From Methanolobus psychrophilus R15 (GTDB taxonomy: Archaea; Halobacteriota; Methanosarcinia; Methanosarcinales; Methanosarcinaceae), in the NCBI GenBank assembly GCA_000306725.1, contig CP003083.1, forward strand, positions 1,922,001 through 1,986,000: 64,000 bases of DNA, given 5' to 3'. Positions 1-64,000 of the stretch are shown one piece after another (positions within the stretch are counted from its first letter, which is position 1; each line of letters starts with the position of its first letter). The translations under genes were made by a program, and so were the position numbers. The notes under the pieces were generated by a model. That model had not been told where the DNA came from, ran no database searches, and was given only the letters and a program-made list of their open reading frames with translations.

Positions 1-321
1 GCTCTCATAGCAAAAGGAATGAGCCCTGGAACAGCATTCGTTTTCCTGCTTGCCGGACCTGCAACCAACGCGGCGACTATTACCATGGTAACGAAATTTC
101 TCGGCAAAAAAAGTGCTGCAATCTACCTTGGAACAATAGCAATTTGCTCATTGGGCTTTGGGCTACTGCTTGACCTGATATATTTCAGAATGGGCATCGA
201 GGCAAGTGCTGTGGTCGGCAGTGCAAGCGAGGTATTACCGGAACCGGTGAAGATTGCATTCGCACTGTCACTCATTCCGTTTATCGTGTACGGTATATCC
301 AGAAAGCAGTGCAGGCAGTAA
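1..321 (+). CDS. Permease C-terminal fragment (YraQ/SO_0444-like, DUF318 type), cut by window edge
   Basis: The reading frame is open from base 1 to a stop at 321, so only the last 106 residues are seen. The fragment is hydrophobic with about three membrane segments and contains the family-typical stretch LLAGPATNAATI followed by a short KFLGKK loop. It ends in a basic tail (RKQCRQ). These traits match the YraQ/SO_0444 family of predicted metal or metalloid permeases. The ATG at 19 is probably internal, because in-frame codons continue upstream of it. The transported substrate cannot be judged from this end of the protein. Confidence 0.75.
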   Translation, partial: ALIAKGMSPGTAFVFLLAGPATNAATITMVTKFLGKKSAAIYLGTIAICSLGFGLLLDLIYFRMGIEASAVVGSASEVLPEPVKIAFALSLIPFIVYGISRKQCRQ

Positions 322-336
322 AGCTGCATTAAGGCT

Positions 337-879
337 TTACTTTTTTCCGATAAGGACTTCGGTAGATTTAACTATTGCAAAGACCTTGTCCCCTGGCTGG
401 ATATCAAGCCTTTCGACAGCCTCGCTGGTAATGATGGATGTCAGGACAGAGGGCTCGATCTCAAGTGTTATCTTTGAGACTAGTCCTTCACGCTCCACTT
501 TAGTCACTTTACCCGGTATCCTGTTACGTGCGGATATCTTCAGCCCGATATTCTCCCAGGAGCCTTCGTCTTTCATAGTATCTTCAAGGAACTCCCTGTT
601 GTGCTCGTACTCCCGTATAAGATGGCGTCCCTCCTCTGTCAGGAAAGTGCCCTGGTCCTTACCTCCTCGTACGGTTGTCACAACGTCCTTCCCCAGTCTT
701 TCGCTCATTGTATTGAGCACATTCCATGCATGCTTATAGGAGATATCCAGTTTCCCGCAGGCTTTTCTGAGAGATCGTTCCTCATCAATTGCTTTGAGCA
801 AAGCTACTTTCCCGGCACCTATAAGCGGTTTCCCTTCCGATGTCAGCCAGACCTTTGTTTTTGTTTCCATGTCCTTCAT
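337..879 (-). CDS. modE: ModE-like molybdate-responsive regulator (HTH + TOBE/molbindin)
   Basis: This 180-residue protein has an N-terminal LysR-type winged helix of the ModE class: SLRKACGKLDISYKHAWNVLN at about 36-56, then a GGKDQG wing. A single TOBE domain follows at about 111-180, with SARNRIPGKV, a site that binds molybdate or tungstate in molbindins. Full ModE has two TOBE repeats, so this is the short form. It follows the XRE gene by about 11 bases on the same strand and probably ends a three-gene operon with DUF2178 and XRE. No molybdate transporter lies in the window. Whether it binds oxyanion is inferred from the family. Confidence 0.82.
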   Translation of the reverse strand: MKDMETKTKVWLTSEGKPLIGAGKVALLKAIDEERSLRKACGKLDISYKHAWNVLNTMSERLGKDVVTTVRGGKDQGTFLTEEGRHLIREYEHNREFLEDTMKDEGSWENIGLKISARNRIPGKVTKVEREGLVSKITLEIEPSVLTSIITSEAVERLDIQPGDKVFAIVKSTEVLIGKK

Positions 880-890
880 CTAACACTCTT

Positions 891-1097
891 TCATTTGAGG
901 TCTTCTTCATCGAATATAAATAGTTCGTCAATGCTCGTTTGCAGGCATTTTGCAACCTTGCAGGCAAGTTTGAGTGAGGGATTATATTTGCCTTTCTCAA
1001 GGAATCCAATGGTTTCCCTTCTTACTCCCACAAGAGTGGCCAGATCTTCCTGGGTCATATCGTATCTCGCCCTCAGTTCTTTTATCCTGGTCTTCAT
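891..1097 (-). CDS. Small XRE-family HTH regulator
   Basis: A 68-residue protein that is almost entirely a Cro/C1-type helix-turn-helix, with recognition region [21 protein letters not shown] at about 14-34. Small archaeal regulators of this type usually start MK.RIKELR, and here a GAGG Shine-Dalgarno sequence lies five bases before that ATG at 1097. A longer frame from a GTG at 1124 would overlap the preceding gene. The upstream partner encodes a DUF2178 membrane protein. XRE + DUF2178 is a recurrent archaeal pair, which suggests control by a membrane partner. The DNA target is unknown. Confidence 0.85.
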
Positions 1098-1110
1098 CTT
1101 TGCCTCTTGA

Positions 1111-1506
1111 TCACTCAACATCACCTTTTCTGAAGAGGTACCACTGGAAACCTTTTGCAGTGACCGCCATTACAAGGATGAGCAGTCCCAGTACCTGATC
1201 GACTGTCAGCTTCACGAGTTCGAAGTAGTTCACCCAGAATAGAACAGCGAGTAGAATAAGAGTGACGAACCATGAATAAGAGAGTCCGTAAGAGCCTATC
1301 CTGACAGTTCTTTCATCCTTCATCGGCCCGTTTCTGAATCTCTTTGCCCTTATATATGTAACAAAGATGATCACACCACCGACGTTGATAAGGCTGATAG
1401 CTATTTCCTGATTGTTCTTAAGGAATGCAACCATGGCTACTCCTGCCATTATCAGGACAACAGCTATGGAGTACATCGTTTTTGTGTATCTTTCCATTTT
1501 ATCCAT
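1111..1506 (-). CDS. DUF2178-like four-helix membrane protein
   Basis: This 131-residue protein has four predicted membrane helices at about 11-30, 36-53, 75-95 and 101-118. A charged cytoplasmic loop ([19 protein letters not shown]) precedes helix three. The K-DER motif before the third helix is typical of DUF2178 proteins. A good Shine-Dalgarno (AGGAG) precedes the ATG at 1506. The gene lies directly upstream of a small XRE regulator on the same strand. No biochemical function is known for the family; a role in modulating its partner regulator is inference. Confidence 0.75.
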
Positions 1507-1543
1507 TGTTATTCTCCTATATTGATTTCTAACATTATGCTAG

Positions 1544-1555
1544 AGATTTAAATCT
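1544..1555. promoter_or_regulatory. Perfect palindrome AGATTTAAATCT in the divergent DUF2178/wrbA intergenic region
   Basis: A 12-base perfect palindrome lies 38 bases upstream of the minus-strand DUF2178 start. It contains TTTAAA, which could serve as an archaeal TATA element. Nearby, TCTAACATT occurs twice (about 1527 and 1592). A promoter overlapped by an operator for the neighbouring XRE regulator is a reasonable reading, but only the symmetry is directly seen. Confidence 0.35.
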
Positions 1556-1732
1556 AAATGTTATTTTTTTCTATATTAAAGTGAACTATATCTAACATTG
1601 CAACTCCTCTATTTATACTTGTGGACACAAGTTTTTTCCGGAAACGTATTTATTTAGTGAAACCCCCAGTTTTATCTGGGAGATTTGATGTGGCGTTTTC
1701 AGCCATAGATTTAAGCAGTCAGGGGGAGCATC

Positions 1733-2350
1733 ATGAAAGTGAATGTGATATTTTACAGCCTCTACGGTCATATCTACAGGATGGCCGAAGCTGTTGCAGA
1801 GGGAGCAAGGGAAGTCGAAGGAACTGATGTAGACATCTATCAGGTGGAGGAAACATACACACCTGAAGTGCTGGAAAAATTCGGGGCCACCGAGTACAAA
1901 AAAAAGTTCGGGCACATCCCCGTGGCGACACTGGATAATCTTGCAGAAGCCGACGGGATTATCTTCGGCACGCCAACAAGGTTCGGAATGATGATAGCGC
2001 AGATGCGTGCCTTCCTTGATATGACCGGGAGCCTCTGGTCAACAGGTGCACTCATAGGTAAGGCAGGCAGTGTATTCACATCCAGTGCCACCCAGCATGG
2101 AGGCCAGGAGTCCACTATCCTCAATTTCCACACGACCCTGCTGCATCACGGCATGATAATAGTGGGTGTACCCTATTCTGAAAAAAGGCAGTCCACACTT
2201 TCTGAGATCACAGGTGGCAGTCCTTACGGGGCCTCAACCATTGCAGGCAGCGGCCCGGACACACGGCTTCCGAGCGAGAATGAGCTGGCGATTGCAAGGT
2301 TCCAGGGCAGGCACGTGGCGAAGATCACGAAGAGGCTCGTGGGGGAATGA
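1733..2350 (+). CDS. wrbA: WrbA-type NAD(P)H:quinone oxidoreductase (flavodoxin fold)
   Basis: This 205-residue protein has the usual length and motifs of WrbA: an N-terminal FMN phosphate loop ([13 protein letters not shown], about 8-20), GTPTRFGMM at 79-87 and the family block [14 protein letters not shown] at 117-130. WrbA enzymes bind FMN and carry out two-electron quinone reduction, avoiding semiquinone radicals. A GGGGAG ribosome site precedes the ATG. The stop overlaps the start of a 44-codon ORF in an ATGA arrangement. A homologue in Archaeoglobus is an active NADH:quinone oxidoreductase. The physiological acceptor here is unknown. Confidence 0.92.
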
Positions 2351-2481
2351 GAGCTCTGAACGAATTTCATGTTTATGGGAAGTACAATCGAAAAGCAGAT
2401 GTTCAGAACCTAATTACACTTCAAACCAGTTATCTGAAGTATCTTCTATCAAGTAATAGTAATCCATTTGTCATCGGTTAA
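2347..2481 (+). CDS. Possible 44-residue ORF overlapping wrbA stop
   Basis: An ATG shares bases with the wrbA stop (ATGA), and the frame stays open for 44 codons. Its composition is protein-like (begins [20 protein letters not shown]). The terminal TAA is made by the last three bases of the left arm of a 17-base inverted repeat, so the frame may be the truncated front of a gene cut by a small mobile element. No family is recognised and no dedicated ribosome site is visible, although coupling to wrbA would not need one. Confidence 0.3.
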
Positions 2482-2597
2482 GATACTAAATGCCTAGATA
2501 GTGTTATTTCTTATGTCCAAACATGTGGTTTACATTGGAAAATCGCTATGCATGGTATTCAAAGTTGTGCATAAAATTCGTTAACCGATGACAAATG
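2465..2597. repeat. Perfect 17-bp inverted repeat, 133-bp span (MITE-like or stem-loop)
   Basis: Left arm CATTTGTCATCGGTTAA at 2465-2481 and right arm TTAACCGATGACAAATG at 2581-2597 are exact reverse complements, separated by 99 bases of AT-rich DNA. The left arm supplies a stop codon to the upstream ORF and the right arm contains the ATG of the downstream ORF. No flanking target duplication is obvious (AATC against AGGT). It could be a miniature transposon remnant or a long-range RNA hairpin. Confidence 0.6.
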
Positions 2598-2795
2598 AGG
2601 TATATTAATGTTGAATATATTGTTGCGGTTAAGATAAGTTCCGCCGATCCTGTGAATAACGTGAGGGAAGGAGAAACGTATGCTTATTTGGTTGATCGAA
2701 ATGACTTTAATAGTGTGAAAATCGGGGATAATGTCATTTGCAAAGTTTCGCGCCACAAAAAATCTACAATTAACAGGATTATAGTTCGCTCATAA
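2595..2795 (+). CDS. Small protein of unknown function (66 residues)
   Basis: The predicted 66-residue protein alternates hydrophobic and polar residues, with a GETYAYLVDRN block and a basic end (CKVSRHKKSTINRIIVRS). This suggests a small all-beta domain. The start ATG is the end of the right inverted-repeat arm and has no ribosome site, so the message may be leaderless or the true start may lie further in. It is not recognised. Composition is AT-rich compared with neighbours, and the region could be laterally acquired. Confidence 0.4.
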   Translation: MRYINVEYIVAVKISSADPVNNVREGETYAYLVDRNDFNSVKIGDNVICKVSRHKKSTINRIIVRS

Positions 2796-2976
2796 TTGAA
2801 ACGGGCACGCTAAGGATATGATCGATCATTGGATGCCTGAAAAATGAATTTTTCAGTTCGATAATGTGGCCATAATATTTATAATAAGTTCAGTCAATTG
2901 TTCATCACTTCACTGAAAAAAATGGGAATTGGGTTTCAACTTTTCTTTCTTTAATCTAATGGGAGAACAAAATCAC

Positions 2977-3684
2977 ATGCACAAAACAAAAATCGGATTA
3001 ATTATACTTGCACTCCTTCTGACAGGGGTAGCACACGCAAGTGCTGTCAGTGTAAATCTTGGCAGTACTAGTGGAGACGTATTCGAAAGAGTGGCCGCCC
3101 TATCACAGTATGGTATTGAGAACTGGACCAATCCAGACAGTCCTATATATGACCCTGCAGTTTTCAAAGCATATGGAAAGGTCTCTCCTATTCACAATGC
3201 GACTCAGATGAATGAATTTGCAGATAAATTACGGAGTATCAGGGAAAATTCATGGAATGAGACTGACTTTTATCCGAATGGTCCGGTCGTCCTGTATGGT
3301 TCCGGTCCTACAAGAGGCTATTTTTTAGTAGAACTGTATGATGACGGTCGAGGAAAAAAAGCGTACAATGAAAGCGATACCCGAGAGATATACAACATAA
3401 TAGATAAATATGCACTTAAAGGAGGTATCAAAGATGTCCCTGTCGCCTTCACTCTAATCAACGATACAAGAATAGTAGGTTTTCTGGAGTTTCCTGTTTA
3501 CATGTATGATGTTGAAGACGAGTCTATGAGCAATAATACCAGTCAGGAGCTAAGCACTGATAATGCAACATTCTCAAACCTTCAAGAGACAAACGACACT
3601 AACAAACAGACACCGGCACTTGGAATTTTGAGTGGCTTGCTTGTGGTTTTTGTGCTTGGCCTGGTCTGTAGGAGGAAGCTGTAA
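2977..3684 (+). CDS. Secreted or surface protein with signal peptide and CTERM-like anchor
   Basis: From the ATG at 2977 (GGGAG ten bases upstream) the product has 235 residues. It has a classical signal peptide (KTKIGLIILALLLTGVAHASA), a roughly 150-residue extracellular part with several N-x-S/T sites, a Ser/Thr/Asn-rich linker and a C-terminal TPALG, hydrophobic helix and RRK tail. This tripartite end resembles archaeosortase (CTERM) sorting signals. An upstream in-frame ATG at 2929 would place non-signal residues first and is less likely. The central domain is not recognised. It precedes the macroglobulin gene on the same strand, 172 bases away. Confidence 0.65.
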   Translation: MHKTKIGLIILALLLTGVAHASAVSVNLGSTSGDVFERVAALSQYGIENWTNPDSPIYDPAVFKAYGKVSPIHNATQMNEFADKLRSIRENSWNETDFYPNGPVVLYGSGPTRGYFLVELYDDGRGKKAYNESDTREIYNIIDKYALKGGIKDVPVAFTLINDTRIVGFLEFPVYMYDVEDESMSNNTSQELSTDNATFSNLQETNDTNKQTPALGILSGLLVVFVLGLVCRRKL

Positions 3685-3856
3685 TTTGTTCTCGTGGTAC
3701 ACTTTGTTAGGTCTTGGCGTAGATCTAAGTCGCACCGCGGCCCATAACTTCAAACATCTTTGAAGTTTAAGCAAAGTATATACGGTCCTGTTCCTTACAT
3801 CCTAACTAAAGAAAATTCTGAATCGGCATTCTTCCGGGCATCGGATGTGGTGAAAA

Positions 3857-6800
3857 ATGAAACTTGCAGGAATCAGGTCAGGGTCATACATAATCTGTAT
3901 ATTGATAATCTTCTCCCTCTTATCAGGGTGTATAGCTAACCAAAGTGAGCTCTCCTCCAACCTCGCCGGTCCGTGCACCGGCCAGCTTGCAGACGCAGGA
4001 GATGAGTTCTTCATACTCGCTCCTCAGGTACTTTTCTCAGGCGGCGAGAGCTCCATAACCATGGCGGCCTTTGAGAATGGCCAGCCAGTCAGCCGCTGCA
4101 TCGAATATACCCTTGTGGATAAAGATAACAATGAGGTCCCGCTTGTCACCGCATCCACCACGGGTGCAGGAAACTCCGTAGCTTCCTTTGAAGTGCCTGA
4201 CGTGAAGGAGGGGCGCTATGTGCTCACAGCAAGGCCGGCGGGCTATGAGCGCAATTTCACCGCCACTGTGGAAGTGGTAAGGAACAACCCGCTCTTCATC
4301 GAAACTGATAAGCCCATATACAAGCCAGGGCAGACTATCCATGGCAGGATACTGTCCCTCAACAACAATCTGGTGCCCGTGGAACAGGACATCCTGGTCG
4401 AGATAACGGATGCAAAGGGCATCAAGGTGTTCAAGGAAGAAATGAGATCTAACGAATACGGTGTCGCCTCTTTCGACCTGCCCCTGGCCTCCGAGCTTAA
4501 CCTGGGCACATGGAAAATAAAGGCAAGTGCCGGAGATTCAATATCTAATGTGGATATCCAGATTGACAAGTACGTGCTCCCGAAATTTGATGTCACTGTA
4601 ACCACTCCGCAGGAATGGTTCCTTGTGTCGGATAAGATTACAGGCACTGTATCCTCTTCATACTTCTTCGGCAAGGATGTGGAAGGGGAAGTGCTTGTGG
4701 AAGCTTCCCGCTATGTGGGTGAATGGGAGCAGTATGCCACATATAATGCAAAGCTCAGCAACGGCTCCGTGGATTTCGAGCTTCCCGCAGTGGGATATGC
4801 AGCAGGCACCTACGGCGCAGGCGGACAGGCAAGTCTGATGCTCAATGTGACAGTTACAGATACTGGTAATCACAGCGAGACCAGTAACAGGCTGCTGACC
4901 ATAGCCGGGTCGCCCCTGGTGCTGCAACTTATTCCCGAATCAAGTTATATCAAGCCGGGAATGCCTTTTCAGGTGCTTGTGGTGACCAAGGACCCCGGAG
5001 GAAAACCCGTTGACACCCAGGTAACCATTGATATGACTTTCAGGGATGATTCCTATCGCGATACTGCGGACCAGCAAACCGTATCTACCAAAAACGGTGT
5101 TGCACTCCTTACATACGATGTGCCTGAGTCCGCAATGCAGTGCTACCTCAACGCAGATGCAGGCAATGCATATGCATACAAGGAATTGAATGCGGTTTAT
5201 TCTCCAAGTGCAAGTTTCATCCATATAAGCCAGGTCAGTGACGGTATCCCGGAAGTGGGGGATGTCATCACTTTCAGGGTGTATTCCACCAATCCGGGAA
5301 CTGTGTTCTATGATGTGTTCGCTAACGGCAGGACTGTGTATTCAGGAACCAGCAAGGAGCAGGATATCAATATACCTGTTACAATGCAGATGAGTCCGCA
5401 GGCAAAGGTCGTGGCTTACACGATCAACCCCAACAGCGAGGTTTCCGTGGATGTGCTTCCCTTTGACGTGCAATTCTCTGCACAACTGGACCTGAAAAGT
5501 TCCTTTGATAACGAGTCCGTGGAGCCGGGGAAAAACGTGACCGTTGACTTTGATGCAGGAAGCAGGTCCATGATAGGTTTTTCAATCGTTGACGAGTCGG
5601 TATATGCCCTGAGTGAAGGCAGGCTCAATCTGAAGCAGGTATTTGATGAACTCGAAAAACGCTTCATGGAACCCCAGGCGGAATCCCATCCCTACTGGTA
5701 CCGTGAGGGTGCCTATGAGATGCTGGAGAGCGCGGGTATGACAGTGATGGCATCCCCCGGAATCAGTGTCCCAAAATCTCAGAACAGCGCCGGGTGGGAG
5801 GCAGCTAATTTTGCAGGTTTTTTTGTTGACATGGACAAAGCCGAGGCAGTTGCGATGGAAGCCCCTATGATGGAAGCTCCCATGGATGGAGGCATAGTTC
5901 TTGATGAAGCTGCTGCAGAAAATACAGGTTCAGGTGCTTCTCTTGCTGAAGTCCAAAGGGTGCGCCAGTTCTTCCCCGAGACATGGGTATGGATGCCTGA
6001 TATGCTCACTGACGAGGAGGGACTTGCCAGCCTTGAGCTGACTGCGCCTGACAGTATCACTACCTGGAGGCTGCATGCAGTTTCCTCGGGTCCTGAAGGC
6101 ATAGGTATTTCAGAGGCAAAGCTGAGAGTGTTCCAGGACTTCTTCATCGACCCTGACCTGCCGTATTCGGTTATCCGGGGTGAGGAATTCCCGGTGCAGA
6201 TACAGGTCTATAATTACCTTGACAGGGAGCAGAATGTGAGGCTCACTCTTTCGGGTGCCGAGTGGTTCGATATAGTGAATGATGATGTGCAGGAAGTGAC
6301 AGTTGAGGCCAACAGTGTCGGTTATGCAAGTTTCACTATCCGGCCCACGGAAGTTGGCAGGAAGATCATCGAGATAACTGGCCAGACCACAGAAAAGGCA
6401 GATGCCGTCAGGAAGGATATTATCGTTGAGCCCGAAGGTGCTACGAGGGAGCTTGTGGAAAACGGTATTCTCAATAATGGTTCTGTGATGCTGGATGTTA
6501 CTCTTCCTGATGGAATAGTACCGGATTCGGGAAAGGTGCTCGTGAGCTTCAGTCCGAGTATAGTGGCCCAGACCATCAATGGTGTTGACAACCTGCTGGG
6601 TATGCCCTATGGATGCGGGGAACAGAATATGATGCTCTTTTCCACTGATGTTGAAGTGCTCCGTTACCTTGAAGCCACAGGACAGGACAACCCCGGACTC
6701 AAAGCCAAGGCTGAGATGTACATAGTCACAGGCTACCAGCGACAGCTGACCTACAGGCATAGTGACGGCTCCTTCTCAGCTTTCGGTGAGAGCGACCCTG

Positions 6801-8080
6801 AAGGCAGCCTCTGGTTGACGGCATTCGTGCTTTCCCAGTTCAGTGGGGCAAGGGACCTTACGACCATCGATGAAGGTATCCTTGCAGAATCAGCTGGCTG
6901 GATAGAATCTCACCAGCTGGCTGACGGTTCCTGGGAGCCAGTAGGCTTTGTGATACACCAGGACATGATGGGCGGGGTCAGTGGCACCTATGCACTGACG
7001 GCCTATGTCACCCTGGCGCTTGATGATTATGGCTCAGCCAACCCGGTAGTGATGGCCGATGCCCGCAAGTACCTTGAGGATAACCTTGCAACTCAGAAAG
7101 ACCCCTATGCTCTTGCCATCGGCACTCTGGCTCTGCAGAAGTTAGACAGCCCGTTTGCGGATAAAGCCCTGAACAACCTGCTCGCCATCTCAAAACAGGA
7201 CGATCATGGTACATACTGGGGTTATGGCGATGGACCGGTGCCAATGCCATACGAGCATCACGGTTATGATTTCATGGTGCCGTCCAGCAAGAACGTCGAG
7301 ACCACAGCCTACGCCACCCTTGCTCTGATAGATGCAAGGAACCCGGTAGCCAGTTCATCATTGAAATGGATATCCGCACAGCGCAATTCAAACGGCGGCT
7401 TTTCCAGTACTCAAGATACTGTCATGGCCTTCAGGGCCTTGATGAGTGCAGCGGCATCAGCAGGCAGGGATGTCGATGCAACGGTAAAGGTCACTGCAGA
7501 CAATACCACAGTCAGGTCTATAGATGTGAACTCCCGGAACTTCGATGTAGTGCAGATCGTCGAGATCCCTGAGAATACTTCACAGGCCAGGCTCGAAATG
7601 GAGGGCACAGGCGAGCTGAGTTACCAGCTGGTGAGGCGTTTCAATGTGATACTGCCGGAAGTCACACCGCAGAAAGAGATAGAGCTTGACGTGAAACACG
7701 ATTCTGCAAATGTAGCCGTGAATGACATTGTGAACGTGCAGACCCGTGTGAAGTACAACGGTATACGAGGCATCGACGGCAGGGCGACATCCAGCGGAAT
7801 GATGATCGTTGACATCGCAGTTCCCACAGGCTTCACTCCTGTGACATCAAGCCTCACGGCCCTTAAGGACGAAGGCGTGATAACCCGCTATGAAATAGCA
7901 GGCCGCAAAGTGATACTCTACATCGATGACATGCAGCCGGGTGAGGAAATAAATTTCAGCATCCGGATGAAGGCATTGTTCCCGGTGAAGGCTATCGCAC
8001 AGGAGAGCAGGGCTTATTCGTACTACAACCCACATGTGAGTGCAGAGGCAAGTGGGGTGGATGTGGCCGTGGGTGAATGA
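3857..8080 (+). CDS. Alpha-2-macroglobulin family thioester lipoprotein
   Basis: This 1407-residue protein starts with a lipoprotein signal (lipobox LLSGC, Cys25), so it is probably anchored outside the membrane. Features match the eukaryote-type A2M/complement plan: repeated MG beta-sandwich domains (FIETDKPIYKPGQTI near 150), a low-complexity Met/Ala/Glu stretch near 665-690 in bait-region position, the FFPETWVW motif at 705-712, and the thioester PYGCGEQNM at 917-925 (Cys920 to Gln923). An alpha-alpha toroid region and a C-terminal receptor-binding-like domain follow. A2M proteins trap proteases or tag targets covalently. No PBP1c gene is adjacent, unlike many bacterial homologues. A hairpin terminator follows the stop. 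Confidence 0.9.
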   Translation: MKLAGIRSGSYIICILIIFSLLSGCIANQSELSSNLAGPCTGQLADAGDEFFILAPQVLFSGGESSITMAAFENGQPVSRCIEYTLVDKDNNEVPLVTASTTGAGNSVASFEVPDVKEGRYVLTARPAGYERNFTATVEVVRNNPLFIETDKPIYKPGQTIHGRILSLNNNLVPVEQDILVEITDAKGIKVFKEEMRSNEYGVASFDLPLASELNLGTWKIKASAGDSISNVDIQIDKYVLPKFDVTVTTPQEWFLVSDKITGTVSSSYFFGKDVEGEVLVEASRYVGEWEQYATYNAKLSNGSVDFELPAVGYAAGTYGAGGQASLMLNVTVTDTGNHSETSNRLLTIAGSPLVLQLIPESSYIKPGMPFQVLVVTKDPGGKPVDTQVTIDMTFRDDSYRDTADQQTVSTKNGVALLTYDVPESAMQCYLNADAGNAYAYKELNAVYSPSASFIHISQVSDGIPEVGDVITFRVYSTNPGTVFYDVFANGRTVYSGTSKEQDINIPVTMQMSPQAKVVAYTINPNSEVSVDVLPFDVQFSAQLDLKSSFDNESVEPGKNVTVDFDAGSRSMIGFSIVDESVYALSEGRLNLKQVFDELEKRFMEPQAESHPYWYREGAYEMLESAGMTVMASPGISVPKSQNSAGWEAANFAGFFVDMDKAEAVAMEAPMMEAPMDGGIVLDEAAAENTGSGASLAEVQRVRQFFPETWVWMPDMLTDEEGLASLELTAPDSITTWRLHAVSSGPEGIGISEAKLRVFQDFFIDPDLPYSVIRGEEFPVQIQVYNYLDREQNVRLTLSGAEWFDIVNDDVQEVTVEANSVGYASFTIRPTEVGRKIIEITGQTTEKADAVRKDIIVEPEGATRELVENGILNNGSVMLDVTLPDGIVPDSGKVLVSFSPSIVAQTINGVDNLLGMPYGCGEQNMMLFSTDVEVLRYLEATGQDNPGLKAKAEMYIVTGYQRQLTYRHSDGSFSAFGESDPEGSLWLTAFVLSQFSGARDLTTIDEGILAESAGWIESHQLADGSWEPVGFVIHQDMMGGVSGTYALTAYVTLALDDYGSANPVVMADARKYLEDNLATQKDPYALAIGTLALQKLDSPFADKALNNLLAISKQDDHGTYWGYGDGPVPMPYEHHGYDFMVPSSKNVETTAYATLALIDARNPVASSSLKWISAQRNSNGGFSSTQDTVMAFRALMSAAASAGRDVDATVKVTADNTTVRSIDVNSRNFDVVQIVEIPENTSQARLEMEGTGELSYQLVRRFNVILPEVTPQKEIELDVKHDSANVAVNDIVNVQTRVKYNGIRGIDGRATSSGMMIVDIAVPTGFTPVTSSLTALKDEGVITRYEIAGRKVILYIDDMQPGEEINFSIRMKALFPVKAIAQESRAYSYYNPHVSAEASGVDVAVGE

Positions 8081-8085
8081 TAAAG

Positions 8086-8106
8086 AAGAGGGGAAAATCC
8101 CCTCTT
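8086..8106. terminator. Bidirectional hairpin terminator between convergent genes
   Basis: AAGAGGGGA and TCCCCTCTT form a nine-base-pair stem with a three-base AAA loop, five bases after the macroglobulin stop. The gene on the other strand ends at 8134, so the hairpin can serve both. Confidence 0.65.
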
Positions 8107-8133
8107 ATACCAATTTATTAAAAGCGCTATTTT

Positions 8134-9111
8134 TCAACAAGTTTCATCGTCGCATACCCATCCTTTCCTGATCCACAGCAGGGTATGGGATATGATTCCC
8201 AGTACAGGCAACTCTATCAAAGGACCTACGACCAGTGCCAATGCTATTAGCGGCTCCTCCGGAAAGGCCGTGAGTGCGATTGCAAGCACTATCGGGGAAT
8301 TGCGTGCAAGAGTTGTCAGGTTAAGGCTGGCAGTATCCTGGTAGGAAAAACGAAGATATCTTCCAACTATTTGACCTACAATGAACACTATCACAAAAAA
8401 GAGCAACACGGGAGTTATGAGCTTGAGCAATATCAGGGGATTCTGGACCAGGTATTCTCCCTGTGAAGCGAACATGGATATGATCGCAAGGTTCAGAAAA
8501 GAGAACTGCACATGATCCAGTTTCGGGAAAACCTTCTCTTCAAGCCAGTATTCCCCCTTTGCTTTTGGCAAGACAACTTTTGAGACCAGGGACAGAATAA
8601 AAGGGATAAAGAGCACAAGGATCACACTTTTAATCAACAGGGAAGAATCAATTGTTGCAATTGTTCCTGCAAATATAAGTAGATAAACCGGCAGCAACAG
8701 CAACTGGAGAATCAGGTTCATAGGTAGGATGGATGCGGAAAGTGGTACATTACCGCGTGCAATACCTGTAAAAAGAAGGTACCAGTCAGTACAGGGTGTA
8801 ACCATCAGCATGATAAAGCCAATCCATAAGGCGGGTGTATCCCTTAAGAACAAGAACCCGAGGGCAAAGGCCAGTAGAGGGTTGAATATGAAATTAATGC
8901 TCCCGCTGACACCTGCAAATTTCCAGTTCCTGAAGGAATTTCCCAATTGGCTGAGGGGAACCTGCAAGAATAACCCATATAGCATCACCATCAGGAAAGG
9001 AACAATAAAAAGAGCCGCATGGTTGTGGATAACCGGAATCTGGCCGAGGATCAATCCTGTAACAACAGACGCTAGTATGATGAAAGATTGGTATTTTTCA
9101 ATAGAAGCCAT
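8134..9111 (-). CDS. Bile acid:sodium symporter / arsenic-resistance (ACR3-related) permease
   Basis: This 325-residue protein has about ten membrane helices. It carries the PCTDWY motif at 106-111 in the position where ACR3 arsenite exporters have a conserved cysteine, and a late ARNSPIVLAIALTAF stretch typical of the BART superfamily. Many archaeal members are annotated as arsenic-resistance proteins, but arsenite transport by this subgroup is not certain. The protein ends CDDETC. AGGGTG precedes the ATG. The gene is single, with an arsR-arsM gene located 48 kb away. Confidence 0.75.
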   Translation of the reverse strand: MASIEKYQSFIILASVVTGLILGQIPVIHNHAALFIVPFLMVMLYGLFLQVPLSQLGNSFRNWKFAGVSGSINFIFNPLLAFALGFLFLRDTPALWIGFIMLMVTPCTDWYLLFTGIARGNVPLSASILPMNLILQLLLLPVYLLIFAGTIATIDSSLLIKSVILVLFIPFILSLVSKVVLPKAKGEYWLEEKVFPKLDHVQFSFLNLAIISMFASQGEYLVQNPLILLKLITPVLLFFVIVFIVGQIVGRYLRFSYQDTASLNLTTLARNSPIVLAIALTAFPEEPLIALALVVGPLIELPVLGIISHTLLWIRKGWVCDDETC

Positions 9112-9212
9112 AAATTACACCCTGTTATTAGAATAATTGATATCTTACGACCAAAGTATCCATTTTCCTTAATCCTTCCCAGTTTTAAATAGTTTCTGCG
9201 GTCCTTGATTAG

Positions 9213-9401
9213 TTGTCTTACAACAGAATGGGTGACCCATGCGGGCCTGTTGATCCACTTATGCTGATCTTCATATTCCAGGGCGATAAGATAATCAATT
9301 ATCCGCTGCGCATCCTGCTAATCGCCATACCTCTGATGCTGCATCTTGTAAGTATCATGAAAAGGAATAAGGCTAAGTTCCAGTTTGGGACAAGGGCCTG
9401 A
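9213..9401 (+). pseudogene. Decayed fragment resembling an ACR3-type arsenite permease
   Basis: Translation gives a 62-codon frame with VDPLMLIFIFQGDKIINYPL then ILLIAIPLMLHLV. This closely resembles the FxxxGE.I...PL....IAIPL segment of ACR3 exporters, in isolation. Neither the upstream helices nor the downstream conserved part are present, and the frame ends in an unrelated KFQFGTRA tail. I read it as a remnant of a second permease lying head-to-head with the intact one at 8134-9111. The similarity is from memory of the family. The rest of 9112-9505 shows no gene; the final part contains the mutS leader. Confidence 0.45.
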
Positions 9402-9505
9402 CTTAACTGCGTAAAAACGTTTGGAACATGGTGTCTGTCCCCAATGCAAACACAAAAATAGTAACAGCCAGATAATTTGGGAAACAAACCATTCAACAGA
9501 TCATC

Positions 9506-12169
9506 ATGAACCAGATAACGCCTGCCATGCAGCAGTTTTACTCAGCCAAGGAGGAGCATGGGGATGCCCTTATATTTTTCAGGATGGGGGATTTTTATGA
9601 ATCTTTCGGCGAGGATGCAAAGACCATTGCAAGAGAGCTGGAGATAACTCTCACTACCAGGGGAAGGGACAAGGATGGAAAGGACATGCCACTTGCGGGA
9701 ATTCCTTATCATGCCATTGACAATTACTTGCCCCGGCTTATAAAAAAAGGCTACAAGGTCGCAATATGTGAGCAACTCGAAGACCCTAAACTGGCTAAGG
9801 GTGTCGTGAAAAGAGGGGTAGTGCGTGTTGTCACGCCTGGTACTGCCATGGACCCTTCCATGTTCCCGGATGCCTCGAATAACTATCTTATGGCTCTGTA
9901 TGGGGAGGGAAAGGATTTCGGTATCGCGTTCCTGGATATCTCTACAGGTGAGTTCCTGACTACCCAGCTTGCAGACAGTTCGCCCTATGACAGGATAGCA
10001 AGCGAAGCTGCACGCATGGGTCCCTCTGAGTGCATCATGCCGGCTGCCATGCTTGCCGATGAGAAGCTGGTGGAGCGCATCAGGGAACTGAAGATAATCA
10101 TTCACAAATACGAAGAAGACGCTTTCGTGCATGACTCTGCTGACAAGGTGCTAAGGGAACATTTCAAAGTTTCCACACTTGAAGGTATGGGATGCAGCGG
10201 GCTTCCATTTGCTGTAAGTTCCGCGGGCGCAGCTCTTCAGTATGCCATAGACACGCAGATGCGGGAGCTATCACAGGTACAGCATCTCAAGACTTATTTT
10301 GATTCGGAGTTCATGGTGCTGGATGCCATCACCCTGCGCAACCTGGAGATAGTAAAGAATGTCAGGGGCGAGGGCAGCGACTCTACTCTGCTGAACGTGC
10401 TGGATGAGACAAGGACACCTATGGGTGGCAGGCTGCTGCAGAAATGGCTGCTCAAGCCTCTTGTATCCGTTGATGATATCAATTACAGGCTGGATGCAGT
10501 TTCACAGCTTCTTGGTAATACTCTTGTGAGGTTTGATCTCAGGTCGCACCTGTCTTATGTGAAGGACATGGAGAGACTTGTGGGAAGGGTGCTGTATGGT
10601 AATTCCAATGCAAGGGACCTTGTTGCCCTGAGGCGGTCCATGGAGGCCGTGCCGCAAATAGTAGATTCCATGAGGGGATGCGGGAAATCCGAACTTCTGG
10701 ATGATATCGTTTCACAGCTCTCTTCCTTCACGGAACTGGAGGAACTTACGGAACTGATAGGCAGGGCAATAGTGGATGAGCCGCCGGTGAGTGTCAGGGA
10801 TGGCGGAATGATAAAGTCCGGCTATAATGAGAGGCTGGATGAGCTTAGGGGTCTGTCAAAGAGCGGCAAGCACTGGATAGCGGAATTCCAGCAGAAGGAG
10901 CGTGACAGGACTGGCATCAAGTCGTTGAAGGTGGGTTACAACAAGGTATTCGGATACTACCTGGAGATCACCAAAGCCAATATCTCCCAGGTTCCGGACG
11001 ATTACATACGCAAGCAGACCATGACCAATGCCGAGAGGTTCTATACGCCCCAACTCAAGGAGCGGGAGAGCGACATTCTCTCTGCTGACGAGAAGATGGT
11101 TGCTCTGGAATACGAATTACTGTGCGAGGTTAACGCAGTCGTGGCTTCTCATTCAAAGCAACTGCAGGACACTGCTGCAACCATAGGTATGCTGGATGTG
11201 CTCGCCAACTTTGCGGAAGTGGCCGCAAATAACAATTACATCAGGCCCGGCATCACGAACGACTGCAAGCTGCTTATCAGGGACGGAAGACACCCTGTGG
11301 TGGAGAGCGCTGTCCGGGGTGGTTTCGTTCCCAACGATACGGACATGGATTGCCAGAACAACCAGTTCATGCTTATCACAGGCCCGAACATGGCCGGTAA
11401 GTCCACTTACATGCGCCAGATAGCGATGATAGTAATCATGGCGCAGGCAGGCTCATTTGTGCCTGTTTCACATGCATCCATTGGTATAGTTGACAGGGTA
11501 TTCACACGCGTCGGAGCCTTTGACGACCTTGCCAGCGGGCAGAGCACCTTCATGGTGGAGATGGTGGAACTTGCCAACATCCTCAATAACGCTACTCCGA
11601 GAAGCCTGGTGCTGCTGGACGAGATTGGAAGGGGCACCAGCACCTACGATGGCTACAGTATAGCAAAAGCCGTGGTAGAATACATCCACAGCAAGGGACG
11701 CGTCGGTGTGAGGTCGCTTTTTGCTACCCACTACCACCAGCTCACCGAGATTGCAGGCAACCTGAAAAGGGTGAAGAACTTCCACATCGCAGTAAAAGAG
11801 GAAGGTGACGACCTGGTCTTCCTAAGGAAGATCGTGCCTGGTGCCACAGACAAGAGTTATGGTATCCACGTGGCAAGGATTGCCGGTGTCCCCCTCAGCG
11901 TAACCAAGAGGGCCAGGGAGATACTGGAAGATATCGAGAATGAGAGTGCCATCAGCATGAATGACACCAAGGCCGGCAAGAAGCATCGCAACAATGCGAA
12001 GTACACCCAGCTGATACTCTTCGACCAGGCTACCTCTGAAAAGGAAAGCAAGCCGCATCCTGTTGTGGAGGAACTGAGGGAGATGGATGTGAACTCACTC
12101 ACACCTCTTGAGGCACTCAATAAGTTGAGCCAGATAAAAAGTCGGCTCTCAGGGGAAAGTAGCAAGTGA
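9506..12169 (+). CDS. mutS: DNA mismatch recognition ATPase MutS
   Basis: This 887-residue MutS1 has all expected parts. The N-terminal mismatch-binding domain carries the Phe-x-Glu motif (MGDFYESF), followed by connector, lever and clamp domains. The ATPase has Walker A GPNMAGKST at 626-634, DEIGRGTST and a FATHYHQL segment. The C-terminal tail is short. It binds mismatches and recruits MutL. mutS and mutL lie on the same strand 0.4 kb apart, separated only by a small opposite-strand gene. MutS1/MutL are patchy in Archaea and occur in Methanosarcina and haloarchaea, probably by old transfer from Bacteria. Confidence 0.97.
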   Translation: MNQITPAMQQFYSAKEEHGDALIFFRMGDFYESFGEDAKTIARELEITLTTRGRDKDGKDMPLAGIPYHAIDNYLPRLIKKGYKVAICEQLEDPKLAKGVVKRGVVRVVTPGTAMDPSMFPDASNNYLMALYGEGKDFGIAFLDISTGEFLTTQLADSSPYDRIASEAARMGPSECIMPAAMLADEKLVERIRELKIIIHKYEEDAFVHDSADKVLREHFKVSTLEGMGCSGLPFAVSSAGAALQYAIDTQMRELSQVQHLKTYFDSEFMVLDAITLRNLEIVKNVRGEGSDSTLLNVLDETRTPMGGRLLQKWLLKPLVSVDDINYRLDAVSQLLGNTLVRFDLRSHLSYVKDMERLVGRVLYGNSNARDLVALRRSMEAVPQIVDSMRGCGKSELLDDIVSQLSSFTELEELTELIGRAIVDEPPVSVRDGGMIKSGYNERLDELRGLSKSGKHWIAEFQQKERDRTGIKSLKVGYNKVFGYYLEITKANISQVPDDYIRKQTMTNAERFYTPQLKERESDILSADEKMVALEYELLCEVNAVVASHSKQLQDTAATIGMLDVLANFAEVAANNNYIRPGITNDCKLLIRDGRHPVVESAVRGGFVPNDTDMDCQNNQFMLITGPNMAGKSTYMRQIAMIVIMAQAGSFVPVSHASIGIVDRVFTRVGAFDDLASGQSTFMVEMVELANILNNATPRSLVLLDEIGRGTSTYDGYSIAKAVVEYIHSKGRVGVRSLFATHYHQLTEIAGNLKRVKNFHIAVKEEGDDLVFLRKIVPGATDKSYGIHVARIAGVPLSVTKRAREILEDIENESAISMNDTKAGKKHRNNAKYTQLILFDQATSEKESKPHPVVEELREMDVNSLTPLEALNKLSQIKSRLSGESSK

Positions 12170-12197
12170 GTAGGGCAGCCTGTACTCATTTGTTATA

Positions 12198-12413
12198 TTA
12201 ATCTCTTTGACTTCTGCTGATGCTTTTTTTCTGTAATATTGTCCAGGCACTCAGCACGAGAGCACCGCAGCTTAAAGCGATGATACCCAATATCTGTATC
12301 CGGTCCATCCAGTCCTGGGATACCAGCCACATACTATCCGTCGAAAATGCCGGAAAAGCTGTTAAAAGTGCCAGTAAAGGCACTATTCTTTCAATTTCTC
12401 CGGTATCTTTCAT
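12198..12413 (-). CDS. Small two-helix membrane protein
   Basis: This 71-residue protein has two hydrophobic segments (IVPLLALLTAFPAF and IQILGIIALSCGALVLSAW) and a basic Ser/Arg/Gln tail (KKSISRSQRD), as expected of a small inner-facing membrane protein. AGAAGG lies six to seven bases before the ATG. It sits opposite to and between mutS and mutL. No family is recognised. A plus-strand frame over the same bases looks like its shadow because it lacks a hydrophobic pattern. Confidence 0.55.
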   Translation of the reverse strand: MKDTGEIERIVPLLALLTAFPAFSTDSMWLVSQDWMDRIQILGIIALSCGALVLSAWTILQKKSISRSQRD

Positions 12414-12589
12414 CTTAGACCTTCTAATTATGTGCTGCCTCTAAAAAGCCAAACAGATATAATTGTTATCTATGGTCCATTCTTTAACGGAAAATGCACA
12501 TTAATTCAGTCAAGGAAAAGTATGTGTATTTCCTGATACCTCTTAGGAAAGGTTTAAGATTGCTGTACGTGAGAAAGGAAAGTGCGAAA

Positions 12590-14461
12590 ATGACGGACGA
12601 CGCATGTGATTTACAAGATTCCAGGATACATGTGCTGGACGAGTCCACGATAAATAAGATAGCTGCAGGAGAAGTCATCGAGCGTCCTGCATCCGTGGTA
12701 AAGGAGCTTATTGATAATTCAATTGACGCCTATGCAAGTGATATTCGAGTGGAAATAAAGGGGTCTGGCACGAAAAGCATACTTGTTGCTGACAATGGTT
12801 CGGGGATGAGCCATCAGGATGCCTCTCTGGCTTTTACCAAGCACGCCACTAGCAAGATAAGCAGCATCGAGGACCTTGACCGTGTCCTTACTCTGGGATT
12901 CAGGGGGGAAGCGCTCGCATCCATAGCCTCGGTCTCAAAGGTCGAACTCGTCACAAGGCAGGAAAGCGACATCTCTGGCACGAAGGTTATCGTGGACAGC
13001 AGCGGTATCAAAAGCATCTCCTCGGCTGGTTCGGTCGTGGGGACCTCTATATCCGTAATCGACCTATTTTACAGCACTCCGGCGCGGAAAAAGTACCTGA
13101 AGAGCCTGCGCACCGAACTTGCCAATATAACTGATGTGATCACGAGGCATGCAGTAGCGCATCCGGAAATATCTTTCACTCTTGTAAGCGACGGCAAGGT
13201 AATCATGAGGTCCCCGAGCTCAGGCGACCTTTTTGGCAGCATAGTGCACCTTTACGGTGCAGATGTTGCCCGCTCATTAGTTCCAGTGGAACTACAGTCA
13301 GAGTTTGTATCCATATATGGATATATATCGAAACCCGAGCTTACCAGAAGCGGAACGGACCTGCAGGCTTTCTTCATCAATGGCAGGAGCATCTATTCAA
13401 GAGCTATAAGCAATGCTGTGAGGTTGGGTTACTACACGCTTCTTCCCAAAGGACGTTACCCGGCAGCCTTTCTGAAGTTTGACATCGACCCAGTTCATGT
13501 TGACGTGAACGTGCATCCCACAAAAAGAGAAGTTCGGCTGAGTCATGAAAAGGAGATCGAATCTGCTATTATCGCGGCTGTTGAGCAAGCTCTCAGCACA
13601 GCCAGCCTTATACCGGAGCTCAGGGTCACGAAGGAGAGCACCCTCCAGTCAAAGATATATGAGCCGGAGCCAGCGGGACTTCCGGTGGAAAAAAAAGAGG
13701 TTGGGGAGTATCATCCGGAAAGTCGTGAACAGCGCGCTGAAGATTACAGGCAGGGAAAGCATCAGGAAGAGCCTGCTCTTATTAAAGAGAACAGTCAGCC
13801 TTACCGGTATCCCATGAAAGATACCCAGAAGCGGCTGACGAAGAGTGAGAGGCTTCAGGCGCAGCATGTACCTCCTGTGAGGAAAGGTGAGGTTCCGGAT
13901 GTGAAGGTGCTTGGGCAGTTCTCCGATCTTTACATAATAACAGAGACAGAAGGGAAACTTGTGCTGGTGGACCAGCACGCAGCTCACGAGCGCATTATGT
14001 ACGAGCAGGTGCTCAGGATGCGGGATATGGGCTGGCAGGAGCTTATCACTCCCGTGACCCTTGAGCTCAGTACAAAGGAAATGGCCATTATAGAGGACTA
14101 TATACCTTTCCTGGAGCAGATCGGCTTTTCTATATCCGAGTTCGGGCCCGGCAGCTATGTGGTCACGACAGTGCCAAGCATTTTTGGCAGGCTGGAGGAC
14201 CCCGAAATCGTTCACGATATCATCTCGGACCTGGTATCAGGCGGGAGGATCAAAGAGGACACACAGGTTTATGACCGCCTGTGCAGCACCATGGCCTGCA
14301 GGGCGGCGATAAAAGCAGGTGCGGTGTGCACCCAGGAGCAGATGCTCGGGCTTCTGAGGCAACTGATGTTATGCGACAATCCATATACATGTCCGCATGG
14401 AAGGCCTACTATGGTATCCTTCACAAAGGAGGAGCTGGGTAAGATGTTTGGCAGGACATGA
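12590..14461 (+). CDS. mutL: DNA mismatch repair protein MutL
   Basis: From the ATG at 12590 the protein has 623 residues. The GHKL ATPase motifs are clear: INKIAAGEVIERPASVVKEL near 21-40, ADNGSGM and GFRGEAL. The C-terminal domain carries the metal-dependent endonuclease motif DQHA-x2-E-x4-E (from Asp461), plus ACRAAIKAG and CPHGRPTM, so this MutL should nick DNA itself, as in bacteria without MutH. A variable acidic/Lys-rich linker (about 370-440) joins the halves. An in-frame ATG at 12494 would add 32 residues not typical of the family. A TATA-like ATATAATT lies near 12457. Confidence 0.95.
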   Translation: MTDDACDLQDSRIHVLDESTINKIAAGEVIERPASVVKELIDNSIDAYASDIRVEIKGSGTKSILVADNGSGMSHQDASLAFTKHATSKISSIEDLDRVLTLGFRGEALASIASVSKVELVTRQESDISGTKVIVDSSGIKSISSAGSVVGTSISVIDLFYSTPARKKYLKSLRTELANITDVITRHAVAHPEISFTLVSDGKVIMRSPSSGDLFGSIVHLYGADVARSLVPVELQSEFVSIYGYISKPELTRSGTDLQAFFINGRSIYSRAISNAVRLGYYTLLPKGRYPAAFLKFDIDPVHVDVNVHPTKREVRLSHEKEIESAIIAAVEQALSTASLIPELRVTKESTLQSKIYEPEPAGLPVEKKEVGEYHPESREQRAEDYRQGKHQEEPALIKENSQPYRYPMKDTQKRLTKSERLQAQHVPPVRKGEVPDVKVLGQFSDLYIITETEGKLVLVDQHAAHERIMYEQVLRMRDMGWQELITPVTLELSTKEMAIIEDYIPFLEQIGFSISEFGPGSYVVTTVPSIFGRLEDPEIVHDIISDLVSGGRIKEDTQVYDRLCSTMACRAAIKAGAVCTQEQMLGLLRQLMLCDNPYTCPHGRPTMVSFTKEELGKMFGRT

Positions 14462-14504
14462 CTTGTCGGTAAATTTTAAAAGTATGAACTACAATTGACC
14501 TGAG

Positions 14505-15521
14505 ATGATCGACCCGGTAAACAAATCCAAGATCCCAGAAGAATGGCTTGAACGCTCACAAATGCCCCGCAAGGAACTGGAAGAAGGCATAAGGAGCGGA
14601 ATGCTGGTTGTACTTAGCAATGGCTCGGTGTTAAGGAGAGGTTATACTACCGGGACAACGGCTGCAATTGCTGCAAAGGCTGCGGTGCTCTCTCTTGGCA
14701 CGGATGTAACCCATGTATCCGTGCCCACTCCGGTAGGTTTGCGGGCCGAACTCAATGTCAAAGCAAGCAAGGGGCATGCTGTTGCAGTCAAGATCAATAA
14801 CGATCATGAATCTGATATCACCCGCGGGCTTGAATTCGCTGCTGACGCCAAGGAAGCCGATGGTATTGTGGTGAATGCCGGCCAGGGTGTCGGTATCGTC
14901 ACACGCAGCGGGCTTGAATCCAAGAAAGGGCAGCCTGCCATCAATCCGCGGCCCATGGAGCAAATAGTTGCCTCCATAACAGAGGCTGTGGAAGAGCTGA
15001 ACCTCAGGGGTGCTGAAGTTACCATCTATCTCCCGCAGGGAAAGGAAATCGCGAAGCAGACTCTCAACAATCGCATAGGTATCGTTGATGGCATATCAAT
15101 CCTCGGGACCACCGGTTTTGTAGAGCCCTGGAACGACCATCTTGGGGAGATGAAAGGGGACCTGATAAGAGAGTCCGATAAAGTGGTACTTACCACCGGC
15201 AGGATAGGCATCAGGTATTCCACCATGCTCTTCCCGGAATATACTGTCGTGCTTGCCGGAAGCCGCATCGATGAAGCTCTTGAGGCTGCAACCGGGGACG
15301 TTGTCATATGCGGCCTGCCAGGTCTTGTCCTGAAGTGGGGAAACCCTGACATGCTCAAAGACAGCGGGTTTGCCACTGTTGTTGAGATGCTTGAACTTGA
15401 CCCCGGCAACGAGCGGCTCAGGAAAGCCTTTGAGATGGCAATAGAAAAAGGCAAAGGAGCACGCATCGTCGTTGTTGACCGCGACGGAACAGTCCTCATG
15501 GACAGCGGGGATGGAATATGA
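14505..15521 (+). CDS. cbiD: Cobalt-precorrin-5B (C1)-methyltransferase CbiD
   Basis: The 338-residue protein has the CbiD hallmark [18 protein letters not shown] near 46-63, then [17 protein letters not shown], and INPRPM(E) near 147. CbiD methylates C1 of cobalt-precorrin-5B with S-adenosylmethionine in the anaerobic corrin pathway. Methylotrophic methanogens need corrinoids for methyl transfer. It overlaps cbiE by four bases (ATGA), implying translational coupling. A TATA-like TAAATTTTAAAAG lies about 25-35 bases before the start. Confidence 0.95.
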
Positions 15522-16099
15522 TCATCGTAGGTGTGGGTGTCGGTCCGAAGATGCTGACCCAGGAGGCCATAGATGTCATCAGTGCCGCCCATGTGGTCTA
15601 TGGTTCTGAAAGGGCCATAGGGCTTGCCAGGGATCACATTAAGTGTGAAGCTCACCCTATCAAGAGTTTCAAGAACCTGCATCTTTTGCCCGCGGATGCA
15701 GTTGTACTCTCTACCGGAGATCCCATGTTCTCCGGACTGGGAAAATTCGCAGGAGAACATGACAGGGTGGTCACCGGCGTTTCATCAATACAGGCATCAT
15801 GTGCACGCTTCCATGTGGAGATGTCAAATCTCGCCATGATAACAGCACACGGCAGGGATCCGGCTCCGGCAAAAGAAGCCCTCATCCGTGAACTGTCTAT
15901 GGGAAAGAATATTTTCCTGTTACCTGCTGACAACTTCGGACCTGCTGAGGTCGCAGGGATTCTGAAAGGAATGGATATCGATGCGAAAATATGCATCTAT
16001 GAGGATATTGGCTACCCTGATGAACGGTCCGCAGTCGGCACTGTGAGCGAGCCGCCTCTGAATAAGTCGGATGTGTACTGTTTGATGGTTGTCAGATAA
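15518..16099 (+). CDS. cbiE: Cobalt-precorrin-7 (C5)-methyltransferase CbiE
   Basis: A 193-residue tetrapyrrole methylase. It starts [16 protein letters not shown] (SAM-binding GxGxGP loop) and carries [12 protein letters not shown] near 65-76 and [16 protein letters not shown] near 84-99, as in CbiE. Size fits CbiE alone, without the fused CbiT (C15 methylase/decarboxylase) found in CobL-type proteins, so cbiT must lie elsewhere. It is coupled to cbiD by an ATGA overlap. A T-rich terminator-like sequence follows the stop. Confidence 0.94.
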
Positions 16100-16103
16100 T
16101 ATC

Positions 16104-16122
16104 AAGTAAAGTTACTTTTTTT
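16104..16122 (+). terminator. Short hairpin plus T7 tract after cbiE
   Basis: AAGT...ACTT can pair and is followed by seven T residues, directly after the cbiE stop. The stem is weak; the T-run is the stronger evidence for archaeal termination. Confidence 0.4.
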
Positions 16123-16204
16123 AAGCTCTGTTTTATAATTATATGTGCGGTTTTGAAGGACTGTGTGAACTGAATTTTCTCATAGCAGTCTATTATCAAC
16201 ACAT

Positions 16205-16371
16205 ATGTGGGTATATAAGTTATTTCAACATGGATGGTTGCTAGTAAAAGTGATAATATATCTTAACTTTAAACTCTATCGTTATGTTTATTTACCATAA
16301 CATAATACCTGATATACGTCTAGTCAATTATACTTGATTTAGTGGTGTTATAAAAAGGAAGGTGATATTAG
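16205..16371 (+). promoter_or_regulatory. cbiM promoter and leader with GTTATG/CATAAC inverted repeat
   Basis: GGTATATAAG near 16211 looks like a TATA box, placing a start site about 135 bases before the TTG start codon. Within the leader GTTATG (16281-16286) and CATAAC (16296-16301) are complementary, and TTATGTT/AACATAA overlap them, giving a compact symmetric element. It could bind a metal regulator or fold in RNA. I see no cobalamin-riboswitch consensus. Confidence 0.35.
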
Positions 16372-17064
16372 TTGCATATATTCGAAGGTTTTCTACCCTC
16401 TCCCTGGTGGCAGATATGGTTTGTCGTTTCCATTCCTGTTATAATGTATGGTATCTATCAGATGAACAAACTGGTGAGTCAAAGACGTGAAATAGTGCCT
16501 TTGCTTGCTGTTGCGGGTGCGTTTATATTCGTGATGTCGTCCCTGAAACTTCCTTCTGTGACTGGCAGTTCCTCACATCCTACAGGTACCGGGATGGCAG
16601 CTATCCTCTTCGGACCGGCTGTTACTTCTGTTCTAAGTGTGATCGTGCTCTTGTATCAGTCCCTGTTCCTGGCACATGGCGGTCTGACTACTCTGGGCGC
16701 CAACGTGTTCTCAATGGGCATCGCAGGTCCTTTTGTTGCTTACGCATTCTATAAGATGGCATCAAAGGCAGGTATGAATTTCTACCTGAACGTATTCCTT
16801 GCCACTGCAATTGCCAACTGGGTAACGTATGTCATAACTTCCTTACAGCTTGCTCTAGCCTTTCCCTTCGAAGGGAGCGTATTTGCATCATTCAAAATGT
16901 TTGCCCTTGTATTTGCAACAACCCAGGTCCCTCTTGCTATCATGGAAGGAGCTCTGACAGCACTGATAATGAAGTATGTGGTACAGGTCAAGAGCGATGT
17001 GCTGGTGGGCCTTAATGTGCTCACCTCCTCAGCAGCCACAAAACTAAGGGAGGCCATGGAATGA
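16372..17064 (+). CDS. cbiM: Cobalt ECF transporter substrate-binding component CbiM
   Basis: A 230-residue membrane protein beginning MHIFEGFLP, the conserved N-terminus whose second-position His helps bind the metal in CbiM/NikM. It has about six to seven helices and the conserved LKLPSVTGSSSHPTGTG block near 56-72. The start is TTG, preceded by a strong AAGGAAGGTGAT site. With CbiN, CbiQ and CbiO it forms an energy-coupling-factor importer for Co2+. The separate CbiN points to cobalt rather than nickel. Confidence 0.94.
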   Translation: MHIFEGFLPSPWWQIWFVVSIPVIMYGIYQMNKLVSQRREIVPLLAVAGAFIFVMSSLKLPSVTGSSSHPTGTGMAAILFGPAVTSVLSVIVLLYQSLFLAHGGLTTLGANVFSMGIAGPFVAYAFYKMASKAGMNFYLNVFLATAIANWVTYVITSLQLALAFPFEGSVFASFKMFALVFATTQVPLAIMEGALTALIMKYVVQVKSDVLVGLNVLTSSAATKLREAME

Positions 17065-17345
17065 AGCTTGAATACCTTGTTGCCATAGTCGTGATACTCT
17101 TTGCAGCACAGTTCTTCTATGGTGTAGCCAATAATCCTGATTCGGAATTCGGCGGTGCGGATGGTGAGGCTGCAGACATGATAGCTGAGATGAATCCTGA
17201 TTATGAACCGTGGTTCGGAGGCATTGGCTTTGAACCACCAGGAGGCGAGACAGAAAGCCTGCTCTTTGCTCTTCAGGCCGCGTTCGGTGCTGTTGTAATC
17301 GGATACACGATTGGCTACTATAAGGGAAAAGGCGAGAAGAATTGA
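17061..17345 (+). CDS. cbiN: Cobalt transport accessory protein CbiN
   Basis: The 94-residue protein has an N-terminal helix, a conserved extracytoplasmic segment (FGGADGEAADMIAEMNPDYEPWF, about 31-53) and a second helix near 70-88 followed by a basic tail, exactly the CbiN plan. It starts inside the cbiM stop (ATGA), so the two are coupled. CbiN assists metal loading of CbiM. A strong hairpin terminator lies directly downstream. Confidence 0.93.
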   Translation: MKLEYLVAIVVILFAAQFFYGVANNPDSEFGGADGEAADMIAEMNPDYEPWFGGIGFEPPGGETESLLFALQAAFGAVVIGYTIGYYKGKGEKN

Positions 17346-17351
17346 ATGATG

Positions 17352-17377
17352 TTGTGCTTTTCCGGGGAAAGGCACAA
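17352..17377 (+). terminator. Strong hairpin terminator between cbiN and cbiQ
   Basis: TTGTGCTTTTCC and GGAAAGGCACAA pair over about 12 positions (one G-U), followed by a long pyrimidine/T-rich run to about 17410. It splits the cobalt transporter genes into cbiMN and cbiQO. No gene is seen from 17378 to 17602; that stretch probably holds the cbiQ promoter (TTTATACTT near 17564). Confidence 0.7.
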
Positions 17378-17629
17378 ATTCTTTTCTTTTCCTTTCTCTT
17401 TTTTCATTTTCATGCTCTATCTATACTGGCACTGGATATGATGCCCACTTGTCCGCGAATACAAATATCTCTTGATCTTACTGATATCCTGTAAACATCA
17501 CAGTTCTTATCGATATTGATTCATAACGAAATGCTTATCTAGAAGGTACTGTATTTTCTTTCTTTATACTTGTACAATAGCAGGTAAGATCCGTTCTATT
17601 TATTGGTTAGTTTTAAGCTGGTTTGGAAA

Positions 17630-18412
17630 ATGACACATATCCTGGATGACTATGCCGTATCGAGCCCTCTCAGGTACAGGAACAACTGGCTCAAATTAGC
17701 TGTTGTTACTTTTGGTATCCTTGCAGGTGTTTCTTCCAACTCTCCCTTTGTTCCTCTTGTAATAGCTGTGTGCATGAGTTTCGCAACAGTTTACTTTGGC
17801 AAGGTCCCTGCAGGTCCCTATTTACGAATACTGGCAGCACCTGCAGGTTTTGTCTTGGTGAGTGCTGTAATAATAGCATTTTTCTTTGGAGAGGGGGCGA
17901 AGTTATTTTCCTTTGAGGTTCTGGGCTTTACTCTGGGTGTAGGTTCTACCGGTCTCAATATGGCCCTGCTGGTACTTGCACGGACTCTGGGAGGTATGTC
18001 CTGCCTTCTCTTCCTGTCCCTTACCACGCCTATGATAGAACTGTTCTCGGTCCTAAAGGCAACAAGAATTCCTGACTCGTTCATTGAGATATCGATGATG
18101 ATGTATCGCTATATCTTTGTCTTCCTGGAGGTGGCTATGGGTGTGAAGTATGCTCAGACTGTCCGGCTGGGATATAAGGATTTCAGGACATCCTTCCGGT
18201 CTGTGGCCATGCTTGGGACTAATCTTTTCATCAGGTCATGGGAGCAGGGGGAAAAACTATATGTGTCAATGAACTCAAGGTGCTATGACGGGAAGCTGAC
18301 CATGCTTGATGAGAAAAGACCAGTCCGGCTACCCGATATCGTGCTGACATGCGGTTATTTTACGCTTGTGCTGGCTGTTTTCTATTTTACAAGAGGTATA
18401 TCCTTTATCTGA
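17630..18412 (+). CDS. cbiQ: ECF transporter transmembrane component CbiQ
   Basis: A membrane protein of 260 residues from the ATG at 17630, starting MTHILDDYAVSSPLRY as family members do. An in-frame TTG at 17603 would add nine residues. It has five to six helices and the coupling-helix ARTLGGM and LKATRIPDSFIEI segments (about 110-150) that contact the ATPase. CbiQ couples ATP hydrolysis by CbiO to transport through CbiM. It is followed nine bases later by cbiO. Confidence 0.92.
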   Translation: MTHILDDYAVSSPLRYRNNWLKLAVVTFGILAGVSSNSPFVPLVIAVCMSFATVYFGKVPAGPYLRILAAPAGFVLVSAVIIAFFFGEGAKLFSFEVLGFTLGVGSTGLNMALLVLARTLGGMSCLLFLSLTTPMIELFSVLKATRIPDSFIEISMMMYRYIFVFLEVAMGVKYAQTVRLGYKDFRTSFRSVAMLGTNLFIRSWEQGEKLYVSMNSRCYDGKLTMLDEKRPVRLPDIVLTCGYFTLVLAVFYFTRGISFI

Positions 18413-18421
18413 GGTAAAAAC

Positions 18422-19753
18422 ATGGTCGTTCTGGAAACAAAGGATCTCAGTTACTCTTACCCTGATGGCACCCTCGCTCTTGAGGATATCAATATAAAGA
18501 TCGAAAAGGGAAAGAAAATAGCATTTGTCGGTCGCAACGGCTCTGGCAAATCCACGCTTTTCCTTGCCCTTAACGGAACCCACCGCCCTCAGAAAGGCCA
18601 GGTGCTCTATCACGGGGAGCCCCTGAAATATGATTCAAAGTCCCTGCGCGAAGTACGGAAAAATGTAGGTATTGTTTTCCAGAATTCCGATGATCAGATA
18701 TTTGCGCCTACGATCTACCAGGATGTCGCTTTCGGACCTACTAACCTGGGTTATCCCAAAGAGAAGGTCGAAAAGATAGTCACTGATACTCTGGAGTATG
18801 TGGGGCTGACCCATCTCAGGAACAAACCTCCGCACCACCTCAGCGGAGGGCAGAAAAAGAGGGTTGCAATTGCCGGCATAGTCGCCATGGACCCGGAAGT
18901 TATCGTCCTTGATGAGCCACTTTCCAACCTTGATCCTGTGGGCGCGGATGAGGTAATGGACCTGCTAAACGAGCTAAATTATTTCGGAAAGACAATCGTG
19001 ATTTCCACCCATAATGTTGATCTTGCATACAGCTGGGCAGATTATGTCTTCCTTATGAACAACCGCAAAGTAATCAGTGAAGGTGCTCCTGAGGAAATAT
19101 TCAGGCAGACTGAGAATCTCAAGACAGCTTATCTCAAGAGGCCTGTTACGCTGGAGATATACGAGGAGATCAAAAAGAGAGGTCTTGCGAAAATAAAAAG
19201 CTGCCCTCGTGATATTCCAGACCTGGTGCAGACCCTGCGTCCTCAGCATCTGATGTGGGTCGATGTCCCTCCCGAGGTTAAGGAAGGGGATACTATAAAC
19301 CTGGGGATACTTTACGGGGAATATGCTATGGATTCGATGTATGAGGCCATTAACTGTCGTGTGCTGCACATCCACGAAGACGGTCTTGCGATAGTCGAGA
19401 TGGACAGAAAAGCTCTCAGGGCCGGCTCTATTGGTATCTATGACACTTCCAGATATTCTCATGATGAGCTGATACGTATTATTTCAAGGGATGGCATTGA
19501 ATGCGTGGGTGCTATGGGTAAGAAAAGCAAACTTATAGCTGAAGAAAATGACCTCTACATTCATGTTACTTCCGGGGTGATCGACCGTTCGATACTTAAT
19601 GCACTGTCAGGCCAAAGATGTCTTATTCTGACGCACGGTGGCATGGTGGACCATGCAATGGACAGGATAAAAAGCTATATGGAAAAAAGTGGAATAAATA
19701 TTCCTGTAAGTGTTGCCAATCAGGTAACGGAAAAGCAGACAAATCATTTATAA
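18422..19753 (+). CDS. cbiO: Cobalt ECF ATPase CbiO with extra C-terminal domain
   Basis: The first ~275 of 443 residues are a standard CbiO: Walker [10 protein letters not shown] at 37-45, Q-loop QNSDDQIF, signature LSGGQKKR near 140, Walker [14 protein letters not shown], and switch STHNVD. The remaining ~168 residues, from about 276, have no match I recognise. They contain GAMGKKSKL and GVIDRS...[13 protein letters not shown] segments and look like one or two compact alpha/beta domains. Usual CbiO is about 270-280 residues. It probably energises CbiMNQ; the tail may sense metal or a corrin intermediate. Confidence 0.93.
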
Positions 19754-20247
19754 TGAAACACCTGCTGATCCAGGCAAATACCTCTCTTGATTATGCATCC
19801 GGGGGCTATACTCCCTACCGGTAATTTTTACAGCTATATTCTCGGAGAGCAAAAGTCATCCATTGAATAAAAATGTAATAGCAAGCATAATATATAGTGC
19901 AAATAAAAGAATTATGTATCTTTCTTTCATCAGATATTGACTTATTTTATAATTATATAAACGTTGTGTTTTATAAGTGCTGCTTGCTTATGGTACCTTC
20001 CCTCTTTAAAAATCTACAAGAGTGGACATCGTATACATATTGCGACTGCATTGCATATAGAAACCAATCTCATCTGCTTGGTTTCGTCCAATTCCTACGT
20101 AGCCCTGGATAATCTGGTGCTACTTTAGCACGTGCTTAGTACATACTTGCTCATAATGCTTATATAGATTATATCCTTCTATGTAGTATTAAGTAATACT
20201 AAAAGATTCTGGGCTTAAATAGTAGTATCATACGGGGATTAAAAATC
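19754..20247. other. 494-base stretch without a gene; promoter and palindrome at its end
   Basis: No convincing coding frame is seen. The sequence is AT-rich. GCTTATATAGATTA at about 20157-20170 resembles a TATA box, and a perfect palindrome lies just downstream (20184-20201). The first 400 bases show no recognisable RNA gene or repeat. Confidence 0.5.
20184..20201. promoter_or_regulatory. Palindrome TAGTATTA-AG-TAATACTA before NicO-type gene
   Basis: Two eight-base arms are exact reverse complements around a two-base spacer, 47 bases upstream of the transporter start and about 20 bases past a TATA-like element. This position suits a repressor that blocks initiation. A nickel or cobalt regulator such as the NikR encoded at 38.7 kb is a possible ligand; this is inference. 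Confidence 0.45.
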
Positions 20248-20934
20248 ATGGAATTATTGCCGCCGGGAATGAGTGTATTGTCTTCGGATCTTAACTTCTT
20301 GATAATTCTCTCTGCATTCCTCCTTGGTGCATTACATGCACTCGAACCAGGTCATGGAAAATCTATCATGGCAGTTTTTGTCATGGGTACGGATGCAGAT
20401 CTAAAAGATGCTCTTCTCCTTGGACTTACAATAGTTATTTCTCATGTCATTGTAGTAATGGCATTGGGTGTTGCTTCCATTTATCTGGTCGAGGCCTTGA
20501 ATGTCGATCTGACCCACGATATCATGAGCCTGGTCGGTGGGCTCATACTGATAGGTGTGGGAGTATGGATATTAAGGAAATTCTATCACCCCCATGAGCA
20601 CACTATCGATACAAGGAAAGGGGTAATTGCAATAGGGCTTTCCACAGGGCTGATACCATGCCCGGCAGCGCTTGCGATATTGCTCTTCAGCATATCCAAT
20701 GATCAGGTATATAACGGTCTTTTCTATGTGCTCGTATTCAGCGCCGGTCTGGCAATATCTATAACTCTCCTCTCGATAGTATTTGTTAAAGGAAAGGGTT
20801 TTATAGAGGGCTATGTAAGCAGCAAGAGCATCAGCAAGCTTCCCCTGGTCAGCGGTTCATTCATAATTATCATAGGGGTGCTGACACTGCTGCATCCGAT
20901 ACTGGAACACCTGGCACCGGGTATACATATCTGA
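20248..20934 (+). CDS. NicO-family nickel/cobalt transporter-like membrane protein
   Basis: A 228-residue protein with six helices and the signature HALEPGHGKSIMAVF near 29-43, also seen in RcnA/NicO and related HupE/UreJ-like carriers. A His-rich loop (FYHPHEHTIDT, about 112-122) and a second GLSTGLIPCPAAL motif follow. NicO proteins move Ni2+ or Co2+, either in or out. The position after the cobalt importer and behind a palindromic operator-like site supports a metal role. Direction of transport is not evident. Confidence 0.78.
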   Translation: MELLPPGMSVLSSDLNFLIILSAFLLGALHALEPGHGKSIMAVFVMGTDADLKDALLLGLTIVISHVIVVMALGVASIYLVEALNVDLTHDIMSLVGGLILIGVGVWILRKFYHPHEHTIDTRKGVIAIGLSTGLIPCPAALAILLFSISNDQVYNGLFYVLVFSAGLAISITLLSIVFVKGKGFIEGYVSSKSISKLPLVSGSFIIIIGVLTLLHPILEHLAPGIHI

Positions 20935-20944
20935 AAAGGAGTGT

Positions 20945-21790
20945 TCAAATGCCCTCATAGGTTCTTTTCAACAGCAGTGCGTCGCCTTCATTGTCCGGGC
21001 TTTCACATATCAGAAGACCTTTCACCCTGAAGTCTTTCAATGCCTTCATAAGTTCTGCATATTGAAGGTCTGAATCCTCCAGATCGAGGTGGTTCTTCTC
21101 CCCCTTTTCTCCGTACTCTATCCCCGAAACATGCATGTGCATATCGCACAGGGCTTCTTTTCCGAGTGTTTCTTCAATCTTTGCAAGTACACGGCAGAAT
21201 TCCTCTTCGGAGTTCTCAGCTCCGTTGCTCCTGGCATGCAGGTGTGCAAAATCAATACAAGGAAGCACTCCTTCTATCTCGCTGCTCAGTCTCAGTGTTT
21301 CATCCAGGGACCCGAACTGAGAGGGTTTGCCAGTTGTTTCTGGTCTCAGGACAACAGGTATGCTGTCGTCCTCAAGTCTTGCTGCCAGTGTTTTGAGAAG
21401 AGTTGAAACTCTCTCATGCACTTTCTCCGTGGTGTCCTCATGATAATATGCAGGATGGAATACGATGTTCCTTGCCCCGCACAGGCTCCCTGTCCTTGCG
21501 GCCGCATATATCCTTCCGATACTGGCATCTATTTTTTCGGGTTCAGCGGAGTTAAGGTTGATGTAATATGGCGCATGTACGCTCAAGGACACATCCAGTT
21601 TCTCTGCTTTTTCAAGAACGTTACTTGCACTTTTCTCGCCCATCTTTACTCCCCGGACAAATTCGAGCTCCATGCAGCCGAGTTTCACATCTCTGATCCT
21701 TTCTATTCCGCTGATACTTGTGCCCCTAAGGGAGCCTCTGGGGGTGCCTGCTGTTCCGAAAAGTAATCTGTCGGACTTTTTTCCGCTCAT
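20945..21790 (-). CDS. Endonuclease IV-like TIM-barrel protein (AP endonuclease family 2)
   Basis: The 281-residue protein has the order of zinc residues of Nfo/xylose-isomerase-like barrels: SVHAPYYINL near 72, IVFHPAYY near 109, LRPETTGK near 148, CIDFAHLHA near 177, DMHMHVSG near 214 and LICESP near 260. Nfo cuts DNA at abasic sites, and archaeal relatives of this length are annotated as deoxyribonuclease IV. Several positions differ from E. coli Nfo, so activity is inferred. It overlaps the gene upstream by four bases. Confidence 0.8.
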   Translation of the reverse strand: MSGKKSDRLLFGTAGTPRGSLRGTSISGIERIRDVKLGCMELEFVRGVKMGEKSASNVLEKAEKLDVSLSVHAPYYINLNSAEPEKIDASIGRIYAAARTGSLCGARNIVFHPAYYHEDTTEKVHERVSTLLKTLAARLEDDSIPVVLRPETTGKPSQFGSLDETLRLSSEIEGVLPCIDFAHLHARSNGAENSEEEFCRVLAKIEETLGKEALCDMHMHVSGIEYGEKGEKNHLDLEDSDLQYAELMKALKDFRVKGLLICESPDNEGDALLLKRTYEGI

Positions 21791-22119
21791 GCAAACCCGA
21801 GTTTTGCCTTCAGTTCCTTTTCTCTCTCGGGAGAAAGCTTGTTCCTGACAAGTTCCATGAACGAATCAACATCTTCCTCTTCCAGTGAACGGATATCTTC
21901 TTTCTCTTCCATGGCAAGTCCTACGAGATAATCAAGCTCGGTGGCATCAAGCCTTTCCAGCCTTTCCTTGAAATCCTCCGCAGACTGTGCTATCTTATGG
22001 GATATGGGTCTGAGGATGAAAGGGTAACTGTGTCCCATCTTGGACATTGTACTTCCGCCGGCTTCAGGTGCCAGCTTGTCAAATATCTGTTTATCCATCT
22101 GCGAGAATTCTCTGCTCAT
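21787..22119 (-). CDS. Conserved archaeal protein of unknown function (110 residues)
   Basis: Soluble and acidic, probably all-alpha, with a long charged region (LDATELDYLVGLAMEEKEDI and EKELKAKLGFA). It overlaps the Nfo-like gene by four bases and is probably co-translated with it. Length and helix content resemble small archaeal conserved proteins of methanogens. No enzymatic motif is visible. A role tied to base excision repair would be guesswork. Confidence 0.7.
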   Translation of the reverse strand: MSREFSQMDKQIFDKLAPEAGGSTMSKMGHSYPFILRPISHKIAQSAEDFKERLERLDATELDYLVGLAMEEKEDIRSLEEEDVDSFMELVRNKLSPEREKELKAKLGFA

Positions 22120-22166
22120 GCAGATTAGTTGTAAAAGAAGGTTAATATAATTATGTACTTTTGACC

Positions 22167-22643
22167 TCAGCGCAGGATGTGCCCGTGTATGTCTATTTCT
22201 CCACTGACGATCCTGGTCGAGGAGATACGTTCGCTGTCCTGCGCAAGCACGAATCCGATCCTGACTATCTCTATGGGCTTCATGCCTTTATCTTTGCGGA
22301 TGCTGTTGATCTTAAGTGCTACAGGGTGTGTTTCCGGTGAAACCACAATATAATCATAGTCTTCGTCGAGTGTCTTGCCATAAGGGTCATTGAGTTCGAT
22401 CAGCCTGTACTTTACTTTTTTCGGGATTTCCTTAATGTATCTTAGGAGTTGTGACTCGCGATAGGGATAGTCCGGCATCTTACGGCTTCGTTTGTTTGCC
22501 ATTGCATTTGATGTCAGGCCTATGTCTACCTGTCCGCTGTCTGCAAGCTCGAATGCCTTTCTGAGAAGTTCCCTGTGTCCGTCGTGCAAGCATTCGAAAG
22601 TACCACCGATCGCTACTTTTGCCATCGGGATGTTAATTATCAT
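22167..22643 (-). CDS. coaD: Phosphopantetheine adenylyltransferase, archaeal type
   Basis: A 158-residue nucleotidyltransferase with GGTFECLHDGHRELL (HxGH) near 13-27, KMPDYPYRES, and the C-terminal SSTRIVSGEID corresponding to the ISSTxIR motif. It transfers AMP from ATP to 4'-phosphopantetheine in coenzyme A synthesis. The protein may start at the ATG six codons in (22625, MAKVAIGGTF), which fits other archaeal members better; neither has a clear ribosome site. It is divergent from radA, and the TATA-like TATATATA at 22713 reads on both strands. Confidence 0.9.
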   Translation of the reverse strand: MIINIPMAKVAIGGTFECLHDGHRELLRKAFELADSGQVDIGLTSNAMANKRSRKMPDYPYRESQLLRYIKEIPKKVKYRLIELNDPYGKTLDEDYDYIVVSPETHPVALKINSIRKDKGMKPIEIVRIGFVLAQDSERISSTRIVSGEIDIHGHILR

Positions 22644-22710
22644 TTTCTGTGATAAGGGTTGTGTTGCAGGAATCTCCTCTGGATGTTGAATACTTTCACC
22701 ATGCTTGGTC

Positions 22711-22724
22711 TATGTATATATACT
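22711..22724 (+). promoter_or_regulatory. TATA box of radA, symmetric and possibly shared with coaD
   Basis: TATGTATATATACT lies about 80 bases before the radA ATG at 22792 and about 70 bases before coaD on the other strand. Its symmetry allows initiation in both directions. Confidence 0.5.
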
Positions 22725-22791
22725 CCCGTCGCTATAGAATAGCACAATTGTGCACGAAATGGATAGCATGTGCACCTATGGAGTAACAAGT

Positions 22792-23769
22792 ATGACTGAA
22801 GTGTTATTAGAAGAACTGGACCATGTTGGTCCCGCAACCGCACAGAAACTGATGGATGCAGGGTTCACGACAGTAGAGGCGATAGCTGTTTCATCGCCTG
22901 CGGAACTTGCAACTGCAGCAGATATAGGTGAATCCACTGCCGCCAAGATCATCCTGGCTGCCCGGCAATCGGCGGATATCGGTGGTTTTGAGACCGGGGA
23001 TGTTGTAATGGAACGCAGGAAGCATGTGGGAAAACTTTCCACGGGCTGTGTGGAGTTCAATGAGATGATGGGAGGCGGGATCGAGACCCAATCGATAACT
23101 GAGATGTACGGTGAGTTCGGTTCCGGGAAGACCCAGGTTGCACACCAGCTTGCAGTAAATGTACAGCTTCCCAGAGAACTGGGAGGTCTTGACGGCTCTG
23201 TGATCATCATCGACACTGAGAACACTTTCAGACCGGAGAGAATCCAGCAGATGGTGGAAGGACTATCCGAGAAGTATGGTCAGGAGTACGATCACGAAGA
23301 GTTCCTGAAGAACATACATGTTGCGCGTGCCTTCAATTCCAATCATCAGATATTGCTTGTGGATTCAGCAATGGAACTTGCTAACGAGCTCAAAAACACC
23401 GAAAAGCCTGTAAGGCTTCTCATTGTGGACTCACTGACTGCCCATTTCAGGGCTGAGTATATAGGCAGAGGCACCCTTGCTGACCGGCAGCAGAAACTCA
23501 ACAAGCATCTTCATGGGCTGCAAAGATTCGGAGACCTTTTAAACGCATGTGTTGTTGTGACGAACCAGGTAATGTCAAAACCGGATGCATTCTTCGGTGA
23601 TCCTACAAAACCAATTGGCGGGCATATTGTGGGGCATACGGCCACTTTCAGGTTATACCTGCGCAAATCCAAAGGGGACAAGAGAATAGTCCGGCTTGTG
23701 GACTCGCCTAACCTTCCGGATGCCGAGTCTATAATCTCCGTCACTACTGCAGGATTGCGAGATCCATGA
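22792..23769 (+). CDS. radA: DNA repair and recombination protein RadA (archaeal RecA/Rad51)
   Basis: From the ATG at 22792 (GGAG eight bases upstream) the protein has 325 residues, the normal RadA length. Helix-hairpin-helix N-domain ([17 protein letters not shown]), Walker [10 protein letters not shown] at 107-115, Walker [16 protein letters not shown], and the C-terminal [19 protein letters not shown] are present. It forms filaments on single-stranded DNA and catalyses strand exchange. An in-frame upstream ATG at 22750 adds non-conserved residues. No intein is present. Confidence 0.97.
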
Positions 23770-23771
23770 TC

Positions 23772-23796
23772 AGGGAAATGTTTTAATTGTTTCCCT
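23772..23796 (+). terminator. radA terminator hairpin
   Basis: AGGGAAA and TTTCCCT form a seven-base-pair stem with an 11-base loop, followed by TTATCTACTTTTTA. It lies immediately after the radA stop and before the phosphatase gene. Confidence 0.5.
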
Positions 23797-23809
23797 TTAT
23801 CTACTTTTT

Positions 23810-24490
23810 ATGAAATTCAAGGCCCTTGCCATTGACATAGACGGCACTATCACAGATACGGATCGCCGGCTCAGCCTGAAAGCGGTTGAAAAACTGCGCA
23901 CCCTTGATGTTCCGGTTGTTCTTGCAACAGGTAATGTACTCTGTTATGCCAAGGCTGCTTCCAAACTCATAGGGGTATGTTGTCGCATAATTGCCGAGAA
24001 TGGTGGTATTATCACAGATGGATTTGATAAGGAACCTATAGTGTCGGATCACATACATGAGTGTGAACAGGCTTTCGTTTTTCTTTCACAGGTACTCGAT
24101 ATGGAAAAGCTTGACTCGTCCCTGAGAAAAACGGAGATAGTGCTCAGAAGGAACTTTGATATTGAGAGCGCGAGAGCTTTGCTGGAAACCACCGGATTTG
24201 ATGTTGAGATCATCGACACCCATTTTGCTATCCATATCAAGAGCAAAAAGATAAACAAAGGTACAGGCCTTGTAAAAATGGCTGAACTTATGGGTCTGGA
24301 AGTATCTGATTTTGTTGCGATAGGCGATTCTGTGAATGACGTTGAAATGCTTGATGTGGCAGGCTTCTCTGTAGCTGTAGGAAATGCCGACAGTGTGACT
24401 AAAAACGCTGCAGATCATGTTACAGGCACTACGTATGGCGACGGAACAGCAGAAGCTATTGACTACCTTCTTTCAAAGGGCATGCTGTGA
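23810..24490 (+). CDS. pgp: Phosphoglycolate phosphatase, archaeal HAD type
   Basis: A 226-residue HAD hydrolase with motif I DIDGTITDTD (nucleophile Asp near 9), motif II VLATGN, the C2-type cap, and motif III/IV KG..LVKMAEL and AIGDSVNDVEML. It matches the TA0175-type phosphatases that act on 2-phosphoglycolate, salvaging damage-derived product. Two-carbon specificity is inherited annotation; sugar-phosphate substrates remain possible. Spacing to radA is 40 bases with a hairpin between, so it may have its own promoter. Confidence 0.87.
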   Translation: MKFKALAIDIDGTITDTDRRLSLKAVEKLRTLDVPVVLATGNVLCYAKAASKLIGVCCRIIAENGGIITDGFDKEPIVSDHIHECEQAFVFLSQVLDMEKLDSSLRKTEIVLRRNFDIESARALLETTGFDVEIIDTHFAIHIKSKKINKGTGLVKMAELMGLEVSDFVAIGDSVNDVEMLDVAGFSVAVGNADSVTKNAADHVTGTTYGDGTAEAIDYLLSKGML

Positions 24491-24572
24491 CCTTTTAAGC
24501 CTGAAGTGAATGGGTATAAAAAAAGGCTGTAAGAATGGCTGTAAAGCCCGGGGTGAACTTATATCCGTGGTT

Positions 24573-24845
24573 TTACAAACCTGCTTTATCTTTTAGGCTC
24601 TTGGCTAGGTTCTTGTCGACAACTATGTAGTCCTTGATAGCCCTGACAGACTCGAACGGTAACAATATGTACTGGTCATCGGTCAGGTATTTGGATGTAT
24701 CAAGACTCATATCCGGCTTTACTATCAGGTTTATCAGGTCTCCTGTTTTTACGTCCATCACTATATTGAACAGGACACCTATTTCTGTACCATCGGTTGC
24801 CATTACCTGTTTGCTTGAAAGGTTTTTTGCAAAGACATTTGCCAT
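24573..24845 (-). CDS. PRC-barrel domain protein
   Basis: From the ATG at 24845, preceded by GGGGTG, the product is 90 residues. It is a single PRC-barrel: an A-x-D-G-x-x-I-G-x-x-x-D-x-x-x-x-D-L pattern (TDGTEIGVLFNIVMDVKTGDL) and LLPFESVRAIKDYIVVD. Small free-standing PRC-barrels are common in methanogens and are thought to aid protein or RNA interactions, some near CdvB cell-division genes. It lies downstream of cdc48 on the same strand with 50 bases between. Confidence 0.85.
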   Translation of the reverse strand: MANVFAKNLSSKQVMATDGTEIGVLFNIVMDVKTGDLINLIVKPDMSLDTSKYLTDDQYILLPFESVRAIKDYIVVDKNLAKSLKDKAGL

Positions 24846-24895
24846 TATTTCATTCACCCCTGAATATAAAAGCGACACTTAAATTTTTCATATAT

Positions 24896-27142
24896 TTATC
24901 TGTATCCTATATAAGAACTTGGTTCCTCTTTCTTTATGCCACCTTTGAACTGTGCCTGTATTCTCTCATAATACTCTATCATGTTCTCTGACAGCGTTGG
25001 TCTTACTTTGGCCAGGGCTTCCCTGAAATACTTCATGCTGACCTTGTCGCTCTCGAAGTTTTCGCGCAGTGCCAGCATGACCGCTTCTCTGCACACGGCT
25101 TCTATGTCTGAGCCAACAAAGCCTTCAGTAAGAATTGCGAGGTCATCTATATTGACGTCATCTCCCATGGGGATATTCCTGGTGTGTATCCTGAATATAT
25201 CTTTCCTGCCTGTAAGCGTGGACTGCCCTACAAGCACAAGCCTGTCAAAGCGCCCGGATCTCAGAAGTGCGGGGTCCAGCATATCGGGACGGTTGGTGGC
25301 CGCTATCACGACTATCTCTTTCAGGGGCTCAAGTCCGTCAAGTTCTGTGAGCAACTGGTTGACTATCCTTTCAGAAACCTTGCCGTCCTCAGTCATCGCA
25401 CTTCGCATGGGTGCTATTGAATCTATCTCATCGAAGAATACTATACAAGGAGCTACCTGCCTTGCTTTCTTAAATGTCTCACGAATGGCTTTCTCCGATT
25501 CACCTACCCATTTTGAGAGCATCTGTGGTCCCTTCACGCTGATGAAGTTCGCGTTGGATTCATTAGCAACTGCCTGTGCAATAAGCGTCTTTCCGGTGCC
25601 CGGCGGGCCGAACAGCAAAATACCTTTAGGGGGCCTAATGCCCATCTCAACGAACTTTTCAGGTCTTGTAAGAGGCCATTCAACTGCCTCTACTATTTCC
25701 TGCTTCGCTTTATCAAGACCTCCCACGTCGCTCCATTTAACAGCGGGCACTTCCACAAGCACTTCTCTCATGGCAGACGGTTCTATCTCGCGAAGCGCAC
25801 TCTCAAAGTCCTCCTTGCATACATTGATGGTATCCAGTATCTCCGGCGGTATTTCTTCGTCCTCCAGGTTGATGTCAGGCAGTGCGCGCCTGAGTGACTT
25901 CATAGCAGCTTCCTGCACCAGTGCAAGAAGGTCTGCGCCTACAAAGCCCTGGGTGTGCTTTGCAAGATACTCGAGCATCTCAGGGGTGACATCCTCGCGA
26001 AGTGGTACTCCTCTGGTATGGATCTGCAGTATCTCCAGACGGTCATCGGTGTCCGGGACCCCTATCTCGATTTCCCTGTCAAACCTTCCAGGCCTGCGCA
26101 GGGCCGGGTCTATGGCGTCCACACGGTTGGTGGCTCCGATGACAACTACCTGTCCTCTTTCTTCAAGGCCGTCCATCATTGTGAGGAGCTGGGCGACCAC
26201 CCTCCTTTCCACTTCACCCGTAACGTTCTGCCTCTTGGGTGCAATGGAGTCTATCTCATCAATGAATATAATAGAGGGAGCCTCTTCCTCTGCCTCCTCG
26301 AATATCTTGCGTATGCGCTCCTCGCTCTCGCCATAGTATTTACCCATGATCTCGGGGCCCGCAATATAAAGGAAGTTGGCGCGGGATTCATTTGCCACAG
26401 CTTTTGCAATAAGCGTCTTTCCGGTGCCTGGCGGTCCGAACAGTATGATACCTTTGGGGGGCTCAATGTTAAGTCTCTGGAACAGCTCCGGGTGCTTCAG
26501 GGGCAACTCTATCATTTCCCTGACGCGCTGTATCTCGGTGCCAAGACCCCCTATGTCCTCATAGGTGATTCCTCTTGCCGCACCATCATATCCCCTTACG
26601 GGTTTTTGCCTCAGTTCTATTTCAGTGAATTCACCTATTATCACAATGGTCTCGGTAGGTTCGACCTCGACGGCTATGAGCGGTATGGCCTGCCCTCCGC
26701 CCACCTGGCTGGACATTGGCTGGGTCATGGAACTGATGATGGGTATGACATCCCCTTCCACAAGAGGCCGCTTCATTATGTTCCTTTTGATTATCTCGCT
26801 AATGTGATCCCCGAATTCCATGGTCACGCCTTCCGGCGGGGCCAGGATGACCTTGGTAGCTGTTTCAACATCAGCTTTCCTGATTGTAACCCTCTCTCCA
26901 ATCCCCACACCGGCATTCTGGCGGATGAATCCGTCTATGCGGACTATGCCCTGTCCCCAGTCCTGCCTCTCGGCTCTCCACACCTTGGCCGCAGTCTTTC
27001 TCTTACCCTCTATCTCCACTATGTCTCCGGGAGACAACTGCAAACTAAGAAGGGTTGTGGGGTCAAGCCTTACAATGCCCCTACCGAAGTCGTTCGGATG
27101 TGCTTTCTCTACTTTGATCTGTACTTCGTCCATTGAGTTCAT
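24896..27142 (-). CDS. cdc48: CDC48/VAT-type AAA+ ATPase
   Basis: The 748-residue protein has the N-terminal double-psi barrel/Cdc48 domain (residues 5-190) and two AAA modules with Walker A GPPGTGKT at 236-243 and 512-519. Each has a Walker [13 protein letters not shown]-type segment and an arginine-finger region ([13 protein letters not shown] and [12 protein letters not shown]). The protein unfolds substrates for the proteasome and acts in quality control. The C-terminus ends SSYIGYR, with a penultimate Tyr as in HbYX-like tails. It is divergent from the TRAM gene. Confidence 0.96.
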
Positions 27143-27256
27143 CCTGAATATTATTTTAAATCTATAATTTGATTGTGATTGCTAGGTACTTATTTTATTT
27201 CATAGTTAAAATAGATGTGGTATATGATATACCCGGCAGCTTCTATTCTCACTAAA

Positions 27257-27396
27257 AAGATTTAAATATGGATTTGTATGTATTATGCCTGAGATAAGAA
27301 ACTATTCTGCGGATTCTCTATAAATTCCTTATTTATGGTGGCTCTTCAGCAGTATGGTTGAAGATCTTATTTTTCAAATAAAGGACGTGCATTGTT
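27257..27396 (+). promoter_or_regulatory. TRAM gene promoter and ~105-base leader
   Basis: TTTAAATATG at 27261 is a good TATA box. The expected start site near 27290 gives an untranslated leader of about 105 bases, long for an archaeon. CTTCA/TGAAG (27346-27365) and TTATTT/AAATAA (27367-27381) can pair; the second hairpin directly precedes the AAGGA ribosome site, so the leader could modulate translation. Confidence 0.5.
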
Positions 27397-27606
27397 TTGT
27401 TTAACAATAATCAAGAGTCAACAGCTCCTGTAGCTGCTGGAGAAACATACGAAGTAACGATTCAGGACATCGCAAAAGAAGGCGACGGCATTGCCAGGAT
27501 AGAGGGCTTTGTTATCTTTGTGCCTCAGACCGAAGTCGGTGAGACTGTAAACATCAAGATCACCAAAGTACTGCGTAAATTCGCATTTGCAGAAAAGGAA
27601 GAATAA
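27397..27606 (+). CDS. TRAM-domain RNA-binding protein
   Basis: A 69-residue single TRAM domain: [29 protein letters not shown], then [21 protein letters not shown]. It begins with TTG preceded by AAGGA. Methanosarcinales encode several stand-alone TRAM proteins; some act as RNA chaperones and are cold-induced in Methanococcoides and Methanolobus relatives. The long structured leader is consistent with such control, but induction is not shown by sequence. It stands alone between cdc48 and a DUF378 gene. Confidence 0.93.
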
Positions 27607-27848
27607 ACTTTTATGATGGGCCAGAGCCCATCTTATTTATATTCAGTTTTATATTTTAAATTCATATTCTTGTTTACTTCTTCTTTTAAGAGAACGGATA
27701 GTCTTCTGGTGCTTAAACAGGCATGCCTCTTTTCTCCGTTGAAATTCCACGCTTCGTGACCGATTCTTAAAATTGTTACTCCAAACTTTAAGAACCATTA
27801 CTCACATAAAGAAAATTAGTATTTAGGGGGTTTTTAGGAGGTGACAAA

Positions 27849-28097
27849 TTGGCAACAAGAATGAACACTCTTGATTGGTTATCCCTTGCACTTGTGATAA
27901 TTGGTGGCCTTAACTGGGGTTTGGTCGGTGCATTCGAGTTTGACCTTGTAGCAGCTATCTTTGGCGAGATGAGTCTGCTCTCAAGAATAATCTACATCCT
28001 TGTGGGTCTGGCAGCGCTATACATGCTGTATTTCGCAACAAGGGTAGGCAGCTCTGACAGGGCAGATGAAACCAGAACAACGACAGCACGCAAGTGA
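27849..28097 (+). CDS. DUF378 small membrane protein
   Basis: An 82-residue protein with two helices and the DUF378 pattern LDWLSLALVIIGGLNWGLVGAF, then ILVGLAALYMLYF. It starts with TTG directly behind an excellent GGAGGTGA. The tail is hydrophilic (DRADETRTTTARK). The family is widespread and functionally uncharacterised. The gene stands alone, 242 bases after the TRAM gene. Confidence 0.85.
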   Translation: MATRMNTLDWLSLALVIIGGLNWGLVGAFEFDLVAAIFGEMSLLSRIIYILVGLAALYMLYFATRVGSSDRADETRTTTARK

Positions 28098-28129
28098 TTT
28101 GTACTTATGTGTTTTAAGTTGATGATGGA

Positions 28130-30277
28130 TTATTCCATCATCAGTTTTGTGAGGCTTTCTTTTGCCTCTTTTATTTCACCAAGCTCAGCAGATATGCTAA
28201 AACCGTTTCCTGATATCTTCAGTTCATTACCTCCTGCAGTACCAATGACCGTGTAAGGTATGTCTCCAAGCAATTTCTCAACAGCCTCAGGCTCTGAAGT
28301 TGATATGATAGCTCTTGCATGTGATTCTGAGAACAGGGCCTCGTCAGCCCTTATTCCCTGTCCTGCGAATGTCAGGTCCACATTAGCACCCATGTTCACG
28401 CACATCTCACACAGAGCTGCTGCAAGACCTCCAAGGGAAACATCGTGTGAAGCTGTTACCTTACCGCTTTCCACGGTCCTGATTATAGCGTCGATAGTTG
28501 CAGAGACACCTTCAGGCACCTGGGGCACTTTCCCGTTCTTCTTCTTTCCTGCAAGACTGTAGTACTCGGAGCCTCCCATCTCATCCTTTGTTGTCCCGAC
28601 CAGGATAATGGTATCCCCTTCGTTCACGAACACAGACGGAGGTGCAATAGTCACATCGCTGATGTAGCCTATGACGCCAATGGATGGTGTGGGTGGAATG
28701 GCAGTTCTGAACTCCTCGCTTTCGTTGTACAGGGAGACATTACCTCCAACAACCGGAATGGAAAGTTCCCTGCAGCCATCTCCTAATCCCAGGATAGCAT
28801 ATTTGAACTGCCAGTAGATGTCGGGTTTTTCGGGATTGCCGAAATTGAGGCAGTCTACAACGACTATCCCCCGGGAACCCTTAACAGCCAGGTTCATGGC
28901 ATTCTCGACCAGTGTGCCTTTTCCTCCCTGATAGGGGTCAAGCAGCGTGTGTCTCGGATTACAGCCGCAGGACATTGCAATACCCTCGTTGCCGTTGATT
29001 CTAAGAATTCCCGCATCATCTCCTGGTTTCATTACTGTCCTCAACTGCACTTCGTGGTCATACTGTCTGTATATCCATTTTTTTGAAGCCACGTTGTGGG
29101 ATGATAGGACTTTGAGTAATGTTTCTTTGAGGTCTCTTGGCATTTCCGGCTTGTCGCCTTCCTCGCGGGGCGCAGGGGGCCTGGAAGGGCGCTCAAAGGT
29201 AGGTGCACCTTCAGTGAGCAGCTTTATGGGAATATCAGCGACTATGTCTCCCTTGAACTCAACAGTATACTTGAGTTCTTTAGTGAGCTCTCCTATCATA
29301 CTTGCATTGAGGTCATATTTCTTTGCGATATCAAGGACCGCCTGGACATTCTGGGGTTCAACCTCAAACAGCATGCGCTCCTGTGATTCTGCTATCAGTA
29401 TCTCATAGGGGACCATGCCATCCTCGCGGAGTATCACATTATCAGCGATGATGTACATCCCCAGGTTGCCCTTTGAAGCCATTTCTGAACTGGCTCCGGC
29501 AAGCCCTGCAGCTCCAAGGTCCCTGCAGGCTTTGACATATCCTTTCCTGATTATCTCAAGGGTTGCTTCTATCACCAGTTTCTCTGTAAATGGATCACCT
29601 ATCTGTATGCTTGGCCTGTCCTCTGCCTCTGATTCTTCTGAAAGGTCCCTTGACGCAAAGGATGCACCGCCAAGTCCGTCCCTGCCTGTGGTCGAACCCA
29701 TGAGGATGAGTTTGTTGCCTGCCTTTTGTGCGCATGCTGTGACTATGTCCTCCTCGCGTGCAAGGCCTACGGCCACCACATTCACAAGAGGGTTACCGCT
29801 GTATGCCTCGTCAAAGAAAGCCTCTCCCCGAACAACAGGCACTCCGATACAGTTTCCATATCCTGCGATGCCCTTGATGATGTGTTCGAAGAGATACAGA
29901 TTCTTGGGACTGTTAAGCGGCCCGAAATAGAGAGGATCCATTAATGCTATGGGGCGTGCACCCATGGATATTATGTCACGTACAATTCCTCCAACGCCGG
30001 TAGCTGCCCCATTATACGGGTCCACATATGAAGGATGATTGTGACTTTCCATTCCTATGGCAAGCACCCATCCATTACCAAAACTGACCACGGCAGCATC
30101 GTCCCCTGGTCCGATGATCACACGTTCGCCTGTGGTTGTAAAGGTTCTGAGCAGTGGCGCACTTGAGCGGTATGAGCAATGTTCACTCCAGAGGTTCAGG
30201 AAGCATCCCTGTTCCACCAGGTTAGGTTCCCTTCCCATCTTTTCAGTAACGATCTTAAAATCATTTTCAGATAACAT
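28130..30277 (-). CDS. purL: Phosphoribosylformylglycinamidine synthase subunit PurL
   Basis: A 715-residue small-type PurL. It begins with the [25 protein letters not shown] block (catalytic His of HCSYR), then GPGDDAAVV and [27 protein letters not shown], and continues through two AIRS-like halves to [14 protein letters not shown]. With PurQ and PurS it converts FGAR to FGAM using glutamine-derived ammonia and ATP. Archaeal PurL is the short form, without the glutaminase domain. purC is at 38 kb on the same strand. Confidence 0.96.
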
Positions 30278-30348
30278 TCATGTGCCTCGGTATTTAAACT
30301 CAAGATTAACTAGGCTTTTAAAGCACCCGGAAACTAATAAACGTTTCT

Positions 30349-30381
30349 TTAAGGAATCCGGGGACAGTCAGAGATCCTTAA
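30349..30381 (-). terminator. Hairpin between DUF192 gene and purL
   Basis: TTAAGGA (30349-30355) and TCCTTAA (30375-30381) are complementary with a 19-base loop. It lies downstream of the minus-strand DUF192 gene and upstream of purL and could end the former. Confidence 0.35.
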
Positions 30382-30429
30382 GAAAATGTCATCAGATATC
30401 TGAAAAATACGTAATGAAGTCATCCCTTT

Positions 30430-30786
30430 TTAGCACTCATTCCTGAAAGTAAGCATGTCGCCAACTTTAAGGCCTGCTTTTTTTGCTTTACCTGTGTTTG
30501 TCTCGATTATGTATTTTACCTTTGTTTCGGATGAACACAGGCCTGTCCATGGACGAAGTCCGCAGATTTTAACTATCCTCTTGTCCTCATCAAGAAATAG
30601 GACATCTATTGCAAAATTGACAAAAAGCATGTGCAACGACACCTTTTTGCTTTTACCCATAACAAAGATAAGGGCATATCCTTCCGGAATATTCTTTCTG
30701 AACATCAGGCCAAGGGCCTGCTTATATGTGCTGCATGCAAATTCGGTACTTGTAGCGACATATTCACCACTAGGTTTTAATATCAT
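30430..30786 (-). CDS. DUF192 family protein
   Basis: A 118-residue protein with the family markers ALGLMFRKNIPEGYALIFVM, HMLFVNFAIDVLFLDEDKRIVKI and VKYIIETNTGKAKKAGLKVGDML. DUF192 domains form a small beta-barrel of unknown function. Many homologues are exported; this one lacks an obvious signal peptide. It is likely monocistronic. The call is by family only. Confidence 0.85.
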   Translation of the reverse strand: MILKPSGEYVATSTEFACSTYKQALGLMFRKNIPEGYALIFVMGKSKKVSLHMLFVNFAIDVLFLDEDKRIVKICGLRPWTGLCSSETKVKYIIETNTGKAKKAGLKVGDMLTFRNEC

Positions 30787-30869
30787 TGTTGTTTACTTTA
30801 ATCATCTATTTTAATTTAAAACTATGTAGCGTTTAAAATAGGTAATAATCCCGGAGGATAAATCAAAAG

Positions 30870-31178
30870 ATGAGTTCTGAAATGTGTTCGGTATGTGGCC
30901 TGCCAAAGGAACTTTGCATATGCGAAGAAGTAGCGAAGGAGCAGCAAAGGATAACAGTAAAGGTAAATAGAAGGCGTTATGGGAAAGAAGTCACTGTTGT
31001 GGAAGGCTTTGATGCCCATGAGATAGATCTTCACGAACTCTCTACGTACCTGAAGTCCAAATTCGCATGTGGAGGGACTGTCAAAGGCACTGGTGTGGAA
31101 CTGCAAGGTAACCACATAGGACGCATGAAGGATGTTCTGGTTGAACGGGGTTTCTCTCCGGATCAGATAAAGGATTGA
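30870..31178 (+). CDS. Translation initiation factor aIF1 (SUI1)
   Basis: A 102-residue SUI1 protein. A short N-terminal zinc-finger-like C-x2-C-x5-C-x-C patch ([13 protein letters not shown]) is followed by the conserved core [37 protein letters not shown] and [13 protein letters not shown]. aIF1 helps start-codon selection on the small ribosomal subunit. GGAGGA lies ten bases before the ATG. It is single and followed by a strong hairpin before nifS. Confidence 0.95.
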
Positions 31179-31216
31179 GTATCCTATTCCTTGATATTTC
31201 TACATAACTTATTTTC

Positions 31217-31242
31217 AGGACGGGGATTGCGTTCCCTGTCCT
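31217..31242 (+). terminator. Ten-base-pair hairpin between aIF1 gene and nifS
   Basis: AGGACGGGGA and TCCCTGTCCT pair over ten positions (one G-U) around a six-base loop. It lies 38 bases past the aIF1 stop. No clear T-run follows directly, so it may be an RNA-stability or processing element instead of a classical terminator. Confidence 0.55.
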
Positions 31243-31264
31243 TACATTTAGTGTCTGTGTGCAG

Positions 31265-31276
31265 GGTATTTATTTG
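31265..31276 (+). promoter_or_regulatory. TATA box of the nifS operon
   Basis: GGTATTTATTTG, centred near 31270, predicts transcription starting at about 31296, which is exactly the first ATG of nifS. The message may therefore be leaderless or nearly so. Confidence 0.45.
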
Positions 31277-31295
31277 TTAAACACCTCTTCTATTC

Positions 31296-32468
31296 ATGAT
31301 GGATATTATGAAGCGCATATATATGGACCACAGTGCAACCACGCCGGTCGATCCCTTGGTTGTGGATGCTATGCTTCCTTATTTTACGGAAAAGTTCGGT
31401 AATTCATCAAGTCTTCACTCATTCGGACAGGAAGCCGCTGAGGCGCTTTCCATAGCACGCGGCCATGTTGCGGATTCCATTGGTGCCCAGGCAGAAGAGA
31501 TCATCTTCACTTCGGGGGGTACTGAGTCTGATAACATTGCTCTCCAGGGTGTCCTCTCGCGGGAGCCGGAAAAAAGGCACCATATCATCACATCAGTCAT
31601 AGAGCATCCTGCCGTTCTCAGCACATGTGATTTTCTCAAGAGCACAGGTCATGATGTCACATATGTGCCAGTAAGCAGTGAAGGTATTGTGGATGTGGGC
31701 GATATTGAGAGGGCCATCAGGGATGACACTGTAATCATAAGTATAATGCATGCAAACAATGAGATAGGCACCATACAGCCTATAGAAGAGATTGCGAAGA
31801 TAGCAAAGGATAATGGTGTGTATCTGCACACTGATGCTGTACAGTCGGTCGGCAAGATGCCTGTGGATGTGGACCAGCTCGGCGTGGATATGCTCTCGAT
31901 CTCCTCTCACAAATTGCACGGGCCAAAAGGCGTGGGCGCCCTGTATGTGCGTGAAGGTACCCGCCTGAACCCTGTTATTTTTGGTGGAGGGCACGAATCG
32001 GGCCTGCGCCCGGGAACAGAGAACATTCCTGGTATTGTGGGCTTTGCAAAAGCCTCCTCTATTGCAAAAGAGCGCCTTGGGACTGACCCGGCCCAGATGG
32101 GCAGACTTCGTGATTCCCTTATTAAGAAAGTATTTGATACTATTGATGATGTCCGCCTTAACGGTCATGCCACACAGAGGCTGCCGAATAATGCCAATCT
32201 AAGTTTCAGGCATGTAGAAGGGGAATCAATGCTTATGCTGCTTGACATCGCAGGCATTGCCGTGTCTACCGGTTCTGCATGTTCTTCAAGATCCCAGCAT
32301 GCATCCCATGTGTTAGACTCTATCGGGCTTGACCCGGATTACATCCATGGCTCTATCAGGATAAGTCTGGGAAGGGAAAACACCATGGCTGAGGTCGATT
32401 ATCTTGCAGGGGCATTGCAGGAGACAGTAGCAAAGCTTAGGCAGATATCCTCCCCTGTAAAATGCTGA
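31296..32468 (+). CDS. nifS: Cysteine desulfurase NifS/IscS
   Basis: A 390-residue fold-type I PLP enzyme. Start IYMDHSATTPVDP, FTSGGTESDN, MHANNEIGTIQP, PLP lysine Lys206 in SISSHKLHGPKG and catalytic-loop Cys329 in STGSACSSRSQ are all intact. It removes sulfur from cysteine for Fe-S assembly. The start may instead be the ATG at 31308 (MKRIYMDH). It leads an operon with an IscU-like scaffold (21 bases on), a Cys4 regulator and nreA. Confidence 0.95.
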   Translation: MMDIMKRIYMDHSATTPVDPLVVDAMLPYFTEKFGNSSSLHSFGQEAAEALSIARGHVADSIGAQAEEIIFTSGGTESDNIALQGVLSREPEKRHHIITSVIEHPAVLSTCDFLKSTGHDVTYVPVSSEGIVDVGDIERAIRDDTVIISIMHANNEIGTIQPIEEIAKIAKDNGVYLHTDAVQSVGKMPVDVDQLGVDMLSISSHKLHGPKGVGALYVREGTRLNPVIFGGGHESGLRPGTENIPGIVGFAKASSIAKERLGTDPAQMGRLRDSLIKKVFDTIDDVRLNGHATQRLPNNANLSFRHVEGESMLMLLDIAGIAVSTGSACSSRSQHASHVLDSIGLDPDYIHGSIRISLGRENTMAEVDYLAGALQETVAKLRQISSPVKC

Positions 32469-32489
32469 ATATACGCCCGGAGAAATTAC

Positions 32490-32855
32490 ATGTATTCAAA
32501 GAAGATAATTGAAGAATTCACAAATCCAAAGAACGTCGGGATAATTGAAGGTGCTGATGGCGTCGGTGAGATAGGCAGTACTATCGATGGCGATGTTATT
32601 ACTGTATATATCAAGGTGGAAGATGACGTGCTCACGGATGTCAAATTCAAAACATTCGGGTGCGTTGTGGCAATCTCGACCTCCACTATGGTCACCCAGC
32701 TTGCAAAGGGGAAGACCGTTGAAGAAGCTCTTGCAATTTCCAATGAGGATGTCCAGGATGCATTGGGAGGCCTCCCAAAGGGAAAGGACAGATGCTCTGG
32801 GTTTGCTCTGGATGCATTGCATAAGGCGATTGAAGATTACCGCAGTAAGACGTGA
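32490..32855 (+). CDS. iscU: IscU/NifU-like Fe-S scaffold with one cysteine replaced
   Basis: A 121-residue IscU-fold protein: SKKIIEEFTNPKNVG start, FKTFGCVVAISTSTM with Cys58, and KDRCSGFALDALHKAIEDY with Cys102. Canonical scaffolds carry a third cysteine in a G-N-P-x-C-G-D motif; here the aligned stretch reads G-S-T-I-D-G-D (29-35), so the cysteine is Asp33. Cluster holding must then use Asp or another ligand, or the protein acts as a carrier. It follows nifS directly and is probably translated with it. Confidence 0.9.
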   Translation: MYSKKIIEEFTNPKNVGIIEGADGVGEIGSTIDGDVITVYIKVEDDVLTDVKFKTFGCVVAISTSTMVTQLAKGKTVEEALAISNEDVQDALGGLPKGKDRCSGFALDALHKAIEDYRSKT

Positions 32856-32882
32856 ACAATTGAAAAAACAGGGGAAATTCCA

Positions 32883-33245
32883 GTGAAAACTACATGTGAG
32901 ATCATGGTGCAAAGGGTGCTGCCTGCCATACGTGCAGAGATAGCTCGCATTATCATATCTGAGCGTGGCCGTACCCAGCAGGAAGCTGCTGAGGTCCTGG
33001 GCCTCTCAAGGGCGGCCGTATCCCAGTATCTGAGTGAGAAAAGAGGAGCTGAAGTTGGCCTCTCGGAAGACACTCAGGAAGAAATACGCAAATTCACTTT
33101 CCAGCTCCTGCAAGGCTTAAGTCCTAAGGAACAGGTTGCAGGCATGTGCAATATATGTAAATATGTCCAGATGTCCGGCTGGTTGAACAAGAATGAGCCT
33201 GATGCAGGCTATTGTATCCTTTGCGGAGATTCGGAAAGTCTTTGA
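32883..33245 (+). CDS. HTH regulator with C-terminal Cys4 motif, candidate Fe-S or metal sensor
   Basis: A 120-residue protein starting with GTG. A central helix-turn-helix (RTQQEAAEVLGLSRAAVSQYLSEKRG, 30-55) is followed by two CxxC pairs, MCNICK (89, 92) and YCILCG (111, 114), spaced 19 residues apart, plus Cys5. The pairs can bind Zn or an iron-sulfur cluster. Position directly after nifS-iscU suggests feedback control of cluster assembly, comparable in role to bacterial IscR but unrelated in sequence. Its stop overlaps the nreA start (TTGA). Confidence 0.8.
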   Translation: MKTTCEIMVQRVLPAIRAEIARIIISERGRTQQEAAEVLGLSRAAVSQYLSEKRGAEVGLSEDTQEEIRKFTFQLLQGLSPKEQVAGMCNICKYVQMSGWLNKNEPDAGYCILCGDSESL

Positions 33246-34465
33246 ACAGCAGTCTCTGTGTTAAATGCAAGGGTAAAGGGCTTTGTGGCCGCCCGTTCTG
33301 CCCGATACTTGAGAAATTCAGGTCTGTAGAATCTTCTTTTTCCGGCATTACTGGCGAGACCTCTATTTTTGGTGCGTCTCCTCCTGCAGTGTTCGTAGGC
33401 AGGCACAATTACCCGGAGGTCAGGGCCGGACCCATGATCCCTCCTCAGCTTGGAGGAGATGAGGCCATCCTGCTTGAAGACCCCAAAGCTCTGTTGAAAA
33501 TGGGGATACAGGATATCATCTCGTCGCGTTCAAGGCTTGTCAGGGCAAGCACCGGTGTAAATGTCAGAAACGCCCGCAATACTGATAATCCTCTAATTGA
33601 AAAGTCACAGGAGCTGGCCCTGTCTAAAAAACCGGTGGACACTGAAGCGTGGTTCAGCAAGCCTATCCGGAATAAGCTTAAGTTTGATAACGTATTGACC
33701 CCCATGGGTCCGTCCGGTGAACTGAAGGATTTCGATATAACTGAGAACCCCAGGGTTCCCCGGAAAGTGGACTCTTTAGTTTATGATACCGATGCTCTTG
33801 CAAAGGACGCCATCTCCGAACTGTGGGGCAGCAACATACCTGCCGAACATATAACCCGCCTTCTTTCTATAGGCCTGCTGGGGCAGGAGAGGCGCTTGGT
33901 GCCGACCCGCTGGTCTATCACTGCTGTGGATGACATGGTCGGGAAGCAACTGCTCATGAAAATACGGGACTACCAGCAGGTAAGCGATGTGTGCGTTTTC
34001 AGCGGAGGGGCTTTTGGCAACCATTTTGAAATCATGATGATTCCAAGGAGCTTCACTTTTGAACTTATAGAGGTATGGATGCCGCAGGCAGTCTGGACCG
34101 GGGGCACTACATGGATCGAATCTGATAGTGAGGATTTCAGCGGAAAGAAGGGTTATTCAAATCTTGCCGGCGGTTACTATGCAGCAAGGCTGGCAGCTCT
34201 GGAACACATGAATTCTATACGCAGGCAGGCATCAGTCTTCATTGTGCGCGAGATAAGGCCTGAATACTGGGCTCCCCTGGGTGTCTGGGTTGTACGTGAG
34301 GCAGCCCGTGCGGCCCTGGAAGCACAGCCACAGGTATTCGGGTCTGTAGAAGAGGCGCTCAGGGATATGTCCTCGCGTCTGCGTACTCCTTCGGGTAAGT
34401 GGATGGAAAAAGCAAAGATGCTCTGCAATATAAGGGCGCAGCGTACTCTTGATTCCTTTTTTTGA
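33242..34465 (+). CDS. nreA: Archaeal DNA repair protein NreA
   Basis: From the TTG at 33242 (overlapping the previous stop) the product has 407 residues. It starts with a zinc-finger pattern C6-x2-C9-x5-C15-x4-C20, continues with the Nre domains (VFVGRHNYPEVRAGPM, YSNLAGGYYAARLAALEHM) and ends QRTLDSFF at 400-407, a canonical PCNA-interacting PIP box. NreA is needed for repair of certain DNA damage in Haloferax. Its coupling to a putative Fe-S regulator is unexplained. The upstream in-frame TTG at 33212 lies inside the regulator gene and is unlikely. Confidence 0.92.
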   Translation: MNSSLCVKCKGKGLCGRPFCPILEKFRSVESSFSGITGETSIFGASPPAVFVGRHNYPEVRAGPMIPPQLGGDEAILLEDPKALLKMGIQDIISSRSRLVRASTGVNVRNARNTDNPLIEKSQELALSKKPVDTEAWFSKPIRNKLKFDNVLTPMGPSGELKDFDITENPRVPRKVDSLVYDTDALAKDAISELWGSNIPAEHITRLLSIGLLGQERRLVPTRWSITAVDDMVGKQLLMKIRDYQQVSDVCVFSGGAFGNHFEIMMIPRSFTFELIEVWMPQAVWTGGTTWIESDSEDFSGKKGYSNLAGGYYAARLAALEHMNSIRRQASVFIVREIRPEYWAPLGVWVVREAARAALEAQPQVFGSVEEALRDMSSRLRTPSGKWMEKAKMLCNIRAQRTLDSFF

Positions 34466-34497
34466 TAACAGGTCATATCCTCTCGGTCTATGTATTC

Positions 34498-34515
34498 CTA
34501 TATATTCATATATAG
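34498..34515. promoter_or_regulatory. Palindrome CTATATAT-TC-ATATATAG upstream of phosphate permease
   Basis: Perfect eight-base arms with a two-base spacer lie 11 bases upstream of a TATA box (TTTAAATAA, 34526-34534), the usual place of an activator or repressor site in archaea. A similar CTATATATGG occurs at 34549-34558, so the composition alone could account for it. Control by a phosphate regulator is inferred. Confidence 0.4.
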
Positions 34516-34597
34516 TGATATGTAGTTTAAATAAGGCAACTTTATCTATATATGGTCCGTAGCCGTACTAAAAAATCATATTGAGGAATCTCACAAA

Positions 34598-35635
34598 ATG
34601 GAATTATTTGATCCACTTGTAATTATGCTTATCATCGCAGGCCTATATATGGCATGGAACATTGGCGCCAACGACCTGGCCAATGCCATGGGAACATCAG
34701 TAGGCAGCGGTGCGCTATCAATAAAGCAGGTCATTATCGTTGCAGCCGTCTTTGAGTTTGCAGGCGCCGTTTTCTTCGGAAAGCGGGTTACTTCCACTAT
34801 TGCCAAAGGCATAGTACCTATTGATTCGATAGCTATGATTGATACTAACCTTGTAGCTATCGGAATGCTTGCCGCCATCCTTGCGGCAGGTTTCTGGATC
34901 ACCCTTGCGACTTTTTACAATCTCCCGGTCTCAACGACTCACTCTATTGTTGGTGCTGTATTAGGTTTTGGCCTGATAGCAGCATATAATGGTATCATAG
35001 GATTTAATGAGATAAACTGGCCGGTCCTTTTCAAGATCGTTGTCAGTTGGCTGGTATCTCCTGTACTGGGCGCCCTGCTTGCCTACATCATCTTTTCCCT
35101 GATAAGATATTTCATATTGCAGAAAAGCGATGACCCCTACAGGATAGAGAACAAGTTTGTCTTCCTGCAGGTAGCCACTGCATGTTTTATTGCATTCGCA
35201 CACGGCTCAAACGACGTGGCAAATGCTGTGGGTCCTCTGTATGCGGCCCTTCATGCACTTGACATGGCAGGAGTAGCAGTTCCCCTCTGGGTGATGATAA
35301 TGGGAGGCCTTGGCATGGTCTTCGGCCTTGCGACATGGGGCTACCGTGTTATAGAAACCATTGGGACAAAGATTACAGAACTCACCCCTACAAGAGGCTT
35401 CTCTGCTGAGTTTGCAACTGCCTCTGTTGTGGTGATGCACAGCTATATCTCCTTACCTATCTCAACTACGCACACACTTGTAGGCTCTGTAATAGGCGTG
35501 GGCCTGGCGGGTGGACTTGCAGCGGTTGATTTAAGTGTGATAGGAAAGATAGTCCTCTCCTGGATCGTCACTGTACCAGTAGCAGCATTGACATCAGCTT
35601 TGATATTTATAGGGCTGATGGGAGTAGGAATATGA
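34598..35635 (+). CDS. pit: PiT-family inorganic phosphate permease
   Basis: A 345-residue transporter with the two duplicated PiT signatures, [19 protein letters not shown] (about 21-39) and [18 protein letters not shown] (about 202-219), and the [30 protein letters not shown] repeats. It has ten to eleven helices and moves phosphate with a cation. Its stop overlaps the next start by four bases. The PiT + DUF47 pair is a classic archaeal and bacterial module for phosphate uptake. Confidence 0.95.
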
Positions 35636-36321
35636 AGAAGGAATACATCCGCTCGGTTTTGAGCATATTTGCAAGTTCTCCGTTCAAGCCCCTGTGCATG
35701 CATGCAAACAAGGGGGGAGACTGCGTCAGAAAATTAAGTGAATCAGTAGGCGCTTTCTGTGAAGGCGACATGGAAAAGGTTGAGCAGCTCAATCATGAGA
35801 TCGATGTCATTGAGCACGAGGCGGATGTCATCAAGCAGACCATAAGGGGAGAACTCTCCTCTTCCATAATGCTTCCCGTACACGCTACAGACTTGCTCAA
35901 TTTCCTCAAACCACAGGATTCCATATCAGATGAGGCTCAGGAAGTCTCTTACTGGCTAACGCTTCGCAGGTTCGAGGCCCCTCCCGAGATACGCACAGGA
36001 TTCCTGGAACTGATGGACAAGACACTTGCAACCGTTGAAAAGTATGAGAAGCTGGTCGATACTCTCAGTGAGCTCCTTGAATCCTCCTTTAGCAAAAGGG
36101 ATGTTGAAGACACCCTTTCATTGGTTGTGGAAGTTGAAGAAATGGAGCATCAGGTCGATATTATAGAGAAGGATCTGATGAGGAAAATTTTCCGGAAAGA
36201 GGATGTGCTTGGAGGTGTGGGTGTTTTCCACCTCACGCGCCTGGTAATGGGCATTGGGAAAATAGCAGACAATGCGGAGCATGCTGCTGACAGGTTGAGG
36301 ACCATGGTCCTAAGGAGATAA
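35632..36321 (+). CDS. DUF47 / PhoU-like phosphate transport regulator
   Basis: The 229-residue protein is all-helical. The repeated [23 protein letters not shown] pattern near 58-80 and the corresponding [20 protein letters not shown] near 167-186 are PhoU-type ExxxD metal-binding helices. DUF47 proteins associate with PiT permeases and probably regulate them. It is translationally coupled with pit by ATGA overlap. Confidence 0.92.
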
Positions 36322-36342
36322 TCCTCGCCTGCCCCTCATTAT

Positions 36343-37791
36343 TTATTTGTGAAGGTTACGGTCCTCATTCATTTTCTGAAGCAGTTCGATGACCGAGTAG
36401 GCTGCACGGGTGATGCCCATGCTGCGGTTATCGGTATCTGTACCTGCAACATAAAGGTTATTGATCGGTGTCCTCGCATCTGCGAAATACCCATTAATAG
36501 TCACTGCTGCCTTTTCTGGGATTGTGATCTGTTCATGCTTCATCTGGATATGGTCTTCAATGCGGGGAATGGCACGGTAAATAGTCTCATAGGCATTTTT
36601 GATCTCTGAGCTCTCGCTTCTTTCCTCCTTGAGGATAAAGGAAAAACCTACAAGTTGCTTGCCTTTGGGTGCAAGGGACGAGTCGTAGTTAGTGATGGGC
36701 ATTGCCCAGTAAGGCTGGTTCTTGAACCATATCTCTGATCCGATATAGTTGAATTCCTCCATCATGGAATCAAGTCCCAGCCATACGGTCAGGCTTCTGG
36801 TATGGTCCACGCCTTTAAGATCCTGTATGTACGAACTTGGCAGCGTCTCGACCATTCGGGGCAGGTCCGTAACAAAGCCGGTGTAAACGACAGTATTTGC
36901 ATAGTACGTTTCATCTGCCTCAACACCGACGACTTTTCCGTTGTTGGTTAGTATTTTCCTGACCTCACAATCGGTTTTGATCTCCGCACTCTTTGGGAGG
37001 GAGAATAGCAACGCATTGAGGAGCGATTTCAATCCTTTTCGCGGATATCCCTGGGAATAACTGACCTTGTTGGTGGCAAGCCTTCCAAGGGTTGTGAGGG
37101 GCTTGGAGGCCTTGTTCATCCTTGTTTGGAGGGATGTGTGCAGGTTGGATGTCAATATGGATTTGAGAACTGGCTCAGTCTGCGGTTTTTCATGAGCCTT
37201 CATGATGCTTTCCATCTGTTCCTGGGGGACGCTGTCCCTTACAAAACTGCTGCCTGAGAGAATCCTCTGTGCGGATGTTTCTTTCATATCCCTCCCAGAG
37301 AGGAAATATGAAATTGTATCCACGAAGTCATAAGTATCCTTTGACAGGTTATCGGGCATGAACTCGTACACAGACTGTTTTGAGAGGTCAATGCCAAATG
37401 TGGAGAGTGTCAGGGCTTTGGTGATAGCCTGTGAAACGACTAGCCTGTCTTTCCTTGGAAGCACATCGAATGTAACAAAGTCTCTTATATTTGAGGGAAC
37501 TTTGAGGAACTGATCTTCGGTCCTTACATAATAGTGCCCATAGTCCTCAAAAACAGGCATATAATCAAAATAGTTGTCCATCAGCCTTCTCAGCGGTCCC
37601 ACTTCAAGATGTGTGATGGCGTGTGCACCAGTATCCACCTGGAATCCGTCCACTACATAACTGTTGCAATTTCCACCGATGAAATTGCTCTTTTCAAGGA
37701 CCAGTACCTTGTTACCGTGTTTTGATAGTGTGAGTGCGGTAAGCAGGCCGCTTATACCTGCACCTACAACTATGACATCGTATTTTTCCAT
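36343..37791 (-). CDS. FAD-dependent phytoene-desaturase-like oxidoreductase
   Basis: The 482-residue protein begins with an FAD Rossmann loop VVGAGISGLLTALTLSKHG and VLEKSNFIGGNC, and ends with a flavin-binding NNLYVAGTDTDNRSMGITRAAYSVIELL. This is the amine-oxidase/CrtI-like architecture used by carotenoid desaturases, prenyl-chain oxidoreductases and others. No carotenoid genes are nearby. Lipid or isoprenoid redox is a reasonable guess. It precedes purC on the same strand with 46 bases between. Confidence 0.8.
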   Translation of the reverse strand: MEKYDVIVVGAGISGLLTALTLSKHGNKVLVLEKSNFIGGNCNSYVVDGFQVDTGAHAITHLEVGPLRRLMDNYFDYMPVFEDYGHYYVRTEDQFLKVPSNIRDFVTFDVLPRKDRLVVSQAITKALTLSTFGIDLSKQSVYEFMPDNLSKDTYDFVDTISYFLSGRDMKETSAQRILSGSSFVRDSVPQEQMESIMKAHEKPQTEPVLKSILTSNLHTSLQTRMNKASKPLTTLGRLATNKVSYSQGYPRKGLKSLLNALLFSLPKSAEIKTDCEVRKILTNNGKVVGVEADETYYANTVVYTGFVTDLPRMVETLPSSYIQDLKGVDHTRSLTVWLGLDSMMEEFNYIGSEIWFKNQPYWAMPITNYDSSLAPKGKQLVGFSFILKEERSESSEIKNAYETIYRAIPRIEDHIQMKHEQITIPEKAAVTINGYFADARTPINNLYVAGTDTDNRSMGITRAAYSVIELLQKMNEDRNLHK

Positions 37792-37837
37792 CCTTTCCCC
37801 TCAGACTGCATTTAAAATCAAAATAGTGAAAGAGATA

Positions 37838-38551
37838 TTACTCGAATATCTCCGGTACAATGCGTCTTGCAACTTCCTCATATGCCTTGGAAAGGTCTCC
37901 CTTGTCAAAGCGGAATATATCCTTATCCATAGACTTCCCTGTGCTCTTATCCCATAGTCTGCAGGTATCACAGGATATCTCATCAGCCAGCACGATCTCT
38001 CCATCCTTCCTTCCAAACTCAAGCTTAAAGTCAGGAAGCAGGAACCCTTTTGAATCAAGGTACTTCACGAGGATATCGTTGATCTTAAGGGCCATGGTGC
38101 GTATCTGGGCTATCTCCTCATATGTGGCAATTCCCATTGCAACAGCTATATCCTCATTGAGCATCGGATCTCCGTGTTCATCGCTCTTGTAGTCCAGAAC
38201 AATGACTGGCTTCTTGAAGATCGTCCCCTCTTTTATCGGATATTTACGGGTTATGGAGCCGGCTGCGATATTACGTGGTATGACCTCTATGAGGATTATC
38301 TCGACAGCATCGACAAGCATCTCTGTGTCAGATATCATCTCAATATAGTGGGTCTTAATGCCTTCTTCTTCAAGCATCTCAAAGATCTTTCTTGAGATCT
38401 GGGCATTATAATATCCTTTATTTGCAGCTTCGCTCTTTTTCTTGCCATCAAAAGCTGTCAGGCTGTCCCTGAATTCGGCTATGAGCCTTTTTGGATCATC
38501 GGTCCTGTATATGGTCTTTGCTTTCCCTGAGTATAACTGTTCTTTTTTCAT
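37838..38551 (-). CDS. purC: SAICAR synthetase PurC
   Basis: A 237-residue enzyme: [15 protein letters not shown] at the start (ATP loop), [29 protein letters not shown], and [28 protein letters not shown]. It ligates aspartate to CAIR in purine synthesis. Its start is divergent from nikR with a 163-base intergenic region. The fit in length and motifs is complete. Confidence 0.97.
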
Positions 38552-38651
38552 AACATCACTCCACTAAGGTATTCTATGTTTTAATGTTTTATGCCTGGTA
38601 TCGTATAACTATTTATGTCTTAATTTATGTACTATAAGTGATACAAAATGT

Positions 38652-38663
38652 TATTGTACAATA
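38652..38663. promoter_or_regulatory. Palindrome TATTGTACAATA upstream of nikR
   Basis: A perfect 12-base palindrome lies 52 bases before the nikR ATG in the purC-nikR intergenic region. NikR often represses its own gene, so this is a candidate autoregulatory operator; NikR half-sites are normally farther apart, so another binding mode or protein is possible. Confidence 0.4.
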
Positions 38664-38714
38664 CACTTTGTTATTATTTCAGACTAACACATATCATTTA
38701 AGGTGAATTCAACA

Positions 38715-39137
38715 ATGGACCAGGAACTTATGCGTATAGGTGTATCGCTTCCGGAAAACCTTCTGACCAAATTCGATTCGATTATAGAGAAAAGGGGCTA
38801 TTCATCACGGTCTGAAGGCATAAGGGATGCTATCAGGAATTATATCACCCATTATGAATGGATGAGCGATGTGAAAGGTAGACGAGTGGGTACTATCACA
38901 TTGATATATGATCATACAAAGCGTGGGCTATCCAGTGCCCTGACAGACATCCAGCATGATTACTCCCATCTTATCAAATCCGGGATACATATCCATCTTG
39001 ACCATGACAATTGCCTCGAGGTTATCATCCTTGACGGTGAAGGTGAGGAAGTCAAGACCGTCGCAGAGAAGATCATGGCTCTTAAGGGCGTTACTTACGT
39101 AAAGCTCAATACTGCCCTGCCCTCAGAAAGCCTATAA
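38715..39137 (+). CDS. nikR: Nickel-responsive regulator NikR
   Basis: From the ATG at 38715, with AGGTGA seven bases upstream, the protein has 140 residues. The ribbon-helix-helix ([15 protein letters not shown]) is followed by an ACT domain with the nickel ligands His81, His92, His94 and Cys100, spaced exactly as in E. coli NikR (76, 87, 89, 95). It binds Ni2+ and represses nickel import genes. Methanogens need nickel for F430 and hydrogenases. It converges on the ArsR gene with a six-base overlap. Confidence 0.96.
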
Positions 39138-39503
39138 CTCCTTCTGGAATCTCTCATTGATAGAGTATTCTATGGTCTGCAAAAGGGATCTTCCAAAATC
39201 TGTAAGGTAGTAGGTCTGGAAATTCCTTTCTCTTTTTGATTCCACCAGGTTCGCATCCTTGAGAAGCTTAAGATGATATGAGAGTGCAGAATGCTTGTAG
39301 TCGGTTATTTCCACAAGCACACAGACACAGAGCTCACTGACTTCCAGAGCCCTCAGGATATGTATCCTTACAGGGTCGGACAGGACTTTAAAAATGGACA
39401 CCAGCGGGCCGACATCCTCCTGCATCGTTTCATGGACCCTCAAGGTCACATTGTCGGGAAGAATGTAAGGCTCCGGGCATTCCGCAGTTGGTTCTACTTT
39501 CAT
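39132..39503 (-). CDS. ArsR/SmtB-family regulator with CxC metal motif
   Basis: A 123-residue winged helix with [16 protein letters not shown], the ELCVCVL motif (Cys59, Cys61; same place as the alpha-3 arsenite or cadmium site in ArsR/CadC) and [16 protein letters not shown] as recognition helix. It should release DNA upon metal or metalloid binding. No efflux gene is directly adjacent; the nearest same-strand gene upstream is a hemerythrin. Confidence 0.87.
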
Positions 39504-39568
39504 TGCTTGATTATTGTCCTTGTGGGTTAATAAGTTTTGTAATGGCTATGGGTAACTTACAGGAAATA

Positions 39569-39988
39569 TCAGTTCAAGCCTTTAGAATTAAAGAACGGGG
39601 CGTATTTTTTATCAGTTGATTCAATATGATTGATCAGCCAATCTTTGAGGAAGTTCATCAGTTCATAACTGAGCCCCGCTTTTCCACTTTCGTAGTCTTT
39701 TTTGAAGTTGCCGACCTGCTCGATGAATTTCTCATGTTCCTTTTTATGGGCTGCATATTGTGGATATCCATACTGCCTCATATAATTTTCCTCAGTCGTG
39801 AAATGGTTCTGAGTGTACGCAGCCATCCTAGTGATTATATCCAGGGTTATTTGCTTGCTTTTTGCATTCAACATAGCATCGTGAAGTTCGTTGATCATCT
39901 TCACAAGTTGCTGATGCTGTCCATCAATCTCTTTTATGTTCATGCTGTATTTGTCAGACCAGGTTATCAGTGCTATATTAATCACCAT
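39569..39988 (-). CDS. Bacteriohemerythrin
   Basis: A 139-residue four-helix protein. The di-iron ligands are all present: His25 (GQHQQL), His62 and Glu66 (NHFTTEE), His81 and His85 (HKKEH), His121 and Asp126 (HIESTD). ITWSDKYSMNIKEIDGQH is the family start. Hemerythrins bind O2 and may deliver or scavenge it in anaerobes. It stands alone, followed by an ArsR gene. Confidence 0.93.
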   Translation of the reverse strand: MVINIALITWSDKYSMNIKEIDGQHQQLVKMINELHDAMLNAKSKQITLDIITRMAAYTQNHFTTEENYMRQYGYPQYAAHKKEHEKFIEQVGNFKKDYESGKAGLSYELMNFLKDWLINHIESTDKKYAPFFNSKGLN

Positions 39989-40126
39989 GGATAAATATAT
40001 TTAAAAATATAAATACAAACTGGTCTGGTTCCGGATAAAATTCTGTATCGGATGTTCAGTTCCTGGATATGGGCCTATATACTTCCTTTTCAAAACAACT
40101 AAGTATTCATCTCCTCAATTAGAGTC

Positions 40127-40198
40127 GTGGCGCAGAATGTTATATCGTTTGATATAATAACCCCTCTATCCCGTCCTTATAATACATACGTGCGCCAC
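40127..40198. repeat. Nested inverted repeats (GTGGCGCA...TGCGCCAC with inner hairpin)
   Basis: GTGGCGCA (40127-40134) and TGCGCCAC (40191-40198) are complementary. Within them TTATATC-GTTT-GATATAA (40140-40157) forms a seven-base-pair hairpin. The element sits downstream of the minus-strand P-type ATPase and upstream of the hemerythrin gene. It may be a transcript end or a small structured RNA. Confidence 0.4.
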
Positions 40199-40223
40199 AT
40201 GATGATTTTCTACCAGTTCTATT

Positions 40224-42932
40224 CTACTTTACATTCCGGACAGCAATCTTTATCCCTTCCGCAAATATCAGTGTCACAAAAGCAACTCCCAGCGGCAGCA
40301 GCCATTCTGCAGGAGTGAGTGGCACAAGCTCAAATATATTGTTCAGGAAAGGAATGTACATGACCAGGAGTGTCAGCAGGACCGTGCTGAGCACACCTAT
40401 TACCATCAGCCTGTTGCTGAATATTCCTATTTTTGTTATAGGCTCCTCAAGGGACCTGAAAGAGAAAGGTATAAAAAGTATCATACTGACAATAGTCGCA
40501 AACGTAAGTGTCCTTGCCATTGTAGTATTCTCTAGAGGGTTATTGAGTACAAACACAAGAAATGCCGATGAGGCCATTACGGTGGCCATACTTACCATTA
40601 TCATAACATTCCTCTTCTTCAACAGGCTCTCATTGGGGTCACGGGGCTGCTGATCCATTATTTTTTCTCTCACCGGATCAAGTCCAAGGGCTATTGCAGG
40701 CATTATCTCGTCAAACATGTTGATAAACAGTATCTGCAGTGCCAGCAGGGGAATAAGTTCAAATCCAAGCAGCACCAGTCCCAGCATTATAAGCAGCACC
40801 TCTGTGAAATTTCTGGAAATAAGGTAAGTCGTGAATTTTTCTATGTTTTCGTAAATCGATCTGCCCCTTTTAACCGCTTCCACTATAGTGGCAAAGTTGT
40901 CATCCTGTAGCACCATAAGGCTGGACTGCTGCGCCACATCAGTTCCATTGAGCCCCATTGCCACACCGATATCTGCTTTCCTTAAAGCCGGTGCGTCGTT
41001 AACACCGTCTCCGGTCATTGCAACGATCTCCCCGTTTTTCTGCAGGGCTTTAACAATCCTCAGCTTCTGCTCAGGCATAGTCCTTGCATAAACGCTGATT
41101 CTGGCAGCTACTCTTTCAAACTCCTCCTCGTTCAATTCGTCAAGCTCGGACCCTGTTACAGCGCAGTCTGCGATAATGCGCTGCACTTTTTTGTCACTGT
41201 CTGTCCGTATTTCGGTATCTAACTGGCAAGTATTCACGTCACCCAAAAGACCTATATGCCTGGCTATGGCCTTGGCGGTATCTGGATTATCTCCTGTTAT
41301 CATCATCACTTTAATACCGGCTTTATGGGCGATTGCCACTGCCTCTCTTACCTCGTCCCGTGGAGGATCTATCATACCGACAAGCCCCAGGAAGGTCATA
41401 CCCTGTTCAAGATCATCTCTTGAAGGGTCTCCTGGATTCTCGTTGCAGGCAATTCCCAGAACACGGTATGCTGATGACGCCATCTTCTGGTTTATATCAA
41501 GTATATCCCTGTGCTCATTCTCATTGATTTCGGAAATCCTGCCATCTTTTTCGATATGGGTACAGCGCTTAAGGACGTACTCAGGAGCCCCTTTTGTGAA
41601 TGATATCCTCTTATTCCCATGATCGTGGACGGTTGTCATGAGTTTCCTCTCGGAAGTAAAGGCAATCTCATCGATCATCGGGTACTCTTTCTCAAGCTCA
41701 TTCTTCCATAATCCTGCCTTTGCAGCGACAACCACAAGGGCTATCTCAGTGGGATCTCCCACAGTATCCCACTTTTCTTCCCTTTTTACCAGAGATGAAG
41801 TGTTACATAATGCTACGGCCCTGAGTAATTTATTCACAGTATCGTGCTGGTCTATATTTGCCTTCTCTCCTTCTCTCAGGATCTCTCCCTCAGGTATGTA
41901 TCCTGACCCACTGACTTCAAACATCTGTCCGCTGACAAATATTCTCTCGACTGTCATCTCGTTCTTTGTAAGTGTTCCTGTCTTGTCTGTGCATATCACA
42001 GTAGTAGAACCTAATGTCTCAACAGCCAGCATCTTTCGGATTATCGCATTGTGCTGGGCCATTCGCCTCATACCAAAAGCAAGCGTGATTGTCATAATAA
42101 GTGGCAGCCCCTGAGGTACCGATGCTACGGCCAGTGCAAGTGCGACCAACAGGATCTCTGTTAGCGGGGCTCCTACAAAAAGTCCCAGCACAAAGGTGAT
42201 CAGGGAAGCAAGCAACGCTATTGCAGCAAGTTTTTTTGATAAACTTGTAACTCTTCTCTGAAGGGGTGTGGGTTCATCCTCCACCTGAATAAGGCCTGCT
42301 ATCTCACCTATCTTGGTCTCCATTCCGGTGGAAACGACAACAGCCCTGCACTTTCCGTGAACGATCTGCGTACCCGCAAATATCTCGTCTCCTACGTCCT
42401 TCCAGACAGGCTCACTCTCACCCGTAAGGGCCGCCTCTTCAATCCTGAGGCCATCCGATTTGAAAACAACCGCATCGGCAGGGATATTATCTCCCACCTC
42501 AAGAACCAGGACATCTCCGGGCACAACTTCCCTTGTCGGCACATTCCTGGGTTTATTATCCCGTATAACTGTCGTCTCAGGCTTGACTATGTCCTTCAGG
42601 GAATCCATTGCTTTCTCTGCCCTGTACTCCTGGATAAATCCCAGTATGATCACAAGGGCAATGATAAAGACAATGACCCAGAAATTGATAACCTCGTCTG
42701 CCAGCAGGGAGATTATTGCTGCAGCAATAAGCACCCATACAATGAAATCGGCAAACTGCCTGGTGAATATATTCCAGGCGGTTGTTTTTTTTGTTTCTGT
42801 CAACTCATTGTTTCCATATTTTTCCAGTCTCTCGGATATCTGCTGCTCAGGAAGCCCCTTCTCCGATGTTCCAAGCCTGGCAAATATATCCTCGACAGCC
42901 GGAATGTCCCCTTCCACCATATTCTCCTCCAC
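40224..42932 (-). CDS. P-type cation-transporting ATPase (P2, Ca2+-ATPase-like)
   Basis: The 902-residue pump has the N-terminal cation-ATPase domain, PGDVLVLEVGDNIPAD, TGES, the phosphorylation motif DKTGTLT at Asp316, TGDN and TGDGVNDAP. Ten membrane helices include VPQGLPL in M4 and NMFDEIMPAIALGLDP in M6, most like P2A/P2B calcium pumps. Substitution of Gln in VPQGLP for the usual Glu makes ion choice uncertain. It follows a sugar-kinase gene by 37 bases. Confidence 0.92.
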   Translation of the reverse strand: MEENMVEGDIPAVEDIFARLGTSEKGLPEQQISERLEKYGNNELTETKKTTAWNIFTRQFADFIVWVLIAAAIISLLADEVINFWVIVFIIALVIILGFIQEYRAEKAMDSLKDIVKPETTVIRDNKPRNVPTREVVPGDVLVLEVGDNIPADAVVFKSDGLRIEEAALTGESEPVWKDVGDEIFAGTQIVHGKCRAVVVSTGMETKIGEIAGLIQVEDEPTPLQRRVTSLSKKLAAIALLASLITFVLGLFVGAPLTEILLVALALAVASVPQGLPLIMTITLAFGMRRMAQHNAIIRKMLAVETLGSTTVICTDKTGTLTKNEMTVERIFVSGQMFEVSGSGYIPEGEILREGEKANIDQHDTVNKLLRAVALCNTSSLVKREEKWDTVGDPTEIALVVVAAKAGLWKNELEKEYPMIDEIAFTSERKLMTTVHDHGNKRISFTKGAPEYVLKRCTHIEKDGRISEINENEHRDILDINQKMASSAYRVLGIACNENPGDPSRDDLEQGMTFLGLVGMIDPPRDEVREAVAIAHKAGIKVMMITGDNPDTAKAIARHIGLLGDVNTCQLDTEIRTDSDKKVQRIIADCAVTGSELDELNEEEFERVAARISVYARTMPEQKLRIVKALQKNGEIVAMTGDGVNDAPALRKADIGVAMGLNGTDVAQQSSLMVLQDDNFATIVEAVKRGRSIYENIEKFTTYLISRNFTEVLLIMLGLVLLGFELIPLLALQILFINMFDEIMPAIALGLDPVREKIMDQQPRDPNESLLKKRNVMIMVSMATVMASSAFLVFVLNNPLENTTMARTLTFATIVSMILFIPFSFRSLEEPITKIGIFSNRLMVIGVLSTVLLTLLVMYIPFLNNIFELVPLTPAEWLLPLGVAFVTLIFAEGIKIAVRNVK

Positions 42933-42969
42933 CGAACTTTTCCCATATATGCATTTGAAGGATTAGCAT

Positions 42970-43917
42970 TTATAGATATTTGTATGAGATACTCTTTGCT
43001 TCAAGACTCAGCGCATACTTCCTTGAGATGTAGTTCTCAGCGCTCATACATACCTCAGTAGCAAAACCAATGCCTGTGCCTATCATCAGGTCCCATGCCG
43101 CCGATGAGATGTTTTCCGGTTTTTCTCCGGCCAGACCTTCCTGATGTAGTGTGTAAACAATTCCAGCGTTAAAACTGTCCCCGGCACCGACGGTACTGAC
43201 TGTTCTGATATCGGATGTCTTGTAGAATTCTGACCGGGAAGGCGTTCTAAGGTACACGCCTCTGCCTGCAGTAGTATATATCAGGCATTCGCACCCTGCG
43301 GCAAGCACGTACTCATAGGCTTCATCTGCGTTCCTGCATTCTCCAAGAGATAGCATGTCCTCATCCGAAGCCCTGACAATGTCGGAGTATCGGATATTGT
43401 TGTCAACAAGAGATCTTATGCTTTCAATATCCGGCGTGTAGGCTTTTCTGATGTTAGGGTCATAGAGGATGGTCGCGCCGGCTCTGTCTGCATCATCGAG
43501 AATTCTTGCGAACTCGTCTTTCAAAACAGCCGAGTTTGCCAGAATAGAGCCGAACATTACTATATCATTCTTTGTAAAACTCCTGCCGGCATTAAGAATC
43601 CTTCCATAAGGGAAATCCTCGTAAAAACTATAATGGGCATTGTTCCCGCTGTCCAGAAAAGCCAGTGCGATGGGTGATTTCCGGTTCTCGTACCTCAATA
43701 CATACTCTACGGAAACATTTTCCTTCTCCAGGAAACTGCATATCATGTCTCCCAGTGAATCGTTGCCAAGCTCGCTGACAAGCGCTACGGGAGTGCCTGT
43801 CCTTCCAAGCGAGACCGCGCTGTTGAGCATGGATCCTCCAGGGCAGGCTGAAACAAGTTCTTCCTCCCTGAAAAGTATGTCATAGAATGTTTCACTTATT
43901 GCAAATACACAGGAAAT
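42970..43917 (-). CDS. PfkB-family carbohydrate kinase, apparently starting with ATT
   Basis: The frame extends 29 codons upstream of its first ATG (43830). The extra part encodes the expected PfkB N-terminus, VFAISETFYDILF then ACPGGSMLNSAVSLGR, so the ATG is internal. Between the upstream stop (43936-43938) and this conserved part there is no ATG, GTG or TTG, but an ATT at 43917 is preceded by GGGGTG at five bases. The full product is 315 residues, normal for the family, with the C-terminal TVGAGDSFNAG anion hole and Asp base. Substrate (fructose, nucleoside or other) is unknown. Confidence 0.8.
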   Translation of the reverse strand: MSCVFAISETFYDILFREEELVSACPGGSMLNSAVSLGRTGTPVALVSELGNDSLGDMICSFLEKENVSVEYVLRYENRKSPIALAFLDSGNNAHYSFYEDFPYGRILNAGRSFTKNDIVMFGSILANSAVLKDEFARILDDADRAGATILYDPNIRKAYTPDIESIRSLVDNNIRYSDIVRASDEDMLSLGECRNADEAYEYVLAAGCECLIYTTAGRGVYLRTPSRSEFYKTSDIRTVSTVGAGDSFNAGIVYTLHQEGLAGEKPENISSAAWDLMIGTGIGFATEVCMSAENYISRKYALSLEAKSISYKYL

Positions 43918-43949
43918 GCAAACACCCCGGACATGTTATTGACACGATC

Positions 43950-44435
43950 TCAACCCACTGATTTAACAATTGTCAGGTAGTATAAAGGCTCTCCTTTTTC
44001 ATCCCGGTGGACAAGGGTCTGCTCCTCAACAGGTATAATTTCACCCATTTTTGTCCTTGCCCTGTATCTCTGCGTGACCTCATAGGCGCCTTCCCTGGTG
44101 TTCTCAAGCAACTCAAGCATTAATCCTGGAACATCCTCCGGATAAATGATATCCTCGTATACGAGTCTTCCTGAAATGAAGTCCTCCGGGCTGTATCCGA
44201 GAATTGATACCTGTGCTGACATGACTTTAACATGCCCGCCTTCTCCCGCGGCTCGCACAAGAGCAATTACCGGCATATGTCGGATGAGTTCTTCAAGGGC
44301 TTTTATGTAATCATCGGGTTTTGGCTGGCTGGCCATAGCAGGTGTTCTCTCTTCATGTTTGGTTTGAAGGAACTCACTCTCTTTAAGATCGTCCAGTTCG
44401 GTATCCTTTATGTTTGTCTCTCTCCCCGTTGTCAT
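43950..44435 (-). CDS. Single PAS-domain protein
   Basis: Start chosen at the ATG at 44435, with GGAGG five bases upstream; a GTG at 44447 is also possible. The 161-residue product has a low-complexity acidic N-terminus and one PAS fold (about 45-158): LGYSPEDFISGRLVYEDIIYPEDVPGL and QRYRARTKMGEIIPVEEQTLV. No kinase or HTH is attached. It is probably a sensor module partnering another protein, and lies between redox genes and the PfkB gene on the same strand. Confidence 0.8.
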   Translation of the reverse strand: MTTGRETNIKDTELDDLKESEFLQTKHEERTPAMASQPKPDDYIKALEELIRHMPVIALVRAAGEGGHVKVMSAQVSILGYSPEDFISGRLVYEDIIYPEDVPGLMLELLENTREGAYEVTQRYRARTKMGEIIPVEEQTLVHRDEKGEPLYYLTIVKSVG

Positions 44436-44635
44436 ATCTTCCTCCACTCCTTTCAGATGCTCATAAATGCTGGCAGATGATAATTACTCTCTCATCTTAT
44501 GATTTAAGCTTGCCTTCAGAACAAAAGTAATAGTAGTCGAAAGCCAGGTCCCAATGAAAAAAGGAGGCATGGGACAATAATAATGAAGAGGCAACAGCTA
44601 ACCTCTTCATGAAGTTAAAACTCTATATTGAATGT

Positions 44636-44920
44636 TTATTTAATAAAAAGCCCACACTTGCAGGAACCGCGTGTTTCAAGGTCTATTTTATGCGCTGCAC
44701 ATGGACAAATGATCTTCTTATCCTTTTCTTTGTCCCCTGTCCTCTTCTGGCAGAAACAGTACCATTCTCCAAACTGCTTCTTGTTATTGCAGATACCTTT
44801 AACTGCAGTAGTGATAACATCCCAGTCGCTGTTCAGCCTGTATCCTGAGTTTTCTGCATTTTTCTTCGAGCGTTCATAGAATTCAGCCTCAAGTTCACCA
44901 TCGAATCTCATTTTTATCAC
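44636..44920 (-). CDS. Ferredoxin:thioredoxin (disulfide) reductase catalytic-subunit-like protein
   Basis: The 94-residue protein has three CxC pairs: CFC (55, 57), CPC (72, 74) and CKC (87, 89), plus Cys44 and His77. Spacing (x14, x12) resembles the CPC-x16-CPC-x8-CHC of FTR beta chains, which hold a 4Fe-4S cluster next to a redox-active disulfide. Methanogen homologues receive electrons from ferredoxin and reduce thioredoxin-like disulfides. The ATG at 44911 (MRFDGEL) is an alternative start. It lies downstream of fprA in the same direction. Confidence 0.85.
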   Translation of the reverse strand: MIKMRFDGELEAEFYERSKKNAENSGYRLNSDWDVITTAVKGICNNKKQFGEWYCFCQKRTGDKEKDKKIICPCAAHKIDLETRGSCKCGLFIK

Positions 44921-44969
44921 TCTGTTTTACTGTTTTAGTTGTTCTATCATAATACTAACATGTCGCAAT

Positions 44970-46196
44970 TTAAGACTTTGCCTCTTCTTTTGCGATTTCT
45001 GCAAGCCTTTTTCCGACATCTCTGCACTGCTTCAGGTCATCCTCAAAAGGCCTGAACTTGACCTGCAGGCTCTCGGTTGCAAGTTTAAACCCTGCAGATT
45101 CTATCTCCTTTTCCATGCCTTTAATAGCTCCGCCTCCCCATCCGTAGGAGCCGAAGAGGAAGTATTTCTTGTTCTTTGGATGAAGCCCTGTCATATATGT
45201 AAGAAACCCTGCTACCGTGTAAAACATCTTATTGTTCATCGTAGGGGAGCCAATAGCAATGACCGGTGAATCCATCAGCTCCTTCATGGTCATACTCCAG
45301 TCGTTCTTTCTCAAATGGCGCACCCTTACTTCCACGCCTGCTTCTCTTACACCCTCAGCTATCTCCATTGCCATTTTCTCAGTGCTGCCCCACATGGTGT
45401 CATAGATCACAAGCACCTTTTGGGCAGCTTCTCCTCTGGCCCATCTGCCATAGGCTTCAATTATCCTGGAAGGATCCTTCCTCCAGATGACACCGTGGGC
45501 CGGGGCTATCATATCTATGCTTATCCCAAGCTCTTTTACCTTCTCCACATACTTGATAACCTGTCCGCCGAAGGGCAGCAGGATATTTGCATAGTAGATG
45601 GCAGCATCTTCCATGACATCCTCCACTTCATCATCAAAGCGTTTGGAAGTTGCAATGTGCTGGCCAAATGCATCGTTGGAGAAGAGTATCTTGTCCTCCT
45701 TGAGGTATGTCTGCATGCTGTCGGGCCAGTGCAGCATAGTTGCCTCAATGAACATCAGTGTCCGCTTTCCGAGTTTTATCTCGTCTCCGGTCTTTGCTAC
45801 CTGGAATTTCCAGTCGTCACAGCCCATTTCCCTGTAATGCTCACAGAGCCCGGACTTACCCTTGGCGCTTGCAATAAGGGTGGCATTTGTAGCGATGTCC
45901 ATTATCGCAGGCAATGACCCGGAATGGTCCATCTCCACATGGTTGGAGATAACATAATCTATCTTGGCCGGGTCAACTATCTGCCTTATTCTTTTGAGCA
46001 TCTCTTCGGAAAAGCTTGCCTTGACCGTGTCGATAAGCGCTATCTTCTCATCAACAATAAGGTATGCGTTGTAACTTCCACCTTTTGGAGTCTCGTAACC
46101 ATGAAAGTCTCTCAGGTTCCAGTCAACAACGCCTACCCAGTATATTCCCTCTGCTATCTTCAGTGGCTGTGGCTCATCCATAAGCATTATCTCCAT
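44970..46196 (-). CDS. fprA: Flavodiiron protein FprA (F420H2 oxidase)
   Basis: The 408-residue protein has an N-terminal metallo-beta-lactamase-type diiron domain with NHVEMDHSGS (His86, Glu88, Asp90, His91) and a C-terminal flavodoxin domain beginning VLVIYDTMWGSTEKMAMEIA (about 265). In methanogens FprA reduces O2 to water using F420H2. It sits six bases past a rubrerythrin-like gene and upstream of an FTR-like gene, forming an oxygen-defence operon. Confidence 0.94.
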   Translation of the reverse strand: MEIMLMDEPQPLKIAEGIYWVGVVDWNLRDFHGYETPKGGSYNAYLIVDEKIALIDTVKASFSEEMLKRIRQIVDPAKIDYVISNHVEMDHSGSLPAIMDIATNATLIASAKGKSGLCEHYREMGCDDWKFQVAKTGDEIKLGKRTLMFIEATMLHWPDSMQTYLKEDKILFSNDAFGQHIATSKRFDDEVEDVMEDAAIYYANILLPFGGQVIKYVEKVKELGISIDMIAPAHGVIWRKDPSRIIEAYGRWARGEAAQKVLVIYDTMWGSTEKMAMEIAEGVREAGVEVRVRHLRKNDWSMTMKELMDSPVIAIGSPTMNNKMFYTVAGFLTYMTGLHPKNKKYFLFGSYGWGGGAIKGMEKEIESAGFKLATESLQVKFRPFEDDLKQCRDVGKRLAEIAKEEAKS

Positions 46197-46201
46197 CTAA
46201 A

Positions 46202-46690
46202 TTATGTCTGCATCCTGAACTCGGTTGCCCATTCGAGAAGCTCATCTATTATCCTGTAATGTCCTCTCTCGGCAGCCGCAACGTTCTCAAAGAAAACCCT
46301 TTGGTCCTCATCATCTGCCCTCTTTGCCAGTTCTGAGTAGAAATACTCGCTCTTGTGCTCAAATCTCAGGGCTGCCAGCAATATTCCCACCTCTTCCAGT
46401 TTTTTTCCGGAGAACTCTTCCGCAAAAGACGCCTTGAAATCCGGGTAATCAAACTCAACGATAGGTGCCTTTTTCTGCTCTCTGTATTGCCGAAGATACT
46501 CGGCATGTTTCTTTTCCTCTTCTGCAAGGAAAGTGTAAAGATCCCTGGCAACCGCATTGCTCATCGAAGATGCTTTTTCCAGATAGTATTCCCGCCCTTC
46601 GTTTTCCAGTTCAATGGCCATGGCAATTGCTTCATCGATCGATCCGAGCTGGTCAAGCTCATCTGCTATTTCCTTTAAGGTGTCTTTCAT
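46202..46690 (-). CDS. Rubrerythrin-like diiron protein (ferritin-like, no rubredoxin domain)
   Basis: From the ATG at 46690, with GAGGT six bases upstream, the product has 162 residues. Two EX-type helix pairs bear diiron ligands: AIELENEGREYYLEKA, FLAEEEKKHAEYL, RFEHKSEYFYSEL and AAAERGHYRIIDEL. No C-terminal Cys4 rubredoxin is present, so electrons must come from a partner. It is a probable peroxide or oxygen scavenger, co-transcribed with fprA. Confidence 0.88.
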   Translation of the reverse strand: MKDTLKEIADELDQLGSIDEAIAMAIELENEGREYYLEKASSMSNAVARDLYTFLAEEEKKHAEYLRQYREQKKAPIVEFDYPDFKASFAEEFSGKKLEEVGILLAALRFEHKSEYFYSELAKRADDEDQRVFFENVAAAERGHYRIIDELLEWATEFRMQT

Positions 46691-46992
46691 GCCCATACCT
46701 CTGCCAGAATAAATGCTATGGTTAATCAAATCAGTTCAGTGTTTGTTTGCCTGAATATGAACAAATCCCACAGATTCAAACTATCGGGGTCCGGCTTAAT
46801 ATATCTTTCGAAGGTCGACTCTTTTCCCGATTGACTTTTTGGTCCCATATTAGGTTCCTCTTTACCCATTTTCAAAAAAAGGCAACCTCTACCTTTATTT
46901 AGAAACCTTTTTATTTACTATCATCCATTACAGAGGTTATATTTAGTTTGATTTCAGTATTTTAAATGTATTATTTTGACAGAGGTAATGTG

Positions 46993-48096
46993 ATGGATAA
47001 AATCAAGATCGCAATTGCAGGTGTCGGCAATTGTGCAAGCTCTCTGATTCAGGGTATTGAGTACTATAGGGACAAGCATGAAAACGATGCTATAGGACTG
47101 ATGCACTGGGATATCGGCGGTTACAGGCCTTCCGATATTGAAGTTGTCGCAGCCTTCGATATCGATAAAAGGAAAGTGGGGAAAGATATTTCGGAGGCCA
47201 TTTTCGCACCGCCTAACTGTACGGCTATATTCTGCAGCGATATCCCTCAAAGAGGTGTAGTTGTAAAAATGGGCTGCATCCTGGACGGGTTCTCGGAACA
47301 TATGATGGATTTCGATGAGAAAAGGACATTTGTACCTTCAGATCAGCCTGAAGCCAGCAAGGAAGGTGTGGTTCAAGCACTGAAGGACTCAGGCGCAGAG
47401 ATATTACTGAACTATCTTCCTGTAGGCTCCGAGCAGGCGACCCGTTTTTACATGGACTGTGCCCTGGATGCAGGTGTTGCATGCGTCAACAATATGCCAG
47501 TTTTCATCGCAAGCGACCCGGAATGGGCCGCGAAATTCGAAAAGAGAGGCATCCCTATCATTGGTGATGATATCAAAGCACAGCTGGGTGCTACTATCAC
47601 TCACAGGATGCTGGCAGACCTTTTCAATAAGCGTGGAGTGAAACTGGAAAGGACCTACCAGCTCAATACCGGAGGGAACACCGACTTCCTGAACATGCTC
47701 AACCGTAGCAGGCTTGCCTCAAAGAAAACATCGAAGACAGAGGCTGTGCAATCCGTTCTCGCACAGCGTCTGGATGATGATAATATCCACGTCGGGCCAA
47801 GTGATTACGTTCCATGGCAGAACGACAATAAAGTATGCTTCCTGAGGATGGAGGGCAAGCTTTTCGGAGATGTACCCATGAATCTGGAGTTGCGCCTCTC
47901 TGTTGAGGATTCTCCCAACTCCGCTGGCGTGGTCATCGACGCTATAAGATGCTGTAAACTTGCCCTTGACAGGGGAATCGGCGGAGTTCTTTATTCACCT
48001 TCGGCCTATTTCATGAAGCATCCTCCAAAACAGTTCACTGATGATGAGGCCCACAAGATGACCAGTGAGTTCATCCACGGCGACCGTACGAACTGA
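46993..48096 (+). CDS. myo-inositol-1-phosphate synthase
   Basis: From the ATG at 46993 (AGAGGTAATG upstream) the protein has 367 residues. It starts KIKIAIAGVGNCASSLIQGIEYY (NAD loop), with VNNMPVFIASDPEW, GDDIKAQLGATITHRMLADL, QLNTGGNTDFLNM and KTEAVQSVL as conserved catalytic segments. It converts glucose-6-phosphate to inositol-1-phosphate, used in archaeal phosphoinositol lipids or solutes. A TATA-like TTTTTATTTA lies near 46909. The upstream ATG at 46966 adds non-conserved residues. Confidence 0.94.
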   Translation: MDKIKIAIAGVGNCASSLIQGIEYYRDKHENDAIGLMHWDIGGYRPSDIEVVAAFDIDKRKVGKDISEAIFAPPNCTAIFCSDIPQRGVVVKMGCILDGFSEHMMDFDEKRTFVPSDQPEASKEGVVQALKDSGAEILLNYLPVGSEQATRFYMDCALDAGVACVNNMPVFIASDPEWAAKFEKRGIPIIGDDIKAQLGATITHRMLADLFNKRGVKLERTYQLNTGGNTDFLNMLNRSRLASKKTSKTEAVQSVLAQRLDDDNIHVGPSDYVPWQNDNKVCFLRMEGKLFGDVPMNLELRLSVEDSPNSAGVVIDAIRCCKLALDRGIGGVLYSPSAYFMKHPPKQFTDDEAHKMTSEFIHGDRTN

Positions 48097-48119
48097 AAGC
48101 GGATCTACTGGCTGTAATT

Positions 48120-48944
48120 ATGATGCAGACTGAAGAGCAACGCCGCATATATGGTGTTGACTTCAGTGGCTCAAAAACTGCCTGCAGGAAGATATGGGTG
48201 AGCGAAGGCGTCATCGATGACGACGGTATTCTCGGGATATCTGCCTGTTATCCGATATCGGATATAGTTGCGGGAACGAGCCGTGACCGTAGTTCCTGCC
48301 TGCTTGCCCTGAGGTCTTTGATCATCGGCAGCACGAATGGGATATTTGGCATGGATTTTCCATTCAGCCTGCCCCATCAGCTTCTTTCTTCTTCGGACTG
48401 GAGTTCATTTATTTCTGATTTTCCCGGCAAATATCCTTCTTCGGAACATTTCCGTGAAGAAATGAGATCACTTTCTCCTGACCAGGAACTGAAGCGTCTT
48501 ACGGATATCGAGGTAAGGGCACCTTTCTGCGTATACAACCTCCGGCTTTACAGGCAGACGTATTTTGGCATACGTGATGTGCTTGGGCCACTGGTTGCAG
48601 AGGACTTAGCATGTGTGCTACCTATGCAGGAGCCTGTCCGTAACAAACCCTGGCTTATAGAAGTGTGCCCTGCCTCAACATTGAAAAAAGAAGGGCTGTA
48701 TATTCCCTATAAAGGCAGGTCTTCAAGAGAGTCAGAAGCAAGGAAATACATCCTTGAGGAGATGGTGGACAGGGGCATCTCCATTCCCTCGCACATTAAA
48801 GATACTGCCCTTGCAAACACAGACGGCGATGCGCTGGACAGTGTGATCGCGGCCTTTGCAAGCTCAAAGGCTGTCCGGGGAATGGATTCTTTGAGGGATT
48901 CTCTCCCACATATATATCTTACCGAAGGGTACACTTTTTTCTGA
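48120..48944 (+). CDS. DUF429 protein (RNase H-like fold)
   Basis: A 274-residue protein: GVDFSGSKTA at the start, FGMDFPFSLP near 78, and LIEVCPASTLK and ALDSVIAAFAS at the end, giving the acidic residues of DUF429 predicted RNase H-like nucleases. No function is proven for the family. It follows the inositol-phosphate synthase by 23 bases, but a functional link is not evident. Confidence 0.8.
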   Translation: MMQTEEQRRIYGVDFSGSKTACRKIWVSEGVIDDDGILGISACYPISDIVAGTSRDRSSCLLALRSLIIGSTNGIFGMDFPFSLPHQLLSSSDWSSFISDFPGKYPSSEHFREEMRSLSPDQELKRLTDIEVRAPFCVYNLRLYRQTYFGIRDVLGPLVAEDLACVLPMQEPVRNKPWLIEVCPASTLKKEGLYIPYKGRSSRESEARKYILEEMVDRGISIPSHIKDTALANTDGDALDSVIAAFASSKAVRGMDSLRDSLPHIYLTEGYTFF

Positions 48945-48973
48945 GACTCTCAGTATACATCCTGTCGGAAGTA

Positions 48974-49519
48974 TCAATCCTTGCTGACCCCCAATATATC
49001 GTATATATCAGAAGGTTTCCTCATCACCGTGATATTTTCCATCTGTGCAAGCTTTTCAGAATTGGAGACATCTATCTCTCTCATCTTGAGGTTCATTGTC
49101 TTCCCTTGGGGTGATATAGTCTGCACGGTTCCCCTTTTCTGGTCTACTGCGAGTATGAAGATCGGGGTTTCACCTTTTGCGGTTTGAGCTACAGCATTAG
49201 TGACAATGGTGTCTGAGATCCCATTTACTATCTTGGCAACTGTGTTAGCGGTGGCAGGTGCAATAATGAGCGCATCATAGTGTCCCACCTGTAATGGCCC
49301 TGCGATGAACGGCGAGTTTGGTCCTCCTTCTTTCTTGAAGTCCGGGAAGTCGTTCTGCAGGTCACTCCACATATGGTACCATTTGAGGACGGTTTCTCCT
49401 TCCTTTGAAAGGAAGACCATCATTTCGATGTCATTCTTTTTCTTAATGTCCACCATTATGTCGTACGTTTCCTTAATCAGGTCTCCTGAGCCTGTTATTC
49501 CCCATGCTATCCTCTTCAT
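48974..49519 (-). CDS. afpA: Archaeoflavoprotein AfpA
   Basis: A 181-residue flavoprotein of the flavoprotein/DfpA fold: RIAWGITGSGDLIKETYDIM, VLKWYHMW, and APATANTVAKIVNGISDTIVTNAVAQTAKG. AfpA binds FMN; in Archaeoglobus it accepts electrons from ferredoxin and can hand them on to Isf. Here it is the last of eight tightly spaced genes that also include Isf and a ferredoxin, supporting that path. Confidence 0.92.
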   Translation of the reverse strand: MKRIAWGITGSGDLIKETYDIMVDIKKKNDIEMMVFLSKEGETVLKWYHMWSDLQNDFPDFKKEGGPNSPFIAGPLQVGHYDALIIAPATANTVAKIVNGISDTIVTNAVAQTAKGETPIFILAVDQKRGTVQTISPQGKTMNLKMREIDVSNSEKLAQMENITVMRKPSDIYDILGVSKD

Positions 49520-49572
49520 TCAATGTCTCCTCGTATCTTATTGCAATAATCATCCTGGCCTTTCCGGGATGT

Positions 49573-50271
49573 TCAGTATCCTATCAGTGATTCCTTCTTG
49601 ACCCTCACATCCGGTATGCCCATGGAGTGCAGCATCTCAGTCATGGACTCCGTCATGGATGGAGGCCCGCAAATGTAGAACTCCCTTGTAGCATAATCAG
49701 GTACCTCCTTTCGGATCAGGTTCTCATTGATCCTCTCCCTGCATCCGGTCCAGTTTTCGGATGCTCTGGTCAGGGTCTGGAACACAGTAAGGCGAGGGTT
49801 CTGCCGGATCATTTCTGATAACTCTTTCCAGAATACCATGTCCTCCTCGGTCCTGTCACTGCAGATCAGCACTACATCCGTATCCAGCTTCAGATCAGTA
49901 CAGTACCTGCAGATGCCTCTCATGGGTGCTATGCCTATTCCGCCGCTGAGCAATACTATCTTTTCATACTCTCCTTCGTAACTCATCTTTCCGAAGGGGC
50001 CAGTGATATTGAAAGGATATCCGGTTTCCATGGAATCCAGCGCGTTTGAGAATTCGTGGCCGGTAAGTTTCTTTGTGAATTCCAGGTGGTCCTTTTCTGT
50101 CGGGCTGCTGGATAAACTGAAAGGCTTGCTGACGCTCTTCCCATTGAATTCCAATGTCACTACAATGTACTGCCCGGCTTTGTAGTCAAAATCAACAGGT
50201 CTTTTGAACCTGAAGCTCTTTACATTTGCGCTGCGCTGGATAATTTCACTTATATTCGCCTGGAATTTCAA
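49573..50271 (-). CDS. FAD/NAD(P)-binding ferredoxin reductase-type oxidoreductase
   Basis: The 232-residue protein has the FNR plan: an FAD barrel with KPFSLSSSP (RxYS-like, with a K-P-F-S variant), then GGIGIAPMRGICRYC (NAD loop) and the C-terminal FYICGPPSMTESM. No Fe-S domain is attached. It can link NAD(P)H or another carrier with the adjacent ferredoxin, Isf or AfpA. The gene is separated by five bases from isf. Confidence 0.9.
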   Translation of the reverse strand: MKFQANISEIIQRSANVKSFRFKRPVDFDYKAGQYIVVTLEFNGKSVSKPFSLSSSPTEKDHLEFTKKLTGHEFSNALDSMETGYPFNITGPFGKMSYEGEYEKIVLLSGGIGIAPMRGICRYCTDLKLDTDVVLICSDRTEEDMVFWKELSEMIRQNPRLTVFQTLTRASENWTGCRERINENLIRKEVPDYATREFYICGPPSMTESMTEMLHSMGIPDVRVKKESLIGY

Positions 50272-50276
50272 GATAC

Positions 50277-50909
50277 TTACTCCTGTTGTATCTTTTTAAT
50301 AAGCTGAGCTGTCTGAATCAGCTTCTTCATTGTCCTGCGAAGGCTCTTGAGACCGTCAGGGTCTTCAGCCACTCCTTCTGCTCCCTTGTCCTTTGACCAG
50401 AAAGTTCCGCCAAGGTTGGAACCGAAGGACCCTCCACCCACAGGTATCATTTCGCTGATAACATAAAAATCATGTATGGACCGGATCGCAGGTTCCTGGC
50501 CTCCTATCCTGTCACCGCCCACTGCAGCTGCGGCACCAATCTTGTTCAGGAATACCTTTGGGTCGCGTGCAACCACAGCCCTGCACCTGTCCAGAATAGT
50601 CTTTGTCTGGGCGCTGAGCGTACCCTGGTAGACAGGAGTGCCGATTATCCAGGCATCAGCCCAGATCATTCTATCATACAGCTCCACAAGATCGTCTTTG
50701 TGGATGCAGCCCTGCTTGGTACGCACACAGTAGTCACAGTGAATGCAGAATTTCATGTCCTTTCCGCTTGCAGAGAAATACTCCGTCTCTGAACCAAACT
50801 TCTCCTGTGCATATCGCAAGGCCTCATTCACAATAAAATCAGTGGCTTTCTTCCTGGGGCTGCCAGATATACCCAGTAGCCGGATAGCTGAACCTTCAGA
50901 CAATGGCAC
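50277..50909 (-). CDS. isf: Iron-sulfur flavoprotein (Isf)
   Basis: A 210-residue flavodoxin-like protein starting with GTG after AGGAGG. LLGISGSPRKKATD binds FMN phosphate. The compact motif CIHCDYCVRTKQGC (55, 58, 61, 68; CX2CX2CX6C) matches the 4Fe-4S site of Methanosarcina Isf. In that group Isf reduces O2 and H2O2 with electrons from ferredoxin. The ferredoxin gene is 14 bases upstream. Confidence 0.92.
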   Translation of the reverse strand: MPLSEGSAIRLLGISGSPRKKATDFIVNEALRYAQEKFGSETEYFSASGKDMKFCIHCDYCVRTKQGCIHKDDLVELYDRMIWADAWIIGTPVYQGTLSAQTKTILDRCRAVVARDPKVFLNKIGAAAAVGGDRIGGQEPAIRSIHDFYVISEMIPVGGGSFGSNLGGTFWSKDKGAEGVAEDPDGLKSLRRTMKKLIQTAQLIKKIQQE

Positions 50910-50923
50910 TCCAACCTCCTTGT

Positions 50924-51115
50924 TTATTCAATGGTTATCGATTCCGTGGGGCAGGCATCCACACAGATACCGCATTCCACACAATCTTCAGGTCGTGCAA
51001 TAACGGACTTCATGTCCCCGTTATTGTCTTTCTGAATCTCTATTACATCTGTAGGGCATGCCTGAGCACATGCTCCGATGCCTTCACACTTGTTTTTATC
51101 TACTTTTGCCGGCAC
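50924..51115 (-). CDS. Two-cluster ferredoxin lacking one cysteine in the first motif
   Basis: A 63-residue ferredoxin, GTG start with AGGAGG seven bases upstream. The second motif CVECGICVDACP (45, 48, 51, 55) is complete. The first, CEGIGACAQACP, has Ile13 in the place of the second cysteine (Cys10, 16, 20 only), so a 3Fe-4S cluster there is likely. It probably serves the adjacent flavoproteins. Confidence 0.92.
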   Translation of the reverse strand: MPAKVDKNKCEGIGACAQACPTDVIEIQKDNNGDMKSVIARPEDCVECGICVDACPTESITIE

Positions 51116-51131
51116 TACTATATCCTCCTTT

Positions 51132-51431
51132 TCATTGTTTTTTATATGAGCCTATAATTGTCAGGGTTATTGTCAACGCTGCCAGGACCATCAATGCCAT
51201 AGAAGCCGTAAATCCGGGGGCCTGCGCCCGGGCTTCAACAGGTTTTTCCGGGTCATGGATATTACCGGATGCCTTCACCATGGCTATCAGCGGTACTTCA
51301 TATATCCCTTCTTCGAACAAGTGGTCTATGAGTTCCTGGGGAGCTACCCTGTTATCGGCAATTACCTTTTCAGCAAGCCCGAAACTTATTACAGCGGCAA
51401 TAAAAACAATGATGTATCTAAAGATGAACAC
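51132..51431 (-). CDS. Small exported membrane protein with PGF-CTERM-like end
   Basis: A 99-residue protein: N-terminal hydrophobic signal/anchor (FIFRYIIVFIAAVISFGLAEKVIA), a 45-residue outside segment (VAPQELIDHLFEEGIYEVPLIA) and a C-terminal APGFTASMALMVLAALTITLTIIGSYKKQ, which resembles a PGF-CTERM sorting end. Otherwise unrecognised. It lies inside the redox operon, so it may attach or position one of the components at the membrane. Confidence 0.65.
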   Translation of the reverse strand: MFIFRYIIVFIAAVISFGLAEKVIADNRVAPQELIDHLFEEGIYEVPLIAMVKASGNIHDPEKPVEARAQAPGFTASMALMVLAALTITLTIIGSYKKQ

Positions 51432-51531
51432 CCCATTTTTACAACAGCATCTGACCTATAGTTAAGTTATTAAGAATGACCCATGAACAATAATTAAAAT
51501 TGAAGAGGATCCTATGATCCCTTCGAAACTT

Positions 51532-51945
51532 TCATCTTAGCATTTTCAGCGCATGCCTGCAGGCTGCAACAGCCGGTGCACCTGAGGTTATGAAGATCAC
51601 ATCCATGACTTCCATGATCTCCTCCTTAGTTGCTCCGTTGTTGAGCGCGCTCTTCATCTGGGAAGCCACACAGGCCTCACACTGCTTTGAAGCCACCACT
51701 GCGAGTGCCATCAGGATTTTTGTTTTGGCAGGAAGTGCACCATCCTGGAGCAATTTGCTGTTGCACATATTATACTTGTGCAGGAACTCCGGCTCAAGCT
51801 CATCAAGGGTTTCCAGTATGTGAGGTGTGAATCCCAGCTTATCTGACATGTCCCCAAGTAAGCCATCGCGTCTTTTTCCTTCTCCGCACATTTTCCTGTC
51901 TTCGTTTGGATCTCTATTTCCACACATATTTCTATCTCCGCACAT
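51532..51945 (-). CDS. AhpD-like / carboxymuconolactone decarboxylase family protein
   Basis: The 137-residue protein carries an AhpD-type CxxC pair in [16 protein letters not shown] (Cys89, Cys92); the usual His four residues later is Gln96. [16 protein letters not shown] follows. AhpD-like proteins reduce peroxiredoxin-type disulfides or peroxides. The N-terminus is unusual: MCG is repeated at residues 1, 7 and 19. Starts at M1 (51945) and M7 (51927) each have a ribosome-site-like sequence. Confidence 0.87.
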
Positions 51946-51977
51946 ATTTCTATTTCCTTTGTATTAGTAATGAACGT

Positions 51978-52196
51978 TCAGTCAAAACCCTCTTCTATGG
52001 TATGGCCCAGGCAGTAACTGCACATGAGCCGGGGAAGTCCTTTGGGAAGCCTTTCAACATGAGGTGGTTTTCCAATTGATACTGGCAAATCAAGTTCCTT
52101 TGCATGGTCAACACACAGGCCCTTGCCGCATACTATGCAAACACAGACAGCTTCACTATCATTTCCTGTATCCATGCAATCATAACATTTCATCAT
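51978..52196 (-). CDS. DUF2180 cysteine-rich protein, copy 1
   Basis: A 72-residue protein with CYDC, VCIVCGKGLCVDH and LMCSYCLGH motifs, a zinc-finger-like pattern typical of archaeal DUF2180. AGGTGAT precedes the start. Function unknown; metal binding is likely. It shares the MKCY[DE]C...C[IV]CIVCG.G.C order with its neighbour upstream, from which it is separated by eight bases. Confidence 0.85.
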   Translation of the reverse strand: MMKCYDCMDTGNDSEAVCVCIVCGKGLCVDHAKELDLPVSIGKPPHVERLPKGLPRLMCSYCLGHTIEEGFD

Positions 52197-52204
52197 GATA
52201 TCAC

Positions 52205-52444
52205 CTAATAGTTCTCCTTCAGGGCTTCATGGCAGGGTATGCATAGTATCTTTTTAATATGCTGCACATCCTCGTATTTACACTCAACTCCCATTCCGCA
52301 CTTCAGCTTAATGCTGTATTCTCCTTCCCATACAGGAGTATCTTCCCTTACCAGGTGTTGTTTACATACTCCTCGCCCGCAAACTATGCAGATGCCCACA
52401 GTATCGCTAGTTTTTCCATTTTTAGAACACTCATAACATTTCAT
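52205..52444 (-). CDS. DUF2180 cysteine-rich protein, copy 2
   Basis: A 79-residue paralogue of the next gene: MKCYECSKNGK, VGICIVCGRGVCKQH, a middle LKCGMGVECKY insertion and LCIPCHEALKENY. It probably binds one or two zinc ions. It is the first gene of the eight-gene minus-strand operon and lies divergent from mer, 392 bases apart. Confidence 0.85.
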   Translation of the reverse strand: MKCYECSKNGKTSDTVGICIVCGRGVCKQHLVREDTPVWEGEYSIKLKCGMGVECKYEDVQHIKKILCIPCHEALKENY

Positions 52445-53823
<1,379 letters not shown>

Positions 53824-53841
53824 ACACGTCGGAGGCAATTA

Positions 53842-55399
<1,558 letters not shown>

Positions 55400-55461
55400 T
55401 ATTCATCCGGGAAAACTTATTGGACCCCTCATGAACGTATCCACCTGATTGAAGCAAGCGG

Positions 55462-55992
55462 TCAGTGTTCTTCAGGGTCCTTTGCTTTCTTAATGATCTC
55501 ATTGAACACGGGGCTGCAGCACTTGCCAGTAGGGTTCTTAATTTTACACTGGCTCTTTGCACCCGGATCATAATATTTCCTTATGGCATTCATATCCGTA
55601 ATTTTCTCTTCCATTACAGCCCGGATGACCTCTTCCTGCGTTATCTTGCTGCAGTAACATGCATATCTGGGATTGGCATCTTCCTTGAACCATAAAGGTA
55701 CAGTAATGTCTGTTTTCCAAAAGATAATGCGTGTATTGTCATTGTAGTAGGCTATGTCGCACTTTTCATTCATGCACAGGTAGTAATCTTCCTGGCCTGC
55801 TTTCTCTTCCATTTCCTTTCTGAGTAGATGCCTCACTGTGATATTCTCAACCCACCTTCCTTTTGTCTTGCAGAGGGGACACGGAGCACTCGCAGTTGAA
55901 GTATCTTGTACTTCCCCGCTGCAACAGTTTGATGTTAATGGGATCTGTTTAAGGTTTATTCCCTTTCCGGTGTCGCAACAGCTATTTGTCAT
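55462..55992 (-). CDS. CopZ-like [2Fe-2S]/zinc protein without HMA domain
   Basis: The 176-residue protein is Cys-rich. A zinc site CPLC (38, 41) with LCMNEKC (73, 78) is followed by YACYCSKIT (112, 114) and a BFD-like region ending at Cys149 and Cys158, expected to hold 2Fe-2S. This matches the N-terminal domain of Archaeoglobus CopZ, which carries copper and has a C-terminal HMA domain; that domain is missing here. It lies downstream of arsR-arsM in the same direction, so metalloid or copper redox is a possible role. Confidence 0.8.
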   Translation of the reverse strand: MTNSCCDTGKGINLKQIPLTSNCCSGEVQDTSTASAPCPLCKTKGRWVENITVRHLLRKEMEEKAGQEDYYLCMNEKCDIAYYNDNTRIIFWKTDITVPLWFKEDANPRYACYCSKITQEEVIRAVMEEKITDMNAIRKYYDPGAKSQCKIKNPTGKCCSPVFNEIIKKAKDPEEH

Positions 55993-56030
55993 GAATGCCT
56001 CAATTTGATACGATTTTTACTTGCAGATGC

Positions 56031-57062
56031 TTATTTTTTCTTCAATTCAAGCTTCAGGCTTTCCAGCGGATATCCCGAGTACTGCCTCTTACTGATATCC
56101 TTATCTTCATCTATTATCCTGATAGTAAACCCTGCCTCCCGTATGATCCTGAGATAGTCCTCTTTCATCAGGGCCCCTCCCACACAGGCACATATAAGTT
56201 TCTCATCACTCCTCTCTTCAGCAGTGAGGTCCTTCAGGAGAACAATATCAGAAAGGTACATCCTGCCATTGTCTTTCAGTACCCTGTGAGCTTCCCTGAA
56301 GACCCGGGACTTGTCGGGTGCAAGGTTGATGACACAATTGCTCATGACTACATCCACAGAGCTTGATTCAACAGGTAATTCCTCGATATCCCCTTGCCTG
56401 AACTCCACATTGTCAAATCCGTAATTTTCAGCATTCTCTCTGGCTTTTGCAAGCATCTCTGCGGTCATATCCACACCGATGACCCTCCCGGTCTTCCCAA
56501 CTTTCCTTGCAGCCAGGAAGCTGTCAAAACCGGCGCCTGAGCCAAGATCAAGCACGACTTCGCCTTCATGTATATTCCCGAGTGCTGTAGGATTCCCGCA
56601 TCCCAGGCCCAGGTTCGCATCGGAAAAAGAACTGATGTCCTCATTCGAATATCCAATCGAACCTGCGATCTCCTCTCCGCTAAGGTCATCGCAGCAGCCG
56701 CACCCCTGCACCATGCCCAGCGCTATCTTGCCGTATTTCTTCTTTACGACATGTTTCTTCGTATCTGCATCCATCAAGCTTCCGGAGCAGCATGAATCTA
56801 CTTTCTCTACTCCGCATTTCTCAAGTGTTTCTTTCATCTTATCATCCTTTATACTGTAAATTACGTATCTGCCATCCTTTTCATAGCGCAGGATGCCTGC
56901 CTCCAGAAGTATCTTCAGGTGCCGCGATATAGTTGTCTGGTCCTTCCCCGCGATCTCTGAAAAATCACAGGCACAGTGATCATGTTTTAGCAGGCATCCG
57001 ACAATCGTTAATCTGGTCCTGTCTCCCAGGGCTTTGAAGAATCTGGCTTTTTCTTCAGTCAT
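56031..57062 (-). CDS. arsM: ArsR-ArsM fusion: arsenic-sensing HTH joined to arsenite methyltransferase
   Basis: Residues about 1-85 form an ArsR winged helix ([39 protein letters not shown]). The rest is an ArsM methyltransferase with a SAM loop [22 protein letters not shown] and GCGCC near the junction, LGLGCGNP and SNCVINLAP, the cysteines that bind arsenite in ArsM. The start is ATG 57062 or 57065; a TATA run (TATATGTATATAT) lies about 30-45 bases upstream. It probably methylates As(III) while controlling its own gene. Confidence 0.92.
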
Positions 57063-57144
57063 CATGTATGCATATTTGTACATATATACATATACTTATC
57101 GCAAAAAATCGCCATATCGGAAATTTCTGGCACTCTGCCGGACT

Positions 57145-58587
57145 TCAAACTCTTCTCCACCTGACGCCTTCCTTCCCATCCTCGATGACGATACCCTTCT
57201 CCTTCAGCTCATCCCTGATGGCATCAGATCTCTGCCAATCCTTGCTCCTGCGGGCTTCTTCGCGCTGCTGTATCATGGCATCGATATCCTTATCTGAGAG
57301 TCCCCTGCTAGTCCCTTCAGTCACACCGCTGATGTCCTTTCCGAAAACTCCTAGCACCTCATCTATCTCTGAAAAGAAGTCAAGGATTGCTTCCAGGGCA
57401 GGTCTGCCAGGACTGCTCCCGGATATGATGGCATTTACCTTGCGGGAGAAAATGAATAGATTTGCCAGAGCTTCCCGTGTATTGAAATCCTCATCCATTG
57501 ATATGGTGAACTGATCCCTCGCTTCACTGATCTCGTCTGAAAGGCCGGAATCATTGTCTTCTTCAGGTGCGTTCTCAATAGCGTATCTTACATTGACAAT
57601 CGTGTTTGCTATCCTTTCGTAAGCCCGGCCTGCCTCTTGAAGATGCATCTTGCTGAAATCGATGGTGTTGCGGTAGTGGGTATTGAGTATGAAGAACCTG
57701 ATTACCTCAGGCGGGAATTCCTCAAGCACCTGCTTTATGGTAAAGAAATTTCCCAGAGATTTTGACATCTTCTCTTTATCAATCGTAAGAAAACCGTTGT
57801 GCATCCAGTACTTACTGAAGGGATGCTTGCCAGTGCAGCCTTCTGACTGGTGTATCTCAGCTTCATGGTGCGGGAATATGAGGTCCGCCCCGCCCCCATG
57901 GATGTCCAGCTGCTGCGAGCCGTACTTCATGGACATAGCCGAGCATTCGATATGCCAGCCCGGCCTTCCCCTGCTCCAGGGACTGTCCCAGCCCGGCTGG
58001 CCTTCTGAAGAGGATTTCCAGAGCACGAAGTCAAGTGGATATCTCTTATCCTTTTCCACATCGATACGGGCACCGGACCCCTCCATCAGACCTTCCTCCG
58101 TCTGGTGGCTCAATATCCCTATCTTTTCCTTCGACCTTCTGAGATCGTAATAGACGTTGCCTTCGGGCGTAGGATAAGCAAACTCCCTGAGTATCAGCAA
58201 TTTAATGGCGTCTACTATTTCCGTAATATGTCCTGTCACCGTGGGTTGTACGTCTGGCTTTTTTACCCTCAGGCTTGTCATGTCCTCAATAAAGGAGCGG
58301 GTGAACCTCGCTGAGAGGTCGAAAGGGTCTTCGCCTGTTTCTTTTGCTCTGTTTATTATCTTGTCGTCCACGTCCGTTACGTTTGATATGTAACGCACAT
58401 CGTAGCCGCGATAGGATAAGTAACGCCTCATAACATCAAAGGATATGTAGCTCCTGGCATGTCCAAGGTGGCAGTGGTCGTACACCGTGGGGCCACATAC
58501 GTACATATTTACTTTTTTTCCGTGGAGGGGGACAAATTCTTCCATCTCCCTGGTAAGTGTGTTATAGACTCTCAATGCCATCAGCAA
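57145..58587 (-). CDS. cysS: Cysteinyl-tRNA synthetase
   Basis: A 480-residue class I synthetase: zinc Cys31 in YVCGPTVYD, HLGH at 40-43, GRPGWHIECSAM, and KEKMSKSLGN (KMSKS). It charges tRNA-Cys with cysteine. The ATG at 58581 (MALRVYN) is also possible. A tRNA-Cys lies 35 bases upstream on the same strand. Many Methanosarcina carry this enzyme together with the SepRS/SepCysS route. Confidence 0.97.
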   Translation of the reverse strand: MLMALRVYNTLTREMEEFVPLHGKKVNMYVCGPTVYDHCHLGHARSYISFDVMRRYLSYRGYDVRYISNVTDVDDKIINRAKETGEDPFDLSARFTRSFIEDMTSLRVKKPDVQPTVTGHITEIVDAIKLLILREFAYPTPEGNVYYDLRRSKEKIGILSHQTEEGLMEGSGARIDVEKDKRYPLDFVLWKSSSEGQPGWDSPWSRGRPGWHIECSAMSMKYGSQQLDIHGGGADLIFPHHEAEIHQSEGCTGKHPFSKYWMHNGFLTIDKEKMSKSLGNFFTIKQVLEEFPPEVIRFFILNTHYRNTIDFSKMHLQEAGRAYERIANTIVNVRYAIENAPEEDNDSGLSDEISEARDQFTISMDEDFNTREALANLFIFSRKVNAIISGSSPGRPALEAILDFFSEIDEVLGVFGKDISGVTEGTSRGLSDKDIDAMIQQREEARRSKDWQRSDAIRDELKEKGIVIEDGKEGVRWRRV

Positions 58588-58622
58588 GCCTCGTCAGTGT
58601 TAAGCGGACCCTTAGAAAATTA

Positions 58623-58698
58623 TGGTGCCGAGGGGAAGATTCGAACTCCCGGAAAACCGCTCTGCAGGCGGTCACATTGGCCACTCTGTCACCTCGGC
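58623..58698 (-). tRNA. tRNA-Cys (GCA), CCA encoded
   Basis: GCCGAGG pairs with CCTCGGC, followed by A73 and CCA. D-arm includes GTGGCC, anticodon stem ACCGC/GCGGT with loop CTGCAGA (anticodon GCA), short variable region and T-loop TTCGAAT. The fold is complete with 73 bases plus encoded CCA. Discriminator A73 differs from the U73 usual in tRNA-Cys. Confidence 0.93.
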
Positions 58699-58825
58699 AC
58701 TCTCATTATCCAGCCTCTGCTGTAAAGTAATGTCTGCGGGTTGGCTTATTTAGTTTTTGCTTGTCCGAACCACAAAATATATCCAAGTTAGTTTCAATTT
58801 CTTTTGAAATATAAGGTGTAGAACC

Positions 58826-59122
58826 ATGAGGGTCATATCCGTTGAACAGGTACTGCCATGTATAGCAGACCCCTGGAAGCTCAGGGTCATAGCACAGCTG
58901 GATGAATGTCCGGACCTTCCAATGCTTGCGAAGTACCTTCAGGGGCGCTATAGTGAGGGGCTCGGTGTCGTTATGGCGAAGAGCGGGTACAGGGAGATTA
59001 CATTCTATAGCGATGGCAGGGTGGCCGTGCGCATGGTGGATACCACGGAAGAAGCCGAAAAGTTCATCAACAGCATGCTTGCAATGGCCTGCACGAAAGC
59101 ACTGCTTCTGGAAGATCTGTAG
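58826..59122 (+). CDS. Conserved methanogen protein of unknown function
   Basis: A 98-residue soluble protein, beginning MRVISVEQVLPCIADPWKLRVIA, with mixed alpha/beta pattern and GYREITFYSDGRVAVRMV in the middle. AAGGTG precedes the ATG, and AAAATATAT near 58775 looks like a TATA box. The size and motif resemble small methanogen proteins of unknown role. No catalytic residues can be named. Confidence 0.75.
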   Translation: MRVISVEQVLPCIADPWKLRVIAQLDECPDLPMLAKYLQGRYSEGLGVVMAKSGYREITFYSDGRVAVRMVDTTEEAEKFINSMLAMACTKALLLEDL

Positions 59123-59249
59123 TTTTTAACTGTTCTTACAAATACGCACTTTTTTATTGTAGCATCATGAAGCAACTGGAATGCTTAATGTCAAATTTTA
59201 TATGCGATGACTTATATTATCTATAACGAGTACATTAATTTAGGAAGTG

Positions 59250-59330
59250 GTGTTAATATTTATTATCATAGCAATTATGATTGTTGTTTCCGGTAACCTT
59301 CCCAGGAACATGTTCAGTAACTTTATGTAA
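59250..59330 (+). CDS. Possible small hydrophobic peptide (26 residues)
   Basis: A GTG-initiated frame encodes MLIFIIIAIMIVVSGNLPR and a short end, a single membrane helix with a basic patch. The ribosome site (GGAAG) is weak and very close. It lies in the leader region of the sensor kinase. It may be a small membrane peptide or chance. Confidence 0.25.
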   Translation: MLIFIIIAIMIVVSGNLPRNMFSNFM

Positions 59331-59357
59331 GGTAAATGCCGGGAGGAGTGAAGAAAA

Positions 59358-59414
59358 ATGTATGCGCTATCTGTGAACTATCAGGATGCCAGTGGAGGCT
59401 CATGTGAACCATGA
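59358..59414 (+). CDS. Possible 18-residue leader peptide overlapping the sensor kinase start
   Basis: ATG at 59358 with a strong GGGAGGAG about ten bases upstream encodes [18 protein letters not shown] and stops at 59412-59414. This stop lies ten bases inside the kinase gene when that begins at GTG 59404. The arrangement favours coupled translation of the kinase. Confidence 0.4.
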   Translation: MYALSVNYQDASGGSCEP

Positions 59415-61641
59415 ACCTCTGGCCGGCATAATCAGCAATGCTGCGCTCCTTCTTGCTCTCTGGGTGATATATGAAGCGACTTTTCTCAATATCAGCATAA
59501 GCCCGCGCTTGAAAAAAATGCTTGTCGGGATCATCATTGGGTTTATATGCATCGCACTGATGATGAACCCCTGGGAGCTGTTTCCCGGACTGTTCTTTGA
59601 CACGCGTTCGATTCTCCTGGGTATCACCGGACTATTCTTTGGTCTTGTCCCGACAATAATAGCCATGTCTATTGCCGCAACTTTCCGGCTGTACCAGGGA
59701 GGTGCCGGAGCCTTAATGGGAGTTTCCGTCATTATCACATCATCGTTGCTGGGTCTTTTTTGGAGTCGGCACCATGAAAAACTTAAACGCATCTTCGGGA
59801 GATTCGAACTATATGCTTTTGGTTTTGTGGTCCACATTACAATGCTCTTATGTACATTCATACTTCCATGGCAGCTCGCAATTGATACCCTGAGCAGGAT
59901 AATTCTTCCGGTCTTAGTGGTCTATCCTCTGGTAACAGTACTGCTGGGAAACATGCTGAACTATCAGATCGACCGGGAAAACTCCAGGCAGGCACTCAGG
60001 GAAAGCGAGGAGATATTCGGACTGTTCATGGACAATTTCCCCGGGTACGCCTACATCAAAGATGAAAAAGGAAGGCATCTGTTCTGTAATAAAAAATTAA
60101 AGGATAAAATAGGATTGGAGATGGCCCAAATACTGGGTAGATCCAATGAAGACCTGTTCCCTGCCGATACAGCAAAGCAATTCTCTATCACTGACCAGGT
60201 AGTGCTTCAAAACAAGGGAACTCTGGTGATAGAAGAGGAACTTCCCGGGGATGGCGGCACACAGACATTCCTTTCCTATAAGTTCGCAATCAACAGGCAA
60301 CATAGTTCTTCATATATAGGTGGTATCTCCCTTGATATAACTGATAGGAAGCGGGCAGATGAAAAGCTGAAACTGTATAACCAGCGCCTGAACATCTTTC
60401 ACCGGATAGACAAGGGCATCATCAGCGCCCATTCCTCCTGGGAGATCGCATCTACTGTTCTGAAATGCATGCGCCGTATAATTGCATGCTCCAATGTTCA
60501 TTTGATGTTGTTCGAAAAGAATTCAGCAGAGGCTTATGTGTTTGCAGGTGACGGTGAGGTGGGCCCTGCTTTTTCCGAAGGTATGCTTTTTAGAGTCTCC
60601 ATGCAAAAGCAGTTAAGTGAGCTGAGCTCTGGATATATAATCTCATTTAAAGACCTGCCTGAATTTGAAGGTTTATTTTCTCCCTTATCAGGCCATATTC
60701 CTCAAGATGCTTTTCATTCCGGTATCAGTGCACCGCTTATACTCGAGGGTGAGCTCATGGGCGCCCTGAATCTGCTGGCGGAAGACGACGACTTTTTCAA
60801 TGATGAGCATCTGGAGATTGTCCGGGAGATTGCGGCTCAGCTTGCGGTTGCTATTCAGCAGGCCCGTCTGAACGAGCAGATAAAGCGCCACAGCTGCGAT
60901 CTGGAAGAAAGTGTCAGGCAGCGAACATTCCAGCTCGAGGCTGCAAACAAGGAGCTTGAAGCCTTTGCATATTCCGTATCCCATGACCTTCGCTCACCTC
61001 TTCGTGCCATTGACGGCTTTTCCAGGATCATATTGGAAGATTATGCGGACAAACTGGACGAGGAAGGCAACAGGCTGCTGAGTGTCGTCCGGGATAACGC
61101 GCAAAAAATGGATAAACTTATTACGGACCTTCTTTCTCTTTCACGTGTCAGCAGAAATGAGATGAACCTGACAAATATAGATATGGCCGGTATGGCTGAA
61201 TCTGTCTTCTGGGAGCTTACTTCAGCGGAAATAAAAGCCAGATTCAATGTCAGTATAAATCAGATGCCAGAGAGTTGCGCAGATCCTGTCCTGATGAAAC
61301 AGGTCTGGAGCAATCTCATTGCAAATGCCATCAAATATACTATGCCCGTGAAACAGCCTGCTATATCCATTGGAGGCTACAGGGAAAATGGAAGGAACGT
61401 TTACTACGTGAAAGATACAGGAGTTGGATTCGACCCTAAATATGTGCATAAGCTTTTCGGTCTTTTCCAACGCTTGCATACAGAAAAGGAGTTTGAAGGA
61501 ACAGGTGTGGGACTTGCTATCATGCAGCGCATTGTTCACCGTCACGGAGGGACAGTATGGGCAGAGGGCAAGGTAAACGAAGGAGCAACATTCTATTTCT
61601 CATTACCTGCAAAGGAGGACTACAGCGATGATCGAAGGTGA
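59404..61641 (+). CDS. Membrane sensor histidine kinase (LytS-type 5TM, PAS, GAF)
   Basis: Start chosen at GTG 59404, with GGAGG five bases upstream (745 residues); an ATG at 59386 is in frame. The first ~190 residues carry about six helices of the 5TMR-LYT type. A PAS domain (about 195-310), a GAF domain (about 320-490) and a coiled-coil linker lead to HisKA with His527 ([13 protein letters not shown]) and HATPase ([36 protein letters not shown]). The ligand is unknown. It precedes a response regulator. Confidence 0.92.
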
Positions 61642-62077
61642 GGTGGAAATATTACTTGTGGAAGACAATCCCAATGACTCGGAGCTGGCTCTGAGGGCAT
61701 TGAAGAAGAACAAGATTGCAAACAATGTAGTGGTTGTAACAGATGGTGAACAGGCACTTGATTTTTTCTTTGCGAGAGGGGAATTTTCCGGGCGTGATGC
61801 CTCCAATGTGCCGAAGATGGTCCTTCTGGACCTGAAGTTGCCAAAGATGGATGGGCTGGAAGTTCTGAAGGTCCTGAAAGACCACAACTCCACAAAGACC
61901 ATTCCCATAATCATGCTGACATCTTCCAAGGAAGAGAATGATATTGTCGAGAGCTATCGCCTGGGAGTGAACAGTTATATTGTCAAGCCAGTTGACTTTG
62001 ATAAGTTTGTCGAAGCGGTACGGGACATAGGTGTATACTGGCTGCTTTTGAACCAGATGCCCATGGGCAAGAGATGA
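61628..62077 (+). CDS. Rcp1-type single-domain response regulator
   Basis: A 149-residue receiver: [18 protein letters not shown], Asp68 in [23 protein letters not shown], and the switch lysine in [12 protein letters not shown]. No output domain. AAAGGAGG lies before the ATG, and the gene overlaps the kinase by 14 bases. It is likely a phosphotransfer target or shuttle to the next protein. Confidence 0.94.
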
Positions 62078-63993
62078 AAGGAAAAACCATGGAAGAAAAT
62101 AATCCGCTGCGCATACTGTTCGTTGAGGATATGCCCTCCGATATGGAACTTGCAGAAAGGGAACTTATAAAAAACGGAATTTCTTTCATTTCAATAAGAG
62201 TGGAAACGCAGGAAGAATTCATAAAGAACCTGGATAGTTTCAAACCAGATATTGTCATTTCTGACTATTCTTTACCATCCTTTGATGGTATGCAGGCACT
62301 TAAGCTGTCACTGGAGCACGATGGTAACATTCCTTTCATAGTGTTTACCGGCTCCATGAATGAAGAGACTGCTGTAGCCTGTATGAAAGCCGGCGCTACG
62401 GATTACATTATCAAGGAACATACAAAAAGGCTCCCTTTTGCTGTACGTGAAGCTCTTTTAAAGAAGAAGATGAGTTTGTCCAGAGACCGGGCTGAGAAAG
62501 AGCTTGCCCAGAAAAAAGAAGAGCTGAACAATTATTTCGAGAACGCCCTTGATCTTTTCTGCATCGTCAGTACAGATGGTCTCTTCGTGCGTCTCAACAA
62601 AGCATGGGAGAGGGTCCTTGGTCTCAGAGTGGAAGAACTGGAAGGGAAAACCATTCAGGATTTTGTCCATCCTGATGACCTCTGCACAACAGCAGATATA
62701 TTCTCTATCCTGCAGAATGGTAAGGAAATATCCGGTTTTGTAAACCGTTTCAGGTGCATTGACGGGTCATATTGCTGGATAGAGTGGAAATCCTCTCCAA
62801 AGGATAATCTCATATACGCGGCTGCCAGGGATATCACTGACCGTAAACAGGCGGAAGACGCACTCAAAGAAAGTGAGGAACGGCTCCAGCTGGCCATGGA
62901 AGTTTCAGAACATGGTTTCTGGGACTGGGATATGGATAGCAACAAAGCCTATTTCAGTCCGAAATGGTACACAATCCTGGGGTACAAGCCTAATGAACTT
63001 GCTATGGACTTTGGAACATGGTCCAGCCTTTTACATCCTGATGAACGTGACATCGTGCTCGAGTCCCTGATGGCTCACCTTTGTGCCCTGCAGTATTTCA
63101 AAATGGACTACAGGATGAGATCTAAGTCCGGTGAGTGGGTGTGGGTGACAGGACGCGGCAGGTCATTCAAAGTGGACGGTAACGGGGTGCCACACAGGGC
63201 AGTGGGCACATACGTCGATATAACCAGGCGCAAGAAGACCGAAGAACAGATGCTGCTGGCCAGGATAGCTGCCGAGGAAGCTAATCGCAGCAAGAGCGAG
63301 TTCCTGGGCAACATGAGCCATGAACTGAGAACTCCTTTAAGCGGTGTGATTGGTTTTTCGGATATACTGCTGGAGGAATTATCTGCAGGGATGAACGAGA
63401 CACAAATAAAGTACATCTCTACCATAAATAGGAGTGGAAACCAGCTTCTGCATATTATCAATAAGATATTGGAAATATCCTGCATTGATTCAGGCAGGAT
63501 GTGCATAAGACTGGACAGGCTGAGTATTCATTCTGCTGTTGAGCATACATATACGTCCCTGAACTCTCTGGCTGTCAGGAAAAAGATCGAACTTCGCACG
63601 GACATAGACAGCCGTCTCACTGAGATAACCGCCGATGTCGAGAAGTTCAAAAGTATATTGTATAATCTTGTGGAGAATTCCATAAAATTCACACCGGAAG
63701 GTGGAATCGTTACGATAAGAGCCATACCTGAAGTGAATCATATAAAGATATCAGTAAGTGATACCGGCATTGGGATACCTGATCAGGAAAAGGGGCGCAT
63801 ATTTGAGCCTTTTTTCCAGGTGGACAGTTCCGCATCCCGCAGTTATGGGGGTACCGGGTTAGGACTTATGCTTGTTAAGGAATATGTGGAAATGCATGAA
63901 GGAACGATCTGGGTCGAGAGTGAGCCTGGCAAGGGGAGCACTTTCACTTTCACAATCCCGATAGGGACACCGCCATCAGAAAGCCCGGAATAA
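62074..63993 (+). CDS. Hybrid sensor kinase with N-terminal receiver and two PAS domains
   Basis: The 639-residue cytoplasmic protein has a receiver first (Asp64 in [13 protein letters not shown]), two PAS domains (about 140-265 and 275-395), then HisKA with His416 ([13 protein letters not shown]) and HATPase ([48 protein letters not shown]). It starts in the response-regulator stop (ATGA); an ATG at 62089 is possible. Input is through an upstream kinase or PAS ligand. The stop is at the window end. Confidence 0.93.
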
Positions 63994-64000
63994 GAATGCC

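Follow-up and report, generated by a model that had tools for sequence, protein, structure and literature searches.

Gene organization of the cluster

The locus lies in a window of 64,000 nt (the whole stretch of DNA analysed) and comprises eight ORFs, all on the minus strand between positions 48974 and 52444, which are separated by gaps of 8, 32, 100, 16, 14, 5 and 53 nt. The mer gene, identified by its match to TIGR03555, is divergently oriented at 52837-53823, and AGGAG(G) sites are located 5' of the ferredoxin, Isf, FNR and AfpA genes. The initial annotation had described a minus-strand, eight-gene arrangement with small gaps, several AGGAGG sites and divergence from mer, and the ORF calls agreed with it to the exact coordinates. 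The families it had named (two DUF2180, AhpD-like, ferredoxin, Isf, FNR and AfpA) were likewise recovered with the curated models, Pfam and TIGR profiles with their cut-offs, that we used for family assignment. The genome searched is complete, in one contig of 3,072,769 bp. Taken globally, the cluster is real, conserved and biologically sensible, with one of the eight "genes" being a relic; as a single transcription unit it constitutes a putative operon only.

The first two genes encode DUF2180 proteins (PF09947), a tandem pair found family-wide in the Methanosarcinaceae. Protein A (52205..52444, 79 aa; 83.3 bits versus a cut-off of 22.2) is a small, likely zinc-binding Cys/His protein in which C3, C6, C19, C22, C27, H30, C68, C71 and H72 are invariant in 28 relatives, while protein B (51978..52196, 72 aa) scores 70.5 bits against the same cut-off. 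Comparison of the predicted DUF2180 structure, of moderate confidence, with the PDB gave no match below E 0.8 and its resemblances to zinc fingers are weak; a literature search on DUF2180 found no papers.

The last four genes encode redox proteins. The 63-aa ferredoxin (50924..51115, Fer4) lacks the second cysteine of its first site (C10-x5-C16-x3-C20) and has a complete second site (C45/C48/C51/C55), so that by motif it would carry one [3Fe-4S] and one [4Fe-4S] cluster, in keeping with its earlier description as 7Fe-type. It is followed by an Isf-type iron-sulfur flavoprotein of 210 aa (50277..50909; PF03358, FMN_red type), with the compact CX2CX2CX4-7C motif in the form C55-x2-C58-x2-C61-x6-C68, which is found in 25 of 26 relatives. 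Next comes an FNR-type FAD/NAD(P) reductase without an Fe-S domain (49573..50271; PF00970, PF00175), which starts at a TTG codon, has 232 aa and conserves C121-x2-C124. The cluster closes with the 181-aa archaeoflavoprotein AfpA (48974..49519), matching TIGR02699 with 262.8 bits (cut-off 192.45) and having 3wis/4mwg as its best solved relative. From work on Methanosarcina thermophila and Archaeoglobus fulgidus, Isf is established as a reductase of O2 and H2O2, and AfpA as the carrier that hands it electrons from ferredoxin.

The AhpD-like protein resembles MdrA

The third gene (51532..51945) encodes a 137-aa protein of AhpD-like fold (PF02627, CMD/AhpD superfamily), which had been expected to handle peroxidatic disulfides in the manner of AhpD. 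The catalytic CX2C-x3-H motif of AhpD is replaced in this protein by CEACVASQ, with Gln in the position of the histidine. On the other hand, C61, C89, C92 and C129 are invariant in all 24 relatives and correspond to C39, C67, C70 and C107 in L140, where the protein is of the M. acetivorans type. We take the latter to be the residues studied in MdrA, all four reportedly by Lessner and Ferry in 2007. MdrA is a disulfide reductase that undergoes an Fe-S-dependent hexamer/trimer switch. With the AhpD histidine missing and the MdrA cysteines present, an AhpD-like role is not supported, and the protein is, as predicted from its sequence, a disulfide reductase of the MdrA type. Its likeness to the Methanosarcina enzyme, seen here at the sequence level, comprises the CX2C pair, two more conserved cysteines at equivalent positions and the same locus; the difference is an MCG-rich N-terminal extension, which is present in the Methanolobus subgroup of the window.

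A pentaheme cytochrome c gene reduced to 99 codons

The fourth ORF (51132..51431), originally read as a CTERM membrane peptide and a component in its own right, encodes 99 aa. Related genomes have a much longer product at this position, some 450-500 aa in length and carrying five CXXCH motifs; all five are present in both L064 and L140. Alignment of the window ORF to the intact gene (L064:2976-4388) indicates that it keeps the signal-peptide start and the C-terminal tail with its membrane anchor and has none of the five heme motifs. Two deletions relative to L064 account for the difference, both in frame: one of 1017 nt (residues 16-354) and one of 96 nt (residues 369-400), with junctions near 51386 and 51333-51345. 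Subtracting these 371 residues from 470 leaves exactly the 99 that remain. The first junction is identical in an independent genome, the sister G125 (L158), so an assembly artefact is unlikely as the cause. The second deletion is found only in the window and is flanked by repeats that resemble each other (AGCTCCCCGGGAAACT and AGCACCCCAGGAACTC), in keeping with slippage or recombination.

The ORF is thus, by alignment, a relic of the pentaheme cytochrome c known as MA3739 in M. acetivorans and not a separate type of gene: it matches the start and the end of the orthologue in sister Methanolobus and occupies the identical position in the cluster, differing in the deletion of all five CXXCH motifs. 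Membership of the PGF-CTERM family (TIGR04126) was considered and rejected, since the window ORF has no NCBIfam match, the best relative reaches 19.8 versus 24.5 bits, and sister genomes show an intact cytochrome. The intact protein matches Cytochrome_C554, and its sole match by sequence among solved structures is 5ze8, a penta-heme cytochrome c552. Its structural model is poor (mean pLDDT 48.6); the one sensible match, to T. tepidum penta-heme cytochrome c552, agrees with the sequence result.

A different reading would take the 99-aa product as a functional small membrane peptide derived from the cytochrome tail, its frame being kept on purpose. Both deletions are in frame, the start, the tail and the spacing to the ferredoxin gene are kept, and the relic of the sister genome has likewise stayed open, over 131 aa. 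However, two in-frame deletions would arise by chance in about 1 of 9 cases, and retention of the frame may merely avoid polarity on the downstream genes. The tail also evolves with a dN/dS of ~0.5-0.67 as opposed to 0.05-0.2 in the neighbouring genes, and thus faster than these (Fisher p = 0.0002 versus G125 and 0.04 versus G129). Intact cytochrome tails are also loosely constrained (relic versus intact tail, p = 0.46), so the rate data fit a relic and are compatible with a peptide as well. On this evidence we consider a functional peptide quite improbable and retain the interpretation as a cytochrome in decay, which corrects what had appeared to be a new "membrane peptide".

No second C554-type cytochrome was found elsewhere in the genome. 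The cytochrome c assembly proteins are retained and a 508-aa ORF, possibly MmcA, has a weak octaheme match (TIGR04315), indicating that the loss is specific to the pentaheme cytochrome gene.

Conservation of the cluster and recurrent loss of the cytochrome

The initial annotation had suggested a search for conserved gene order in Methanosarcinales, and genome comparison found it across the family. Nearly all genera of the Methanosarcinaceae examined show the order DUF2180-DUF2180-MdrA-cytochrome-(Fd)-Isf-(FNR)-AfpA, with mer in divergent orientation. The ferredoxin and FNR genes, in brackets, occur in Methanolobus and several other genera, neither of them being present in Methanosarcina, and FNR without ferredoxin is found in genus groups g2, g4 and g5.

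An intact cytochrome occupies its position in the cluster in most Methanosarcinaceae. Among the genomes of the order that clearly match the cytochrome, 58 (two relics included) have the gene 1.6-6.6 kb from AfpA. On a tree of Isf and AfpA, cytochrome presence changes 7 times; as the window and G125 have a common deletion, this count is probably too high by one. The comparison describes a pentaheme cytochrome that, judged from gene content, is lost recurrently in the family, with neighbouring genes that stay intact and under strong constraint.

The presence of the cytochrome also tracks the integrity of the cluster in Methanosarcina. In a set of 24 Methanosarcina and allied genomes, DUF2180 and AfpA lie 4-5.3 kb apart in 12 of 12 genomes with the cytochrome, and the cluster is split or collapsed in 12 of 12 without it. 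Such a pattern would be in line with a cluster that serves mainly respiration or extracellular electron transfer, with the pentaheme cytochrome at its centre and the flavoproteins feeding it; the cytochrome-less genomes would then contain a decaying remainder. In M. acetivorans, MA3739 is 4.1-fold up during AQDS respiration (PMC6703419), suggesting a role as a respiratory cytochrome, and it is raised in an mmcA mutant (PMC11024163). Nevertheless, MA3739 is dispensable for electron uptake from Fe(0), which was unaffected by its deletion (PMC10989991), and the several losses of the cytochrome left neighbours that are intact and constrained. In addition, direct electron transfer from cytosolic flavoproteins to a surface cytochrome is not possible, and the cluster encodes no membrane partner. 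We therefore regard a primarily respiratory module as unlikely. MA3739 itself, which has been studied as an extracellular-electron-transfer protein, is by gene order a family-wide member of an oxidative-stress cluster and is repeatedly lost from it.

Oxidative-stress context and proposed function

The arrangement had been presented as one not known from a described system, a view that has to be revised, as its M. acetivorans counterpart is published: in PMC3729527, MA4664/MA3734-3743 are treated as a putative oxidative-stress operon, with Lessner and Ferry 2007 cited for the cluster. The window cluster is a variant of this one. In both, a DUF2180 pair is followed in identical order by MdrA, Isf and AfpA, the whole divergent from mer, and rubrerythrin and FprA lie to that same side. 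They differ in that the window has an extra 7Fe ferredoxin and FNR-type reductase, no desulfoferrodoxin and, where M. acetivorans has the pentaheme cytochrome, a hemeless relic; in addition, AfpA is parted from the rubrerythrin-FprA pair by two genes on the opposite strand. The 7Fe ferredoxin, the FNR-type reductase and the recurrent cytochrome loss are what is new relative to the M. acetivorans cluster.

Genes of oxygen defence accompany the cluster in several forms. A desulfoferrodoxin gene lies between the MdrA and cytochrome genes in Methanosarcina and also within the cluster at L121, and is absent from the cluster in the window and in other Methanolobus. Rubrerythrin is inserted between the FNR and AfpA genes in several genera, and in M. 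acetivorans-type clusters (L140) rubrerythrin and FprA directly follow AfpA. The window has the same pair on the same strand as the cluster, 2.2 kb downstream and behind the two opposite-strand genes (44970-46729): a rubrerythrin-like protein (46202..46729, PF02915), which is the syntenic continuation of the cluster, and an adjoining 408-aa homologue of the FprA-type F420H2 oxidase (44970..46196). Co-clustering with rubrerythrin, desulfoferrodoxin and FprA supports, by context, the proposed oxidative-stress function.

We consider it probable that the locus represents, in Methanolobus, a Methanosarcinaceae cluster for oxidative stress and redox repair. In the proposed mechanism, ferredoxin would supply cytosolic electrons, or else NAD(P)H would do so by way of the FNR-type reductase. 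The 7Fe ferredoxin and AfpA would relay them to Isf, and Isf would reduce O2 or H2O2. MdrA would reduce oxidised protein disulfides, and the DUF2180 zinc proteins may serve as accessory thiol or regulatory factors. The ancestral pentaheme cytochrome, secreted and anchored at its C-terminus, would have connected the module with the cell surface; with the gene now a hemeless 99-aa remnant in the window genome, the soluble module alone would remain. The oxygen-defence role, the co-transcription and the electron route are all inferred.

Of the function initially suggested, the redox and O2 role is thus favoured by the oxidative-stress context and the conserved order, and the membrane peptide and AhpD readings fell away. 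Some observations run against oxygen defence. In PMC3729527, the redox regulator MsvR showed no binding to the promoters of the M. acetivorans cluster. The response of MA3739 to AQDS respiration would favour respiration over stress as the role of the cytochrome. AfpA is found almost throughout the order and is not confined to clusters of this kind.

AfpA in genomes without DmrX

DmrX is the known archaeal dihydromethanopterin reductase, the known last enzyme of methanopterin-cofactor synthesis. AfpA of Archaeoglobus, DmrB of beta-proteobacteria and DmrX of methanogens have an FMN flavoprotein fold in common, to which the window AfpA belongs by its TIGR02699 score and its solved relative 3wis; it differs in lacking a fused ferredoxin domain and in falling below the DmrX cut-off. 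In the complete genome, no protein matches the DmrX model (TIGR02700) above its cut-off of 251.35 bits, and AfpA is the best match with 126.9 bits. AfpA proteins score 126.9-150.5 bits against this model, over the flavoprotein part only. DmrX is also missing from most genera of the family other than Methanosarcina, many of the genomes being near-complete, so that many methylotrophic methanogens are without the known last enzyme of the pathway.

These data raise the idea that AfpA, the adjacent ferredoxin and FNR form a split dihydromethanopterin reductase that replaces DmrX in DmrX-less methylotrophic Methanosarcinaceae, the window genome included. Such an enzyme would maintain or repair the oxygen-labile C1 carrier beside mer and would tie C1-carrier regeneration to the stress cluster. 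Several points are in favour. Of the 150 genomes of the order, 149 have an AfpA-family match (138 over the family cut-off), all 22 DmrX-less genomes of the tree set retain AfpA together with FNR in the cluster, the ferredoxin beside AfpA matches the ferredoxin part of DmrX, and the genome has no DHFR_1 protein. According to PMC6193120, DmrB, a bacterial protein of the AfpA type and proposed dihydromethanopterin reductase, restored C1 growth. Nonetheless, AfpA is equally conserved in DmrX-bearing genomes and resembles DmrX no more closely in those that lack it, independent losses are few (4 changes on the tree), and similarity to the ferredoxin part of DmrX is general among ferredoxins (39 weak matches in the genome). 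Three RibD_C proteins are alternative candidates. Given these possible substitutes and the absence of greater DmrX likeness, replacement of DmrX is put forward as a hypothesis, and a rather unlikely one. AfpA is a testable candidate for the missing step, and its substitution for DmrX may be a new lead.

A conserved box upstream of the first gene

A 16-nt box (ACCGATACAGATATAT; 52607..52622, minus strand) lies upstream of DUF2180 A. The box (ACCGWTACAGMTATAT) is located in the mer-DUF2180 intergenic region, 163 nt upstream of the first gene, and occurs as a single copy in the window, where the mean expected by chance is 0.09 with two mismatches allowed. All 15 same-genus loci examined that span the region have it, and it may serve as a promoter or as the site of a regulator.

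The archaeoflavoprotein AfpA gene of the window (48974-49519) is unusually divergent, with a dS of ~1.1 relative to its sister genomes, whereas adjacent genes have values of ~0.1-0.35. In addition, the tree of Isf and AfpA places the genomes G107 and G113, rather than G125 and G129, in the group of the window. Taken together, the high dS compared with the neighbouring genes and this grouping point to a probable replacement of the AfpA allele by recombination.

Within the same cluster, the FNR-type reductase (49573-50271) carries an unusual C121-x2-C124 pair, retained in 17 of 18 relatives, that is possibly redox-active. The N-terminal extension of the MdrA homologue (51532-51945) contains three MCG motifs; this extension is complete only in the window, G125 and G129, with a reduced form in other Methanolobus.

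A TIGR02700 (DmrX, dihydromethanopterin reductase) search of the whole genome gave no match above the cut-off, and such matches are also missing in most Methanosarcinaceae other than Methanosarcina.

Among relatives, the cluster at locus L121 (11136-14407) has gained several genes beside the cytochrome gene: one for a fusion of IscU to a reductase, one for a cysteine desulfurase, and others of DsrE-like and TusA-like type, all assigned to families by eye from their translations. At locus L163 (genome G112), two overlapping frames replace the single intact frame of the pentaheme cytochrome, reflecting either a sequencing error or a further loss in progress.
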